A stretch of DNA of 64,000 nt. It comes from Flavobacteriaceae bacterium (lineage in GTDB: Bacteria; Bacteroidota; Bacteroidia; Flavobacteriales; Flavobacteriaceae). How positions within the stretch are numbered: the first letter of the stretch is position 1; the number at the start of each line of letters is the position of its first letter. Both the position numbers and the translations under genes were made by a program. Below, piece by piece: positions 1 to 64,000 of the stretch. The stretch is taken from positions 54,483-118,482 of the forward strand of contig PBNJ01000008.1 of the NCBI GenBank assembly GCA_002723075.1, read 5' to 3'. Under the pieces are notes generated by a model that was not told where the DNA came from, did no database searches, and saw only the letters and a program-made list of their open reading frames with translations.

Positions 1-422
1 ACATGCTCATGGATTTTGACGTTATTTCCAATTTTCACTCCATTTTGGATAACTGTAAAAGCCCCAACATAGGAGTTTTTTCCAATGATAGCCGAGGGAT
101 CAATTACAGTGTGATTGTGAATGCCGTTGAACTCTTTTGCGGCGCCATTAAACTTGTTTAGCATCGTTGTAAAAGAATGATAAGGGTCCGAAACTTTGAT
201 AAGAGTAGTATGAATTTCTTTTTCTGGCTGGAAGCTTTCACTAACAAGAGTAATACTGGCTTTAGTAGAATAAACAAAGGGGGTGTACTTCGGGTTTGCT
301 AAAAAAGCAAGTGATCCCTCTGTTGCTTCTTCAATTTTTGCTAATGTAGAAACGCGAGCGTCTTTATTTCCCACTATAGAGCCGTCCAGGATTTCAGCAA
401 TCTGAGAAGCAGTGTATTCCAT
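1..422 (-). CDS. lpxD: UDP-3-O-acylglucosamine N-acyltransferase LpxD, N-terminal part (runs off the left edge)
   Basis: Reverse-strand translation MEYTASQIAEILDGSIVGNKDARVSTLAKIEEATEGSLAFLANPKYTPFVYSTKAS...DPSAIIGKNSYVGAFTVIQNGVKIGNNVKIHEHV: LpxD N-domain followed by hexapeptide repeats. Confidence 0.9.
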   Translation of the reverse strand, partial: MEYTASQIAEILDGSIVGNKDARVSTLAKIEEATEGSLAFLANPKYTPFVYSTKASITLVSESFQPEKEIHTTLIKVSDPYHSFTTMLNKFNGAAKEFNGIHNHTVIDPSAIIGKNSYVGAFTVIQNGVKIGNNVKIHEH

Positions 423-449
423 CGCTGCAAAAATAACAAAATTGCAAGA

Positions 450-1652
450 CTATTTTGGATAACAACAGTAATACTTGGTTACGGCTTTGGTGAGCATTTT
501 TAAATTTGATTCATCTGAACCTGCCAATAACTCTTTGGTAACCCCATTCTTTTGAATAAGTATAATTGGAGATTGTTCAAAATTGTATGCCATATTTTTC
601 ATCTTACCATCAAATACAAAGTAAGTGACCTCCTGAGTGGATATACCCAACTTGGCCACCGCAATGTCTTTTTGTTTCTCAATAAAATCAGTGGAGAACG
701 GCACGTTGCTTACTTCGATTTTTGGCAAACGACGATTTAGAACCTTCTCGCATAGTGCCGAATACACAGGGTCGTGGTGATCAACCCCTGCTTTTATCAT
801 GGCCCATACATCCACATCGTCAATTGCAGCAAAGTGCTTCATCTCGACTTCAAGTAATGATGAACGTGAAGTTGATAAAAAATACAGTAAATCAGTAGAT
901 GCCTGGATGGTGTCCCCATTTTGCAACAGTTCTCTGGCACGCAATATGATGCGTTTAAGCACTTCCTCTGCCACATAACTCGTTTTGTGAAGATAAACAG
1001 ACCAATACATCAAGCGTCTTGCGAGTAAAAACTTTTCAATCGAATACATTCCCTTTTCTTCAACAACCAATTTATCTTGATATACCCTTAACATGGCAAT
1101 GATCCGGTCGGTACTGATATTGCCTTCTGTAACACCAGAATAGAAACTGTCTCGCTTTAGGTAATCCAATCGATCCATATCCAATTGAGAAGAAATCAAT
1201 TGATTGAAAAAAGAGCGCTTGTATTTCCCTTCAAACATTTGGATTGCCAGACTGAGTTTTCCATCATATTTGTCATTGAGAATTTTCATCATCGAAAGTG
1301 ACCAAAATTCATGGGGAACATTCTCGACTAATACCCCTTCGAGGGCATGGGAAAAAGGACCATGACCCAAATCATGAAGAAGAATGGCAATCATGGCGGC
1401 TTCTCGTTCGCTTTCTGAAATGGGAGTTCCTTTTGAAGTTAGGATTTCTAGGGTTTTATGCATTAGATGCATCGCTCCAAGGGCATGTGCAAAGCGATGA
1501 TGTGTAGCTCCATTAAAGACATAGTGAGACAAGCCCATCTGCTGGATTCGACGGAGTCGCTGAAACACAGGTTCTTGGATGATGGTGGAAATAAACGGTG
1601 TGGGAATTGAAATAAAACCGTAAATTGGATCGTTATAATTCTTGAGTCTCAA
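450..1652 (-). CDS. HD domain phosphohydrolase (SAMHD1/dGTPase-like family)
   Basis: QRLRRIQQMGLSHYVFNGATHHRFAHALGAMHL...LLHDLGHGPFSHALE HD motif; apparent TTG start. Confidence 0.85.
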   Translation of the reverse strand: MRLKNYNDPIYGFISIPTPFISTIIQEPVFQRLRRIQQMGLSHYVFNGATHHRFAHALGAMHLMHKTLEILTSKGTPISESEREAAMIAILLHDLGHGPFSHALEGVLVENVPHEFWSLSMMKILNDKYDGKLSLAIQMFEGKYKRSFFNQLISSQLDMDRLDYLKRDSFYSGVTEGNISTDRIIAMLRVYQDKLVVEEKGMYSIEKFLLARRLMYWSVYLHKTSYVAEEVLKRIILRARELLQNGDTIQASTDLLYFLSTSRSSLLEVEMKHFAAIDDVDVWAMIKAGVDHHDPVYSALCEKVLNRRLPKIEVSNVPFSTDFIEKQKDIAVAKLGISTQEVTYFVFDGKMKNMAYNFEQSPIILIQKNGVTKELLAGSDESNLKMLTKAVTKYYCCYPK

Positions 1653-1667
1653 ACATTAGAATTTAAA

Positions 1668-1675
1668 CAAATATA
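1668..1675 (-). promoter_or_regulatory. Candidate -7 element TATATTTG for the HD hydrolase gene
   Basis: Perfect match to the Bacteroidota TAnnTTTG -7 consensus on the minus strand, about 16 bp before the apparent TTG start. Confidence 0.5.
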
Positions 1676-1680
1676 CGAAT

Positions 1681-3228
1681 ATGGAGTCGATACAGGTGTT
1701 GTGGGTAGATGATGAAATCAATCGATTACAACCGCACATCCAGTTTTTGGTAGAAAAAGGATACCAAGTCAGTCCATGCACAAATGGTCCAGACGCATTG
1801 GAACTGATCAAAAAACAAGCGTATGACGTTGTTTTTCTCGATGAAAATATGCCAGGCATGGATGGGTTATCGGTCTTGAGCAAAATCAAGCAAATCTTAC
1901 CCAACCTTGCGGTTATTATGATTACAAAGAGTGAGGCAGAAACGCTGATGGAGGAAGCAATTGGTTCAAAAATTGCGGACTATTTAATCAAACCCGTAAA
2001 TCCCAATCAGATTTTATTGTCTCTGAAAAAAAACTTGGATCACTCGCGTTTGGTCAATGAGAAAACATCGATGGACTATCAACGTTCATTCCAAGAGATT
2101 AATATGGAAATCAGTCGGGCAAATGACTATGCAGAATGGGCTGGAATTTATCAAAAGCTCTGCTTTTGGGAATTGGAACTCGATACTTTGGAATCGAATG
2201 ACTTACAGGAGATTCTCGATTACCAAAAGGCAGAAGCCAATCATCAGTTTTCCAAGTTTATATCGTCCAATTATGAAGATTTGGTCGGAGGGAATAGCCC
2301 CCTAGTCATGTCCCATCAAATGATTGAACAACTGGTATTGAGCAAGATGTCAGAAGATAAAACAACTCTTTTGATTGTGATCGACAACCTTCGCTATGAT
2401 CAGTGGCGTGTTTTACAAAAATACCTCTCCCCTTTCTACAAATTGCAAGAAGAAATGATTTGTAGTAGTATTTTGCCTACTGCAACCCAGTATGCCAGAA
2501 ATGCATTATTTGCTGGGGAGCTACCGGTTCATATCAAACGATTGTACCCAAACTTCTGGAAAGATGACATCGATTCGGGAGGAAAAAATCAACATGAGCA
2601 AGAGCTATTGCGTGCACATTTTGCTGCGCTAGAGCAAGATGTATCTTTTAGTTACCATAAAATCAATCGCCAAGAACAAGGTTTAAAACTTGCTTCCCAA
2701 TTGCAAAATGAAGCCAATAACGACCTATGTGTTGTCGTTTACAATTTTGTCGATGTGATATCACATGCCAAAACCGAGATGGAAATCATCAAAGAGCTGG
2801 CATCCTCTGACAAGGCATTTCGATCATTAACATCAACGTGGTTTCAGAACTCTCCTTTGTTAGACATTATCAAACGTGCACAGTCACTAGGATTTACCTT
2901 GATGATTACCACAGATCACGGCACCATCAATGTACGTCAACCCTCCAAAATTTTGGGGGACCGGGAATCGAGTACCAACATACGATATAAGACAGGAAAA
3001 CGTCTTGATTCGGAGGATAAAAACCTCTATACGGTATCAAACCCTGAAGATATTGGCTTGCCAAAAATCAACCTGTCCAGCAGCTTTACTTTTGCTACAG
3101 AAGATCGGTATTTGATCTATCCATCAAACTACAATCACTTTGTCAACTTTTATAAAAACACCTATCAGCACGGCGGGGTATCCCTAGAAGAAATGCTGAT
3201 TCCTTTTGCGGTGCTTTCCCCCAAGTGA
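1681..3228 (+). CDS. porX: PorX: response regulator receiver fused to a PglZ/alkaline phosphatase-like domain (type IX secretion regulator)
   Basis: N-terminal receiver (VLWVDDEINRLQPHIQFL...DVVFLDENMPGMDGL...ITKSEAETLM) plus C-terminal PglZ (LLIVIDNLRYDQWRVL...TTDHGTINVRQP...YQHGGVSLEEMLIPFAVL). Confidence 0.93.
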   Translation: MESIQVLWVDDEINRLQPHIQFLVEKGYQVSPCTNGPDALELIKKQAYDVVFLDENMPGMDGLSVLSKIKQILPNLAVIMITKSEAETLMEEAIGSKIADYLIKPVNPNQILLSLKKNLDHSRLVNEKTSMDYQRSFQEINMEISRANDYAEWAGIYQKLCFWELELDTLESNDLQEILDYQKAEANHQFSKFISSNYEDLVGGNSPLVMSHQMIEQLVLSKMSEDKTTLLIVIDNLRYDQWRVLQKYLSPFYKLQEEMICSSILPTATQYARNALFAGELPVHIKRLYPNFWKDDIDSGGKNQHEQELLRAHFAALEQDVSFSYHKINRQEQGLKLASQLQNEANNDLCVVVYNFVDVISHAKTEMEIIKELASSDKAFRSLTSTWFQNSPLLDIIKRAQSLGFTLMITTDHGTINVRQPSKILGDRESSTNIRYKTGKRLDSEDKNLYTVSNPEDIGLPKINLSSSFTFATEDRYLIYPSNYNHFVNFYKNTYQHGGVSLEEMLIPFAVLSPK

Positions 3229-3230
3229 TC

Positions 3231-3238
3231 TATTTTTG
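3231..3238 (+). promoter_or_regulatory. Candidate -7 element TATTTTTG directly before tsaE
   Basis: TATTTTTG followed by CACC-ATG; TTTG about 22 bp upstream. Confidence 0.5.
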
Positions 3239-3242
3239 CACC

Positions 3243-3647
3243 ATGGTACTGGAATATACTTTGGAAGAGATCGATCGTGTTGCTGAGCAGCTTATCAATT
3301 CGTTTACGCATTCCATAATCGCCATGAGCGGTCAAATGGGAAGTGGTAAGACCACACTGGTTCAAGCGATCGTTTCCAAATTGGGTAGTGAGGAAAACGT
3401 GAGTAGCCCAACCTTTGGACTGGTTCATGAGTACAATATTCCCAATGGAAAGCTCATCCATATGGATTTATATCGATTGGAAGAGGATAGCGAGTTAGAA
3501 CAATTGGGGTTTGACGATTATATTTCTAGTGGTAATTTTTGCTTTATCGAATGGCCAGAGCTAGCTGCCAATCACATTCAAGGCGGGTGTCACCACTTGA
3601 ATATAGAATGGGTAAATGATCACAAACGCAAATTGAATTTCAAATGA
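3243..3647 (+). CDS. tsaE: tRNA threonylcarbamoyladenosine biosynthesis protein TsaE
   Basis: MSGQMGSGKTTLVQAI Walker A, VSSPTFGLVHEY, HMDLYRLE; start set at ATG 3243 (the ORF track extends to 3225). Confidence 0.93.
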   Translation: MVLEYTLEEIDRVAEQLINSFTHSIIAMSGQMGSGKTTLVQAIVSKLGSEENVSSPTFGLVHEYNIPNGKLIHMDLYRLEEDSELEQLGFDDYISSGNFCFIEWPELAANHIQGGCHHLNIEWVNDHKRKLNFK

Positions 3648-3970
3648 GTTTCTTAAAACGCTTGTCATACTATATCGGTGGATTTTCGGTTGGTATTGTG
3701 TTGTTAATTTTCTTTTTGAGTGGTAAAAACACACGTTGTACCTATACGCCTGATGCGCGAGTGATAAATGATTTTTCCAAAAAAGAATGGGTCTTTAGCA
3801 CTCCTAAAAATGCCAGCTCTAATCGAAGTCAGTTTTTAAAAGGCGGCGACATTATTTTTTCCAAAAGTAGGGTTGGACTTGACAGTTGCAATGTATATCG
3901 ACTAAGACTCCCCCATGGGGTTTATGATGTTCAGAATTGCGATAGTATTGCTTATTTCACTGTCCGTTAG
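3644..3970 (+). CDS. Small membrane-anchored protein, possibly DUF4258 family
   Basis: N-terminal transmembrane segment; placement between tsaE and proline dehydrogenase; family name is tentative. Confidence 0.6.
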   Translation: MSFLKRLSYYIGGFSVGIVLLIFFLSGKNTRCTYTPDARVINDFSKKEWVFSTPKNASSNRSQFLKGGDIIFSKSRVGLDSCNVYRLRLPHGVYDVQNCDSIAYFTVR

Positions 3971-5144
3971 CCAAAGCTCTTCGTTTTAATTCTCCTCGTA
4001 ATCGCATAAGTTCTCTGGTAGTTTGTCCTGCTATGGCCGTATTTTCTTCTGCTCGCCTAGCGAGATAAGGGATCAATTTATCCATGGGTCCAAAAGGTAC
4101 AAACTTGACCACGTTGTACCTTTTATCGGCTAGGACAAAACTGATGTAATCACTCATGCCGAGCAATTGACTAAACCATATTCGATCGTCGTTTGGTTTA
4201 ATTTCGTATTGATCCATGAGGTTGATGGCCTGAACCATACTTTCTTCGTTATGTGATCCCAATACAACTGCGATGTTGACAAGATGCTTGAAACAATAAT
4301 CTACTGCAGCGTAATAGCTTTTATCAGTTTCGGATTTGGAGGCGCAAATGGGACTGAAAAGACCGTGTTTCTGAGCGATTTTCCGCTCTTTCTCCATGTA
4401 GGCGCCTCGAACCAGTTTAAGACCAAGATAAAAACCTTCTTTTGTTGCTATGTTATGCATCTGCTTGAGGCGACGATTTCCGTCGACCAAATACAATTGT
4501 ACAGTATTGTATACCACAGCTTTAGAAATATTAAACTCACGCATCAAATCCATTACCACTTGGTCGGTTGCGATTTGCATACTGTATTCTTCGGCATCGA
4601 CTAGCAAAGCAACCCCATGTTGAAGCGCGATTTGGCAACAGCAACGAAATCGATCAATGATTCTTTTCCAACTGACTTGTTCTTCTGCACTAAGCGAATG
4701 TTTCGCATTTATTTTTTGAAATAAATGCTTGTGACCAAACGAGGTAGGCTTACAAACGCTAAAGGGGATGTTATTTGTTTTAGCGGCGTGAATGATTAGG
4801 TTTTGTACCATCTCACAATTTTTATCAAACTCGCTTTCAGTAGAACTGTCTTCAATGGCATAATTGAGATAAGAATACACACCGTAGTTAGAAAGGGAAG
4901 CAACAGTAGATTCGGACTCTTGAAGTGTTGTTCCAGCATAAAACGGATAAAACAGCAAGCGTTGAATGGTTTGAAACCCTGGAAATTTAATATGTCCAAA
5001 GCGTTTCATGAGTTGAATACCAAGTTTTGAAATTCTTGGACTTGACATCAACCGAAATAAGCGAACCAATTGTTTGAGTTCCTTTGTTGAACGATGCGCA
5101 AAAGAAGAAGAATGATTGTTAAAAAAATCACGCATATATATCAA
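3957..5144 (-). CDS. Proline dehydrogenase
   Basis: LKLVRGAYMEKER, SHNEESMVQAINLM, FSQLLGMSDYISF, KFVPFGPMDKLIPYLARRAEEN: ProDH barrel motifs. Confidence 0.9.
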   Translation of the reverse strand: MIYMRDFFNNHSSSFAHRSTKELKQLVRLFRLMSSPRISKLGIQLMKRFGHIKFPGFQTIQRLLFYPFYAGTTLQESESTVASLSNYGVYSYLNYAIEDSSTESEFDKNCEMVQNLIIHAAKTNNIPFSVCKPTSFGHKHLFQKINAKHSLSAEEQVSWKRIIDRFRCCCQIALQHGVALLVDAEEYSMQIATDQVVMDLMREFNISKAVVYNTVQLYLVDGNRRLKQMHNIATKEGFYLGLKLVRGAYMEKERKIAQKHGLFSPICASKSETDKSYYAAVDYCFKHLVNIAVVLGSHNEESMVQAINLMDQYEIKPNDDRIWFSQLLGMSDYISFVLADKRYNVVKFVPFGPMDKLIPYLARRAEENTAIAGQTTRELMRLRGELKRRALANGQ

Positions 5145-5184
5145 ACTGTTTGTTTTACAACATTTAAAAATAAAACATTTGGGT

Positions 5185-5192
5185 TACTTTTG
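5185..5192 (+). promoter_or_regulatory. Candidate -7 element TACTTTTG directly before aroB
   Basis: TACTTTTG followed by CACC-ATG. Confidence 0.5.
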
Positions 5193-5196
5193 CACC

Positions 5197-6267
5197 ATGG
5201 CCGGAAAAAAGATTGACAAAGCATCCATTAGCACGGTACTCTACACGGAGAAAGGTTGGAATCGCCTTGACAAAACAGCCGACTCAAACCAGTACACTTC
5301 AATCTTTGTGCTTACTGACAGTAACACCAATCGACACTGCTTACCCCTTTTTGAGAATCACTTTCAGCATCCCTATACCCCAATGACCATGGAAGCTGGT
5401 GAAACCCACAAGCATCTCGCGACTTGCGAAGATTTATGGGCTTCATTATCCGAGCAAGGGGCAGATCGCAATAGCTTGTTGATCAATCTCGGAGGTGGTG
5501 TCGTTACTGATTTGGGTGGCTTTGTTGCATCTACTTATAAAAGAGGAATTGACTTTATCAATATTCCAACTTCGCTACTTGCCATGGTCGATGCCTCTGT
5601 TGGTGGGAAAACTGGTGTGGATTTTCAAGGACTTAAAAATCAAATCGGAATCATCAAAGAGCCAGAGTTTGTTGTGATAGATGATGTCTTTTTACAAACG
5701 CTACCCCAAAACGAACGCAGAAGTGGATATGCCGAAATGCTCAAGCATGGACTCATAGCAGATGCGGATTATTTCTCGTTGTTATCGTCAAACTCTATTG
5801 CTAAACATGATCAAATGATGGGTCATATCCGTCACTCTGTCAGCATAAAAAGCAAAGTGGTTACCGAAGACCCTTTTGAACGAGGTTTGCGTAAAATTCT
5901 CAATTACGGGCATACCCTAGGACATGCGATTGAAACTCATTTCCTTGAGCATCCAACAAAAAAAATCTTGTTGCATGGTGAGGCCATAGCGATCGGGATG
6001 ATCATGGAAGCCGAGTTATCATTCCTTACCACAAATTTGACAGCGGAAGAGCGCGATCTAATCAAAACCGTTTTTTCTTCGATATATGACCCTGTCTCGT
6101 TTACCGAAAGCGATATCATTGCAATCAAAGGACTATTAAAGCACGATAAAAAAAATCAATCAAATCAAGTGCGTTTTGTACTTCTACAAGCCATTGGTAA
6201 ACCTGTTATTGATTGTCTGGTTCGTGAGGAGGATATCAATGCTGCATTTCAGTTTTACGCTGACTAG
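5197..6267 (+). CDS. aroB: 3-dehydroquinate synthase
   Basis: LINLGGGVVTDLGGFVASTYKRGIDFINIPTSLLAMVDASVGGKTGVD; start set at ATG 5197. Confidence 0.95.
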   Translation: MAGKKIDKASISTVLYTEKGWNRLDKTADSNQYTSIFVLTDSNTNRHCLPLFENHFQHPYTPMTMEAGETHKHLATCEDLWASLSEQGADRNSLLINLGGGVVTDLGGFVASTYKRGIDFINIPTSLLAMVDASVGGKTGVDFQGLKNQIGIIKEPEFVVIDDVFLQTLPQNERRSGYAEMLKHGLIADADYFSLLSSNSIAKHDQMMGHIRHSVSIKSKVVTEDPFERGLRKILNYGHTLGHAIETHFLEHPTKKILLHGEAIAIGMIMEAELSFLTTNLTAEERDLIKTVFSSIYDPVSFTESDIIAIKGLLKHDKKNQSNQVRFVLLQAIGKPVIDCLVREEDINAAFQFYAD

Positions 6268-8825
6268 GCAGAGTTTCGACTGGCATTGATATTTCCAAAT
6301 AGTGAGCGGGTTACCATTTTTTCAAGGATTTCATCACTCCCCTTTTTATGTAGTTTACCCAATGCATATTGCTGTATTGTCAATAGTGGCAGCACGATTT
6401 TTTCTCGCATCATGATTGATGCTTTTCCAGCCGGCTCGTTTTCCATCAATTCTGACTGTCCGGTGAGCTTTAACAAGTATTTTTTGGAGCGATGATATTC
6501 TGCATAGATTTGATCCCAAAACGCGCCGTATTCCGGATCGTTTTGCATATAGGCAGTCAGTTTGAAAAACGATTTGGTCAAACTCATCATGGAGTTATAC
6601 ACCAGCGTTCTAAAGAAAGCGTTGTTTCGATACAAATCCAACACCTGATCAAAGCGTCCTGACTCTTCGAATTTTTCCAATGCCAGACCCACACCATAAA
6701 ATCCAGGTACGTTTTGCTTTAGCTGACTCCAACTGCCGACAAATGGGATTGCACGAAGGGCTGAAAAATCCAACGACTTAGATTTCCCTCTTTTGGTTGG
6801 ACGGCTACCGATATTGGTTTTGGCGTAAAACTTCAAGGTGCTCATATGCTCCAAATAAGGCAAAAACTTTGGATGAGATTTAAAATCTTGATAGGCCTGA
6901 TAACTTGTTTCGGCAAGCTCGTCCATGGTTTGACGGTCTTCTACAGACAACTCCGATGAGCTGCTGTTAAAAACCCGATTGGCAATTCCTGAACTTAAAA
7001 GTTGTTCGAGGTTGTACTGGCAAGAGTTGACCGTCCCAAAATTTGAACTGATCGTTTGCCCTTGAACGGTGATTTGAATTTCATCCGATTCGATGCTATC
7101 TCCCAAAGAGGCATAAAATTGGTGAGTGTTTCCACCACCACGAGCTGGTGGTCCACCCCGTCCGTCAAAGAATAAGGCCTTGATTCCATGTTTTCGAGAG
7201 ATTTCAGTCAGTTCCTCCTTTGCACGGAAAATACTCCAATTCGCCATCAGATAACCACCATCTTTTGTTCCATCTGAAAATCCAAGCATAATGGTTTGCT
7301 TATCTCCTCTTGTTCGCAAGTGATTTCGATAGGTAGGATTACTATACACGATATCCATCACTTTAGGTGCGATACTCAGGTCAGTAATGGTTTCAAAAAG
7401 CGGTGCCACATCAACAGTGGGTACTTCCCAATTGCTCAAACGGATCATCGCAAATACTTCAAATATATTTTGTGCGGTTTGGTTGTTGCTAATGATATAG
7501 CGATGGCACCCAAGTTGACCGTTTTTCCTTTGAATCTCTTGCATCGCGCGAATCGACCCAAGGGTTTTATTGACGAGTTCGTCGGAAAAACTATCTGGAG
7601 ATAAGTCTCCTTTGAGTGTGGTTAGAAATTCAATTTTCTCCACTTCATCAAGTTGTAAATAATCTACCTTCTTGTTGACTACGCCTTGCTTTTGAGCGCC
7701 TTTGAGCAAAGTCATAAAAGCTTCGTGATGAACACGCGAATCCTGACGGATATCCAAACTGGCAAAGTGATAACCAAAGGTATTGACCTTATTGAGCAAG
7801 GCGTCTACTTCTTTGGCAAACATCCCGTGGTAATCCGACACCAATAGCTGGTGGATTTGTTGCAAATTGGATGTTAAGTCGGCAAGGGAAATTTCGGGTT
7901 GGTCTTTTTTGCTAAAGATGCTGTTATACAATTTAGATTCGATATTCGCAGCGATACCCTCTACCCCCTTAAACGTAAGTCTTCTGCGTAATTTCCGAAT
8001 ATCACGATAGTAGTTTCGGATCACATTGCTACGCAGTCCCTGAGCTGTTTTAAGGGTAATATCTGTGGTAACAAACGGATTTCCATCCCGATCGCCTCCT
8101 GGCCAAAATCCAAGGTTGATCAAGGGATTTACAAAGTCTTTCCCGTCAAAAATATTGTTTTTGATGTATTGATGAATATTACTCACCGAATGATAAAACA
8201 CATTTTCCAAATACCACATCAGACTTTTTGCCTCATCTAGCGGAGTCGGTTTTTCTTTCTTAAAGAAAGGAGTTCTACCAAGTTGTGCTAGCAAGATTTT
8301 GATTGATGGCAGGTCATTGGCCTTAATGGCAGTTGACAGGTCTGTGATAATTCCTAAAACAGAACCGGGATAAAACTGGGTCGGGTGAGCCGTAAGTACA
8401 GGGCGAACTCTAAAATTGCTGAGGTAGTCTTTTAGCGATGCTGTTTTTGATTTTTCTGTTGCTTCTTCTTTAGAGCTTCTCAGGGTTCCCCTTCCGCTAA
8501 AGTTATTGATTTCTGTGAAGGCAGCATCCTCAATGGCATCAAATAATACAACCTGTCTTTCGATAAATTGAATCAATCGAAACAAGGTATCGATATTGTC
8601 TTTTTCAGAGTTGTTAGGATAGTATTGTTCGAAAAACTCCTCTACAATTTCAATTGGATTTTTGTTTTGATCAAATCCAAGTGCACAAAATTCCGCAAAG
8701 AAAGGCAGAAGCGTAGCGGTTTTAGAAATATGGGAGTATGGAAGTGTAGAAAATACACTGTTATACAAGTTAAATCTCGAAATGACCTCGTTTTCGAAGC
8801 GTTCTAATTTTGTTTTTTGTGCCAT
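6264..8825 (-). CDS. ppc: Phosphoenolpyruvate carboxylase
   Basis: VLTAHPTQ, GFWPGGDRDGNPFVT, MLGFSDGTKDGGYLMANW, FFDGRGGPPARGGG; start set at MAQKTK (8825) because the longer ORF runs into an apparent terminator. Confidence 0.93.
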   Translation of the reverse strand: MAQKTKLERFENEVISRFNLYNSVFSTLPYSHISKTATLLPFFAEFCALGFDQNKNPIEIVEEFFEQYYPNNSEKDNIDTLFRLIQFIERQVVLFDAIEDAAFTEINNFSGRGTLRSSKEEATEKSKTASLKDYLSNFRVRPVLTAHPTQFYPGSVLGIITDLSTAIKANDLPSIKILLAQLGRTPFFKKEKPTPLDEAKSLMWYLENVFYHSVSNIHQYIKNNIFDGKDFVNPLINLGFWPGGDRDGNPFVTTDITLKTAQGLRSNVIRNYYRDIRKLRRRLTFKGVEGIAANIESKLYNSIFSKKDQPEISLADLTSNLQQIHQLLVSDYHGMFAKEVDALLNKVNTFGYHFASLDIRQDSRVHHEAFMTLLKGAQKQGVVNKKVDYLQLDEVEKIEFLTTLKGDLSPDSFSDELVNKTLGSIRAMQEIQRKNGQLGCHRYIISNNQTAQNIFEVFAMIRLSNWEVPTVDVAPLFETITDLSIAPKVMDIVYSNPTYRNHLRTRGDKQTIMLGFSDGTKDGGYLMANWSIFRAKEELTEISRKHGIKALFFDGRGGPPARGGGNTHQFYASLGDSIESDEIQITVQGQTISSNFGTVNSCQYNLEQLLSSGIANRVFNSSSSELSVEDRQTMDELAETSYQAYQDFKSHPKFLPYLEHMSTLKFYAKTNIGSRPTKRGKSKSLDFSALRAIPFVGSWSQLKQNVPGFYGVGLALEKFEESGRFDQVLDLYRNNAFFRTLVYNSMMSLTKSFFKLTAYMQNDPEYGAFWDQIYAEYHRSKKYLLKLTGQSELMENEPAGKASIMMREKIVLPLLTIQQYALGKLHKKGSDEILEKMVTRSLFGNINASRNSA

Positions 8826-8841
8826 TGAGTAATTGTCATTT

Positions 8842-8873
8842 AAAAAAACCCTCATACTTGCGGTAAGAGGGTT
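8842..8873 (-). terminator. Rho-independent terminator or attenuator between the Lrp-family gene and ppc
   Basis: Minus strand AACCCTC-(13 nt)-GAGGGTT followed by T-run. Confidence 0.7.
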
Positions 8874-8893
8874 GTATTTGTGTGCTTACCCTT

Positions 8894-9373
8894 TTATAGT
8901 TCTTGAAATATAGTGTGCATCAAGCGTTTTTTATCATTGATGCTTTCTTCTAACGAAATCATGGTTTCGGTGCGTAAAATCCCGTCGATATCGTCAATCG
9001 AAAAAATGATTTCTTTGGCATGCTCTGTACTCTTTGCACGAACCTTACAATAGATGTTAAACTTTCCAGTTGTGATGTGTGCTACCGTAACATTTGGAAT
9101 TTCGGAAAGACGCTCCAATACATATTTTGTTTGATGGGTTTTCTCTAGATAAATTCCGATGTACGCAATAAATGAATAGCCCAATTTTTTATAATCGAGG
9201 GTTAAAGATGATCCTTTAATAATACCAGCATCTTCCATTTTCTTTACACGAACGTGTACGGTTCCCGCTGAAATCAAAAGCTTTTTGGCAATATCGGTAA
9301 AAGGGGTTCTCATGTTATCGATCAGAATATCAAGAATTTGATGATCGATTTCGTCCAATTTTACTTTATTCAT
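8894..9373 (-). CDS. Lrp/AsnC family transcriptional regulator
   Basis: MNKVKLDEIDHQILDILIDNMRTPFTDIAKKLLISAGTVHVRVKKMEDAGIIKG HTH plus RAM domain. Confidence 0.93.
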   Translation of the reverse strand: MNKVKLDEIDHQILDILIDNMRTPFTDIAKKLLISAGTVHVRVKKMEDAGIIKGSSLTLDYKKLGYSFIAYIGIYLEKTHQTKYVLERLSEIPNVTVAHITTGKFNIYCKVRAKSTEHAKEIIFSIDDIDGILRTETMISLEESINDKKRLMHTIFQEL

Positions 9374-9391
9374 ATTATTTTTTTTGCAAAT

Positions 9392-9407
9392 AAAGTAAAA
9401 ATACTTT
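9392..9407. promoter_or_regulatory. Palindrome AAAGTA-AAAA-TACTTT upstream of the Lrp-family gene (candidate operator)
   Basis: Perfect 6-bp arms around a 4-bp spacer, 18 bp before the start codon. Confidence 0.4.
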
Positions 9408-9448
9408 GAATTATATGTATCCTAAATGCTAATTTATTGTAAATCGTA

Positions 9449-10534
9449 TTATAAATCCAACGTATTCAACACATTTTGTGCGGATTCCTCGATTTTAAAG
9501 TCAAACCAGTCTAATTTTTCACAATTTGGCTCAATATGACCAAAGCAATGTGATAGATCACCAGAAGCTGAAAAAGCTGCCTGAAAAGCTATGGAGCTGT
9601 TTTGCAAAACTTCTTTATACTGCAATCCAACATCCCCTCTCTTCATATCCCCATTCTCGAGATATCTTACATCTCGAAGAAGAAAATCGAAAAAGAGCTT
9701 TTGATTCTCTGGAATTGAGCAGTAAACCGATATGTCACTAAAAGAAGATGTTGCAATGGCTTTAAGCGCCAATACATAGGCGTAGAACACGTATTCTCGC
9801 GTTTTCTCACGTTCATAGTCGTCTGGATAGTGACCCGCTTCGACAAGCAGGGTCGGAACGCCAGCAGACTGAAAGGCATCCCCTACGCAATTGGGATTAA
9901 AACTATCGTCAAAACGACCAATTTGCGATCCGATCATCGGATGAAGCCCTTCAAAAATGGTACTTGCCAACTGTGCAGCCAAAGTTCGGCACGAATTATA
10001 ATTTCGATTTTGATCAAAAGCAGGAGCCAATAGGGATACTGTGGCTGGTTTACCATTTACACCAAATATTGTACGCTGATCGTGTAGATTAAACGCATAA
10101 TCAGGTGAGAATTGATCAAATTCTTCACGCAGCACACGACTCTCAACCTGACTCAAGTCTATCGCGTCTCGGTTTAGATCCACTTGATTGGCGTTTACAC
10201 GTGTGTATGCCTTTGCTCCATCGGGATTGAGTATGGGAATGATGGAAAGCTGAAGATTATCAAGCCAATCCGGGTTGGTATTGAGGAAACGAAGTAGATC
10301 CAACAAACTTTTCGTTGTTGTGGACTCATTTCCGTGCATTTGCGACCACATCAACACCTTAGAGCTCCCTGTACCCATACGAATGCGGTAAATGGGCAAA
10401 CCAGACGTACTATGGCCAATTATCGAGTGATTGTAATCGGACAACAGAGGATCAATATGGGTATTGGTAATATATCGACCCGATAATTTTGGTTCTGCAA
10501 AAGACGAATATGGTGGAAATGGATTCATATTCAA
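9449..10534 (-). CDS. M14 family zinc carboxypeptidase
   Basis: WSQMHGNESTTTKSLLDLL (HxxE), LNPDGAKAYTRVNANQVDLNRDA, FNLHDQRTIF, LLVEAGHYPDDYE. Confidence 0.88.
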   Translation of the reverse strand: MNMNPFPPYSSFAEPKLSGRYITNTHIDPLLSDYNHSIIGHSTSGLPIYRIRMGTGSSKVLMWSQMHGNESTTTKSLLDLLRFLNTNPDWLDNLQLSIIPILNPDGAKAYTRVNANQVDLNRDAIDLSQVESRVLREEFDQFSPDYAFNLHDQRTIFGVNGKPATVSLLAPAFDQNRNYNSCRTLAAQLASTIFEGLHPMIGSQIGRFDDSFNPNCVGDAFQSAGVPTLLVEAGHYPDDYEREKTREYVFYAYVLALKAIATSSFSDISVYCSIPENQKLFFDFLLRDVRYLENGDMKRGDVGLQYKEVLQNSSIAFQAAFSASGDLSHCFGHIEPNCEKLDWFDFKIEESAQNVLNTLDL

Positions 10535-10541
10535 TATATGT

Positions 10542-10642
10542 TTGCAAATGTAAACAGAATAGAAGTTACAAAAGTAAACTCAATATTGTTACATTTGTAT
10601 AAGATTTGTATTAAATTGAACCCTCAAATGTTACAGTTGTAT
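10542..10642. promoter_or_regulatory. Cluster of four TTAC-N4-GTAA-like elements in the carboxypeptidase/XRE divergent intergenic region
   Basis: TTGCAAATGTAA (10542), TTACAAAAGTAA (10566), TTACATTTGTAT (10589), TTACAGTTGTAT (10631). Confidence 0.4.
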
Positions 10643-10649
10643 AATATTT
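10588..10649 (+). repeat. Imperfect direct repeat GTTACA[T/G]TTGTATAA[G/T]ATTT, two copies
   Basis: 10588-10607 and 10630-10649 match at 18 of 20 positions, start-to-start spacing 42 bp. Confidence 0.6.
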
Positions 10650-10759
10650 TATTTAAATAATATATAATTAACTATTTATTAGGAAGTTACATAAATATAG
10701 TGAAGTAAAAATTGAAGTTTGATTGCTAAATATTGTATAGAAATAAAGTGTATATTTAC

Positions 10760-10779
10760 ATGATTCTTTATAGAATCAT
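10760..10779. promoter_or_regulatory. Perfect inverted repeat ATGATTCT-TTAT-AGAATCAT upstream of the XRE regulator
   Basis: 8-bp perfect arms, 4-bp spacer, immediately upstream of candidate -7 element TACATTTG (10788-10795). Confidence 0.55.
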
Positions 10780-10787
10780 AAATAATT

Positions 10788-10795
10788 TACATTTG
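10788..10795 (+). promoter_or_regulatory. Candidate -7 element TACATTTG of the XRE gene
   Basis: Perfect TAnnTTTG, 4 bp before ATG 10800. Confidence 0.5.
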
Positions 10796-10799
10796 TAAT

Positions 10800-11207
10800 A
10801 TGGAAGAAATTGTTAAACGAATTACTCAAATTTTGGAGGAACAACAGTTGAGCTCTTCTGCTTTTGCAGACACCATAGGCGTGCAGCGGTCTTCTATTTC
10901 GCATGTCCTGTCTGGGCGGAACAAACCTAGCTTAGAATTTATCTTAAAGACAGTTCGAGCGTTTCCCTCCTACTCGACCGATTGGTTGTTGTTTGGTAGA
11001 TCATCTGAATCTCCAGTCAACTACCCAGAAGCCATTGAACAGGATTCACCTTCAACAGTTCAAGATATCGCGTTTACAACTAACCCCATGACAAGGGAGA
11101 GTTCAACAGATTCTCGTTTAACTTCCAACTCACAAGCTGAAATCGATAAGATCGTTTTACTGTATAAAGACGGGCGTTTTACAGAGTACATCCCGAAAAA
11201 TGATTAA
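10800..11207 (+). CDS. XRE family (Cro/CI HTH) transcriptional regulator
   Basis: SSSAFADTIGVQRSSISHVLSGRNKPSLEFILKTVRAFP helix-turn-helix. Confidence 0.9.
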   Translation: MEEIVKRITQILEEQQLSSSAFADTIGVQRSSISHVLSGRNKPSLEFILKTVRAFPSYSTDWLLFGRSSESPVNYPEAIEQDSPSTVQDIAFTTNPMTRESSTDSRLTSNSQAEIDKIVLLYKDGRFTEYIPKND

Positions 11208-11209
11208 TT

Positions 11210-11608
11210 TTGCGGTTAAAATCAGCTATGCGACTGTTTTTCCGTTTTGTTTTGGTTTTCATCCTCTTTACCGCTTGCTATACGACAGAGCGGAACTGTA
11301 AGCCCTTTCAAACTGGCTCATATAGCTTTTATACGGTTGTTGATGGCGATACCCTTTCCAGTCGATTTGTTCGCAACGATTCCATTGAAATCGATTATTT
11401 CTTCGCCACTCCCGACACTGCCAATATCCGTTGGGTCAGTGATTGCGAGTGTATCGTAACCAAACGAAATCCTCTCACCTTTCAAGAAGCCAAAGCCGTT
11501 CAAATGAAAATCCTATCTACTTTTGAAGATGGCTATATCTTTGAATATAACCTAGTCGGAGACCGCTCCAATGTCCAACGCGGACGTGTGAAAAGGGAGA
11601 TGGAGTAA
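11210..11608 (+). CDS. Hypothetical lipoprotein
   Basis: Internal start MRLFFRFVLVFILFTAC gives a lipobox-like signal; no recognised domain. Confidence 0.65.
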   Translation: MRLKSAMRLFFRFVLVFILFTACYTTERNCKPFQTGSYSFYTVVDGDTLSSRFVRNDSIEIDYFFATPDTANIRWVSDCECIVTKRNPLTFQEAKAVQMKILSTFEDGYIFEYNLVGDRSNVQRGRVKREME

Positions 11609-11611
11609 GAA

Positions 11612-14203
11612 TTATAATTCCAAGCTGATTTGGGTGTTGCCTTCCTCTGCTTGGTCAACCGTTTCGGCGCCTTCTACTTCGATATCTGCAGGCGTTTCTT
11701 CCATAGGGTTTATATAGGGTAAAGCATCCAATACATTAAATTGTTTTACTTTGTCAATGGTAACTTGGTTGCCAAGTGCTTTAATGCCTTTTACGGAGAT
11801 AAAGTCTTCAAATACGAGTTGTTGAGGAGGCTTGGGGTCTTTCCCTCTCGGCTTGGCGAACTCAATCTCAAACACAGGTCTGTGATCCGTACTGATCAAC
11901 TCTAGATGGTTTTGCTTGCCTTCTTTGATAAAACTCTCTTCCCTATCGGCAGATTCAATGAGAAAACGCTTGCCAAAATAACGCCCCTTTACACCGTCAT
12001 AATAGATTGCGGATATCGGTTTGGTCGGCTCCCATTTTTCTAAAATCAACATATCCTCTGGAAAATGCATATTCAGGTCTGGAATACTGGTTTTGATTAA
12101 TCCGGACTGTGTGGCAATCAACAAACGGTCATCCCCACGGAATGCCCCGACCAAGTCTCCACGTCCATCGACATTGAGACGGCCTACCGTTTCATCAAAC
12201 CAAATGTCACGAGGTTTTAGGGTAGAAACCCCTTCTTCCTTCAATTCAATACGTTTAACTATGTATTTTGTAACTGTATTTCCGCGAACCCCTCTTGATT
12301 TGATATCCAAATCCGCAAAGTCAAGGTCCCATTTTAGTTTTTTGATACTCCCCGACTGCCGCAATAAGATCGTTACAATCTCGGCTTCCCCATTCGGATT
12401 AGCCGAAAAATAAAACACCTTAGACTGGGCTTTTCCATTGGTCAGGTCATACGCTTTGTCCCGAGTCACTCCAGTTACTGGGAATCGCTTCATATAGGTT
12501 GTGCCGCCTCGCCCATCTCTGTATATCATATTGTAGATGGTGCGGTCGTCTTTCTTTTTGAACACTGCCACATGAATTATATTTTTTCCGATAAAGGTTT
12601 TGGATTCCACCTTGGTTACGGTCATCTTGCCGTCTTCGGTAAAGACAATAATATCATCAATATCAGCACAGTCCGTTACATATTCATCCCTGCGAAGTGA
12701 AGTTCCCACAAAGCCCTCTTCTCTGTTGACATAGAGCTTGGTATTGCGAATCACGACCTTTTTGGCGTCTACATCGTCAAACACACGAATTTCGGTTTTG
12801 CGCTCACGTCCTTTTCCATAGGTTTTCTTGAGATGCGTGAAATAACCGATCGCAAAGTCTGTCAAATTGGCGAGGTCATGCTTGACTTGTGCCAAATCGG
12901 CTTCTAGGAAATCGATACGCTGTTGGGCTTTGTCTAGATCGAATTTGGAAATGCGTTTGATACGGATTTCAGTTAAGCGAATCACATCATCGTCATTAAC
13001 CTCTCTTTTCAAATGACCAATATGTGGAGCCAAGCCCTTGTGGATGGCTTGAATCACACCCTCCCAAGTTTCTTGCTCTTCGATATCTCGGTAAATACGC
13101 TTTTCGATAAAAATGCGTTCAAGAGAAGCAAAGTGCCACTGCTCTTCGAGTTCAGATTTTTTGACAAGGAGTTCTTGTTCCAAAATCGAAACGGTATTTT
13201 CTGTCGATCGGCGCAACATCTCACTCACTCCGATAAAGAGAGGTTTGTTGTCCTCGATGATGCACCCTAAGGGAGAAATGGAGGTTTCACATGCGGTAAA
13301 CGCAAAAAGGGCATCAATCGTTTTGTCTGGAGAGATATTGGGTGGCAGATGAATTAGAATTTCAACCTCAGCAGCGGTATTGTCTTCAATACGCTTGATC
13401 TTGATCTTTCCTTTATCGTTTGCTTTTAAAATCGAATCAATAAGCGTTGAAGTTGTTGTGCTAAATGGAATTTGACGAATCACCAAGGTGTTTTTATCCA
13501 GTTGAGTGACTTTGGCACGCACACGAATTTTACCCCCGCGCAAGCCATCATTGTACTGCCCTACGTCCATTATGCCACCTGTTGGAAAATCGGGATGCAA
13601 TTCAAATCGCTTTCCTTTCAGTTGTTTGATCGACGCATCGATCAGTTCGATAAAGTTGTGCGGTAAAATTTTGGTGGAAAGTCCAACGGCAATTCCCTCC
13701 CCACCTTGTGCGAGGAGTAATGGAAATTTAACCGGGAGATGAATCGGCTCTTTTTTTCGTCCGTCATACGACAATTGCCATTGTGTGACTTTAGGGCTAT
13801 AAACAACTTCAAGGGCGAATTTGGACAGGCGTGCCTCAATATATCGAGAGGCAGCAGCGCTATCACCAGTGAGGATGTTTCCCCAGTTCCCTTGGGTGTC
13901 TATCAACAAATCCTTTTGTCCGATTTGCACCATGGCATCAGAGATACTCGCATCTCCGTGTGGGTGGTATTGCATGGTATGCCCAACAATATTGGCCACC
14001 TTGTTATAACGTCCGTCATCCAACTCACGCATCGAATGTAATATGCGCCTTTGCACGGGCTTTAGTCCATCCGCTATGGCAGGTACAGCACGCTCGAGTA
14101 TCACATACGAAGCGTAGTCCAAGAACCAATCCTTGTACATGCCGGTTACCTTGACTAAGGTATCTTGCGTTTCGTCGTGATGTTCGTCCAAATGTTCCTC
14201 CAT
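11612..14203 (-). CDS. parC: DNA topoisomerase IV subunit A
   Basis: YASYVILERAVPAIADGLKPVQRRILHSM, KVANIVGHTMQYHPHGDASI, AAASRYIEARLS (catalytic Tyr). Confidence 0.93.
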   Translation of the reverse strand: MEEHLDEHHDETQDTLVKVTGMYKDWFLDYASYVILERAVPAIADGLKPVQRRILHSMRELDDGRYNKVANIVGHTMQYHPHGDASISDAMVQIGQKDLLIDTQGNWGNILTGDSAAASRYIEARLSKFALEVVYSPKVTQWQLSYDGRKKEPIHLPVKFPLLLAQGGEGIAVGLSTKILPHNFIELIDASIKQLKGKRFELHPDFPTGGIMDVGQYNDGLRGGKIRVRAKVTQLDKNTLVIRQIPFSTTTSTLIDSILKANDKGKIKIKRIEDNTAAEVEILIHLPPNISPDKTIDALFAFTACETSISPLGCIIEDNKPLFIGVSEMLRRSTENTVSILEQELLVKKSELEEQWHFASLERIFIEKRIYRDIEEQETWEGVIQAIHKGLAPHIGHLKREVNDDDVIRLTEIRIKRISKFDLDKAQQRIDFLEADLAQVKHDLANLTDFAIGYFTHLKKTYGKGRERKTEIRVFDDVDAKKVVIRNTKLYVNREEGFVGTSLRRDEYVTDCADIDDIIVFTEDGKMTVTKVESKTFIGKNIIHVAVFKKKDDRTIYNMIYRDGRGGTTYMKRFPVTGVTRDKAYDLTNGKAQSKVFYFSANPNGEAEIVTILLRQSGSIKKLKWDLDFADLDIKSRGVRGNTVTKYIVKRIELKEEGVSTLKPRDIWFDETVGRLNVDGRGDLVGAFRGDDRLLIATQSGLIKTSIPDLNMHFPEDMLILEKWEPTKPISAIYYDGVKGRYFGKRFLIESADREESFIKEGKQNHLELISTDHRPVFEIEFAKPRGKDPKPPQQLVFEDFISVKGIKALGNQVTIDKVKQFNVLDALPYINPMEETPADIEVEGAETVDQAEEGNTQISLEL

Positions 14204-14204
14204 G

Positions 14205-16058
14205 CTACTCCTCGACGTGATCGAGTTCTACTTTCAAATTATCAATAATAAATTCTTGACGTTTAGGCGTATTTTTCCCCATATAGAATGATAACAACTC
14301 GTCAATACCAACCGCCCTGTCGAGCATCACGGGGTCGAGTCGAATGTCCTCTCCAATAAAGTATTTGAATTCGTCTGGCGAAATCTCCCCCAAGCCCTTA
14401 AATCGGGTAATCTCGGGTTTTTGCCCAAGTTTTTCAATTGCATCGATACGCTCTTGCTCAGAATAACAGTAAATCGTTTCTTTCTTATTGCGGACTCTAA
14501 ATAATGGGGTTTGTAAAATATAGAGATGCCCTTCTTTAATCAGTTCAGGAAAGAATTGCAAAAAAAAGGTAATTAATAACAAGCGGATATGCATCCCATC
14601 GACGTCGGCATCGGTAGCGATTACGATATTGTTGTACCGCAGATCCTCCATACTTTCTTCGATATTGAGGGCAGCTTGTAAAAGGTTAAACTCCTCATTT
14701 TCATAGACGATTTTTTTACTCATCCCATAGGAATTCAAGGGTTTACCCCGTAAGCTAAAGACCGCCTGAGTGTTCACATCTCTCGATTTGGTAATCGAAC
14801 CACTCGCCGAGTCTCCTTCCGTAATAAAAAGAGTGGATTCCAATCGTCTCTCTTTTTTTAAATCCCCAAGATGCACGCGACAGTCTCTTAGCTTTTTATT
14901 GTGTAGACTCGCTTTTTTGGCACGTTCACGGGCCAGCTTTCGAATACCCGAAAGTTCTTTTCTTTCTTTTTCGGCTTGCAGAATTTTACGTTGAAGCTGC
15001 TCTGTCGTTGTGGTGTTTTTATGAAGATAGTTATCGAGTTGCGTTCCGATAAAGTCATTGATGTAGGCACGAACCGATGGCAAATCCCCTCCCATTTCCG
15101 TAGAACCGAGTTTGGTTTTGGTCTGGGATTCAAATACGGGCTCCATCACCTTGATACTAATCGCTGAAATAATTGACTTACGAATGTCTGATGCATCAAA
15201 GTTTTTTCCGAAATGCTCCCGTACAGTTTTTACGATGGCCTCTCGAAAAGCAGACTGGTGTGTTCCGCCTTGTGTGGTGTGTTGTCCATTGACAAAAGAG
15301 TGGTATTCTTCGCTGTATTGGGTTTTGCTATGCGTGATGGCCACCTCAATATCATTGCCGCGCAAATGAATAATGGGATATAACATATCATCCGCATTGT
15401 TGTTGTCTTCCAACAAATCTTTTAAACCATTTTCAGATTTGTACTTTTCGCCATTAAAAACAATCGTCAGTCCCGGGTTGAGATAGACATAGTTTTTGAG
15501 CATCCGCACAATGTATTCATGGCGATATCGATAGTGCTTAAAGATGTTTTCATCAGGTACAAATGAAACGGAGGTTCCTTTGCGTTTGCTACTCGGTTCT
15601 TGTGCGGAGTCTTCAACGAGTTCACCTCGCTTAAATACAGCAATTTTGGATTGGTCATCTCGCACAGACTCTACCTTAAAATAGGTAGAAAGTGCATTGA
15701 CGGCCTTAGTGCCCACACCATTGAGCCCAACAGATTTTTTAAAAGCTCTGGTGTCGTACTTCCCCCCAGTATTCATGCGGGAAACCACATCGACCACTTT
15801 TCCTAAGGGGATGCCACGGCCATAGTCACGCACAGTAACCTGCCCTTCTTTGACAGAAATTTCTATGGTTTTACCAGCACCCATGACAAACTCATCGATG
15901 CTGTTATCAAGTACTTCCTTGAGCAAAATATAAATCCCATCATCGGCAGAAGAACCATCGCCAAGTTTTCCGATATACATCCCCGGACGCATTCGGATAT
16001 GCTCTTTCCAGTCGAGCGAACGAATGTTATCTTCTGTGTACTGCGTGCTTTGTGGCAT
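14205..16058 (-). CDS. parE: DNA topoisomerase IV subunit B
   Basis: [78 protein letters not shown]. Confidence 0.95.
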
Positions 16059-16215
16059 GGTGGCTAATTTAAAACTTCATCTTTACATATATTAGTGTAA
16101 CCAGCGAAAGAAATTAACAATATCTAAGGGGAGTTTGTTGAAAATGATTTCTTCAAAAAATGTTAAATTTTATAGTATTTGGTGCAGATGATGAAAACTT
16201 CCTTACATTTATAAG

Positions 16216-16683
16216 ATGAAACCAAATCGCCTACTCCCCATCCTATTATTTGCTATCTATTCATTTGCCCAAACCACAGAGGTGGCTTCTTTCGATTATC
16301 AGCAACTCCAACCCCTGTTACATCAAAACAGTGAATCCGTTCAGGTTGTCAATTTCTGGGCGACATGGTGTGCGCCTTGCATTAAGGAACTTCCCTATTT
16401 CGAAGAACTCAACAAGCTGGAGGGTGTGGAAGTATTACTGGTTAGCTTAGACTTTCCCAAACACAAACAAAAACGACTGATTCCCTTTGTCGAGAAACAG
16501 AAACTTCAATCGAAAGTTGTACACCTCGACGATGAAAATGAAAATTATTGGATCAATGAAATCAGTACCACTTGGAGTGGTGCTTTACCCGCAACCTTGA
16601 TCTATTCCCAAAACCGACGCGGGTTTTATGAGCAATCCTTTACAAAGAGTGAATTGTTCAAAGAAGTCAAGTCTTATTTTTAA
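16216..16683 (+). CDS. TlpA-like thioredoxin-fold protein
   Basis: Signal peptide and VVNFWATWCAPCIKELPYFEEL (CxxC). Confidence 0.9.
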   Translation: MKPNRLLPILLFAIYSFAQTTEVASFDYQQLQPLLHQNSESVQVVNFWATWCAPCIKELPYFEELNKLEGVEVLLVSLDFPKHKQKRLIPFVEKQKLQSKVVHLDDENENYWINEISTTWSGALPATLIYSQNRRGFYEQSFTKSELFKEVKSYF

Positions 16684-16695
16684 TTCAATAATATT

Positions 16696-17301
16696 ATGAA
16701 GATCATTTTATTCGCTTATAGTTTATTATTCCTCTCAACACCAACCGACCTTGTAAACGGAGATGGTTACAAAATCGGCGATGTTGCAACAGATTTTTCC
16801 TTGCTCAATGTCGATGGCGAGATGGTGTCTTTGGCCGACTTTGAAGATGCCAAGGGTTTTATTCTCATTTTTACCTGTAATACCTGTCCCTATTCCGTGG
16901 CCTATGAAGATCGGATTATCGCCTTGGACAAGGCATACAAATCAAAAGGATATCCTGTGATAGCGATAAACCCCAATGACCCAGCAGCCATAGACGGCGA
17001 TGATCTGGCAGATATGAAAGTCCGTGCAACAGAAAAGGGGTTTAACTTTCCGTATTTACAAGATGTTGGGCAGCAGGTTTATCCCCAATATGGCGCCACA
17101 AAAACCCCGCATGTCTTTGTCTTACAAAAGGAGGGTAACAACAATATCGTACGCTATATCGGTTCGATAGATGATAGCTCACGCAAACCCAATAAAGTGA
17201 AAAAACGCTATGTCGAACAAGCCGTTGATGCGCTTTTGGCTGGAAAATCTCCAAGCACAACAACAACCAAGGCAATCGGGTGTTCGATTAAGACGTTGTA
17301 A
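16696..17301 (+). CDS. Thioredoxin family (AhpC/TSA-like redoxin) protein
   Basis: GDVATDFSLLNVDGEMVSL...FTCNTCPYSVAYEDR. Confidence 0.88.
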   Translation: MKIILFAYSLLFLSTPTDLVNGDGYKIGDVATDFSLLNVDGEMVSLADFEDAKGFILIFTCNTCPYSVAYEDRIIALDKAYKSKGYPVIAINPNDPAAIDGDDLADMKVRATEKGFNFPYLQDVGQQVYPQYGATKTPHVFVLQKEGNNNIVRYIGSIDDSSRKPNKVKKRYVEQAVDALLAGKSPSTTTTKAIGCSIKTL

Positions 17302-17343
17302 ACAAGCTCGCGTATTCTACTGATCTATTATTTTCTTTGCAAT

Positions 17344-17823
17344 ATGAATTCAACTGACTTTAGAAAAATTTGTGGGCACTATGCAACGGGAATAACGGTT
17401 TTAACCACTACGTATAAGGGAGAATCACACGGGATTACGGTCAACTCTTTTAGTTCTGTTTCTCTTGATCCACCTCTTGTCTTGTTTTGCATTGACAAGG
17501 ATGCCCGCTTTAATATGCCCCTACGGGAAGAACAATGTCTAGCGATCAACATTTTATCTGAAAATCAAGAAGAGTTGTCAAATCGCTTTGCCAATTCCAA
17601 ATTGACAAATGAAGAGCGGTTTACAGGCTTAGCTACGTTGCCAGAACACAAATACCCTGTTTTTGTGGATAGTCTTGGGGTTTTGGAAGCAAAATTACAG
17701 GCAACCCACGACGGCGGGGACCACTGGATTTATGTCGCAAAAGTTTCTTCGGGTCGTGTTTTTGACGGCTCTCCCCTTCTTTACTATGGTGGGTCTTACT
17801 CGAGTGTGAATCCCAAAGCTTGA
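17344..17823 (+). CDS. Flavin reductase family protein
   Basis: FRKICGHYATGITVLTT...GITVNSFSSVSLDPPLVLFCID...LAINILSENQEELSNRFA. Confidence 0.9.
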   Translation: MNSTDFRKICGHYATGITVLTTTYKGESHGITVNSFSSVSLDPPLVLFCIDKDARFNMPLREEQCLAINILSENQEELSNRFANSKLTNEERFTGLATLPEHKYPVFVDSLGVLEAKLQATHDGGDHWIYVAKVSSGRVFDGSPLLYYGGSYSSVNPKA

Positions 17824-19769
17824 CGAGGCACATTGGCCAAACCATCTTGTAACCATCCTAAATAGGTTGGGATATCTGTGTATTGCTGTGGCGGTGCCAA
17901 CAGGGTTCCATCTGGCATCATCATTATATAATGCGGTTGGGCTACGGAGTTGAAATTAATCGCCTGAAAAGCAGCCCATTTCTGTCCGATGGTTTCAATG
18001 TTACGAATCCGTCCTGAGGTGTATTCCAGTGTAAATTGATCTTCCTTTACCAACGGCTCTCGATCATCTACATATAACGAAATCAAAACCAATTCCTCGT
18101 TGATCAGCCGATAAATTTCTGGATCGCTCCAAACGTTTTCTTCGACTTTCCGACAATTCACACATGCCCAACCCGTAAAGTCCAATAATATTGGCTTATC
18201 GGCCGCTTTAGCAACTGCTACCCCTTTGTCATAGTCTTTATAGCAATCTAAGTTGAGGGGACAATCAGAGTCTTGTGCATAAATACTGTAAAAGGTCGGC
18301 GGTGGAAAGCCAGCCAATAGCTTGAGTGAATTGGAAGACGAGTTCGGTAAGGTTCCCGGAACGAGATACACAACAAACGACAAACTCACAACCGCGAGAA
18401 GAATCCTTCCTGTTCCCAGTGATTGTTTCTTTGGTTCATGAGGAAATCTGAATAACCCAAATAGATATGCGATCATCACAACAAAAATCAGAATCCATAG
18501 ACCGATAAAAATCTCACGCTTGAGAACACCCCAATGCGCAACAAGATCAGCGTTGGACAGAAATTTGATCGCTAATGCGAGTTCGATAAAGCCCAAAGCC
18601 ACTTTTAGGGTATTCATCCATCCACCGGATTTGGGTAAGCTCTGTAACAGATTGGGGAAAAGCGCAAACAAGCCAAACGGCAATGCCAAGGCCAAACCAA
18701 ATCCAGTCATCCCCATACTGAGTTGGGTTGCTCCTCCCGTGCTAGACAAAGAGCCCGCAAGTAGTGAGCCCAAAATCGGACCTGTACACGAAAAGGAAAC
18801 GATGGCAAGAGTGAGCGCCATTAAAAAGATTCCGATGATTCCTCCAGCTTTGTTGGATGCAAAATCGAGTCGATTTGCCCACGACGAAGGAAGAGTGAGT
18901 TCATAATACCCGAAAAACGAAAAGGCAAAAAACAGAAAAATCAAAAAGAAAAAAATGTTAAGCCAGATATTGGTCGAAATGGTATTGAGAATTTCGGGGT
19001 TAATGGAATCGAGAAAGTGAAAAGGCAGACTCAACAAAGCATAAATCAAGACGATAAAAAAGGCATAGAGTAAGGCATTGGTCAGTCCTTGCCTTTTGAT
19101 GTTGCTCTGTTTGGTGAAAAATGAAACAGTCAGTGGAATCATCGGAAATACACATGGGGTAAGCAAGGCGATCAATCCACCAAAAAAACCGAGTAAAAAG
19201 ATATTCCAAATGGAAGATGAATCATTGTCTTGATTTGAATTTGTCGTGAGAAGATCTGTGTTTTTCAATTGAATTTTCAACTTGTTTTCCGATTCCGAAG
19301 TGAGTGCAGTCAGGTCTTCAGATTGTTGCTCTTGTGAATCGCCAGAAAGAGAAATCAATAGCTGCTCATCTCTGAAAATACAGAGTTTATCGTCACAGGC
19401 CTGATAAATAAGATCTACTGTGATGTCTTGAACGGTTTCGTCAGTGACAACTACGGTTTGATAAAAGGTCGCTTTGTTATCAAAATAAGATAGTTCCATT
19501 TCGAAAATGGGATCAAATCCCGTGATCAACTCCGAATGCGTTAAAGGACCTATTGGCGTGGTATCTTGAAATGTAAATTCCGTTGGTAGCGGGCCATCTT
19601 CGGGCATTTCTGTGGCGTATAAATGCCATTTCTCTTCAATGGTCGCAGTAATGACCACATCATAGGTGAGGGAATCGACTTGTTTAGCTTGTGTTGTCCA
19701 AGTCACAGGGTTCTGTGCCAAGACTAAACTCGCAAAAAGAAGGTTGAGGAAAAGGGCTAAAATTCTCAT
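17796..19769 (-). CDS. DsbD-like thiol:disulfide interchange protein
   Basis: N-terminal DsbD-like domain, multi-TM core (LLTPCVFPMIPLTVSFFTK), C-terminal thioredoxin (LLDFTGWACVNCRKVEENVW). Confidence 0.9.
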   Translation of the reverse strand: MRILALFLNLLFASLVLAQNPVTWTTQAKQVDSLTYDVVITATIEEKWHLYATEMPEDGPLPTEFTFQDTTPIGPLTHSELITGFDPIFEMELSYFDNKATFYQTVVVTDETVQDITVDLIYQACDDKLCIFRDEQLLISLSGDSQEQQSEDLTALTSESENKLKIQLKNTDLLTTNSNQDNDSSSIWNIFLLGFFGGLIALLTPCVFPMIPLTVSFFTKQSNIKRQGLTNALLYAFFIVLIYALLSLPFHFLDSINPEILNTISTNIWLNIFFFLIFLFFAFSFFGYYELTLPSSWANRLDFASNKAGGIIGIFLMALTLAIVSFSCTGPILGSLLAGSLSSTGGATQLSMGMTGFGLALALPFGLFALFPNLLQSLPKSGGWMNTLKVALGFIELALAIKFLSNADLVAHWGVLKREIFIGLWILIFVVMIAYLFGLFRFPHEPKKQSLGTGRILLAVVSLSFVVYLVPGTLPNSSSNSLKLLAGFPPPTFYSIYAQDSDCPLNLDCYKDYDKGVAVAKAADKPILLDFTGWACVNCRKVEENVWSDPEIYRLINEELVLISLYVDDREPLVKEDQFTLEYTSGRIRNIETIGQKWAAFQAINFNSVAQPHYIMMMPDGTLLAPPQQYTDIPTYLGWLQDGLANVPRQALGFTLE

Positions 19770-21043
19770 TTGAGGTTGATGTTTAATAAATTAATCGTGT
19801 TTTCTGATGGTGTAAATCTACGATCTGCGCGCTTACCAACAATCCAAACAATATCATTGCCAGAACACAACAACCATTGTGCCGCTTTTTGGGTTGCGGT
19901 ATATTTTTCGTCTTTAAAGAATTTAGAAACTTTTTTTGACCCTGTCATTCCGGTTGGATAGAAGTAATCCCCTTTTTTCCATTTCCGTAAAGTCATTGGA
20001 AATAATATGGTTTCCTCATCAACTGTTAAGGCGTTTTTCGTGTTGAGTTGTTCTTTTGAAAAGGTCAGGTTTAATGGCTCGCTGAGTCCATCTTTATAAA
20101 CTGTAAACTCTTTTTCCGCATCATGAGTAAATGGCTGGTAGAGAAGGAATTCATCACGACCTACTTCAAGCACATAATTATGAGACGAAATTTGTTTTCC
20201 TTTTTGCGCATTCATCAACTTGATCACTTCTCGATGATCAAAGCCATAGGCCTGAAACAGTTGATGGCTCCAAAACGACAATGGTTTGAGTGCTTTTATT
20301 TCTTGAATTGGAATATAAATGGTTCCTTTTTTGTTTTGAAACAGTTGCTCTTGAAGCTGTACGGTTTGTTGCTGAATTACCAAAGCTGCTTGTTTTGTAA
20401 AATCTATGGTTTTACTGGTATTTTCCAAAGCTTTTGGATGCAATTTGGCCAACTCAGGAATCACATGATGGCGCATTGCATTGCGTAAATAGTCATCACT
20501 TTGATTGGAGTAATCTTCACGCCAAGGAATCTCTTGTGCTTGGGCATAGTTGACAATTTCAGATTTATAGAACGGCAAAAGCGGTCTGATGATTCTTCCG
20601 TTTTGCTCAGGGATGGCAGCTAAACCTTCGATCCCTGTCCCACGAATGATATTCATCAGCAGGGTTTCGATATTGTCATCGGCGTGATGGGCGGTTAGCA
20701 CGATGTCATAACCATTGGAGTTGCAAAGTTCCTCAAACCAGTTGAAACGCAGTGTTCGGGCTGCCATCTGCGTCGATTGTTTGAAAAGTTTGGTGTCAAA
20801 GCGTTTGATGTGGCAAGTCAGTTGATATCTTTTACAATAGGACTCGACGAGTTGTTCATCTTTTACACTGTCTTGTCCGCGAAGTTGAAAGTTGCAGTGT
20901 GCAACAGCCACTTCATCTACAAGCTCGCGAAGTAAATCCAACAAGACCATGCTATCGACCCCCCCGCTTACAGCCACCAAAATCCGCTCTGAGCGAAGTG
21001 CGGGAAATCGAGAATAAAGATGCGTCTGAAATCTGGATTTCAT
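19766..21043 (-). CDS. tilS: tRNA(Ile)-lysidine synthetase
   Basis: ILVAVSGGVDSMVLLDLL PP-loop, LTAHHADDNIETLLMNIIRGTGIEGL, YSNQSDDYLRNAMRHHVIP. Confidence 0.93.
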   Translation of the reverse strand: MKSRFQTHLYSRFPALRSERILVAVSGGVDSMVLLDLLRELVDEVAVAHCNFQLRGQDSVKDEQLVESYCKRYQLTCHIKRFDTKLFKQSTQMAARTLRFNWFEELCNSNGYDIVLTAHHADDNIETLLMNIIRGTGIEGLAAIPEQNGRIIRPLLPFYKSEIVNYAQAQEIPWREDYSNQSDDYLRNAMRHHVIPELAKLHPKALENTSKTIDFTKQAALVIQQQTVQLQEQLFQNKKGTIYIPIQEIKALKPLSFWSHQLFQAYGFDHREVIKLMNAQKGKQISSHNYVLEVGRDEFLLYQPFTHDAEKEFTVYKDGLSEPLNLTFSKEQLNTKNALTVDEETILFPMTLRKWKKGDYFYPTGMTGSKKVSKFFKDEKYTATQKAAQWLLCSGNDIVWIVGKRADRRFTPSENTINLLNINLK

Positions 21044-21052
21044 GGCTGCAAA

Positions 21053-22357
21053 CTACAAATTAATGGTCATTTTTTGCGACAGCACATCCAGAACCCCTTT
21101 TGCCTTGAGCAAGCATTCATCATATTCATTTTCTGGATTCGAATTTGCGGTTAGGGCACTTCCGACTTGCAACGATAGATATTCGATGTCTTTTCGGTAT
21201 ATAAGAGAGCGAATTACCACATTGAAATCAAAATCTCCATTGGGATCGATATAGCCAACAGCTCCGCTATATAGTCCTCTTTTGGTCTCCTCGTATTGTT
21301 CGATAAGTTGCATCGCTCGTACCTTAGGCGCACCTGTCATGCTCCCCATCGGAAAGCAAGCAGCTATGGCGTCTGTAACTGGGGTTTCGGCTTGTAATTC
21401 AGCCACGACTGTTGATATCATTTGATGCACATGTACAAAGGGGTAGACTTTGCACAGCTCCTTTACTTCTACACTTCCTTTGGTTGCAATCCGCGACATA
21501 TCATTGCGCACCAAATCGACAATCATGGTGTTCTCTGCGCGTTCCTTTTCGCTGCGCTGCAGCTGAAAGGCTTCCTCAACATCATGAGTCTGATCAGTAT
21601 GACGCCTTGCAGTTCCTTTGATCGGTTGCGAAATCAATTGATTCCCCACCCGCTTTAAAAATCGTTCAGGGGAACTGCTGAGTAAATATTTATCGTCGAT
21701 TTGAACAAAGGCAGCAAAGGGCGGTTTTGCCTTCTCATTGAGTTTTTGAAAGAGGAAATGCGGTTCGATTTTGACATATTCAGCAAAGAGTTCCATACAA
21801 AAATTCACCTCATAAATATCTCCTCTGGCAATATGCTCCTGCAGAGCTTGTACTTTGGCGAGATAGGTTTTTCTAGAAATACGATGCTGCATGAAAATCT
21901 CTTGCCCGCATGGTGGTGGTTGATCTACGATAGTAGAGATTTGGTTCCAGTCATCATTTGGGTGATATGGAGAAAGATAATGAGCTTCCACTCGATTGTC
22001 TTTGATAACCCACAAGCGTTTGGGTTGGAAAAAAAACAGCTCGGGAAAGTCCAGATGATCAAGGTTTTGTGACTGTAGATTTTCCAATTGGTTTTTCAGG
22101 TCGTAAGAAAGAAAGCCAAACAACCAGTCGGAATTTGAATGAATATGCTTTTGTAAGGAGTCAAGGGCATCTTGATTTTGTGATTGTACAACAGTATGAG
22201 CATCCGTTGCAAGGATAAAATCATATTTTGTTTCTTGATGCGCATAGTCATTCGAATCCAACACGACAGTAGTCAAATACTGTTTCGACCAATGCAAAAG
22301 TTGCAACTTGAGTTGTTCGATATTGGGATGTGAAAAACGGGTAAAACTGCGTTTCAA
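21053..22357 (-). CDS. Anthranilate/aminodeoxychorismate synthase component I family (PabB-like)
   Basis: EVNFCMELFAEY, SSSPERFLKRVGNQLISQPIKGTARR, ENTMIVDLVRNDMSRIATKGSV, FPMGSMTGAPKVRAMQLIEQYE. Confidence 0.88.
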   Translation of the reverse strand: MKRSFTRFSHPNIEQLKLQLLHWSKQYLTTVVLDSNDYAHQETKYDFILATDAHTVVQSQNQDALDSLQKHIHSNSDWLFGFLSYDLKNQLENLQSQNLDHLDFPELFFFQPKRLWVIKDNRVEAHYLSPYHPNDDWNQISTIVDQPPPCGQEIFMQHRISRKTYLAKVQALQEHIARGDIYEVNFCMELFAEYVKIEPHFLFQKLNEKAKPPFAAFVQIDDKYLLSSSPERFLKRVGNQLISQPIKGTARRHTDQTHDVEEAFQLQRSEKERAENTMIVDLVRNDMSRIATKGSVEVKELCKVYPFVHVHQMISTVVAELQAETPVTDAIAACFPMGSMTGAPKVRAMQLIEQYEETKRGLYSGAVGYIDPNGDFDFNVVIRSLIYRKDIEYLSLQVGSALTANSNPENEYDECLLKAKGVLDVLSQKMTINL

Positions 22358-22447
22358 CGAATACAGATTGTTAGATTTGTAACAAAAATAATCAATAGAT
22401 TTAGCAGTAACCCTTTTATTTTCACAATTTTTACTGATATTTGCACC

Positions 22448-22513
22448 GTGATTTTAAAAAGACACTTCTCGTTAACTCCACGCCGTCCGCGTCGCCCCTT
22501 TGGGGGTATATAG
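22448..22513 (+). promoter_or_regulatory. Candidate Arg-rich leader peptide (V/M)ILKRHFSLTPRRPRRPFGGI* upstream of the arginine operon
   Basis: 21-codon ORF from GTG 22448 with 5 Arg codons (4 in RRPRR); preceded by GATATTTGCACC promoter-like sequence; 72 bp before the GNAT gene. Confidence 0.4.
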
Positions 22514-22585
22514 TCTTTAGGGAGCTATGGTGCGTCCAGCTTCGTCTTCAACTTCATCTTTTTTTCAATTCAAATTCACAGCACA

Positions 22586-23197
22586 ATGAACATTGTCATT
22601 GCAGGCAAGTCGCATATACAGTATGCAAAGCAAATTTCGGAGCTAATCGCTTCCTCCGCTCAAGTAAGAGGGACAGGGATTGCGCGGCGCACACCAGAGT
22701 ATATTGTCAGTAAAATTGAGAATAAGAACGCAATAATTGCCTTGGACGGTGATGTTTTTTCTGGTTTTTGCTATATCGAAGTTTGGGGACACAACAAATA
22801 CGTAGCTCATTCGGGTTTGATTGTTGCACCAGAGTACAGAGGAAAAGGACTGGCAAAATCTATTAAAACAAAAATCTTTGACTATTCCAGAGAAAAATAT
22901 CCCGATGCCAAAGTCTTTGGGATTACCACAGGTCTCCCTGTGATGAAAATCAATTATGAACTCGGCTACAGGCCCGTTACGTTTTCTGAATTGACAGATG
23001 ACCCTGCGTTTTGGAAGGGCTGTCAAACTTGTAAAAATTACGATGTCCTCACAAGGACCGATCACAAAATGTGTTTGTGTACGGGGATGCTCTATGACCC
23101 ACAAGCAGATGCAGAAGAAAAGACCTATGACAATGCCGTTATGAGTCGATTGAACAAAATCAAACAATCATTGTTTCTAAATAAGAAAAAAGCATGA
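22586..23197 (+). CDS. GNAT family N-acetyltransferase, first gene of the arginine operon (candidate N-acyl-glutamate synthase)
   Basis: HSGLIVAPEYRGKGLAKSIKTKIF acyl-CoA motif; C-terminal CQTCKNYDVLTRTDHKMCLC; precedes argG. Confidence 0.88.
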   Translation: MNIVIAGKSHIQYAKQISELIASSAQVRGTGIARRTPEYIVSKIENKNAIIALDGDVFSGFCYIEVWGHNKYVAHSGLIVAPEYRGKGLAKSIKTKIFDYSREKYPDAKVFGITTGLPVMKINYELGYRPVTFSELTDDPAFWKGCQTCKNYDVLTRTDHKMCLCTGMLYDPQADAEEKTYDNAVMSRLNKIKQSLFLNKKKA

Positions 23198-24375
23198 AAA
23201 AGTTAGTCCTTGCCTACAGCGGAGGTCTAGACACCTCCTATTGTGTGAAACACCTCAGCCAGTTGGGTTATGAGGTTCACGCGGTGAGCGTAAATACTGG
23301 TGGTTTTGACGATGAGGAAGTCAAAGCGTTATCCGCCAAAGCCATGACTTTAGGTGCCACATCCTACAAATCGATTGATGCAGTGGAGACCTTTTATCAA
23401 AAAGTCATTCGTTTTTTGGTGTTTGGCAATGTATTGAAAAACAATACCTATCCACTTTCGGTCAGTTCCGAGCGAATTATACAAGCCGTAGAGATTGTCA
23501 ACTACGCCAAATCGATAGATGCGACCCATATTGCGCATGGCAGCACGGGTGCTGGAAACGATCAGGTTCGATTTGACTTGATTTTTCAAACCCTAGCGCC
23601 AAACATTGAAATCATCACACCGATTCGCGATCAAAAGTTGTCGAGAGAAGATGAGATTGCCTTTCTCAAGTCTCACGGGGTTGAAATGGAATGGGCAAAA
23701 GCACAATATTCTGTCAACAAAGGACTTTGGGGTACGAGTGTCGGAGGAAAAGAAACGCTGGAATCTAAAGAACCGCTCCCAGAAGAGGCCTATCCAAGTC
23801 CATTGACCGAAAAGCAATCCACTAAAATTGCTCTGCAGTTTACAAATGGAGAATTTTCGGGAATTAACGGCAAACAAATGGATACAGTTTCTGCCATTAA
23901 AGCTCTCAATAAAATCGCATCTGGTTATGCAATTGGAAGAGATATTCATGTCGGCGATACAATTATCGGCATCAAAGGAAGAGTTGGCTTTGAGGCAGCT
24001 GCTCCACTGTTAATCATCAAGGCACATCATTTGCTCGAAAAACACACCTTGAGCAAATGGCAACAACAGCAAAAAGAACAACTCGCAAGTTTTTACGGGA
24101 TGCATTTACACGAAGGACATTATTTAGATCCTGTCTTGCGAGATATTGAGGCTTTTATGGAAAGTTCGCAAAAAATGGTGACAGGAACCGTTTTTATCAC
24201 GCTTCACCCCTATCGATTTACACTGGATGGTATCGAATCAGCTCACGATTTAATGGATTACTCTTTTGGAAGCTATGGCGAGATGAACCGCAACTGGACG
24301 AGTGAAGATGCCAAAGGATTTATCTCCGTTACCGCAAACGCAACTAAAATTTACAACCATGTCAACAACAGCTAA
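23194..24375 (+). CDS. argG: Argininosuccinate synthase
   Basis: KKLVLAYSGGLDTSYCVKHL, AHGSTGAGNDQVRFDL, EITPIRDQKLSREDE. Confidence 0.95.
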   Translation: MKKLVLAYSGGLDTSYCVKHLSQLGYEVHAVSVNTGGFDDEEVKALSAKAMTLGATSYKSIDAVETFYQKVIRFLVFGNVLKNNTYPLSVSSERIIQAVEIVNYAKSIDATHIAHGSTGAGNDQVRFDLIFQTLAPNIEIITPIRDQKLSREDEIAFLKSHGVEMEWAKAQYSVNKGLWGTSVGGKETLESKEPLPEEAYPSPLTEKQSTKIALQFTNGEFSGINGKQMDTVSAIKALNKIASGYAIGRDIHVGDTIIGIKGRVGFEAAAPLLIIKAHHLLEKHTLSKWQQQQKEQLASFYGMHLHEGHYLDPVLRDIEAFMESSQKMVTGTVFITLHPYRFTLDGIESAHDLMDYSFGSYGEMNRNWTSEDAKGFISVTANATKIYNHVNNS

Positions 24376-25348
24376 AAAGACGGTTGGAGTCATCGGCGGA
24401 TCTGGTTACACGGGTGGTGAGCTCCTTCGCTTGTTGGTCAATCATCCATTGGTTACCATTGATTTTGTGTATAGCAGAACTCGGCCCGGTACGCTGCTCA
24501 CCGAAACCCATACGGATTTGATCGGGCAAACGAATTTGCAGTTTACGGATGAAGTCAATCCAGACGTGGATGTCTTGTTCTTGTGTTTGGGGCATGGACT
24601 TTCGGGAACTTTCTTACACGAAAACCCGATGAACGACAACACCAAAATTATTGATCTTAGTAATGAATTCCGATTGCAGAAAGACCATCATTTTTTAGGC
24701 AAGTCCTATGTGTATGGCTTACCTGAATTTCAAAAGCAAAACATTAAGTCCGCACAAGCGGTTGCCAATCCTGGTTGCTTTGCTACAGCGATTCAATTGG
24801 CGCTTTTGCCCCTTGCCAAAGAAGGACTTCTACAAACCGACGTTCAAGTGCATGCCATCACAGGAAGTACGGGGGCTGGTGTAAAACCCTCTGCCACTTC
24901 GCATTTCAGCTGGCGAAACAACAATGTGTCATGGTATAAACCATTTACCCATCAGCATTTGGGCGAAATTGGTGAAACCTTACAAGCCCTACAAGCAGAT
25001 GTTCCCGAAATCAATTTTTTACCGATTCGAGGAAACTTTACCAGAGGGATATTTGCCAGTGTGTACACGACTTTTGAGGGAGATCTTGACGATGCCTATT
25101 CGCTGTATGAGCAATTTTATGCCAATAGCTCGTTTACGCACACAAGCACAAAGGCTTTGGATTTAAAAATGGTGGTCAATACCAACAATTGTCTGATTCA
25201 TCTACATAAACACAAAGATTTATTACTGATTACCAGTTGTTTGGACAACCTTCTCAAAGGAGCATCAGGACAAGCCGTTGAAAACATGAATTTGATGTTT
25301 TCTTGGCCTCAAACAACTGGATTACAACTTAAAGCAAACGTTCATTAA
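24359..25348 (+). CDS. argC: N-acetyl-gamma-glutamyl-phosphate reductase
   Basis: TVGVIGGSGYTGGELLRLLVNHP, VANPGCFATAIQLALLPL, GSTGAGVKPSATSHFSWR; start ATG 24359 overlaps argG by 17 bp. Confidence 0.94.
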   Translation: MSTTAKKTVGVIGGSGYTGGELLRLLVNHPLVTIDFVYSRTRPGTLLTETHTDLIGQTNLQFTDEVNPDVDVLFLCLGHGLSGTFLHENPMNDNTKIIDLSNEFRLQKDHHFLGKSYVYGLPEFQKQNIKSAQAVANPGCFATAIQLALLPLAKEGLLQTDVQVHAITGSTGAGVKPSATSHFSWRNNNVSWYKPFTHQHLGEIGETLQALQADVPEINFLPIRGNFTRGIFASVYTTFEGDLDDAYSLYEQFYANSSFTHTSTKALDLKMVVNTNNCLIHLHKHKDLLLITSCLDNLLKGASGQAVENMNLMFSWPQTTGLQLKANVH

Positions 25349-25359
25349 ACACGAATACT

Positions 25360-26154
25360 ATGAAAATCGCAATTATCGGCGCTGGAAATCTTGGATTGAG
25401 TATTGCAAAAGGGCTGCTGACCAACAACATCATTACGCAGTTATACCTCACCAAACGCAACACCTCTTCGATTTCAGATTGGAGCGAGTACAAAAACACA
25501 CATATCACGGATGACAATGCGGAAGCCATTTCATCTTCTGACGTTATTATACTTGCTGTGCAACCTGCTCAACTCAGCGAAGTTCTTTCTGAAAACGCGC
25601 AACTATTTAACGAAAAACATGTTTTGATTTCAACAGTAACTGGTTTTTCAATTGAGAAAATGGAAGCCATAGTCGGAAACGACAAATTCATCATTCGATC
25701 GATGCCAAACACCGCGATATCGGTTGGTAAATCGATGACATGTTTATGTGCAAACGGCAAAGGGAAACAACGTTTATCACTTGCAGAAGCGATTTACAAC
25801 TCCCTCGGTACAAGTATCATCATCGACGAAAAGCATATGCGTGCTGCAACGGTCATTTGCGCATCAGGAATTGCTTTTTGGATGCGACTGATTCGCGCTA
25901 CGACTCAAGGGGGCGTTCAACTTGGCTTTGATGCGGAAGAAGCGATGAAAATGTCGATGTACACCGCTTTGGGTGCCGCTACACTGCTGATTGAGACCGA
26001 CTCTCATCCAGAGCAAGAAATCGATAAGGTCACCACACCGCAGGGGTGCACAATCGAAGGGCTTAACGAAATGGAGCATCAAGGACTGAGTTCGTCTTTG
26101 ATCAAGGGAATCGTCGCTTCGTTCAATAAAATAAATGTGATTAGTAAAGGATAA
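25360..26154 (+). CDS. proC: Pyrroline-5-carboxylate reductase
   Basis: KIAIIGAGNLGLSIAKGLL, IRSMPNTAISVGKSMT, VTTPQGCTIEGLNEME. Confidence 0.92.
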   Translation: MKIAIIGAGNLGLSIAKGLLTNNIITQLYLTKRNTSSISDWSEYKNTHITDDNAEAISSSDVIILAVQPAQLSEVLSENAQLFNEKHVLISTVTGFSIEKMEAIVGNDKFIIRSMPNTAISVGKSMTCLCANGKGKQRLSLAEAIYNSLGTSIIIDEKHMRAATVICASGIAFWMRLIRATTQGGVQLGFDAEEAMKMSMYTALGAATLLIETDSHPEQEIDKVTTPQGCTIEGLNEMEHQGLSSSLIKGIVASFNKINVISKG

Positions 26155-26158
26155 AACC

Positions 26159-27283
26159 ATGCCCTTATTTGATGTATATCCCTTGTATGACTTAGAGCCC
26201 ACCAAAGCGCGTGGGGTGTATGTCTATGATAAAAAAGGGAAAAAGTATCTCGATTTGTACGGCGGTCATGCAGTGATTTCGATCGGCCATGGTCATCGAA
26301 CCTATACCCGGATGTTAAGAAAACAACTCCATCGTATCGGATTTTACTCCAATGCGGTTCAAAACCCACTGCAAGAAAAACTATCCACTGAAATCAATCG
26401 GCAGTCGGGTTGCACCAATTATGAGTTGTTTATGTGCAGCTCGGGTGCAGAAGCAAATGAAAATGCGCTCAAACTGGCCTCGTTTCACACAGGTAAATCA
26501 AGAGTAATTGCGTTTGACAATGCCTTTCATGGGCGTACCAGTGCTGCAGTGGCTGCCACCGACAACAAAAACATCCAGGCGCCTCTAAACACCCAACAAC
26601 AAGTGGATTTTATTCCATTTAACGACGTTGATGCCCTCGAGAAAGAGCTGGCTAAAGGAGATGTCTGTGCCGTGATTTTTGAGGCCATACAGGGGGTTGG
26701 TGGTTTGGATGAGCCAACAGCAGCATTTGTTGCGCAGATGGAAACACTTTGTGAAACCAATCAAACTTGCTTGATTGCAGACGAGGTACAATCTGGGTTT
26801 GGACGTAGTGGTGACTTCTTTGCCTTTCAGAAATACAACATCAATCCCCATATTATCAGTATTGCCAAAGGCATGGGAAATGGCTTTCCCGTTGGAGGAA
26901 TCCTTGTCCATCCAGTCATCAAGGCCAAGTATGGACTGTTGGGAACAACTTTTGGTGGAAACCATCTTGCTTGCAGTGCTTCCCTAGCGGTTTTACAGGT
27001 ATTGGAAAAAGAAAAACTTTGCGATCACGCCAAAGCAATGGGCGAATACTTTGTTCAAAGAGCGAAAGAACTCGCGTTTGTGAAAACCATTAAAGGAAGA
27101 GGACTGATGCTTGGACTGGAGTTTGAGTACGAAGTGGGCGCTTTGCGAAAAGAATTGATTTTTAAACACCGTATTTTTACAGGAGGGAGTAGCAACAAAA
27201 ACCTGATTCGAATTCTACCCCCACTCAATATAAAGCAAAAGCATTTAGATCAATTGTTTACTGCCTTAAACGCATGTCACTGA
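26159..27283 (+). CDS. argD: Acetylornithine/N-succinylornithine aminotransferase (class III PLP aminotransferase)
   Basis: YLDLYGGHAVISIGHGH, CSSGAEANENALKLAS, LIADEVQSGFGRSGDFFAFQ, SIAKGMGNGFPVGGILV. Confidence 0.92.
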   Translation: MPLFDVYPLYDLEPTKARGVYVYDKKGKKYLDLYGGHAVISIGHGHRTYTRMLRKQLHRIGFYSNAVQNPLQEKLSTEINRQSGCTNYELFMCSSGAEANENALKLASFHTGKSRVIAFDNAFHGRTSAAVAATDNKNIQAPLNTQQQVDFIPFNDVDALEKELAKGDVCAVIFEAIQGVGGLDEPTAAFVAQMETLCETNQTCLIADEVQSGFGRSGDFFAFQKYNINPHIISIAKGMGNGFPVGGILVHPVIKAKYGLLGTTFGGNHLACSASLAVLQVLEKEKLCDHAKAMGEYFVQRAKELAFVKTIKGRGLMLGLEFEYEVGALRKELIFKHRIFTGGSSNKNLIRILPPLNIKQKHLDQLFTALNACH

Positions 27284-28230
27284 TGAAAAATTTTATCACC
27301 TTACAAGACTTAGTCAATCCGATCAAAACCATTGCGCTTGCCAAAAGCTGCAAACAAGATCCTTTTGCACATGACCATTTGGGACAACGCAAAACGATTG
27401 GTTTATTGTTCTTCAATCCGAGTTTACGAACACGACTTAGCACCCAAAAAGCAGCACGAAACCTCGGTTTGGATGTGATGGTGATGAACTTTAGCAATGA
27501 GGCCTGGGCAATCGAGTACGAAAACGAAACCATCATGAGTGGACTTCGGTCAGAGCACGCAAAAGAAGCTGCACAGGTTGTATCCCAATATTGTGATTTT
27601 GTTGCGATTCGGGCGTTTGCTTCCTTGACCGACAAAAAGCGTGATGAGGAAGAACAAGTCCTTCGAAAGTTTGCGGAGTTTGCCACGATTCCCATCATCA
27701 ATATGGAAAGTGCAACTGCACATCCCTTACAAGCTTTGGCAGATGGGCTTACCATACACGAGCAAGTGGTGGTCAAAAAGCCAAAAATTGTATTGAGTTG
27801 GGCGCCTCATCCAAAGGCACTCCCCCACGCGGTTGCCAACTCTTTTATCGGATTGATGAATCACACTGAAGCAGACTTTGTCATCACTCATCCAGAGGGT
27901 TATGACCTCAATCCTGCTATTGTTGGGAATCATACAGTAAACTACAATCAGGAAGAAGCATTGGCAGGTGCTGATGTGGTTTATGTCAAAAACTGGTGTT
28001 CCTACACGGATTATGGAGCGATTTTGCGAACAGACAACAAGTGGATGATGACACGTGCGAAAATGGAACGCACCAACGATGCCTTTTTTATGCATTGTCT
28101 TCCCATCAGAAGAAACGTGGTTGCATCAGACGGCGTTTTGGATCACCCAAAGTCATTGGTCATCGAACAAGCCAATAACAGAACTTTTGCTGCACAGGCC
28201 GTTTTACAAGAATTTTTAACCCATGGATAA
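27283..28230 (+). CDS. argF': N-acyl-ornithine carbamoyltransferase (AOTCase/SOTCase clade, ArgF')
   Basis: FFNPSLRTRLSTQKAARNLG, HPLQALADGLTIHE, VLSWAPHPKALPHAVANSFI, FFMHCLPIRRNVVASDGVLD; ATG 27283 overlaps the argD stop (ORF track start 27274). Confidence 0.92.
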   Translation: MKNFITLQDLVNPIKTIALAKSCKQDPFAHDHLGQRKTIGLLFFNPSLRTRLSTQKAARNLGLDVMVMNFSNEAWAIEYENETIMSGLRSEHAKEAAQVVSQYCDFVAIRAFASLTDKKRDEEEQVLRKFAEFATIPIINMESATAHPLQALADGLTIHEQVVVKKPKIVLSWAPHPKALPHAVANSFIGLMNHTEADFVITHPEGYDLNPAIVGNHTVNYNQEEALAGADVVYVKNWCSYTDYGAILRTDNKWMMTRAKMERTNDAFFMHCLPIRRNVVASDGVLDHPKSLVIEQANNRTFAAQAVLQEFLTHG

Positions 28231-28999
28231 GCTAGACATTGTCAAACTTGGTGGCGAATTGCTAGAAAGCAGCGAAAATATGAAGACTGCCTTATCTTCG
28301 TTTCATGCTCTCTCTGGGCACAAAATTCTCGTTCATGGAGGTGGCAGCCAAGCCAGTGCACTCTGTGAAAAACTCGGCATAGAAGCCAAGATGCACAACG
28401 GAAGACGAATCACCGATGATGACACACTTGAAGTAGCCGTCATGGTTTATGCTGGTCTTGCCAACAAAACAGTCGTAGCGGGTCTCCAAAAACTCGGCAC
28501 CAACGCCATTGGCCTTACAGGAGCAGACGCCAACCTGATACAGGCAGACAAACGTGTTGTACAAGATATTGACTATGGTTGGGCTGGGGATATCCGCTCG
28601 GTCAACACTGCAAATCTAAAGGCCTTACTGTCGATTGGGTTATCTCCTGTGTTTTGCGCGATTACCCATGACCAAAACGGGCAACTGCTCAATACAAATG
28701 CCGATACCATCGCTGCCACTGTCGCCAGTGCTTTAGCTGCGGATTACGAAGTGCATTTGCACTATTGTTTTGGGCATGCAGGTGTATTAAAAGACATCAA
28801 AGACGAAAACAGTGTGATTCCCACCATTCAAGTCGGTGAAGTGGACGAACTACACCACAAAGGCATTATCGCTGATGGGATGCTTCCAAAACTGCACAAT
28901 GGCGTGATGGCACTTCAGCATGGTGTGCAAGCAGTCACTATTGAAAAACCAGAGACTGTTCACAACGAACAGGCGCTCAAAACAACAGTAATCGGATGA
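28223..28999 (+). CDS. argB: Acetylglutamate kinase family protein
   Basis: IVKLGGELLES, ILVHGGGSQASALCEKLGIEAKMHNGRRITDDDTLEVAVMVYAGLANKTVVAGLQ. Confidence 0.93.
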   Translation: MDKLDIVKLGGELLESSENMKTALSSFHALSGHKILVHGGGSQASALCEKLGIEAKMHNGRRITDDDTLEVAVMVYAGLANKTVVAGLQKLGTNAIGLTGADANLIQADKRVVQDIDYGWAGDIRSVNTANLKALLSIGLSPVFCAITHDQNGQLLNTNADTIAATVASALAADYEVHLHYCFGHAGVLKDIKDENSVIPTIQVGEVDELHHKGIIADGMLPKLHNGVMALQHGVQAVTIEKPETVHNEQALKTTVIG

Positions 29000-30060
29000 G
29001 TACAGACCACTTAGCAGATGATGTGATTGGGTTGCTCATGCAACTGATTGAAATCCCTTCCTTCTCTGGAGAGGAATCTCAAACGGCGGATTGTATCCAA
29101 AACTGGCTACACAGTAAAGGGGTTGAGACCCAGCGCATTCAAAACAACGTCTTTGCTTTTAACAAGCACTACGACCCAGCTAAACCCAACTTGCTTTTAA
29201 ACTCACATCACGATACCGTAAGACCCAATAGGGCCTATACGCGCGACCCACATAAAGCAGAGATTATCGATGGAAAACTGTTTGGATTGGGCAGCAATGA
29301 TGCTGGTGGTGCTTTGGTATCCTTACTCGGACTGTTTGCCCATTTCTACGAATCGAAAAACCTTACCTATAACCTGATTGTAGCCGCGACAGCAGAAGAA
29401 GAAAGCTCAGGGCCAAACGGATTAAACAGCTTGCTGAAAGACCTCCCTGAAATCGATGTGGCTATCGTTGGCGAACCCACACAAATGCAATTGGCCATCG
29501 CCGAGAAAGGGCTTGTCGTTTTTGATGCAGTGGTAAAAGGAACAGCTGGACATGCCGCACATCCCAACAACGACAACCCGATTATCAAGACTATGGATGT
29601 GATGCAGTGGTTTCAAAACCTTTCGTTTGACAAAGTGTCAGATACCTTGGGACCTGTTAAACTCACCATCACCCAAATCAACGCTGGCAGTCAGCACAAT
29701 GTCGTACCTGCACAGGTAAATCTGGTGTTGGATGTACGCGTCAACGAATGCTATACCAATCAAGAAATTGCAGATTTGGTCGGTCAGGCACCATGTGAGG
29801 TAAGCGCTCGCTCTTTACGATTACAGTCTTCCTCAATCGATAAAAACCATCCGCTAGTTCTTGCTGGAGTTGCGATGGGGAGAAACACCTATGGCTCGCC
29901 CACCCTATCCGATCAAGCAGCCCTATCCTGTCCGTCGCTCAAACTCGGTCCTGGGGACTCGACAAGATCACATACGGCAGACGAATTTATTTATGAAAAT
30001 GAAATCAAAGAAGCGGTTCGCTTATATATCGAATTGCTCGACCAAGTAATAACATTATGA
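28996..30060 (+). CDS. argE: M20 family deacylase (acetylornithine deacetylase-like)
   Basis: IPSFSGEES, LLLNSHHDTVRP, GLGSNDAGGALVSLLG, VAATAEEESSGPNGL. Confidence 0.9.
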   Translation: MSTDHLADDVIGLLMQLIEIPSFSGEESQTADCIQNWLHSKGVETQRIQNNVFAFNKHYDPAKPNLLLNSHHDTVRPNRAYTRDPHKAEIIDGKLFGLGSNDAGGALVSLLGLFAHFYESKNLTYNLIVAATAEEESSGPNGLNSLLKDLPEIDVAIVGEPTQMQLAIAEKGLVVFDAVVKGTAGHAAHPNNDNPIIKTMDVMQWFQNLSFDKVSDTLGPVKLTITQINAGSQHNVVPAQVNLVLDVRVNECYTNQEIADLVGQAPCEVSARSLRLQSSSIDKNHPLVLAGVAMGRNTYGSPTLSDQAALSCPSLKLGPGDSTRSHTADEFIYENEIKEAVRLYIELLDQVITL

Positions 30061-31346
30061 AAATCTGGCAAAAGAAAGGAACAAAAGTAAGAGACCATAT
30101 CGACCAATTCACGGTTGGTGATGACCGCCAATGGGATTTGCGACTTGCTCCCTATGATATCATCGCATCTCAAGCCCATGCAAAAATGTTGGGGAAGGTT
30201 GGCTTGCTTTCCCAATCCGAAGTCGATCAGCTCATTGAAGGACTTACTGCATTGTCTACAGAAGTTAAAGAAGGTAGGTTTACGATTTCTGACGATTTTG
30301 AGGACGTTCACTCCAAAATAGAGTACGAATTGACAAAGACTTATGGAGACGTTGGTAAAAAAATACACACTGCACGCTCGAGAAACGATCAGGTATTGGT
30401 TGCTATGCAGCTCTTTCTTAAAGATGAAATTCAAGAAATCAAGCAACTTGTCAAAGCGTTATTTGAGCAGTATATGACTTTGGCAGATCGGTATAAAGAT
30501 CAGTTGTTACCAGGATACACTCATCTGCAAATCGCCATGCCATCTTCCTTTGGGTTGTGGTTTTCTGCCTATGCGGAAATTCTCTCCGATGAGGTACTTT
30601 TACTCAATACCGTTCACGCCCTTTGTGACCAAAATCCACTCGGGAGTGCTGCTGGCTACGGCAGTTCCTTCCCGATAGACCGACAGGATACCACAGCAAC
30701 GCTCGGGTTTGACACTCTGAAATACAATGTTGTAGCAGCACAAATGAGTCGGGGAAAACTCGAAAAAAACTTGGCACAAGCCATTGGTAGTCTCGCTGGA
30801 ACGCTGAGTCGGTTTTCGATGGATGTCTGTTTGTATATGAGTCAAAACTTTGATTTTATCTCCTTTCCAGATGACATCACAACGGGATCTAGTATCATGC
30901 CACACAAAAAGAACCCGGATGTGTTTGAACTCATCCGTGGAAAATGCAACAAGCTCCAAGCGCTTCCTAACGAGTTGGCGATGATGAGTACCAATTTGCC
31001 CAGTGGCTACCACAGAGAAATGCAATTGTTTAAAGGACCGATCATGCAAGCTATCGATGAAATCAAAAGCTGTTTATCGATGACCACTTCGAGCATAGCA
31101 GAAGTACTGGTCAAACAAGATATTCTCTCAGATGAAAAGTACACCCATGTATTTAGTGTAGATGCCTTGCACGAACTCATTCAACAAGGAGTTCCGTTTC
31201 GGGATGCCTATGTCCAGATTGGAGAAGCCATCAACAAGGAGGAATTTGTTCCTCCCAAAATGGCAAAGCACACCCATAGCGGAAGCATTGGTAATTTGGA
31301 ACTCGGCGCCATACGCGAGAAATTTACAAAGTACTTCGAAAAATAA
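30057..31346 (+). CDS. argH: Argininosuccinate lyase
   Basis: FEDVHSKIEYELTKTYGDVGKKIHTARSRNDQVLVAMQLFLK, GSSIMPHKKNPDVFELIRGK. Confidence 0.95.
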   Translation: MKIWQKKGTKVRDHIDQFTVGDDRQWDLRLAPYDIIASQAHAKMLGKVGLLSQSEVDQLIEGLTALSTEVKEGRFTISDDFEDVHSKIEYELTKTYGDVGKKIHTARSRNDQVLVAMQLFLKDEIQEIKQLVKALFEQYMTLADRYKDQLLPGYTHLQIAMPSSFGLWFSAYAEILSDEVLLLNTVHALCDQNPLGSAAGYGSSFPIDRQDTTATLGFDTLKYNVVAAQMSRGKLEKNLAQAIGSLAGTLSRFSMDVCLYMSQNFDFISFPDDITTGSSIMPHKKNPDVFELIRGKCNKLQALPNELAMMSTNLPSGYHREMQLFKGPIMQAIDEIKSCLSMTTSSIAEVLVKQDILSDEKYTHVFSVDALHELIQQGVPFRDAYVQIGEAINKEEFVPPKMAKHTHSGSIGNLELGAIREKFTKYFEK

Positions 31347-31351
31347 GCTGT

Positions 31352-32752
31352 CTAGACGTGTAGCGCGCGGTTTTCTGTTGCAGCCAAAGCGGCCTCTTTC
31401 ATCGCTTCCGCATAGGTGGGATGCGCATGGCTCATACGAGCGATATCTTCGGCAGATGCTCTAAATTCCATCGCAGTAACCGCCTGTGCAATCAAATCGG
31501 CAGCTCGTGCGCCAATGATATGAATGCCGAGAACCTCGTCTGTTTTGGCGTCTGCTAGGATTTTGACAAAGCCATCTGTGTCCATACTCGCTCTGGCACG
31601 ACCAAGCGCACGCATCGAAAACTGTCCAGCTTTATAACCCACACCAGCGGCTTTGAGTTCTTCTTCGGTTTTACCAACCGCAGCAACTTCTGGCCAGGTA
31701 TAAATCACATTGGGAATGAGGTTGTGATCGATATGCGGTTGTTGCCCCGCGATGATTTCTGCAGCCATCACCCCTTCTTCCTCTGCCTTGTGAGCGAGCA
31801 TGGCACCGCGAACCACATCGCCAATGGCAAAGATATTCGAGACCGAGGTTTGGAGTTGCTTGTTAACTTCCACTTGCCCCCGTTCATTGACCACAACGCC
31901 AGCAGCTTTTAGGGCAAGTCCTTCGGTGAAGGGTTTGCGCCCAACAGACATCAGGCAGTAATCGCCCGTAAACCTAACGTCTTGCCCCTTTTTGTCTTTG
32001 GCAGTGATGGTTACTTCATCACCCTTGCGTTTTACCCCACTGACTTGATGTGAGAGATAGAATTTGACGCCTTGTTTTTTCATCACTTTCATCAATTCTT
32101 TGGAAAGCGAACTGTCCATGATTGGCGTAATGCGATCGGCATATTCCACAACGGACACTTCAGCACCCAATCGGCGATAGACCTGACCGAGCTCCAATCC
32201 AATCACCCCACCGCCGATCACCACCAAATGCTTGGGGATTTCGGTTAGGGAAAGGGCTTCTGTGGACGTGATGATTCGTTCCTTGTCCAAAGTGACAAAA
32301 GGCAAAACTGCGGGTTTGGACCCCGTTGCAATGATGCTGTGTTTGGCTTCGATGGTCTGTTTTTTCTTGCCTGCGACTTCGATATGTGTCGCATCGACAA
32401 ATTTGCCAAGACCGTGAAAAACCGTGATTTTGTTTTTATCCATCAGATAGTCAATCCCCTTGATGGTTTGCTCGATGACTTCTGACTTTCTTTTCATCAT
32501 CTGACCAAAGTTGATCTTGATTTCCCCTTCTACATCAATCCCATGAGTAGCAAAATTTTTAATCGACTCCTCATAATGATGCGAGGAATCCAACAGGGAT
32601 TTGGAAGGAATACAACCCACATTGAGGCAAGTACCGCCTAGGGTGTCGTATTTTTCGATAAGGGCAGTGGACAGGCCCAACTGCGCACAGCGAATCGCTG
32701 CTACATAGCCACCAGGGCCGGAACCGATAACAGCAACGTCAAATGAGGACAT
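31352..32752 (-). CDS. lpdA: Dihydrolipoyl dehydrogenase
   Basis: VIGSGPGGYVAAIRCAQLG, GGTCLNVGCIPSKSLL, FAIGDVVRGAMLAHKAEEEG, HAHPTYAEAMKEAAL. Confidence 0.95.
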   Translation of the reverse strand: MSSFDVAVIGSGPGGYVAAIRCAQLGLSTALIEKYDTLGGTCLNVGCIPSKSLLDSSHHYEESIKNFATHGIDVEGEIKINFGQMMKRKSEVIEQTIKGIDYLMDKNKITVFHGLGKFVDATHIEVAGKKKQTIEAKHSIIATGSKPAVLPFVTLDKERIITSTEALSLTEIPKHLVVIGGGVIGLELGQVYRRLGAEVSVVEYADRITPIMDSSLSKELMKVMKKQGVKFYLSHQVSGVKRKGDEVTITAKDKKGQDVRFTGDYCLMSVGRKPFTEGLALKAAGVVVNERGQVEVNKQLQTSVSNIFAIGDVVRGAMLAHKAEEEGVMAAEIIAGQQPHIDHNLIPNVIYTWPEVAAVGKTEEELKAAGVGYKAGQFSMRALGRARASMDTDGFVKILADAKTDEVLGIHIIGARAADLIAQAVTAMEFRASAEDIARMSHAHPTYAEAMKEAALAATENRALHV

Positions 32753-32792
32753 AGTTTGATTGTTTTACAAGACAAAAGTAATACGAAAGTGA

Positions 32793-33653
32793 CTACCAAT
32801 CAAACACCCGGCTGATATTAAATCCAAAATGGATGTCCCCCTCTGACCAATCGCCTGATGCTTCGGTCAAAAAGCTATGTTCGAGCATTGATCGGGAGTT
32901 GGTAAAATGAAGTTGAAAGACGTGTCCGCCTGTTTCGATGTCTAGACCAATAGACAGCATGTTTTTGTAGTTGAGCTCTTCTGGTCGGTTTGTTACCAAA
33001 CCATAGTCCATATTCAAGCTGATGCGTTTGCTCAGCTTATAACGACCGCCAGCAGCCATCACAAACTGCATATTGCTTTGCTCATCAACTTCCGTGAGGT
33101 TTTTGTGAATTAGGGTTGGTGAGAGTTGTAAGGATAATTTCTCGCTAAACTTTCGGGAAACGAGGGCTTGAGTAGTATAGGTCAGACGGTGGCTAAAATC
33201 TAAGTCTGGATTCAAATCCAAATCGAGTTGGTTGTTGATTGTGAGTTGACCGTAAGCCCCAATCGTAACGGGTGATTTCTCGCTTTGTTGACGAAGGATG
33301 CGCAACTTGGTATGGAGCGCATAGGTCTTTTGGTAGGATGAGCGCGCTGCACCAAAATTGATATGGTCATTGAGACCATAAATCAACTGGAGTTTGTTGG
33401 ATGCAATATCGAGTCCAAAGAAGTCGTCAAAGCCATTTTCAATGCTGCCAAAGCGATGGGCAACGATAAAGTACATTTCCCCTTTGTCCACCATTTTGGT
33501 CGATTCGAGGTTGATGATTTTAAGTCCTTTAAAAGCAGATTCGGCATAAAGAGGCCCCGTATCGAGTTCGGCGTCGAGTTCTTCTAAAAGATCGGTTTGT
33601 GCAACAGCCAGTGTGGATAACAGTAAAAAAAGTGCATAAGTTCGTTTCATCAT
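32793..33653 (-). CDS. DUF5777-like outer membrane beta-barrel protein
   Basis: Signal peptide, alternating beta-strand pattern ending in FGFNISRVFDW. Confidence 0.65.
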   Translation of the reverse strand: MMKRTYALFLLLSTLAVAQTDLLEELDAELDTGPLYAESAFKGLKIINLESTKMVDKGEMYFIVAHRFGSIENGFDDFFGLDIASNKLQLIYGLNDHINFGAARSSYQKTYALHTKLRILRQQSEKSPVTIGAYGQLTINNQLDLDLNPDLDFSHRLTYTTQALVSRKFSEKLSLQLSPTLIHKNLTEVDEQSNMQFVMAAGGRYKLSKRISLNMDYGLVTNRPEELNYKNMLSIGLDIETGGHVFQLHFTNSRSMLEHSFLTEASGDWSEGDIHFGFNISRVFDW

Positions 33654-33699
33654 TGTTTAGTCTATTTCAAAGATAGCAAACTAGGAATTGGTGTACAAC

Positions 33700-34065
33700 C
33701 TAGTCTATAATCGTGGATTGATCGAGCACCACCACTTCAAACAAATCATCATAGCCGATACAACGGCCTTTTATGGTGAGTTGCTGATTGAGTTGTATCG
33801 CAGGGCGGTTTTCAAACTGTGCTACAAGGGCATCGTCTAGGGTAATCGTGGTGTCATCTACAAATGTAACCACACCCGAAACCGCAAGGGTTTGGTTGAG
33901 AAAAGCCTCGTTGTTTTGCACAATCGAATCGTTAAGCGCAACCGCTGTATCGGTATAGACAGCGCCTTCAGTGGCAATGTCGCGGTGGTCTTTATAGGCG
34001 TAGTAATAAAGTCCGATTGCCGTCAGAATCAATACCATGATCGAGAAGACGCGTTTACTTGTCAT
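33700..34065 (-). CDS. Membrane-anchored OB-fold (tRNA_anti-like) protein
   Basis: N-terminal TM then LAVSGVVTFVDDTTITLDDALVAQF...LTIKGRCIGYDDLFEVVVLDQSTI. Confidence 0.6.
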   Translation of the reverse strand: MTSKRVFSIMVLILTAIGLYYYAYKDHRDIATEGAVYTDTAVALNDSIVQNNEAFLNQTLAVSGVVTFVDDTTITLDDALVAQFENRPAIQLNQQLTIKGRCIGYDDLFEVVVLDQSTIID

Positions 34066-34160
34066 CAGCCTGTTTTGGTAAAGATATGGGTTTTGTCATT
34101 CAAAAACTTTTTTATTCTACACCCAATCCTTTTTGTATCTTTCTTGCAGAAATAAAGTTG

Positions 34161-34709
34161 ATGCAAAAGCTACTACTCCCCTTTCTTTTATTGGCAGTTA
34201 CCATTGCTTTTGGGCAGTCCAAGTATATGACCAAATCGGGGAGCATGTCTTTTGAGGCCTCCCAACCCTCCTTTGAACCCATCGAAGCAACGCACTCCGC
34301 TGTGTCGGCCTTGCTTAACGCAGATACTGGCGAACTTGCCGTTTTGGCGCTTGTGCGAGGCTTTCGCTTTCCCCTCGCCCTGATGGAAGAGCACTTTAAC
34401 GAAAACTACATCGAAAGTCATCAATACCCCAAAACGAGTTTTAAAGGATCCATTCTCAACTTTGATAGCAACGCCCTTTCCAACCAACCACGAACTGTGC
34501 AACTCACTGGCGAACTCTCTATGCATGGGGTTACCAAACTCATCTCTGTGTCTGCTACCATTACCAAATCAGATGAACAAATCACTTTAACGTCTTCCTT
34601 TTCGGTCAAAACATCAGACTTTGGCATTAAAATCCCAAGTTTGGTTCGAAAGCAAATCGATGAAAACGTACAAGTTGAGGTGTCTCTACCCTTACAACGC
34701 AAACAATAA
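34161..34709 (+). CDS. YceI family protein
   Basis: Signal peptide; FEASQPSFEPIEATHSAVSALLN...FNENYIESHQYPKTSFKG...LTGELSMHGVTK; start set at 34161. Confidence 0.85.
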   Translation: MQKLLLPFLLLAVTIAFGQSKYMTKSGSMSFEASQPSFEPIEATHSAVSALLNADTGELAVLALVRGFRFPLALMEEHFNENYIESHQYPKTSFKGSILNFDSNALSNQPRTVQLTGELSMHGVTKLISVSATITKSDEQITLTSSFSVKTSDFGIKIPSLVRKQIDENVQVEVSLPLQRKQ

Positions 34710-34715
34710 ACCGTT

Positions 34716-36143
34716 ATGAAGTCCTCTCTATCTATAAAAACCGCCCTGCTCCCCCTTTTGGTCTTGATTGGGCTATTGGCATTTAACGTGTTGGTCTATG
34801 ATGATGATGCCCTATCGGGCTCCAACCAGTTTATCCTACTCTTCGGTGCTGCAGTGGCTGCTATGGTGGGCTTTGCCAATAAAATTTCGTATACAATCAT
34901 GTTGGACAAGGTGGCGGACAATCTCAAATCGGTAACGGGTGCCATTTTGATTTTGTTGTTTGTTGGGGCATTGGCAGGGACTTGGCTCATTGGCGGAGTG
35001 ATTCCCGCCATGATCTACTACGGTTTGCAAATCCTTCACCCTTCCATTTTTCTGCCCGCCTGTGTCATTATTTGCGCTTTAATTTCACTTGCAACAGGAA
35101 GCAGCTGGACAACTTCCGCAACCGTTGGGATTGCCCTTATCGGGATTGGAAAGGCCCTGGGCGTTCCTGTAGGGATGGTTGCTGGTGCCGTTCTATCGGG
35201 TGCCTATTTTGGGGATAAGCTTTCGCCACTGAGCGACACGACCAACCTCGCCCCTGCTATGGCGGGTGCAGACCTTTTTACCCATATCCGCTATATGACC
35301 CATACCACGGTGCCAAGTATCGTGGTGACACTGATTGTGTTTATCATTCTTGGTATCGGGTTTAACGCCGAGGGATCAGCCAATTCACAATTTTTAATCG
35401 CAGCCATGAATGAGGAATTTACAATCAACTTGATTCTATTTATCGTGCCCGTTTTAGTCATTGTGATGATTGTTAAAAAAACACCGCCTTTAGTGGCTTT
35501 ATTTGTAGGCACACTGTTGGGTGCCCTTGCCGCTTTAATTTTTCAACAAGATTTGTTGTTGTCCTTGAGTGGTGAATCCAGTTTAAGTCTATTTGGAACC
35601 TATCAGGTGATTATAGATGCGATTACGGTGTCGACCGAAATCGAAACCTCTTCCCCTGAATTAAGCGATCTTTTTCAGTCTGGTGGAATGCAAGGTATGC
35701 TCGGAACCATCTGGCTAATCATTTGCGCCATGGTATTTGGTGGGGTCATGGATGCCATTGGGGCCTTGGCAACAATCAGTACTGCTTTACTCAGTATGGC
35801 CAAATCGACTTTTCAACTCTTTGCTAGTACGGTGGCATCTTGTTTGGCAATCAATATCACCGCTTCTGATCAATATCTGTCCATTGTTGTGCCGGGTAAA
35901 ATGTTTGAAAAGGCTTATCAAGATCGTGATCTTGCCCCCGAAAATCTGAGCCGTACACTTGAGGATTCCGGTACGGTAACTTCTGTGTTGATCCCCTGGA
36001 ACACCTGTGGCGCCTATCAGTCTGGGGTGTTGGGCGTTGATGTGAGTCAGTATTTTTTCTATGCGATTTTTAACTGGTTAAGCCCCTTTATGACCTTGTT
36101 TTTCGCGGCATTCCACATGAAAATCAAACGACTCTCTTCATGA
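34716..36143 (+). CDS. NhaC-family Na+/H+ antiporter
   Basis: Multi-TM; ATGSSWTTSATVGIALIGIG, GAYFGDKLSPLSDTTNLAPAMAG, LIPWNTCGAYQSGVLG. Confidence 0.9.
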   Translation: MKSSLSIKTALLPLLVLIGLLAFNVLVYDDDALSGSNQFILLFGAAVAAMVGFANKISYTIMLDKVADNLKSVTGAILILLFVGALAGTWLIGGVIPAMIYYGLQILHPSIFLPACVIICALISLATGSSWTTSATVGIALIGIGKALGVPVGMVAGAVLSGAYFGDKLSPLSDTTNLAPAMAGADLFTHIRYMTHTTVPSIVVTLIVFIILGIGFNAEGSANSQFLIAAMNEEFTINLILFIVPVLVIVMIVKKTPPLVALFVGTLLGALAALIFQQDLLLSLSGESSLSLFGTYQVIIDAITVSTEIETSSPELSDLFQSGGMQGMLGTIWLIICAMVFGGVMDAIGALATISTALLSMAKSTFQLFASTVASCLAINITASDQYLSIVVPGKMFEKAYQDRDLAPENLSRTLEDSGTVTSVLIPWNTCGAYQSGVLGVDVSQYFFYAIFNWLSPFMTLFFAAFHMKIKRLSS

Positions 36144-36186
36144 CCGAGAAGTTTTTGTCTTTGAGAATGCGTAATTTTGTCTCAAC

Positions 36187-38451
36187 ATGACAGATTCAAC
36201 GTCAACATTGCGTTCCCGTCAACGACAAATCCTTTTCGGTTTATCGATTATTTTGATTGCCGTGGTTCTTTTTGCATCGATGGTTTCTTATTATTTCACT
36301 TGGGAGCATGACCAAAGCAGCTTGGGTGACTTTACTGATCGGAGCATACAAACTGAGAACATCGCAAGCAAGTTTGGAACAACCATCGCTCATTTTTTGT
36401 TATATCAATTTTTGGGTTTAGGCTCTTTTGTGTTGGTATTGATGGTCTTAATCACTGGATTTCGACTCTTTATCGGTAGTCCTTGGAACAATCCCTTGGG
36501 AACATGGTCATGGACAATCGCCAGTTCGATATGGGTTTCTCTTTTACTGAGCTTTATCCTACCGCAATACTCCGTTTTGGGGGGAATGGTCGGCTATGAA
36601 ATGTCGAGGTTTGCAACAGATTATATTGGAGATATTGGTTTGGCCAGTATTTTGATTTTTGGATGCATCGCCTTTATGGTTGTGATTTTAAAAATTACAC
36701 CCGAAAGAGTGCTAACAGCTTTTTCATCAATGCAAACTGAAAAAGACGATACGGAATCCGTTGATGAGGAAAAGCCAGCAGAACCCATCGATCTCCCTGT
36801 TAAAGAAGCTGTAAAGCTCAATCCCAAACCGACAAAACCAACGGCTGGAAAAGCTAATGATTTAAAGGAAGTCAAGTTGACAATTGACACCCCAATTGCA
36901 GATGAGCCAGAAGTGGAATTGGCCAAAAAACTTGTCAAAGAGCAAGGGGAAGTCGATCCGACCTTGGAATTGAGCAAGTTTCGTGGTCCTACCCTTGAAC
37001 TATTAAAGTCATATAACGAGGAAGGTATCACAATCAATGAAGCGGAACTCGAGGAAAACAAAGAAAAGATTGTCGAAACCCTGAGCAATTATAAAATCGG
37101 GATTGCAGACATCAAAGCTACAATTGGCCCCACGGTTACACTTTATGAAATTATTCCCGTTGCAGGAATCCGGATTTCAAAAATCAAAAACCTTGAAGAC
37201 GATATCGCCCTGTCCTTGTCTGCCTTAGGCATTCGAATCATCGCGCCGATACCTGGAAAAGGAACCATTGGGATCGAAGTGCCCAATAAAAAACCGACCA
37301 TCGTCTCTTTCCGTTCGGTGGTGGGCTCGAAAAGCTTTCAGGAGGCCGAAATGGAATTGCCATTGGCTCTTGGAAAAACGATAAGCAATGAGACTTTTGT
37401 TGTCGATCTGGCCAAAATGCCGCATATGCTTATGGCTGGTGCAACTGGTCAAGGAAAGTCAGTTGGGCTCAACACCATATTGAGTTCGCTGCTCTATAAA
37501 AAACACCCTGCCGAAATCAAGTTTGTCTTGGTTGACCCCAAAAAAGTGGAACTCACACTGTACAACAAAATTGAACGGCATTACCTCGCAAAACTCCCCG
37601 ACGTAGAGGATGCGATTATCACTGACAACCGTCAAGTAATCAATACGCTAAACTCCTTGTGTATCGAAATGGACAATCGATACAATATGTTGAAAAATGC
37701 GATGTGTCGCAACATCAAGGAGTACAACAAACGCTTTAAAAAACGAGAACTCAACCCCAATGATGGTCATGCTTTTCTCCCCTATTTGGTCTTGATAGTG
37801 GATGAGTTTGCCGATTTGATTATGACTGCTGGCAAGGAAGTAGAAGCGCCAATTGCGCGTTTGGCACAACTCGCACGTGCGGTGGGGATTCATTTGATTA
37901 TCGCCACCCAACGACCATCGGTCAATGTGATTACGGGAGTAATCAAAGCTAACTTTCCAGCCCGTGTTGCCTTTCGGGTAACGTCAAGAATCGATTCTCG
38001 AACGATTTTAGATAGCGGTGGTGCCGAACAACTCATCGGGCGTGGTGATATGCTATTCACGCAAGGAAATGAGCTTATCCGCTTGCAGTGTGCTTTTGTT
38101 GATACCCCAGAAGTTGAAAAGCTCACGGACTTTATTGGTTCGCAGCGAGCTTATCCCAACGCACATCAATTACCAGAGTACAAAGGTGATGAGCAAAAAA
38201 GTAGTTTGGACAACAATATCGAAGATCGAGATCCGATGTTTCGAGAGGCTGCTGAGGTTGTGGTCAATGCCCAACAAGGTTCGGCATCTTTGTTGCAACG
38301 CAAACTGAAGTTGGGTTACAATCGTGCTGGACGAATCATTGACCAGTTAGAAGCTGCAGGCATCGTGGGACCTTTTGAAGGAAGTAAGGCCCGTGAAGTC
38401 ATGTTTACAGATATCATCGCACTACACGAATTTTTAGAAAATGAACAATAA
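36187..38451 (+). CDS. ftsK: FtsK/SpoIIIE DNA translocase
   Basis: N-terminal TMs, PHMLMAGATGQGKSVGLNTIL Walker A, VLIVDEFADLI, C-terminal winged-helix gamma domain (SASLLQRKLKLGYNRAGRIIDQLEAAGIVGP). Confidence 0.95.
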   Translation: MTDSTSTLRSRQRQILFGLSIILIAVVLFASMVSYYFTWEHDQSSLGDFTDRSIQTENIASKFGTTIAHFLLYQFLGLGSFVLVLMVLITGFRLFIGSPWNNPLGTWSWTIASSIWVSLLLSFILPQYSVLGGMVGYEMSRFATDYIGDIGLASILIFGCIAFMVVILKITPERVLTAFSSMQTEKDDTESVDEEKPAEPIDLPVKEAVKLNPKPTKPTAGKANDLKEVKLTIDTPIADEPEVELAKKLVKEQGEVDPTLELSKFRGPTLELLKSYNEEGITINEAELEENKEKIVETLSNYKIGIADIKATIGPTVTLYEIIPVAGIRISKIKNLEDDIALSLSALGIRIIAPIPGKGTIGIEVPNKKPTIVSFRSVVGSKSFQEAEMELPLALGKTISNETFVVDLAKMPHMLMAGATGQGKSVGLNTILSSLLYKKHPAEIKFVLVDPKKVELTLYNKIERHYLAKLPDVEDAIITDNRQVINTLNSLCIEMDNRYNMLKNAMCRNIKEYNKRFKKRELNPNDGHAFLPYLVLIVDEFADLIMTAGKEVEAPIARLAQLARAVGIHLIIATQRPSVNVITGVIKANFPARVAFRVTSRIDSRTILDSGGAEQLIGRGDMLFTQGNELIRLQCAFVDTPEVEKLTDFIGSQRAYPNAHQLPEYKGDEQKSSLDNNIEDRDPMFREAAEVVVNAQQGSASLLQRKLKLGYNRAGRIIDQLEAAGIVGPFEGSKAREVMFTDIIALHEFLENEQ

Positions 38452-39085
38452 TAAGATCAAATCCGTACTCGCTTTATTTTTTATCGCCATTATGGGTTTT
38501 TCCCAAAGTGATCAACGCGCCAGAAATCTATTGGATCAAGTCAGTGAGGTGTATGCTAGTTTTGAAACCATGTCGATGACCTTTGCCTATCAGTTGGACA
38601 ATGCTACTGAGGGAATTTCACAAAAAGAAGAAGGAACAATTCTTGTAGCCAATGACAAGTATAAGCTCACGATAATGGGAATCCAACAACTCTTTGATGG
38701 GACTTCCATTTATACGATCGATGACTTGAACGAAGAAGTAATCGTGCAAGACGAATCTTCTTTGGACAACCCCCTCAACCCACTTGATATTTTTGAATTT
38801 CACAAAGAGGGTTATTTGTTGCAATGGGATATTGCGCAACGCGTGTCGGGTCGTGATATTCGTTATGTCAAGCTCATTCCAACCCAAGCTGAAAGCCAAT
38901 CCAAATACCTTTTGCTCGGGATTGATACCGCTAGCAAACACTTGTATAAAATTATTGATTTGGGAATCAACGGAACAGACACCACCTTTACGGTGCAAGA
39001 GTTTGTGTCAAATACCCCCATAGAGCCAAAAACCTTTGTGTTTGACGAGGACAAATACGCAAACTACTATATCGATAGGTTTTAG
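38441..39085 (+). CDS. lolA: LolA family outer-membrane lipoprotein carrier
   Basis: Signal peptide; LLDQVSEVYASFETMSMTFAYQL...QLFDGTSIYTIDDLNEEV. Confidence 0.85.
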   Translation: MNNNKIKSVLALFFIAIMGFSQSDQRARNLLDQVSEVYASFETMSMTFAYQLDNATEGISQKEEGTILVANDKYKLTIMGIQQLFDGTSIYTIDDLNEEVIVQDESSLDNPLNPLDIFEFHKEGYLLQWDIAQRVSGRDIRYVKLIPTQAESQSKYLLLGIDTASKHLYKIIDLGINGTDTTFTVQEFVSNTPIEPKTFVFDEDKYANYYIDRF

Positions 39086-39087
39086 AT

Positions 39088-40551
39088 ATGCCAGTACTTG
39101 ATCGCTATATCCTGTTTTCTTTTCTGCGTACGTTTTTCAGCTTCTTCTTTATTCTGATGTTGATTTTCGTGGTGCAAACGGTATGGGTGTTTATCGATGA
39201 GTTTGCTGGTAAAGGGTTGGACATTTCCGTTTTATTGCGATTTTTACTGTATTATTCTCCCAAACTAATCCCTTTGGTATTACCATTAACAGTGTTGCTT
39301 GCGTCCATTATGACTTATGGGAGTTTAGCTGAGCACTATGAGTTTGCTGCCTTAAAATCTGCTGGAATATCGCTCACACGTGCCATGCGAAGTGTGTTTG
39401 TCATTTCTCTATTATTAAGTGGTTTTGCCTTCTACGTAGCCAATACGGTGGTGCCTTACGCGGAATTTAAAACTTATAACCTTCGAAAGAATCTTGCGAA
39501 AATCAAACCAGCCCTAGCAATTTCAGAAGGAGTTTTTAACGATCTGGGAGAAAGCAATATCAAAGTACAGGACAAATACGGCCCAAACGACCGCTTTTTG
39601 ACCGATGTGATTATCCACCAAAAACAACCTGACTTAAAAAATACCACTGTAGTCAAATCAGAAGAAGGAGAGCTAAAGAACGCCGATTTTTCAGATGGGA
39701 TTCAGTTGGTCTTAATAAATGGCAATCGCTACGAAGAATTGAGGCCCAAACGAGCTGATCGACGTAAAAAACGTTACCCCCACAGTAGAGTGTCTTTTGG
39801 GACCTACACCATGAATATCGATTTACGGGACTTTAATAATGTTGACTTGAACGAAACCAAGTACACCAACACTTATAAAATGCAAGATATTGACAAACTG
39901 AGTTTTAGCATCGACTCCTTGCAAGGCATTTACAACAATGACAAAGTGAGCTATGCCAAAACAACCTATATACGAACAGGCGTAAAATCAATTCACACAA
40001 CCGCAAAAGATGAAAAGGTCGTTTACGAGGGGCTTACGGATTATATTGCAAAATATCCTGTTTATGCAAAAAAGTCAATAAGCAGGCAGGTCAAAAGCAA
40101 GCTCAATACACTGGACTCCAACCTAGAAGCCCAAAAGAAAACCTTTTTCTTTAAAAAGAAGGTGATTAACCTTCACAAAATCTGGTACTACGACAAATTT
40201 ATCGTCGGTTTCTCTGTGTTGCTGATGTTTTTGATGGGCGCACCTCTAGGTGCCTTAATTCGAAAAGGAGGATTTGGCTTACCCGTAGTTTTGGCTTTAT
40301 TGATCTTTTTGAGTTATCATTTTGCAGGGACATTTTTCAAAAACAGTGCTGAAGATGGGAGTATTACGCCTTTTATGGGAACTACCTTTCCCACAATCGT
40401 GTTGTTTGTGCTGTCGCTAATTGTGATTCGGCGCGCACGTGCAGACAAAGGGATGTTTGGGTTTAGCAACTTCACTGCAAAGTTTACCGAGCTTTGGCAT
40501 GTTATTTTGCGCCAAGCATCATCTGTTCGACGTATATTTGCCAAAAATTAG
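39088..40551 (+). CDS. LptF/LptG family permease
   Basis: LDRYILFSFLRTFFSFFFILMLIF, IPLVLPLTVLLASIMTYGSLAEHYEFAALKSAGISLTR. Confidence 0.92.
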   Translation: MPVLDRYILFSFLRTFFSFFFILMLIFVVQTVWVFIDEFAGKGLDISVLLRFLLYYSPKLIPLVLPLTVLLASIMTYGSLAEHYEFAALKSAGISLTRAMRSVFVISLLLSGFAFYVANTVVPYAEFKTYNLRKNLAKIKPALAISEGVFNDLGESNIKVQDKYGPNDRFLTDVIIHQKQPDLKNTTVVKSEEGELKNADFSDGIQLVLINGNRYEELRPKRADRRKKRYPHSRVSFGTYTMNIDLRDFNNVDLNETKYTNTYKMQDIDKLSFSIDSLQGIYNNDKVSYAKTTYIRTGVKSIHTTAKDEKVVYEGLTDYIAKYPVYAKKSISRQVKSKLNTLDSNLEAQKKTFFFKKKVINLHKIWYYDKFIVGFSVLLMFLMGAPLGALIRKGGFGLPVVLALLIFLSYHFAGTFFKNSAEDGSITPFMGTTFPTIVLFVLSLIVIRRARADKGMFGFSNFTAKFTELWHVILRQASSVRRIFAKN

Positions 40552-40554
40552 CCC

Positions 40555-41670
40555 ATGTCCGATCCTGTACGATTTGATACTGTAGAAGATGCCATTACCG
40601 ATATCAAAAATGGCAAAATCATTATCGTGGTCGATGATGAAAACAGAGAAAATGAAGGGGATTTTATTGCAGCAGCTGAGTGTGTCACACCGGAAATGAT
40701 CAATTTTATGGCGCAGCATGGGAGAGGACTAATTTGTACTCCAATCACGGAATCCTACTGTCGAAAACTCGACCTCTACCCCATGGTGAACAACAATACA
40801 GACCCGATGGGAACGGCTTTTACCGTTTCAGTGGATTTAAAAGGAAATGGGGTCACTTCAGGGATTTCTGCAGCAGATCGATCGAAAACAGTTAAACACT
40901 TGATCGATGAACAAGCTCGTCCAGACGATTTTATACGCCCTGGGCATGTGTTTCCACTAACCGCCAAGGAAGGTGGTGTTTTACGACGTACGGGACACAC
41001 AGAAGCTGCAATAGATTTTGCGCGATTAGCTGGTTTTAAACCTGCAGGTGTAATCGTCGAAATCATGAATTCAGATGGGACAATGGCAAGATTGCCCGAA
41101 CTGCGTGTAATCGCTGATGAACTCCAACTCAAATTGGTTTCGATTGAATCTTTGGTCGCCTACCGAATGAAGTTTGATAGTTTGGTGGAAAAAGTGGAAG
41201 ATTATCCCTTAGAAACCAAGTACGGAACCTTTCAACTGCAAGCGTTTAAGCAAAATACAAACCAGCAAATCCATATCGCATTGACGAAAGGGAACTGGAG
41301 CGAAAACGATAAGGTACTCACCCGAATTCAGTCGTTGAACATGACCCAAAATATTCTCCAATCTTTACAAGGAAATGACGAAAAAGAGATGGATAACATA
41401 TTTAAACAATTAATTGATAATAAATATTCATGTATGCTGTTTATCAATAAGTTAGATTCAATTAAATCTGTTGGGTTTTTGCAAGAAATCAAGCCAGATA
41501 ACGCGGATGATTCAACACTAACGATGGACGATAAAGACTTTGGAATCGGTGCGCAAATTCTACATCAGTTGAAGATTCAAAAACTCTCTCTGTTGTCCAA
41601 TAGCGATCAAATCAAGCGGGTTGGTTTGGCTGGTTATGGTTTAGAAATCGTGGAGTACGTCGGTTATTGA
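40555..41670 (+). CDS. ribB: 3,4-dihydroxy-2-butanone-4-phosphate synthase with a degenerate C-terminal GTP cyclohydrolase II domain
   Basis: IIVVDDENRENEGDFIAAAECVTPEMINFMAQHGRGLIC, RPGHVFPLTAKEGGVLRRTGHTEA; C-terminus retains YGTFQLQAF, DFGIGAQIL and GYGLEIVE but not the Cys motif. Confidence 0.92.
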   Translation: MSDPVRFDTVEDAITDIKNGKIIIVVDDENRENEGDFIAAAECVTPEMINFMAQHGRGLICTPITESYCRKLDLYPMVNNNTDPMGTAFTVSVDLKGNGVTSGISAADRSKTVKHLIDEQARPDDFIRPGHVFPLTAKEGGVLRRTGHTEAAIDFARLAGFKPAGVIVEIMNSDGTMARLPELRVIADELQLKLVSIESLVAYRMKFDSLVEKVEDYPLETKYGTFQLQAFKQNTNQQIHIALTKGNWSENDKVLTRIQSLNMTQNILQSLQGNDEKEMDNIFKQLIDNKYSCMLFINKLDSIKSVGFLQEIKPDNADDSTLTMDDKDFGIGAQILHQLKIQKLSLLSNSDQIKRVGLAGYGLEIVEYVGY

Positions 41671-42419
41671 GAAAACCACAGTTTTAGCGCCATAAACACC
41701 ACCATCAAAATCATAACGAGTTTGATAAACCCTTCTCCTCTATCGACAGAAAATCGAGAAGCAGTCCAAGCTCCAAAGGAAGTACCGACAGCTAAAATTA
41801 AGCCATAGAGCCAGTTTACATTTCCGCTAAGGGCAAAAGTCGTCAAGGCGCCAATGGTATATATAAAGGCCACGCCAACTTTAGCCGCATTGACTCGAAC
41901 GAGGTTCATACGATTAAAGATATTTAGAAAAAGCATGATGATAAAGCCGATACCGGCATTGATAAATCCGCCGTATATGCCGATAAAAAAGAAAGCAACT
42001 AAGCTGATCAATAGATGTTTTCCAGTGGTTCTCTCTTGGGATAAGTGGTCAGCCATTTTCGGTTTAAACACCATAATCAGCACCACCATAATCATGATAA
42101 TGGCAAGGATTCGATTGAAAATCGCCCCATCGATTTCAATGGCAATCCTCGCACCGAGTATAGCCCCAAACAGCGCAGAGACTCCCAAATAGATGCTAAA
42201 GGGATAGGCAACCACCTTCTTTGATGCGTACCCGATATTGGCCGAAAGAGTCGCAACAACAATAGCAATTCGATTTGTTCCGTTTGCCACAGCTGGAGGA
42301 AGCTCCATAAAAATCAAAAGGGGGAGTGTTAACAACGATCCGCCACCAGCAATGGTATTGACAAAGCCAGCAAAAACGCCTGCACTGATAAGAAGAAGTA
42401 TGTCGTAGGCGTTTTGCAT
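41664..42419 (-). CDS. TSUP (TauE/SafE) family permease
   Basis: AGVFAGFVNTIAGGGSLLTLPLLIFMELPPAVANGTNRIAIV. Confidence 0.9.
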   Translation of the reverse strand: MQNAYDILLLISAGVFAGFVNTIAGGGSLLTLPLLIFMELPPAVANGTNRIAIVVATLSANIGYASKKVVAYPFSIYLGVSALFGAILGARIAIEIDGAIFNRILAIIMIMVVLIMVFKPKMADHLSQERTTGKHLLISLVAFFFIGIYGGFINAGIGFIIMLFLNIFNRMNLVRVNAAKVGVAFIYTIGALTTFALSGNVNWLYGLILAVGTSFGAWTASRFSVDRGEGFIKLVMILMVVFMALKLWFSQ

Positions 42420-42461
42420 AAATGATTTATAGTAAAATTAGTCATAATTCAGGAAGCACAA

Positions 42462-42492
42462 AAAAACCAGGTGCAATCGCACCTGGTTTTTA
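42462..42492 (-). terminator. Rho-independent terminator downstream of tRNA-Ser
   Basis: AAAAACCAGGTGC-AATC-GCACCTGGTTTTT perfect hairpin with flanking A/T tracts. Confidence 0.85.
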
Positions 42493-42496
42493 AGAG

Positions 42497-42581
42497 CGGA
42501 GAAAGAGGGATTCGAACCCCCGGAGGTGTGACCCTCAACGGTTTTCAAGACCGCCGCATTCGACCACTCTGCCATTTCTCC
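42497..42581 (-). tRNA. tRNA-Ser(UGA)
   Basis: Reverse complement GGAGAAATGGCAGAGTGGTCGAATGCGGCGGTCTTGAAAACCGTTGAGGGTCACACCTCCGGGGGTTCGAATCCCTCTTTCTCCG; anticodon TGA, long variable arm. Confidence 0.95.
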
Positions 42582-42589
42582 AATGGGTG

Positions 42590-42619
42590 CAAATATACAG
42601 CCCTTTTTTTTCTTACAAA
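42590..42619 (-). promoter_or_regulatory. Promoter of tRNA-Ser (TTTG-N18-TATATTTG)
   Basis: Minus-strand TTTG at 42616-42619 and TATATTTG at 42590-42597, about 8 bp before the tRNA 5' end. Confidence 0.7.
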
Positions 42620-42759
42620 ACCCATTCTGTCATAGATTCTACATCGTTGTTTGATAAGTACAATTCCTTCGAAATATTGAATTTGATTTTACACTTATTT
42701 TGCAGAGTGTTATTATATTAACTTCGTTTATATTTGTAGAATATTTAATAAATCACCCA

Positions 42760-44199
42760 ATGAATAAAACTTCAATCCTTCTCTACACTTTGGCTGCCCT
42801 AGTCTTTACTTCCTGTAGTACCATACAATTTACTGGTAATCCGATTGGTCAACTGGCTATTCCATCTACTGAAATCGTAGATTGGGAACAAGTCAACGAG
42901 TGGCAGCATGCGGATATCAAATCCGAAAATTTCCCTGGTATGAGTGTTCATAAAGTTTATGACGAACTTTTACAAAATAAAGAAGGGAAAACCGTAATTG
43001 TCGCTGTGATAGACACGGGAATCGACATCACACATGAAGACCTGAATGAGTCCATTTGGGTCAATGAAGATGAAGTTCCAGACAATGGCATTGACGACGA
43101 TGGCAACGGTTATGTAGATGATGTACATGGATGGAACTTTCTTGGGGATTCCCCTGGAGATCAATACGAACTGATTCGTCTCCTAAAAACGGGGACTGAT
43201 TTTGAAAATAAAGATCTCGCCATCGAAAAGTATGCAGAAATGATTTCCAAAGAAGGGGTCCAAGATACCCTACCGTTAATCGAGAGAAACCTAGCAAGCG
43301 ATCTTTATTATTATGAAAATGATGTCAAGCAGGCAAAGCAACTCGGTTGGAATGCCCGTACGACTGGAGACGACCCAGATGACTTTTCACAACAGTTTTA
43401 TGGTGATGGAAATGTAATGCCCAAAAGCGATGATGAGCTGCACGGTACTCATGTAGCTGGAATTATTGCGGCAGTCCGTAACAATAGCCTAGGCATGGAT
43501 GGGGTTTCTTCAACTGCTAAAATCATGTGTTTACGTGCCGTTCCCAATGAAGGCGATGAGTATGACAAGGACGTTGCGCTATCTATCAGATACGCCGCTG
43601 ACAATGGTGCGCAAATTATCAATATGAGCTTTGGTAAGGATTTTTCTCCGCACAGTGACAAAGTCAGGGAAGCTGTTATCTATGCAGAATCCAAGGGGGT
43701 TTTACTTGTCAATGCTGCTGGAAACGATGGTACGAATATAGACGAAGTGTTTAGCTATCCGAATGACAACTTTCAAAATGAACCAGAAGTTTCATCTAAC
43801 TTTATTACCATTGGCGCAATTGGCCCCGTTAAAAATCCATTGATGATTGCTCCTTTTTCAAATTATGGAAAGTACAATCTCGATTTGTTTGCACCTGGAG
43901 CAGTAATTTATGCCCCAGTGCCAAGTAATCAATATGAGTCCTTGAGTGGGACTTCGATGGCTGCCCCATCAGTTTCGGGGGTTGCTGCACTTATTCTGTC
44001 TTATTATCCAAAGTTATCACCTAAAGCCGTACGGAAAGTGTTGATGAAGTCTGTGGTTAAAATCGACTATGAGTTAGAGCTGGGTTATGACCGCGTACAA
44101 ACCGCCATGGGTGCCATTTCAAAAACAGGAGGGGTTGTCAATGCATACAATGCACTACTCTACGCGAGTGATTACTACAAGACTTTGCGTAAACTCTAA
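42760..44199 (+). CDS. S8 family serine peptidase (subtilisin-like lipoprotein)
   Basis: VIVAVIDTGIDITHEDL (Asp), HGTHVAGIIAA (His), SLSGTSMAAPSVSGVAALIL (Ser); lipobox FTSC. Confidence 0.93.
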   Translation: MNKTSILLYTLAALVFTSCSTIQFTGNPIGQLAIPSTEIVDWEQVNEWQHADIKSENFPGMSVHKVYDELLQNKEGKTVIVAVIDTGIDITHEDLNESIWVNEDEVPDNGIDDDGNGYVDDVHGWNFLGDSPGDQYELIRLLKTGTDFENKDLAIEKYAEMISKEGVQDTLPLIERNLASDLYYYENDVKQAKQLGWNARTTGDDPDDFSQQFYGDGNVMPKSDDELHGTHVAGIIAAVRNNSLGMDGVSSTAKIMCLRAVPNEGDEYDKDVALSIRYAADNGAQIINMSFGKDFSPHSDKVREAVIYAESKGVLLVNAAGNDGTNIDEVFSYPNDNFQNEPEVSSNFITIGAIGPVKNPLMIAPFSNYGKYNLDLFAPGAVIYAPVPSNQYESLSGTSMAAPSVSGVAALILSYYPKLSPKAVRKVLMKSVVKIDYELELGYDRVQTAMGAISKTGGVVNAYNALLYASDYYKTLRKL

Positions 44200-44214
44200 A
44201 TGAATCGATGTGCT

Positions 44215-44536
44215 AATTATAATCTTGTCATCATTGCTAATTGAGATCGTGTAAGCTTGTACCACCATGAACTTTTAAGTTCTTATCTCTGATTGTTTCA
44301 AACATGCATTTGGCATCTTCACAAAAGGAAATTTAAAAATTGGAATATCAACCAATGGCAAATCTCCAACATTTACCAAACGACTACGATAATGTCTAGA
44401 AAACTTCTTACCAGAACAAATCGATGATATTCTCAATAAGTCATACATTTACCGCTTGCAAATCAAAAGTGATTATGAGCATAAAGTTGAAGTTTTGAAC
44501 AAAGTAACTGAAAATCTTATCGAAAGATATGATTAA
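44215..44536 (+). pseudogene. Decayed precorrin-2 dehydrogenase/sirohydrochlorin ferrochelatase (siroheme synthase) C-terminal remnant
   Basis: Readable as YNLVIIAN*DR...//HAFGIFTKGNLKIGISTNGKSPTFTKRLR*CLENFLPEQIDDILNKSYIYRLQIKSDYEHKVEVLNKVTENLIERYD* across a frame change and in-frame stops; final stop overlaps the next gene's ATG. Confidence 0.8.
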
Positions 44537-45533
44537 AACAGATATCGTTATAATAGGTGCAGGTCCTGTGGGTTTATTTGCCGTATTTGAGGCCGGCTTG
44601 ATGAAACTTCGTTGCCATCTTATCGATGCCATTCCACAAGCTGGAGGTCAGCTTTCAGAGATTTATCCCAAAAAGCCAATCTATGATATTCCGGGCTACC
44701 CCACTGTTTTAGCAGGCGAATTGGTCGATAAATTGATGGAACAAGCTGCGCCTTTTAAACCTGGATTTACGCTTGGTGAGCGTGCAGAAACTATAGACGA
44801 ATTGCCAAATGGAAACTTTGTCGTCACAACAAGTCAAGGCACAAAACACGAAGCTCCTGTTGTGATGATTGCGGGCGGGCTGGGAAGTTTTGAACCCCGT
44901 AAACCCATCATTGAAAACCTTTTAGATTTTGAACAAAAGGGAGTGAACTATATTGTCAAGGATCCGGATCAGTACCAAGGGAAAGAAATGGTTATTTCTG
45001 GAGGTGGTGATTCGGCACTGGATTGGGCGGTATATTTTGCTGAAAAAGATAGCTTTGTTCATCTTGTACACCGATCAGATCGATTTCGAGCACACAAAGA
45101 CTCTGTTACGAAAGCGTATGAACTCGCGAAACAGGGAAAACTAAAGCTCTACACGTTTGCGGAGGTGAAGCAATTGGAGGGCAAACAACAGCTCGAAAAA
45201 GTAATTCTCGAAACCAAAGACGGAACAGTGCCAATTAAAACGGAATTGTGGTTTCCCCTTTTTGGACTATCACCCAAACTCGGTCCGATTGCCGACTGGG
45301 GACTGGAAATTGAAAAAAACGCCATCGCTGTTGATACTTTTGATTATCAAACCAACCGTTCAGGTATTTTTGCGATTGGGGATGTGAACACCTACCCTGG
45401 AAAGTTGAAACTGATTTTGTGTGGTTTTCACGAGGCAACTCTCGCTGTTCAATCCGCTTATAAACGCATCAATCCCGATAAAAAATTTACCCTAAAGTAC
45501 ACCACTGTTCAAGGTGTGCAGGGCTTTGATTAA
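44529..45533 (+). CDS. NAD(P)/FAD-dependent oxidoreductase (ferredoxin-NADP reductase type)
   Basis: DIVIIGAGPVGLFAVFEAGL, IDAIPQAGGQLSEIYPKKPIYDIPGYP, VISGGGDSALDWAV, IFAIGDVNTYPGKLKLILCGFHEATLA. Confidence 0.92.
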   Translation: MIKTDIVIIGAGPVGLFAVFEAGLMKLRCHLIDAIPQAGGQLSEIYPKKPIYDIPGYPTVLAGELVDKLMEQAAPFKPGFTLGERAETIDELPNGNFVVTTSQGTKHEAPVVMIAGGLGSFEPRKPIIENLLDFEQKGVNYIVKDPDQYQGKEMVISGGGDSALDWAVYFAEKDSFVHLVHRSDRFRAHKDSVTKAYELAKQGKLKLYTFAEVKQLEGKQQLEKVILETKDGTVPIKTELWFPLFGLSPKLGPIADWGLEIEKNAIAVDTFDYQTNRSGIFAIGDVNTYPGKLKLILCGFHEATLAVQSAYKRINPDKKFTLKYTTVQGVQGFD

Positions 45534-45549
45534 TTTCATTTTCTACACA

Positions 45550-45873
45550 TTGAGTGATATCAACATTACCGTTATTGATCGTGAAGGTGTTTCTCACAAA
45601 CTCATCGCCCCTTCAGATATGAATATGAATTTGATGGAGGTCTGCAAAAGTTATGAGCTTCCTGTCGAAGGGATCTGTGGCGGAATGGCAATGTGTGCAT
45701 CGTGCCAGGTGTATGTCCACACGAATAATCATTTTGGGGAACGCAATGATGATGAGGAAGCCATGCTTGATGACGCCTACAATGTTAAACCCAATTCACG
45801 ATTGGGATGTCAAATCTCCATCACAACTGAACTAGAGGGTGCAGAATTTGAACTTGCCCCAGAAGAGCCTTAA
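45550..45873 (+). CDS. 2Fe-2S ferredoxin
   Basis: DMNLMEVCKSYELPVEGICGGMAMCASCQVYV...RLGCQI; start uncertain (TTG 45550 assumed; the ORF extends to GTG 45514). Confidence 0.88.
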   Translation: MSDINITVIDREGVSHKLIAPSDMNMNLMEVCKSYELPVEGICGGMAMCASCQVYVHTNNHFGERNDDEEAMLDDAYNVKPNSRLGCQISITTELEGAEFELAPEEP

Positions 45874-46880
45874 CTCTTTGCCAAAAAAGCTTCAATCCGC
45901 ATTCGGGTGTTTTCGCGTATGTCCTTCCAGAAAATCGTAATATCTGCAAAGTGATAATCTTTTATAAACGAGAACCAAAATCGTTTAGGCACCTTTGGTG
46001 TTTTCGCCCATACCATGCCGTCAATCATTTCAATAGAAAGACTATTCGGGTAAATCATACCATCATAATAAGCAAGGCCCTTATGCTGTTCATAGCTAGT
46101 AGCTTTTTGATCATCCCAAGTTATGGGGTTGGTCACTAAGCTACCTTTATACCATTTCTCATAATCATCTGGCAAATGATTTCTTTTATAGGTATTCCAT
46201 GTTACAAATCCGCCCGTTTCGTCTGGACTTGTCATAAAAGGTATGTTTTCAAAATATTCGGTTTTAATCGCAATCCCAACCAAATAGGCCGCCACCAATT
46301 GTTTTTGAAGAGGTTGATCCTCAAAAAAATCTTTGAGGAGTTGCCCCGCATGTAGGGTGCCTTGACTGTGTGACACAAGAACAATAGGACGACCCTTGTT
46401 TTCATATTTTAAATAGTGCTTAAACGCAGCCTTTATGTCTTTATATGCGGACCGCAGTGCATCGTCCCCTCCAACTGGTTTAAACTGCTCCTGAAAAGAG
46501 CGAATATGGGCATCGCGATAAAAAGGAGCAAAGGTTCGGCCAAGCCCATACCATGCAGAGCATTGGTATTTAATCGCTGTGTTTAAGGTTGCTTGACGGT
46601 AATTTTCATCGCTGACGTTACCATTCCAAGCGCTATTTTTTCGGCTTGTGGTAATGGTCGGGTGAATATAAAAAACATCCACATCGTATGGCTTGTTTTC
46701 TGGTTTTACAAAATCGAGCTGTGAAGGCGTGTTTTGCGGGTAAACCGCCCAATTTTCCAAGTCCGTATAGTCAAGTGGTGTGGATATTGGTTGGTAAACA
46801 GAGCTTAAATAACGCTTTGAACACGACTGAAGCAAAAATATAGAAATGAGCAAGACCAGGGAGTTTACTTTCTTTTTCAT
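45870..46880 (-). CDS. DUF3089 domain lipoprotein (alpha/beta hydrolase-like)
   Basis: VDVFYIHPTITT, RPIVLVSHSQGTLHAGQLLKDFF; lipobox LQSC. Confidence 0.85.
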   Translation of the reverse strand: MKKKVNSLVLLISIFLLQSCSKRYLSSVYQPISTPLDYTDLENWAVYPQNTPSQLDFVKPENKPYDVDVFYIHPTITTSRKNSAWNGNVSDENYRQATLNTAIKYQCSAWYGLGRTFAPFYRDAHIRSFQEQFKPVGGDDALRSAYKDIKAAFKHYLKYENKGRPIVLVSHSQGTLHAGQLLKDFFEDQPLQKQLVAAYLVGIAIKTEYFENIPFMTSPDETGGFVTWNTYKRNHLPDDYEKWYKGSLVTNPITWDDQKATSYEQHKGLAYYDGMIYPNSLSIEMIDGMVWAKTPKVPKRFWFSFIKDYHFADITIFWKDIRENTRMRIEAFLAKS

Positions 46881-46927
46881 ACTACAAATATCAATAAATT
46901 AAATATATTGCTGAAAATTCATCGACT

Positions 46928-47452
46928 ATGAGATCTCACTTTGGTTTCCAACTTTCTATTTACATCTCTATTATTTTTTCACTTACTTCCTGTTCGAATA
47001 ACAATACAATTCTTGTAGAAGCAGAGCCAAAAAGTGATTCAAACGTTTCTGGTATGATTAGCTTTTCAGAAATGGACGAAGTTGTGATTATGAAAGCTAC
47101 ATTCTCAGGGCTTACTCCAGGTCTGCACGCCATTCACCTCCACGAACTTGCTGATTGCTCATCTGCTGATGGAAAATCGACAGGTGGCCACTGGAATCCA
47201 ACTTTTGAACCACATGGTGCTTGGGGAAGTGAAACAGGCTACCACAAAGGGGATATCGGAAACTTTGAGGCAGATCAAAAAGGTGATGCGGTCATTACTT
47301 TCGAAACAGATCAATGGTGTATCGGATGTGATGACGAGACAAAAAACATCATTGGAAAAGCAGTCATTGTACACCAGGGGCAAGACGACTTGGTCTCTCA
47401 ACCATCAGGTGCAGCAGGGGCTCGGGTGAGTTGTGCTGGGGTAATTCAGTAA
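46928..47452 (+). CDS. sodC: Cu/Zn superoxide dismutase family lipoprotein
   Basis: GLHAIHLHELADCSSADGKSTGGHWNPTFEPHG, AVIVHQGQDDLVSQPSGAAGARVSCAGV. Confidence 0.92.
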   Translation: MRSHFGFQLSIYISIIFSLTSCSNNNTILVEAEPKSDSNVSGMISFSEMDEVVIMKATFSGLTPGLHAIHLHELADCSSADGKSTGGHWNPTFEPHGAWGSETGYHKGDIGNFEADQKGDAVITFETDQWCIGCDDETKNIIGKAVIVHQGQDDLVSQPSGAAGARVSCAGVIQ

Positions 47453-47453
47453 C

Positions 47454-48248
47454 CTATGACCACTCGCGTTTTTTGTTTGCAGATTCATAGGCGTGCAACT
47501 CATCTTCTGGGATAACCTTTAGCATGGAAGGATGTTGTTCAATGGCATACTGGAGTTTTTCTACAATCTCGTCTATACTTTCATTGTCATAGTCGATATC
47601 AAGTGGTTTTTTGATTTCCATCGATTGTAAAATCCCTCTTTTTTTAATAAAAATCCCTTTTTTGTCAAATGAGCGTCTAAAGCCATCGATTACGATGGGA
47701 ACAACAATCGGTTTATAAGTCTTAATGATATGGGCTGTCCCCCTTCGAATGGGCTTAAAAGGAGTGGTTGTTCCCTGAGGGAACGTAATAACCCATCCAT
47801 CATCTAGTGCCATGCCAATTTTAGAAATATCTCCCATTTTAACCTGTCGATTTACGTCTTTTCCTTTAGATCGCCATGTTCGCTCTATCGAAATCGACCC
47901 TGCATAAGCAAGAATTCTCGGAAGTAAACCAGATCGCATGGTTTCCTTTGCAGCTACAAAGTAGATGTTGAGTTTTGGCTTCCATAAATACCCTAAGTTC
48001 TTCAGGGTGTCATGTCTTCCAGATAAACTGGCGTTAAACACATGGAACATCGCAACAACATCTGCAAAATAGGTCTGATGGTTGGAAACAAAAAGAACTT
48101 TACGATCAGGGAGATTAATGATGTTTTCGGATCCTTCAATTTTCAGTTCATTAAAGCCCTGGTACCTTCTATGACTAATCACCCCAAAAACACGAATAAG
48201 CCATGTTTTCAATATATCGTAATGACCGAAAGGATTTCTTTTAAACAA
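47454..48248 (-). CDS. Lysophospholipid acyltransferase (PlsC family)
   Basis: LFVSNHQTYFADVVAMF (NHxxxxD variant) and FPQGTTTPF. Confidence 0.85.
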   Translation of the reverse strand: MFKRNPFGHYDILKTWLIRVFGVISHRRYQGFNELKIEGSENIINLPDRKVLFVSNHQTYFADVVAMFHVFNASLSGRHDTLKNLGYLWKPKLNIYFVAAKETMRSGLLPRILAYAGSISIERTWRSKGKDVNRQVKMGDISKIGMALDDGWVITFPQGTTTPFKPIRRGTAHIIKTYKPIVVPIVIDGFRRSFDKKGIFIKKRGILQSMEIKKPLDIDYDNESIDEIVEKLQYAIEQHPSMLKVIPEDELHAYESANKKREWS

Positions 48249-48280
48249 CTAAACAATTTTTTATCAAATGTACTAAGGAT

Positions 48281-48907
48281 TTAGTTTAGTACTTTTAAAA
48301 TTATTGACTTTATTTCAGCCAATATCATGGCAGTCGCACCCCATACGGTATTATCAGACAAGATGTAAATGGGTGTTTTATTTCCATTGTTTTCTAGCTG
48401 ATCTGTAAAGCTGTTTTTGATATTGATAAGTTCAACAAGAGAAACAGAAATCACTTCTTTTACCTCATTTGGGTCGAGATTCAATTTGATTTTACTCGTT
48501 GAGTACGCCAAAAAACAATCGACCCAAAAATGGCTTGGAGGGATGTACAAAGGGGTGATTTTACGAATTTGGGTAATTTGTTGCGGAGAAATCCCAAGTT
48601 CCTCCCAGAGTTCTCGTTTCGCAGCATCCCATGGTGTTTGGTCAGAGGGATCGATTTGACCACCTGGAAAACCAACTTGATTGGAGTGAACACCTGGATA
48701 TGAAGACCTTCTTATCAAATAAAAACTAGTTTCACCCTGTATCCCCTTGTAAAAAAGACAAATAACAGCCGCATTTTTGGGGTTTATGATCGACTTTTCA
48801 AGCAATTGCTTTCGCATCGCTGGTGCCATGGTGAGTTGTTCCGACAAGCCCGGTAAAGGTAATTCTTGTATTTTTGGAACAAATTCTAAAAAAGAATGAA
48901 ACTGCAT
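48281..48907 (-). CDS. NUDIX hydrolase (CoA pyrophosphatase-like)
   Basis: GFPGGQIDPSDQTPWDAAKRELWEELGI Nudix box. Confidence 0.92.
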   Translation of the reverse strand: MQFHSFLEFVPKIQELPLPGLSEQLTMAPAMRKQLLEKSIINPKNAAVICLFYKGIQGETSFYLIRRSSYPGVHSNQVGFPGGQIDPSDQTPWDAAKRELWEELGISPQQITQIRKITPLYIPPSHFWVDCFLAYSTSKIKLNLDPNEVKEVISVSLVELINIKNSFTDQLENNGNKTPIYILSDNTVWGATAMILAEIKSIILKVLN

Positions 48908-49594
48908 AATAATATCATTGTTTTATGTTTAGGCTTGACTTTTTTTAGTTGTGTTTCCAAGCCAACCCCTAAGCTGACCCCAGCCACCCCAACAATCGAG
49001 CATAAAAATACCAATATCGCCCAAGTGAAGCCCAAAAAAGAAGATTTTGTTTTAACGGATAACAATGTCATTCCGTTTTTCTTCGAATATGCAAAGCAGA
49101 ATCCTCAAAAACGAGTGCAAGTTGAAACGGATTATGGAAACTTTGTTATCGAACTCAACGAGAAAACGCCCTATCACCGAGCGAATTTTATTTATCTAGC
49201 AAAAGCAAACTACTTTGATGGGACTTTTTTTCATCGTGTGGTTCCTAATTTTATCATTCAAGGTGGAAATTCAGATCAAGCGAGCACTTCAAAGAAAAGA
49301 CGACGAATTGGCAAATACCTACTCCCACCAGACACCCGAAACGGACTGAGACATCACAGAGGTGCAGTTTCAATGCCGAGTAGTGAAATTGAAAACCCTC
49401 ATCGCCTCGCCTCCCCCTACGAGTTTTTTATTGTACAGCAATCGCCTGGTGCCTATCATTTAGATGGAAAGTATACGGTATTTGGATATGTTGATGAAGG
49501 GATGGAGGTCGTCGATAAAATCAATCGTGTTCCGATTGATAAACGAGAATGGCCGATTGACAATGTCCGTATGAAAGTGCGTGTGCTTGATTGA
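48896..49594 (+). CDS. Cyclophilin-type peptidylprolyl isomerase, lipoprotein
   Basis: Lipobox FFSC; ANYFDGTFFHRVVPNFIIQGG, YEFFIVQQSPGAYHLDGKYTVFGYV. Confidence 0.9.
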   Translation: MKLHNNIIVLCLGLTFFSCVSKPTPKLTPATPTIEHKNTNIAQVKPKKEDFVLTDNNVIPFFFEYAKQNPQKRVQVETDYGNFVIELNEKTPYHRANFIYLAKANYFDGTFFHRVVPNFIIQGGNSDQASTSKKRRRIGKYLLPPDTRNGLRHHRGAVSMPSSEIENPHRLASPYEFFIVQQSPGAYHLDGKYTVFGYVDEGMEVVDKINRVPIDKREWPIDNVRMKVRVLD

Positions 49595-49643
49595 GTGCAA
49601 AGCAGAAATCAAATGAAATAAAAGCCAGGTGTCACAAAAATTA

Positions 49644-50105
49644 TTACGACTTGCTTTTGACAGACCAATGAAATTGAAAGCGACTGACTTCATCCCCATT
49701 CTCGTCGAGTCCTATGCTCGTAAACCAATGGCGTTGACCATCACCTGACGAAATGGCTTTATCGATTAATTCCTTTGCATCTTTCACTTGATCACAAGAA
49801 AAACGAATTTTCCCCTTCGCTTTTTTAGAAAAGCTGGCCTTGGTTTCAACAAGCAACATAGAGATTGAACTTTTTCGGGTTTCAATTTCACGCATGAGTA
49901 ATACCCCACTTGTCAACTCCGCAGCCATTCCCTGTACAGCCCAAAACATCGATCGAAACGGATTTTGATTGATCCATTTGAGTTTGACAGATGCTTCGAC
50001 TCCGCCGGCATTGATATTGGTAATTCGAATTCCACTGAAAAAAACAAGTGGTAGTTTTAAAAGGGTAAAGTATCGAATTGATCGCTTTGTAATTTTCATA
50101 TTCAA
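49644..50105 (-). CDS. DUF4442 / hotdog-fold thioesterase-like protein
   Basis: GGVEASVKLKWINQNPFRSMFWAVQGMAAELTSGVLLM. Confidence 0.75.
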   Translation of the reverse strand: MNMKITKRSIRYFTLLKLPLVFFSGIRITNINAGGVEASVKLKWINQNPFRSMFWAVQGMAAELTSGVLLMREIETRKSSISMLLVETKASFSKKAKGKIRFSCDQVKDAKELIDKAISSGDGQRHWFTSIGLDENGDEVSRFQFHWSVKSKS

Positions 50106-50171
50106 AGATAAAAAGATAATTTTTAAGTACTTTGTTATACATATTACCTTTTAATGCCTTAGCTTTGCACA

Positions 50172-50504
50172 ATGCAGTTAGAAAACACAAAAGCGCAATT
50201 GCGAAAAGGAGTTTTGGAACTCTGCATCCTTTCCATATTAGCCAAAGAGAGAAAGTATGCCTCAGAAATCTTATCCCATTTAAAACATGCGAAGTTAATC
50301 GTTGTAGAAGGCACTCTATATCCCCTTTTAACTCGTTTACGTTCGGCAAACTTTTTAACTTACGAATGGGAGGAGTCAAAGACTGGACCGCCGAGAAAGT
50401 ATTATTCCCTTACAGAAGATGGCAAGCACTTTTTATCTGAACTCGCTGGCAGTTGGAATGAACTCCAAATCGCTGTAGAACAAATCACAAATCCCAAAAA
50501 ATAA
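50172..50504 (+). CDS. PadR family transcriptional regulator
   Basis: LRKGVLELCILSILAKERKYASEILSHLKHAKLIVVEGTLYPLLTRLRSANFLTYEWEESKTGPPRKYYSLTEDGK. Confidence 0.95.
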   Translation: MQLENTKAQLRKGVLELCILSILAKERKYASEILSHLKHAKLIVVEGTLYPLLTRLRSANFLTYEWEESKTGPPRKYYSLTEDGKHFLSELAGSWNELQIAVEQITNPKK

Positions 50505-50508
50505 TCTC

Positions 50509-51552
50509 ATGAATACAACTGTTAATGTCAATCTTGCTGGTCAGCATTTCTATTTTGACCAAGCCGCCAAAGTCAAACTTGAAGTTTATTTTGAAGATAT
50601 CAAATCCTATTTTACCGATGAGTCCTTTTTACAGGAGTTGATGACCGATGTTGAAGCTCGGATTGCTGAATTGCTCAATGATATCATTGTCGATCCCCAA
50701 CAAGTCGTCACCATACATCACATCGAAAAAGTGATGGAAGTCATGGGCGAAGCCAACAGCTTTAAAATCGACGACGACAAAGCCCAAAACAAAACCGAAA
50801 TCAAAGCTGTGCGAAAACTCTTTCGTGATCCAGATGATCGTTTTCTTGGTGGTGTTGCCTCTGGGGTGTCACACTACTTCAGTTTGCAGGTAAAGTGGGT
50901 TCGTTTGATCTGGTTATTGCTTGGTCTCTTTTCATGGGGCGGGTTTTCTATCCTGTATATCGCATTGTGGGTTTTTGTGCCTTTAGCCAAAACAACATCG
51001 GAGAAGTTCATGATGAAAGGACAGGCGATCAACTTATCAAATTTGGAAAAAAAAATTAAAGAAGAGTTTGATGAGGTTGCCGATCAAATCAAAAACGCCG
51101 ATTATCAAAAAGCCAAACGTAAAATCAAATCAAAGACAGCACGGTTTTTTAATGCAGTAGCAGAAATTCTGGTCTTTATCTTCCACTTGCTACTCAAGCT
51201 TCTTGGAATTGTCATGGTCATTGCTGCCTGGATTAGCCTCTTTATCATCTTTACGTTGATGTTTAGCATCGGTCTGCATGAAGTCTTTGATATTGCTTTG
51301 GGCACACCCTATTGGCCACCTATTGACATCGGTCATACGGGTGTGTCGATATGGCAAACGGCTTTTGTTGGTTTGGTTTTGGCTGCAGTTCCAATTATAT
51401 ATGTATTTCTCATTGGACGATTTTTTATCACAAAAAACTCAATTGGAGGGACAGCAACCCATCTTATCTTACTAAGTGTTTGGTTGTTTGCAGTCTTGTT
51501 GAGTATTTTTCTAGGATTTCGATTTGCCGATGGAACGGTCAACTTTCTATAG
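50509..51552 (+). CDS. PspC domain-containing membrane protein
   Basis: KLFRDPDDRFLGGVASGVSHYFSLQVKWVRLIWLLLGLFSWGGFSILYIALWVFVP. Confidence 0.92.
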   Translation: MNTTVNVNLAGQHFYFDQAAKVKLEVYFEDIKSYFTDESFLQELMTDVEARIAELLNDIIVDPQQVVTIHHIEKVMEVMGEANSFKIDDDKAQNKTEIKAVRKLFRDPDDRFLGGVASGVSHYFSLQVKWVRLIWLLLGLFSWGGFSILYIALWVFVPLAKTTSEKFMMKGQAINLSNLEKKIKEEFDEVADQIKNADYQKAKRKIKSKTARFFNAVAEILVFIFHLLLKLLGIVMVIAAWISLFIIFTLMFSIGLHEVFDIALGTPYWPPIDIGHTGVSIWQTAFVGLVLAAVPIIYVFLIGRFFITKNSIGGTATHLILLSVWLFAVLLSIFLGFRFADGTVNFL

Positions 51553-52489
51553 TCGCCAAGTAGCGTTCGGCATCTAAGGCAGCCATACATCCTGTTCCAG
51601 CGGCCGTAACTGCCTGTCGATACTCCTTGTCTTGCACATCTCCAGAAGCGAAAACACCTGGACGATTTGTCTTTGTCGATTTCCCCTCTGTAATGAGGTA
51701 TCCCGCATCATCCATGTCAAGTTGATCCTTGAAAATATCGGTATTTGGTTTGTGTCCAATCGCAATAAAGAGGCCCGTAATTGGAATTTCTTCTTTTTCA
51801 CCTGTTTGGTTATTGACAATTCGAAGGCCCTCAACGACTTGATCGCCAAGAACCTCGTCAATTTCACTGTTGTAGCGCAAATCAATGTTCTCTTTAGCAG
51901 TAACACGGTGCTGCATGGCTTTGGAGGCACGCATGTGGTCTTTTCGAACCAACATGGTGACCTTTTTACAAATATTTGCCAAATAGGTAGCCTCTTCAGC
52001 AGCGGTATCTCCCCCACCGACAATTGCCACCTCTTGTCCTTTATAGAAAAATCCATCACAAACCGCACAAGCAGAAACACCGCCCCCACGAAGTCGTTGC
52101 TCACTGGGCAGCCCGAGGTATTTGGCCGATGCTCCTGTAGCGATTATAATCGTTTTTGTTTCCAATATCTTGCCGTTGTCGATAGTGACTTTATGAGTGC
52201 CACCAACTTTATTGGACAATTCCACAGCAGTGGCCATTCCAATATGGACTTCCGTTCCAAAACGCTCTGCTTGTTTTTGCAGATCGACCATCATGGCGGG
52301 ACCATCAACACCCTCGGGATACCCTGGAAAATTATCAACTTCTGTTGTTGTGGTAAGCTGTCCACCGGGTTCCATTCCTGTGTAAAGAACAGGTTGCAAA
52401 TCAGCTCGTGCAGCGTAAATCGCTGCTGTATATCCAGCTGGTCCTGACCCGATGATTAGGGTTTTTAGGGGTGTGCCTTCTTGACTCAT
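51539..52489 (-). CDS. trxB: Thioredoxin-disulfide reductase
   Basis: IIGSGPAGYTAAIYAARADLQPVLYTGMEPGGQLTTTTEVDNFPG, CAVCDGFFYKGQEVAIVGGGDTAAEEA. Confidence 0.95.
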   Translation of the reverse strand: MSQEGTPLKTLIIGSGPAGYTAAIYAARADLQPVLYTGMEPGGQLTTTTEVDNFPGYPEGVDGPAMMVDLQKQAERFGTEVHIGMATAVELSNKVGGTHKVTIDNGKILETKTIIIATGASAKYLGLPSEQRLRGGGVSACAVCDGFFYKGQEVAIVGGGDTAAEEATYLANICKKVTMLVRKDHMRASKAMQHRVTAKENIDLRYNSEIDEVLGDQVVEGLRIVNNQTGEKEEIPITGLFIAIGHKPNTDIFKDQLDMDDAGYLITEGKSTKTNRPGVFASGDVQDKEYRQAVTAAGTGCMAALDAERYLATIES

Positions 52490-52690
52490 TTGTATGGATT
52501 ATTTTTTTCAAAATTATGGTAAAGAAAAACAGTGCACTAAAAAATATTTAAAAAGTTATAAGCAATTTTTTACGAACGTTAAATCATCTTTTGTCGTTAT
52601 TCCTTTTGAAATTATTATTAATACTATTTCATATTTATATATTTTTAGCCCAGCCAAATAACAACTTTAAAATAAATCACAAACTCCAAT

Positions 52691-53626
52691 ATGCGTAATG
52701 GAATTGTTTATTATCCTAAATCTAGTAACAGAGGTGATGACATACAATCTTATGCAGCGATACTTTTAATTGAGGATGCTGTGTTTTGTGATCGAGAACA
52801 ACTCAACCTCATTAGAACACCTACAAAACTTCTTTGCAATGGATGGTTTATGGAAAAAGGGGCGAATTGGCCTCCAAATCGCAAAGTGAATCCACTCTTT
52901 CTTTCTTTTCACATTTCAACCAAAGCCAAAAGGAAATTGACAAGTCCTGCCTCGATTGCTTATTTTAAGCAGCATCAACCGATTGGTTGTCGGGACACCC
53001 ATACGCTAAACCTCTTACAAAAACATAATATTAGATCTTTTTTATCTGGATGCTTGACGCTAACTTTACCTAGATACACAGGAAAACGAGGAGATGATAT
53101 TTTATTTGTTGATGTCATGCGAACAAATTATACATCATCATATCGAAATGCAATAGTGAGTCGAATAATTCCAAAGAGATATAAAGACAAAATTGAATTT
53201 ATCACTCATTTTTCTAAAGAAATGAAATCTCAAACTTCACATAAACGAATGAATGAAGCGAAACTTTTATTGGATCGCTACAAAAAGGCAAAGGTGGTAT
53301 TTACTTCACTTATTCACTGCGCATTACCTTGTGTTGCCATGGGCACCCCAGTTGTGTTTGTCGATGCTGGTTTTAACAATAATAAAGCCAAGAGAGATCG
53401 TTTTGGCGGGGTTACTGATTTATTCACCACTCATCTTCATATTGATTTGCCTTTCGGGAAACGAACTTTCCTAAATAAATTGGCACGTATTAGTGGTTTT
53501 TATCGTTTGTTTTTGCATAAGATAAAACCAATAGATGAATCCTTATTTTATCTAACTGAAACAAAATCTAAACATATCAAAATGGCAAAAAATCTCAAGG
53601 AATGTGTTCGTAATTTCTTTTCATAA
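52691..53626 (+). CDS. Polysaccharide pyruvyl transferase family protein
   Basis: NRGDDIQSYAAILLIEDAVFCDREQLNL, GCRDTHTLNLLQKHNIRSFLSGCLTLTLP, VFTSLIHCALPCVAMGTPVVFVDAG. Confidence 0.85.
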   Translation: MRNGIVYYPKSSNRGDDIQSYAAILLIEDAVFCDREQLNLIRTPTKLLCNGWFMEKGANWPPNRKVNPLFLSFHISTKAKRKLTSPASIAYFKQHQPIGCRDTHTLNLLQKHNIRSFLSGCLTLTLPRYTGKRGDDILFVDVMRTNYTSSYRNAIVSRIIPKRYKDKIEFITHFSKEMKSQTSHKRMNEAKLLLDRYKKAKVVFTSLIHCALPCVAMGTPVVFVDAGFNNNKAKRDRFGGVTDLFTTHLHIDLPFGKRTFLNKLARISGFYRLFLHKIKPIDESLFYLTETKSKHIKMAKNLKECVRNFFS

Positions 53627-53635
53627 TCCCGTCTC

Positions 53636-54556
53636 ATGCTTTCAATTGTCATATGTACCTTCAATCGAAATGATATCCTAAAAATTTGTTTGGAAACGAT
53701 TGTAAAATATTTTCCAACAAACTTTACAGTTGAGATGATTATCGTCAATAATAACTCTACAGACTCGACTGCACAAACATTAACTGATTTCGCAAAAACA
53801 TATTCTTGGTGTAAAGTTGTCAACGAACCTAAACAAGGATTGAGCCATGCAAGAAATGCTGGATTTCAATCGGCTAGCCATTCGTGGATTTTATACTTGG
53901 ATGACGATGCTAAAATTGATCAGAATTTGTTTAACCGTGTACACGAAAATATGAAATTGCAGACCTATCAGTGTATAGGTGGGATGTATTTACCTTGGTA
54001 TATGGATGAAAAACCAAAATGGTTTAGGGATAAATGGGCAAGTAATCAATTGGCTTATGACAAGCTACATTTGTTGCATATGAATCAGTTTGCAAGTGGT
54101 GGTATTTTTCTTATTCATAAAAATTTACTTAAAAAACACAAAGGGTTTAGCACAACTTACGGGATGCGTGGTAAACATTTGGGATATGGTGAGGAAACGG
54201 ATTTACAGTGTCGTATTCGAAAATCTGGTCAAAAAGTCGCTTATGACCCAGAAATGATCATTTACCATCTTGTTCCTCCACACAAAATGACAGTCTCTTG
54301 GCAGTTAAAATCTTCCTTTAAAATGGGTCAAACATTTTTAGCATCGATTGGGTACCCGAACAATGTTATAAGCGGTTTTCTTGCACTGTTCATAGGATTT
54401 CTTCAGCTTTTGGTTTTTTGTATGGTTTGTCTCCCGAAATTGTTTAAATCAGAATATTTTATTCAAAATTACACGGTCGATACACTTCAAAAACCTTTAA
54501 AGTGGTTTGGTGCTTTTTGGGCATCAATATCATTTCGCAAGCGACCTTTGTCTTGA
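53636..54556 (+). CDS. Glycosyltransferase family 2
   Basis: LSIVICTFNRNDILKICLETIVKYF, IIVNNNSTDSTAQTL, LSHARNAGFQSASHSWILYLDDDAKID, GYGEETDLQCRIRKSG. Confidence 0.93.
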   Translation: MLSIVICTFNRNDILKICLETIVKYFPTNFTVEMIIVNNNSTDSTAQTLTDFAKTYSWCKVVNEPKQGLSHARNAGFQSASHSWILYLDDDAKIDQNLFNRVHENMKLQTYQCIGGMYLPWYMDEKPKWFRDKWASNQLAYDKLHLLHMNQFASGGIFLIHKNLLKKHKGFSTTYGMRGKHLGYGEETDLQCRIRKSGQKVAYDPEMIIYHLVPPHKMTVSWQLKSSFKMGQTFLASIGYPNNVISGFLALFIGFLQLLVFCMVCLPKLFKSEYFIQNYTVDTLQKPLKWFGAFWASISFRKRPLS

Positions 54557-54614
54557 TTTTGAATTTGTGCATAATCAAACAGGTCGATTTACAATAAAAC
54601 AATAGTATTTTAGG

Positions 54615-54645
54615 TTTGTTTATGCCACTTTAACTTTTATATTTG
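54615..54645 (+). promoter_or_regulatory. Promoter of the tRNA-Pro pair (TTTG-N19-TATATTTG)
   Basis: TTTG 54615-54618 and TATATTTG 54638-54645, 13 bp before the tRNA 5' end. Confidence 0.75.
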
Positions 54646-54658
54646 CAAACCTATTTTT

Positions 54659-54733
54659 CGGGGTGTAGCGTAGCCCGGTCATCGCGCCTGCTTTGGGAGC
54701 AGGAGGTCGCAGGTTCGAATCCTGCCACCCCGA
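54659..54733 (+). tRNA. tRNA-Pro(UGG)
   Basis: CGGGGTGTAGCGTAGCCCGGTCATCGCGCCTGCTTTGGGAGCAGGAGGTCGCAGGTTCGAATCCTGCCACCCCGA; anticodon TGG. Confidence 0.95.
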
Positions 54734-54748
54734 CAAAATTGATCCTTA

Positions 54749-54822
54749 CGGGATGTGGCGCAGCCTGGTAGCGCACACGCATGGGGTGCGTGGGGTCGCA
54801 GGTTCAAATCCTGTCATCCCGA
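54749..54822 (+). tRNA. tRNA-Pro(GGG)
   Basis: CGGGATGTGGCGCAGCCTGGTAGCGCACACGCATGGGGTGCGTGGGGTCGCAGGTTCAAATCCTGTCATCCCGA; anticodon GGG. Confidence 0.93.
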
Positions 54823-54832
54823 CAAGCAGATG

Positions 54833-54860
54833 CCTAACTTTGATGAAGTTAGGTTTTTTT
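54833..54860 (+). terminator. Rho-independent terminator after the tRNA-Pro pair
   Basis: CCTAACTT-TGATG-AAGTTAGG-TTTTTTT. Confidence 0.85.
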
Positions 54861-54875
54861 GTTTATTTGAAAATT

Positions 54876-55994
54876 ATGATGACCCGATACTTTTCTTATT
54901 TTTTCCTTCTACAAGTCCTTTTCGCTTGTGGTCAACCTGACGTTACCATCTCAACTCCAAACCATAAAAGCTACACCATCGAAGTGATCGTGCCTGATTT
55001 GGAAATCCCTTGGGGAATGGCTTTTCTTCCAGACAACAGTTTATTGATCACGGAAAAAGAGGGGCAGCTCATTCATTTTCAAAATGGTCAAAAAACCATT
55101 ATTCAAAATGTACCCAATACCTACGTTCGTGGACAAGGTGGACTCATGGGGATTGCGATACACCCAAATTATAAAGACAATAACACCATTTATTTTACTC
55201 AATCTACATCGGCGCATTCTGATGAATCTGGTGGAAACACTGCTCTGTACCGTGCAGTTTTAAAAGACAACAGACTGCAAAATGTCTCACTTCTATATAA
55301 GGCAAAACCAAACACCAAAAAAGGCGTTCATTTTGGCTCTAGAATTGTTTTTGACAATGATGGTTATTTGTACTTTACTATCGGGGATCGTGGGAATCGA
55401 GACGTGAATCCCCAAGACCTAACGAAAGACGGCGGAAAAGTATATCGATTAACGGATAATGGCAAAATCCCTACAAACAATCCTTTTGTAGATGTTTCAA
55501 ACGCAAAAACAGCTATTTACTCCTACGGACACAGAAATCCACAAGGGATGGCCAAACACCCCGTAACTGGTGAGATTTGGACTCACGAACACGGACCTAG
55601 AGGCGGAGACGAAATCAATATCATACAAGCCGGCAAAAATTATGGGTGGCCAAAAATCACTTATGGTAAAAACTATACGGGTACTGTGATTACCAAAAAT
55701 AAGGCACTTCCTGGATTGGAACAACCTTTATACTATTGGATTCCCTCTATTGCACCCTCTGGAATGGCTTTTGTTCACAATTCTGCCTATGCGGATTGGG
55801 ATGGGAGCTTGGTTGTTGGATCATTGAAATTTAATTATTTGGAACGCTTGACGTTTGAAAACAACCGTGTTGTTTATCGAGAAAAAATCGCTAATGAAAT
55901 CGGTCGTGTTCGCGATGTAGTTCTTGGACCAAATGGGTTTCTCTACCTAGCGGTTGAAAACAAAGGGATTTGTAAAATTGTACCAAATCCATGA
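54876..55994 (+). CDS. PQQ-dependent sugar dehydrogenase (glucose/sorbosone dehydrogenase family)
   Basis: LEIPWGMAFLPDNSLLITEKEGQL, GQGGLMGIAIHPNY, YSYGHRNPQGMAKHPVTGEIWTHEHGPRGGDEINIIQAGKNYGWPKITYG; start set at 54876, downstream of the tRNA genes. Confidence 0.92.
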   Translation: MMTRYFSYFFLLQVLFACGQPDVTISTPNHKSYTIEVIVPDLEIPWGMAFLPDNSLLITEKEGQLIHFQNGQKTIIQNVPNTYVRGQGGLMGIAIHPNYKDNNTIYFTQSTSAHSDESGGNTALYRAVLKDNRLQNVSLLYKAKPNTKKGVHFGSRIVFDNDGYLYFTIGDRGNRDVNPQDLTKDGGKVYRLTDNGKIPTNNPFVDVSNAKTAIYSYGHRNPQGMAKHPVTGEIWTHEHGPRGGDEINIIQAGKNYGWPKITYGKNYTGTVITKNKALPGLEQPLYYWIPSIAPSGMAFVHNSAYADWDGSLVVGSLKFNYLERLTFENNRVVYREKIANEIGRVRDVVLGPNGFLYLAVENKGICKIVPNP

Positions 55995-56380
55995 GATTTA
56001 TTTTTTTAATTATCCTTCTTTCCACATCGTCTTTGGCACAGCAAAGTTCGGGTGATAGCTACATGCGTGGTCAGATGTTGTATGTAGATTTTTGTGTACG
56101 CTGTCACCTTCCCGATGGAACTGGCGAAACTGGTTTGATTCCCCCCCTTGCAAACGCTGACTTCCTACAAGACATACAAGCAACTGTTCAAAGTATTAAA
56201 TATGGCATACATGGCCCCATCACTGTAAACGGATTGATATATAACAATACCATGGCCCCTATGGGCTTGGAAAATGATGAAATTGCGGATGTCACAAATT
56301 ATATTCTCAATAGCTGGGGAAACTCCGCAGATGTGATTGTAACTGAGGCGTATGTCAGGGAGATAAAAGAAACAAAATGA
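55991..56380 (+). CDS. c-type cytochrome
   Basis: YVDFCVRCHLPDGTGETGLIPPLANADFL (CxxCH), APMGLENDEIADVTNYIL. Confidence 0.92.
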   Translation: MRFIFLIILLSTSSLAQQSSGDSYMRGQMLYVDFCVRCHLPDGTGETGLIPPLANADFLQDIQATVQSIKYGIHGPITVNGLIYNNTMAPMGLENDEIADVTNYILNSWGNSADVIVTEAYVREIKETK

Positions 56381-56988
56381 TGAGGATTATTGGAATCTGT
56401 GGTGGTTCTGGTTCTGGAAAAACAACTTTAGTTGAAGCTGTACGTGCGCATTTGTCCACTGATATCGTGAGTGTGATCTCACAAGATTCCTACTACAAAA
56501 ACCATGACATGCTTACTTTTGAAGAACGTTGTGAGCTCAATTACGATCACCCCAATGCCATCGATTATGATCTATTTGTTTCACATCTGAACCAACTGAA
56601 AGACGGAGAATCTATCCATTCTCCGATCTATTCATACAGCAAGCACTTGCGCTCAGACCAGTTTACAAAAGTTTTTCCAAAACCAGTTGTGCTGGTTGAA
56701 GGGATATTAATTTTCGCCCATGCTTACTTGAGGGAGTTATTTACAACCACCATCTTTATCGATGCGGCAGACGAAACACGCCTACGTAGAAGAATGGCCA
56801 GAGATATTCAAACAAGAGGTCGAAATCTTGAAGAGGTCAAGCATCGTTTTGAGGATACAATTTTACCGATGCACAATACCCATATTCAACCACACAAAGA
56901 AACTTCAGATTATATTTTTGACAATAACAAAGATGATCTTTCTAGGTTGGGTTCTTTTTGTAATTTGGTAGATAAACTAATTCAGTGA
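56377..56988 (+). CDS. udk: Uridine kinase
   Basis: IIGICGGSGSGKTTLVEAV, SQDSYYKN, NYDHPNAIDYDLF, VVLVEGILIFAHAYLRELF. Confidence 0.93.
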   Translation: MMRIIGICGGSGSGKTTLVEAVRAHLSTDIVSVISQDSYYKNHDMLTFEERCELNYDHPNAIDYDLFVSHLNQLKDGESIHSPIYSYSKHLRSDQFTKVFPKPVVLVEGILIFAHAYLRELFTTTIFIDAADETRLRRRMARDIQTRGRNLEEVKHRFEDTILPMHNTHIQPHKETSDYIFDNNKDDLSRLGSFCNLVDKLIQ

Positions 56989-57311
56989 ATCTAAAACAAA
57001 TTCGAAAATCGCGCTGGTTTAAGTTTGGTACAAATATTTATGTGCTCGTCAGTGCCTTTTTTATTATATGGATGTTATTTTTCGACACCAATTCTTTTCG
57101 GGTTTTATGGAGCTTGGAGTCCAAAATAAACGATCTTGAGCGTCAGAAGGAGGAGTTGATACGGCAAATTCAAGATGATCGTAAGTTTATTAAAAAGCTA
57201 TCCGATTCGACTGAACTAGAAAAGTTTGGGCGTGAAAATTACTATCTCAAAAAAGTGGATGAGGATATTTTTATCATCGAATTTAGAGATAGCTTGGATA
57301 CTTCCTCTTAA
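56985..57311 (+). CDS. FtsB/DivIC septum formation initiator family protein
   Basis: TM segment plus coiled coil ESKINDLERQKEELIRQIQDDRKFIKKLSDSTELEKFGRENYYLKK. Confidence 0.88.
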   Translation: MNLKQIRKSRWFKFGTNIYVLVSAFFIIWMLFFDTNSFRVLWSLESKINDLERQKEELIRQIQDDRKFIKKLSDSTELEKFGRENYYLKKVDEDIFIIEFRDSLDTSS

Positions 57312-57330
57312 AATATTGTATTTTTAGCGT

Positions 57331-58206
57331 ATGACACACACCGATAAAATGCTCCGTGAAGGGAGTTTGGCAGGAAAAGTAATTGTTGTAACTGGTGGAG
57401 GAAGTGGACTTGGCAAGGCCATGACTTCCTATTTTTTGGAACTTGGTGCCAAGGTTGCCATTACCTCCCGTAAACTTGAAAAACTTGAAAGAACAGCCAA
57501 AGAACTCCATGATGCAACTGGTGGTGACTGCTTTGCTGTTGCTTGTGACGTTCGAGATTATGAACAAGTCGAACAGATGCATAAACAAGTTGTAGACCAT
57601 TTTGGTCCAATAGACGTTTTACTAAACAATGCTGCTGGAAACTTTATCTCGCCGACCGAAAATTTATCGAGCAATGCATTTGATACCATTGTGGATATAG
57701 TGTTGACTGGAACAAAAAACTGTACCATGGTATTTGGGAAACATTGGATTAAAACCAAACAAAAAAATGTTAATGTATTAAACATTGTTACCACCTATGC
57801 ATTTACTGGTTCGGGTTATGTTGTGCCTTCCGCAACTGCCAAAGGAGGGGTATTGGCAATGACACGTTCATTGGCTGTTGAATGGTCAAAATACGGCATG
57901 CGTTTTAATGCGATTGCACCTGGGCCGTTCCCAACAAAAGGAGCTTGGGATCGGTTGTTGCCAGGACCGTTGGTGAAAAAGTTTGATCCTGCAAAAAAAG
58001 TACCTCTTGGTCGTGTTGGTGAACATCAGGAGCTTGCTAATCTCGCAGCCTATATGGTTTCCGACTTTGGTGCATACCTCAATGGAGAGGTTATTGTTTT
58101 AGATGGTGGTGAGTGGTTAAAGGGGGCTGGACAGTTTAATATGCTTGACAAAATCCCAAAAGCACTCTGGACAATCCTGAAAAAAGCGATGTTGAAAAAA
58201 AAGTAA
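57331..58206 (+). CDS. SDR family oxidoreductase (2,4-dienoyl-CoA reductase-like)
   Basis: VIVVTGGGSGLGKAMTSYFLELGAKVAITSR, LLNNAAGNFISPTENLS, NAIAPGPFPTKGAWDRL. Confidence 0.9.
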   Translation: MTHTDKMLREGSLAGKVIVVTGGGSGLGKAMTSYFLELGAKVAITSRKLEKLERTAKELHDATGGDCFAVACDVRDYEQVEQMHKQVVDHFGPIDVLLNNAAGNFISPTENLSSNAFDTIVDIVLTGTKNCTMVFGKHWIKTKQKNVNVLNIVTTYAFTGSGYVVPSATAKGGVLAMTRSLAVEWSKYGMRFNAIAPGPFPTKGAWDRLLPGPLVKKFDPAKKVPLGRVGEHQELANLAAYMVSDFGAYLNGEVIVLDGGEWLKGAGQFNMLDKIPKALWTILKKAMLKKK

Positions 58207-58278
58207 TTTTTTTCAACCATATGATTCTTTTTTACTCTGTTAAATTGTACTTTTAGTCCTCAATTTACAAAATGCCTC

Positions 58279-59061
58279 ATGGGTAAAATCATTGCCGTAG
58301 CGAACCAAAAAGGGGGTGTCGGAAAAACAACAACCGCAGTCAATCTTGCAGCTAGCTTAGGTGTATTGGAACAAAAAGTTCTTTTAATTGACGCTGACCC
58401 ACAAGCAAATGCAACTTCTGGACTGGGAATAGACGTAGAACATCAAAACAAGGGAACCTATCAACTTTTGGAGCATTCTGCTTCTTTAGACCAGGTTATA
58501 GTCTCTGTGCCGTCAGCAAACGTAAATGTCGTGCCTTCACATATCGACCTTGTCGCTATTGAAATTGAATTGGTTGACAAGCCCAACCGTGAATACATGC
58601 TTTATCAAGCTTTGGAAGGAGTTCGAGAGCGGTACGATTTTGTAATTATCGATTGTGCTCCTTCTCTTGGACTACTCACCCTAAACGCTTTAACTACTTC
58701 AGATTCTGTCCTTATCCCAATCCAATGTGAATACTTTGCTTTAGAAGGACTTGGAAAACTCCTTAATACCATCAAGAGTGTACAACGAATTCACAACAAA
58801 AACTTAGACATTGAGGGCATGCTGCTCACTATGTATGACTCCAGACTACGTCTTTCAAATCAAGTTGTGGATGAGGTCAAAAAACATTTTCATGAAATGG
58901 TATTTAACACCATTATCCAACGCAATGTGAAAATTGGGGAAGCACCGAGTTTTGGCGAAAGTATTTTAGATTATGATAGTACGAGTAAAGGTGCCGAAAA
59001 TTACTTAAATTTAGCGCACGAAGTCATCGAAAAAAATATGATAAATGGCAAAAGCAAGTAA
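58279..59061 (+). CDS. parA: ParA family ATPase (Soj)
   Basis: GKIIAVANQKGGVGKTTTAVNLAASLG, LIDADPQANATSGLGI. Confidence 0.95.
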   Translation: MGKIIAVANQKGGVGKTTTAVNLAASLGVLEQKVLLIDADPQANATSGLGIDVEHQNKGTYQLLEHSASLDQVIVSVPSANVNVVPSHIDLVAIEIELVDKPNREYMLYQALEGVRERYDFVIIDCAPSLGLLTLNALTTSDSVLIPIQCEYFALEGLGKLLNTIKSVQRIHNKNLDIEGMLLTMYDSRLRLSNQVVDEVKKHFHEMVFNTIIQRNVKIGEAPSFGESILDYDSTSKGAENYLNLAHEVIEKNMINGKSK

Positions 59062-59920
59062 ACGGCAAGCACTCGGACGCGGATTATCCGCTCTTTTGGA
59101 CGATTCAGGAAGTGTAACTCCTTCCAATGAGTCTGTTGTTGGAAATATCGTTGAGCTTACACTCGATCAAATTGAAGTGAACCCGTTTCAGCCAAGAACC
59201 AACTTCAATCACGAAGCAATTGAAGACCTAGCCAAATCCATACAATCGCTAGGTGTAATTCAGCCAATTACGGTGCGGAAAACCGATAGTGGTATCTATC
59301 AACTAGTTTCTGGAGAAAGAAGATTGCGTGCCGCCAAAATTATAGGGCTATCAACAATTCCTTCATTCATACGCATAGCCGATGATCAAGAATCTTTGGA
59401 AATGGCTTTGGTCGAAAACATCCAGCGAAAAGATCTTGACCCGATTGAGATTGCCCTCTCCTATCAACGTCTTATCGATGATATTGAGCTCACCCAAGAA
59501 GAATTGAGTGAACGTGTTGGAAAAAAGCGTTCTACGATTACGAATTATCTTAGATTGCTTCGACTTGACCCAATTATCCAAACAGGGATGCGTGATGGGT
59601 TTATTTCTATGGGTCATGGACGCGCATTAATCTCGGTGGAAAATCAAAGTGTACAGCTCAGTATTTATGAGCAAATTTTGGCAAAGGGCCTGTCGGTGCG
59701 TGCGACGGAAAAGCTGGTCAAAACAGATCCTGCCACTCCTCCAAAAAAAACACCAGCCTCCAATCCATACATCGAAAAGAAATTAAAATTCTATCAAAAA
59801 CTGTTTGGCGATAAAGCACGTATTCAACTCAATGCTTCAGGTGGTGGGCAAATTGTGATTCCCTTTACCTCTGAAAAAGATTTCAAATCTTTGACCAAAC
59901 GACTACAAAGTGAACCCTAA
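59045..59920 (+). CDS. parB: ParB/Spo0J partition protein
   Basis: LGRGLSALLDD, NPFQPRTNFNHEAIEDLAKSIQSLGVIQPITVRK, LVSGERRLRAAKI, RKDLDPIEIALSYQRLI. Confidence 0.95.
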   Translation: MAKASKRQALGRGLSALLDDSGSVTPSNESVVGNIVELTLDQIEVNPFQPRTNFNHEAIEDLAKSIQSLGVIQPITVRKTDSGIYQLVSGERRLRAAKIIGLSTIPSFIRIADDQESLEMALVENIQRKDLDPIEIALSYQRLIDDIELTQEELSERVGKKRSTITNYLRLLRLDPIIQTGMRDGFISMGHGRALISVENQSVQLSIYEQILAKGLSVRATEKLVKTDPATPPKKTPASNPYIEKKLKFYQKLFGDKARIQLNASGGGQIVIPFTSEKDFKSLTKRLQSEP

Positions 59921-60449
59921 ACTTACACAACTCGTTGTGCTGATTTCTTTTGTTTGCTTTGGACAAAAACAAGATTTATCAAATTCAGTCATTAAGGAAA
60001 TCGACCCGCTTCGACCAGCAAAAGCCGCTTTTTACTCAGCTGTTTTACCAGGTCTAGGCCAAGTGTACAACAAACGTTATTGGAAACTTCCGCTGATCTA
60101 TGGGGGAATTGGAGCATCGATTTATTACTACGATTTAAACAACAAAAATTTTAAACGGTATAGAAATGCCTACAAACGGAGGTTGGCTGGCTTCGCTGAT
60201 GATGAATTTCAAGATGTCATTTTTGACAATGATCGCTTGATCGATGGAATGAATTTTTACAAACAATACCGCGATCAATCGATGTTGTTTGTCATTGGCA
60301 CTTACTTTCTCAATATCCTAGATGCCAATATTGATGCACACCTCAAGCAGTATAATATCAACCAAAACCTGAGCCTAAAACCATATATGGATCAAAATCC
60401 TATCGTTGCAGATCATCATTTTGGAGTGAGTCTAAATTTCAATTTTTAA
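59910..60449 (+). CDS. DUF5683 domain protein
   Basis: DPLRPAKAAFYSAVLPGLGQVYNKRYWKLPLIYGGIGASIYYY. Confidence 0.88.
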   Translation: MNPKLTQLVVLISFVCFGQKQDLSNSVIKEIDPLRPAKAAFYSAVLPGLGQVYNKRYWKLPLIYGGIGASIYYYDLNNKNFKRYRNAYKRRLAGFADDEFQDVIFDNDRLIDGMNFYKQYRDQSMLFVIGTYFLNILDANIDAHLKQYNINQNLSLKPYMDQNPIVADHHFGVSLNFNF

Positions 60450-60458
60450 ATTTGTGAA

Positions 60459-61148
60459 ATGAAAATTGCTTTACTAGGTTACGGACGCATGGGACAAGCG
60501 ATTGAAAAAATTGCCATTGACAGAGGACATACAATTGTTGCCAAAATCGATAAAGACAATCCAGATGAAGCCTATGAGGCAGATGTCGCAATCAATTTTA
60601 GCGTTCCCATGGCTGCCTATGAGAACATTACAAGTGCAATCGACAAAAAAATCCCTGTAGTCTGTGGTACCACGGGTTGGCTAGATCGGCTTGACGAAGT
60701 TGAAACTTTATGTCAACAAAATGAGGGTGCATTTCTTTATGCTTCTAATTTTAGTTTAGGTGTCAATCTGTTTTTCGAACTCAATGTAAAGTTAGCTGAT
60801 ATGATGCAAAAACAACCGCTTTACACTGCTTCAATAGAAGAAATTCATCACACGCAAAAACTAGATAAGCCAAGTGGTACAGCAATCACATTGGCAGAAG
60901 GAATTCCATCAGCAGGTAACGTATGGCATTTGGTTGAGGATAATGGAGAGGGGGTTCCAATTACCTCCATACGAAAAGATGAAGTGCCTGGCACTCATAC
61001 GGTCACCCATCGTTCAGAAATCGATGAGATTTCCATCACACATACTGCGCATAACCGGACTGGTTTTGCTTTGGGCGCTATAATTGCTGCCGAATGGATT
61101 AAGAACAAAAAAGGTATTTTTAGCATGAGAGATGTTTTACAGCTCTAA
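60459..61148 (+). CDS. dapB: 4-hydroxy-tetrahydrodipicolinate reductase
   Basis: KIALLGYGRMGQAIEKIA, VCGTTGWLDRL, EEIHHTQKLDKPSGTAITLAEGI. Confidence 0.95.
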   Translation: MKIALLGYGRMGQAIEKIAIDRGHTIVAKIDKDNPDEAYEADVAINFSVPMAAYENITSAIDKKIPVVCGTTGWLDRLDEVETLCQQNEGAFLYASNFSLGVNLFFELNVKLADMMQKQPLYTASIEEIHHTQKLDKPSGTAITLAEGIPSAGNVWHLVEDNGEGVPITSIRKDEVPGTHTVTHRSEIDEISITHTAHNRTGFALGAIIAAEWIKNKKGIFSMRDVLQL

Positions 61149-61179
61149 GAACCCAATCGACGGATAAAACACGTTTTCT

Positions 61180-62877
61180 ATGACATTCACACAGTGGTTT
61201 CTTTTTATTCTCTTTGTTCAATTTGTTCATTTTTTTGGGACATGGAAGTTATATCAGCGCGCAGGATATAAGCCGTGGCAAGCTGCGATTCCAATCTATA
61301 ATGCGTTGGTATTGATGAAAATCATCAACCGTCCTCGATGGTGGGTGTTGATGTTTTTTATGCCAATCATCAACTTGATTATTTTTCCCGTGGTATGGGT
61401 TGAAACCGCTCGAAGTTTTGGCAAAAGAAGTACAACAGATACCTTTCTGACACTGATCAGTTTTGGACTTTATCTCTACACCATCAACTACAATGATCAA
61501 CTTGAACACATCAAAGACCGAAGTTTAAAGCCAAGAACCGCTTTTGGGGAATGGTTTAGCTCGATTTTATTTGCCGTGGTCATCGCCACCCTTGTCCACA
61601 CCTATTTTATTCAACCCTACATCATTCCGACTGGCTCATTGGAAAAAACACTTTTAACAGGTGATTTTCTCTTTGTTAGCAAGTACCACTATGGGGCAAG
61701 AGTTCCCCAAACGGCAGTCTCCTTTCCAATGGTGCACGACACCATCCCTTTAGCGCGTGTACGGTCGTATCTAAAAAACCCACAATTACCCTATATGCGA
61801 TTGCCCAAACTACAGAAGATCAAGCGCAATGAGATTGTGGTCTTTAGTTGGCCAGCAGATACGGTACGTCAGTTTTTTAAGAAAGAAGCCCGAGTCGATA
61901 AACCCATTGACAAAAAATCAAACTATGTAAAGCGCTGTGTTGCCATCCCTGGAGACACCTTAGAAATTATCGATGGGATTATTCATATTAATGGAGAACG
62001 TACCCAACTCCCCGATCGAGCCAAACCACTCTATGGATATACTGCATATAACAAAACGGGGATATCATCTAGAGAGCTGGTTCAGGCAGGAATACGAGAT
62101 TTGACCAGACGATTTCGGATTGAAAGCAACATCTCGCAACAACAGCTCAACGCACTGTTTGCCAACAACATCAATGTCATTCGGCAGGGTGATAAGCTGA
62201 TTGCGATTTCAAGTTCGAGAGGAATTCCAACAGATCTAATACGAAGACATCGAATACGGGTAACCGAACTTCGAGATACACAAAAAACAATTTTCCTCAC
62301 ACTGGAAGAAGCCAAAAAGATTAGAAACGAGATTCGTTTTGACAGTTTGGTTCGCAATATCAACAATCGACAATCATACAATACAAACTTTTTTCCAAAT
62401 GACATTCGCTACAACTGGAACGAAGATAATTTTGGACCGATCGTCATGCCAAAACAAGGGTTCACTGTATCCTTAACTAAAGACAATATTGCCTTGTATC
62501 GAAAGTTGATTCGGGATTATGAAAAACGAACACTCACCTATGAAGACAATAGCATTCTGATCGATGGCGAACCAACAGATCAATACACCTTCTTACAAGA
62601 TTATTTTTGGATGATGGGTGACAATCGCCATCGCTCGGAAGACAGTCGGTTTTGGGGATTTGTACCAGCAGACCACATCGTTGGAAAACCCATTTTTATC
62701 TGGATGAGCATTGATGGGATCAATGATGGAATTGCCAATTGGAAAGTACGCTGGAATCGTGTCTTCACAACAACCAATGGAGATGGCGAACCCGTTTCCT
62801 ATCGTTGGCACTTTTTGGCAATTATCGTTGCCTATCAAATTTTTACACGTGTTCGTAAGCGTCTTAAAAAGCAATGA
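61180..62877 (+). CDS. lepB: Signal peptidase I
   Basis: FIQPYIIPTGSLEKTLLTGDFLFVSKYHYGARVP, NYVKRCVAIPGDTLEI, FWMMGDNRHRSEDSRFWGFVP. Confidence 0.95.
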   Translation: MTFTQWFLFILFVQFVHFFGTWKLYQRAGYKPWQAAIPIYNALVLMKIINRPRWWVLMFFMPIINLIIFPVVWVETARSFGKRSTTDTFLTLISFGLYLYTINYNDQLEHIKDRSLKPRTAFGEWFSSILFAVVIATLVHTYFIQPYIIPTGSLEKTLLTGDFLFVSKYHYGARVPQTAVSFPMVHDTIPLARVRSYLKNPQLPYMRLPKLQKIKRNEIVVFSWPADTVRQFFKKEARVDKPIDKKSNYVKRCVAIPGDTLEIIDGIIHINGERTQLPDRAKPLYGYTAYNKTGISSRELVQAGIRDLTRRFRIESNISQQQLNALFANNINVIRQGDKLIAISSSRGIPTDLIRRHRIRVTELRDTQKTIFLTLEEAKKIRNEIRFDSLVRNINNRQSYNTNFFPNDIRYNWNEDNFGPIVMPKQGFTVSLTKDNIALYRKLIRDYEKRTLTYEDNSILIDGEPTDQYTFLQDYFWMMGDNRHRSEDSRFWGFVPADHIVGKPIFIWMSIDGINDGIANWKVRWNRVFTTTNGDGEPVSYRWHFLAIIVAYQIFTRVRKRLKKQ

Positions 62878-63488
62878 CCCATACCCTACTCCCCCTTGCC
62901 TATGCTGGACCAATCTCGCATTGGGTTCCCATTTGTAAGCAGCAACCTATTCTTTGGGAAGTAGAGGATTTTTATCAGAAACAAACCTATCGCAATCGCA
63001 TGGAAATCCATGCAGCCAACGGAAAGCTCATGATGAGTATTCCGATTCAACATCTCGGTTATGACGGTCATCAAAAATATAAAGATGTACAAATCGCAAA
63101 CGAATTTCCATGGCGAAGAAACCATTGGTTGTCACTCAAGACCGCATACCAGTCCTCCCCCTTTTTTGAATACTATGAAGACGATATCGCACCCTTATAC
63201 CAAGACAGATTTGAGTCTCTACTATCGTTTAACATCCAGGTGATGAAAAAGATTTGTGAGTTGTTGCAGATTCAAGCACCCCAAGAAACCACAAAGACTT
63301 ATCTGAAAGATAGCCCTCACCACGATTTACGGCATCTGATCGATGCGAAAAACACTAAGGCAACTTCAACAGCTTTTGAATACACCCAAGTCTTTAGCGA
63401 CAAAAATGGGTTTATCCCTGACCTGAGCATTTTGGATTTACTATTTAACAACGGTCCCGAGACCGTACCCCTGTTGCAGTCCCAATAA
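62874..63488 (+). CDS. WbqC family protein
   Basis: YAGPISHWVPICKQQPILWEVEDFYQKQTYRNRMEIHAANGKLMMSIPIQH...IANEFPWRRNHWLSLKTAYQSSPFFEYYEDDIAPLY. Confidence 0.88.
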   Translation: MTHTLLPLAYAGPISHWVPICKQQPILWEVEDFYQKQTYRNRMEIHAANGKLMMSIPIQHLGYDGHQKYKDVQIANEFPWRRNHWLSLKTAYQSSPFFEYYEDDIAPLYQDRFESLLSFNIQVMKKICELLQIQAPQETTKTYLKDSPHHDLRHLIDAKNTKATSTAFEYTQVFSDKNGFIPDLSILDLLFNNGPETVPLLQSQ

Positions 63489-63516
63489 ATGTTTGTATTT
63501 ATTGAAAATAAGCCCA

Positions 63517-63938
63517 ATGTTTAAACCAAAAGTCATCGGAGTTAGTGGTATTTTTTTTAAAGCCAAAAAAGCCAAGTCGCCTTCGAAAGTTGTACAAGGA
63601 CCATTTTAGTTTTAATCTCAATCCTTACGGATCTTCATTTGAGTTTCGAAATGCAAATAACCCTCAAAAGGTTCAGTATTTTCTGTGGTCTGTTTTCAAA
63701 AATGATACAAATTACTTTTCGCCCTCAACAAAAGAGTTTATGGTAAATTTTCGGGTGGAAAAGATCGAAAAAACGGTAGCGTACTTGTAAAAAATTGGGA
63801 CAAAAATCAACGATGAAATCACGAATTACCCTTATGGTAAATTTGTACACATATTTGGATACCGAGGGGAATGCAATCTAATTATGGGAAGCCAATGATG
63901 ACTTTTTCAGTGATTTTATGGGGCCAACAAACAAATAA
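63517..63938 (+). pseudogene. VOC (glyoxalase/bleomycin resistance-like) family protein, frameshifted and stop-containing
   Basis: Reconstructs across frames as MFKPKVIGVSGIFFKAKK//KPSRLRKLYKDHFSFNLNPYGSSFEFRN...KEFMVNFRVEKIEKTVAYL*KIGTKINDEITNYPYGKFVHI//LDTEGNAI*LWEANDD. Confidence 0.8.
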
Positions 63939-63942
63939 AAAA

Positions 63943-64000
63943 GCAGGCCATAAGCCGGATTCTGTCGTGCCTTACCATTGATCTCGACCCAACATTACTG
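63943..64000 (-). ncRNA. rnpB: RNase P RNA, 3' end (runs off the right edge)
   Basis: Reverse complement ...GGTAAGGCACGACAGAATCCGGCTTATGGCCTGCTTTTTT matches the conserved RNase P RNA 3' region (ACAGAAnCCGGCTTAnnGGCC) and ends in a T-run. Confidence 0.85.

Follow-up and report, generated by a model that had tools for sequence, protein, structure and literature searches.

A probable ribosome-mediated arginine attenuator ahead of the arginine biosynthesis operon of Flavobacteriaceae

The locus described here lies in a 64,000-nt stretch of contig PBNJ01000008.1 from a Flavobacteriaceae bacterium (assembly GCA_002723075.1, positions 54,483 to 118,482 of the forward strand), hereafter called the window. 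A divergent chorismate-binding (pabB-like) gene on the left and an arginine operon on the right flank a short leader ORF. The operon, on the + strand, begins with a gene (22586-23197) that a first-pass annotation described as a GNAT-like acetyltransferase; at 1e-10 neither Pfam nor NCBIfam matches it, and it is kept together with argG across Flavobacteriaceae. The genes that follow, argG-argC-proC-argD-argF (N-acetylornithine type)-argB-argE-argH (23194-31346, + strand), were recognized by Pfam and NCBIfam matches; where a Pfam match was at class level, the single-gene name was assigned via the operon context. The leader ORF itself (22448-22513, + strand) runs from a GTG (22448-22450) to a TAG (22511-22513), and its 21 codons encode VILKRHFSLTPRRPRRPFGGI before the stop; homologous leaders exist elsewhere. 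As reported in the first-pass annotation, five of these codons specify arginine: AGA at 22460 and four in the putative sensor stretch CGC CGT CCG CGT CGC (RRPRR, 22481-22495).

The promoter-like sequence noticed earlier right before the GTG, GATATTTG (22436-22443, + strand), fits the Bacteroidota-type -7 box TAnnTTTG at seven of eight bases, and the GTG begins 4 nt past it. The consensus and its position are taken from F. psychrophilum, for which the published study has the motif spanning -12 to -5 (PMC9723704), and the transcription start in the window is accordingly a prediction from the box. Since the F. psychrophilum box ends at -5, transcription is predicted to start at the GTG itself, at about 22448, so that the GTG-started leader would probably be leaderless; a start downstream of 22513, named beforehand as an argument against the leader, is not what the box predicts.

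In its arginine content by itself, the leader is just mildly unusual, and such ORFs arise by chance: when short ORFs of 10-45 aa were counted in all six frames of the window, 9 of 1301 had 5 or more Arg at a share of 20% or higher. The case is thus carried by position and conservation. Across 11 congeneric genomes, the start codon (GTG or ATG) lies exactly 4 nt after TTTG in every case, and the ORF, free of indels and closed by TAG or TAA, has the same length and keeps its Arg run. The RRPRRPFGG codons and the two hairpins described below are nearly invariant in these genomes, while the flanks diverge. Conservation, within the genus and beyond it, is decisive in marking the leader ORF as more than a chance reading frame. 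The same genus alignment disposed of a downstream in-frame second ORF (ATGGTGCGT...), whose frame is lost across relatives. A search for the exact RPRRPFGG codon pattern in 395 genomes of the class and in a genome collection proved genus-restricted, its other matches being judged chance by taxonomy; the wider family of leaders emerged instead by inspecting the sequence upstream of the GNAT gene.

The CCCC-TTT-GGGG noted near the end of the ORF is present, and a first hairpin, SL1 (GCCCC-UUUG-GGGGU, 22494-22507, + strand), overlaps the end of the Arg codons. Across the family it reads CCC-nnnn-GGG, and its loop usually contains the stop codon; in the genus of the window, the leader frame continues a few codons past SL1. 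A second hairpin, SL2 (GGAGCU-AU-GG-UGCGU-CC-AGCUUC, 22521-22543, + strand), consists in its family form of a stem of 5-6 bp, in most cases a bulged A, and then GG-UGNGU-CC. Of the two pairings suggested for GGAGCTA in the first-pass annotation, the one with AGCTTC holds, GGAGCT forming the SL2 stem with it, whereas the one with TAACTCC is unconserved even within the genus.

Both hairpins were supported by comparison. In an alignment of 92 distinct sequences, 99.0% of cells pair, the CCC/GGG pairing of SL1 is conserved, and compensatory changes occur at all six outer pairs of SL2, providing the covarying stems upstream of GNAT-argG that had been proposed as a check. There are 90 double-change cells in SL2, as against 16.4 after shuffling, and the signal disappears when the partner is slid out of register. 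Since the model had shaped this alignment, stems were also counted independently; this gave 475 paired positions versus 284 with shuffled arms and 301 when read on the other strand; the SL2 pairing therefore reads as RNA of the + strand. The single-sequence folding energy is unremarkable (z -0.36), so the structural claim rests on covariation. The SL2 loop positions, apart from the middle one, are 96-100% conserved over 88 family loci.

These data bear on the reading of the short ORF as fortuitous and of the conserved block as a DNA operator. The chance occurrence of Arg-rich ORFs at the frequency given above would suit such a reading, as would the fact that SL2 is an inverted repeat. In an SL2 operator, though, arms that covary around a fixed centre, with a pairing that reads as one-strand RNA, would not be expected; Arg-rich leaders moreover recur at this place with different sequences, and no ArgR was found in the sampled genomes of the family (see below). 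The operator reading is already largely refuted by the covariation, and we consider it highly improbable.

A covariance model, R2, was built here on SL1/SL2 and searched against 251 Flavobacteriaceae genomes, with matches in 172 of them. Ninety R2 loci were checked: GNAT-argG follows on the same strand in 88, and in the other two argG follows with no recognized GNAT gene. Cross-reading the R2 and GNAT searches places the element in 156 of 169 GNAT-bearing genomes. Among the 16 genomes with an R2 match and without GNAT, 14 matches are at noise level (E 0.001 or worse) and two are strong, with argG downstream. Conversely, 13 genomes have GNAT and no R2 match; an Arg-rich leader is present in each of the four that were inspected, and the hairpin shape differs where R2 fails. 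In the wider order beyond Flavobacteriaceae, R2 gives only noise-level matches. No Rfam 15 family, T-box and other cis-regulators included, matches the element; a simple covariance model finds it in about two thirds of the sampled genomes. Nor did we find a description of it in the open literature searched, where subscription journals are poorly covered.

Across the 88 family loci, it is the leader frame that carries the arginine codons (21.6% Arg, versus 4.7% and 3.0% in the other two frames), and this frame is open over a median of 41 codons, compared with 14 and 14. Its end is mostly R(R)RP-stop with the stop inside SL1, most often directly after CGC CCG and about 24-27 nt ahead of the SL2 loop. 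CGU and CGC make up 88% of the leader Arg codons, as against 45% in the window genes, and apart from its Arg residues the peptide is free to vary. Arg-rich ORFs thus precede the operon across Flavobacteriaceae, their absence from relatives having been named in advance as a refutation; those of other genera differ, for example MNTKAHNFLITRSSFPVTRFVPTRRRP, MRRFYPRRP or MHTSNKTNQISLRRRRPMRRR, each followed by a stop codon. By a simple rule, 39 of the 88 loci have a second Arg-rich ORF farther upstream, in most cases at a distance of about 200 nt from the first, and many of these second leaders resemble MK.LKNKIR...P.LP.R.RRR. In one genome (L263), the upstream Arg-rich leader is kept although SL1/SL2 has decayed. 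The second leader, present for instance at L197, L182 and L220, is followed by a conserved ACGUAAUUUUAAUUUUUUUCAUAGUGU-like stretch.

The same evidence weighs on whether SL1-SL2 could be a metabolite riboswitch responding to arginine or to one of its precursors, with the ORF secondary. Two adjacent hairpins with strongly conserved bases ahead of a biosynthetic operon would be in keeping with this, but in the SL1 part the conservation is accounted for by the Arg/Pro codons and the CCC/GGG stem. A riboswitch does not predict the frame-specific Arg excess, the open frame or the second leader of 39/88 loci, and at L263 the upstream leader outlives the degraded hairpins. We regard this explanation as improbable.

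Textbook accounts of how bacteria control arginine synthesis usually turn on the ArgR repressor. ArgR (PF01316) was detected in none of 61 sampled Flavobacteriaceae genomes, including that of the window (about 85% complete), while 9 of 14 control genomes were positive in the same search. A large family without detectable ArgR appears to use leader-peptide sensing instead. The genome of the window also carries a his leader (L250, G000:C8, minus strand, about 2142-2260), encoding MKKNTHIHHLFALSQTS before its stop and preceded by a GATATTTG box, with a strong intrinsic terminator between leader and hisG; judged by its sequence, it is a textbook attenuator. We propose that the arg leader is very probably a ribosome-mediated arginine attenuator, and sensing by the Arg codons is its best-supported step, because these codons are kept while the peptide is otherwise free, ArgR is absent from the sampled genomes and a his attenuator exists in the same genome. 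On comparative grounds, its range is broader than first reported, covering most sampled Flavobacteriaceae, and it probably switches the operon on when arginine is short.

In this attenuator, transcription would begin with the leader start codon or close to it, and the leader would be translated by a ribosome while RNA polymerase advances. With ample Arg-tRNA, above all the one that decodes CGU/CGC, the ribosome would pass the Arg codons, reach the stop and be released, upon which SL1 and SL2 could fold and the operon would be kept low. With scarce Arg-tRNA, the ribosome would stall on CGU/CGC and cover SL1, and, by altering the downstream fold or shielding the RNA, could allow the operon to be expressed; both the stalling and the direction of control are what we infer. 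The off step might be due to Rho, to cleavage of the RNA or to a weak intrinsic terminator at SL1/SL2, and we lean to premature termination.

The output step departs from the textbook scheme. No canonical intrinsic terminator lies between the leader and the first gene in the window, in line with the caveat already made in the first-pass annotation, and we likewise see none gated in the textbook way. The T7 run mentioned there exists, at 22559-22565 (+ strand) and not near 22556; it stands 15 nt past SL2 and is not conserved. SL2 lacks a U-tract, and just 11 of 88 loci have a T-rich stretch behind it. Sites resembling terminators, for the most part SL1 with its U-rich linker, occur in 35/88 loci versus 1/88 shuffled. 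The stretch after SL2 is G-poor (7% G, 16% C), which may be compatible with a Rho-dependent stop. As for an antiterminator, a possible anti-SL2 fold is predicted in the window between GGGGGUAUAUAG (22502-22513) and CUAUGGUGCGUCC (22525-22537), in which the freed 3' arm of SL1 pairs with SL2 (predicted -9.3 kcal/mol in the window genus); for 9 of the 11 members of the genus, blocking the 5' arm of SL1, as if by a ribosome, is predicted to make the freed G-strand on SL2 the fold of lowest energy. Across the family, this pairing does not outperform shuffled sequence, and when pair probabilities are averaged, SL1 and SL2 alone appear. Pairing of the linker or the Arg codons with the SL2 loop was likewise rejected as a family-wide antiterminator, being no better than shuffled. 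Of the original proposal of leader-peptide attenuation, the arginine sensing is well supported by conserved, frame-specific Arg codons, whereas the textbook gated terminator is not.

Because no competing fold does better than shuffled family-wide, the near-invariant SL2 loop, which simple attenuation does not require, is left unexplained, and a recognition factor becomes a serious rival: the leader would sense arginine, with the output set by an RNA-binding protein, a nuclease or Rho/Nus pausing at SL2 rather than by a competing terminator fold. This would account for a loop that hardly changes across 88 loci on a stem remade by compensatory changes, and for the lack both of a U-tract after SL2 and of a family-wide competing fold. 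There is also a precedent in Salmonella speF, where RNase G decay is under the control of the Arg codons of orf34, and Rho termination under that of orf34 translation (PMC6386406). Less easily reconciled with such a factor are the differently shaped hairpin where R2 fails and the confinement of the SL2 core, as a non-coding hairpin, to the arg leader among the sites examined in the genome of the window. Of 17 further SL2-core sites listed in that genome, the 16 examined lie within long open frames and are mostly stemless. We rate recognition of SL2 by a factor at somewhat short of an even chance. More tentative still is the full scheme in which, family-wide in these ArgR-less bacteria and often with two leaders in series, Arg-codon stalling might control access to a GG-UGNGU-CC hairpin read by a factor, with no terminator/antiterminator pair. 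If a factor does read the SL2 loop, this would be a new output for attenuation, and cultured Flavobacteriaceae with the element would allow direct testing.

Like his/trp-type attenuators, the arg leader has a short ORF at the (predicted) transcript start with runs of cognate codons, followed by hairpins and the cognate operon, and this arrangement is conserved in relatives. Unlike them, it has no strong intrinsic terminator and no family-wide antiterminator, its stop is usually inside the first hairpin, the second loop is near-invariant and leaders are often in tandem. Arg codons in small ORFs are used elsewhere: in the Salmonella speF leader, those of orf34 (SpeFL) read arginine supply (PMC6386406), and in Staphylococcus aureus those of the small uORF rbfL make the ribosome pause under arginine shortage (PMC13009471). 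As described, speF differs in serving polyamine synthesis and in its long leader, RBS sequestering, Rho and RNase G; rbfL blocks a ribosome-binding site, represses a biofilm regulator and uses rare AGA/AGG codons. Neither controls arginine biosynthesis (PMC6386406; PMC13009471). In Pseudomonas aeruginosa, the arginine/pyrimidine gene carAB likewise has a leader peptide and attenuation ahead of it, and differs in being tied to pyrimidine control and in belonging to another phylum and gene (as cited in PMC4997734). Closer relatives are covered by the F. psychrophilum study, which speaks of "strong clues" for leader-peptide attenuation ahead of amino-acid operons; its main text names pheA and hisG elements and not an arg element (PMC9723704).

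Variants were also seen at the margins of this distribution. Upstream of the same gene, a genus that is probably Flavobacterium (L119, L122-L124) has a conserved, weaker MNKTSLHITSLSRTNRPTTSPEVRML-like leader with 2-3 Arg only and an ACUUC-UCCC-GAAGU hairpin, an architecture that differs from the SL1/SL2 element. In one family of the order (f5; L137, L139-L141), no Arg-rich leader is visible upstream of the GNAT homologue, and just a promoter-like box is found near its start codon. In several other families of the order, Arg-rich leader ORFs also precede the same operon, and these are unrelated in sequence (for example MKQVNIYTPSERPVLTIGIGRFSPLDRFRREPNRQ and MDSTLRLRRSRRRLRA, each ending in a stop). 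Those of families f15 (L126-L129), f7 (L130 and L138) and f2 (L125 and L135) come with other hairpins, which in f2 and f7 mostly have a U(A/C)CGU loop closed by U-A (GGU-UACGU-ACC-like).
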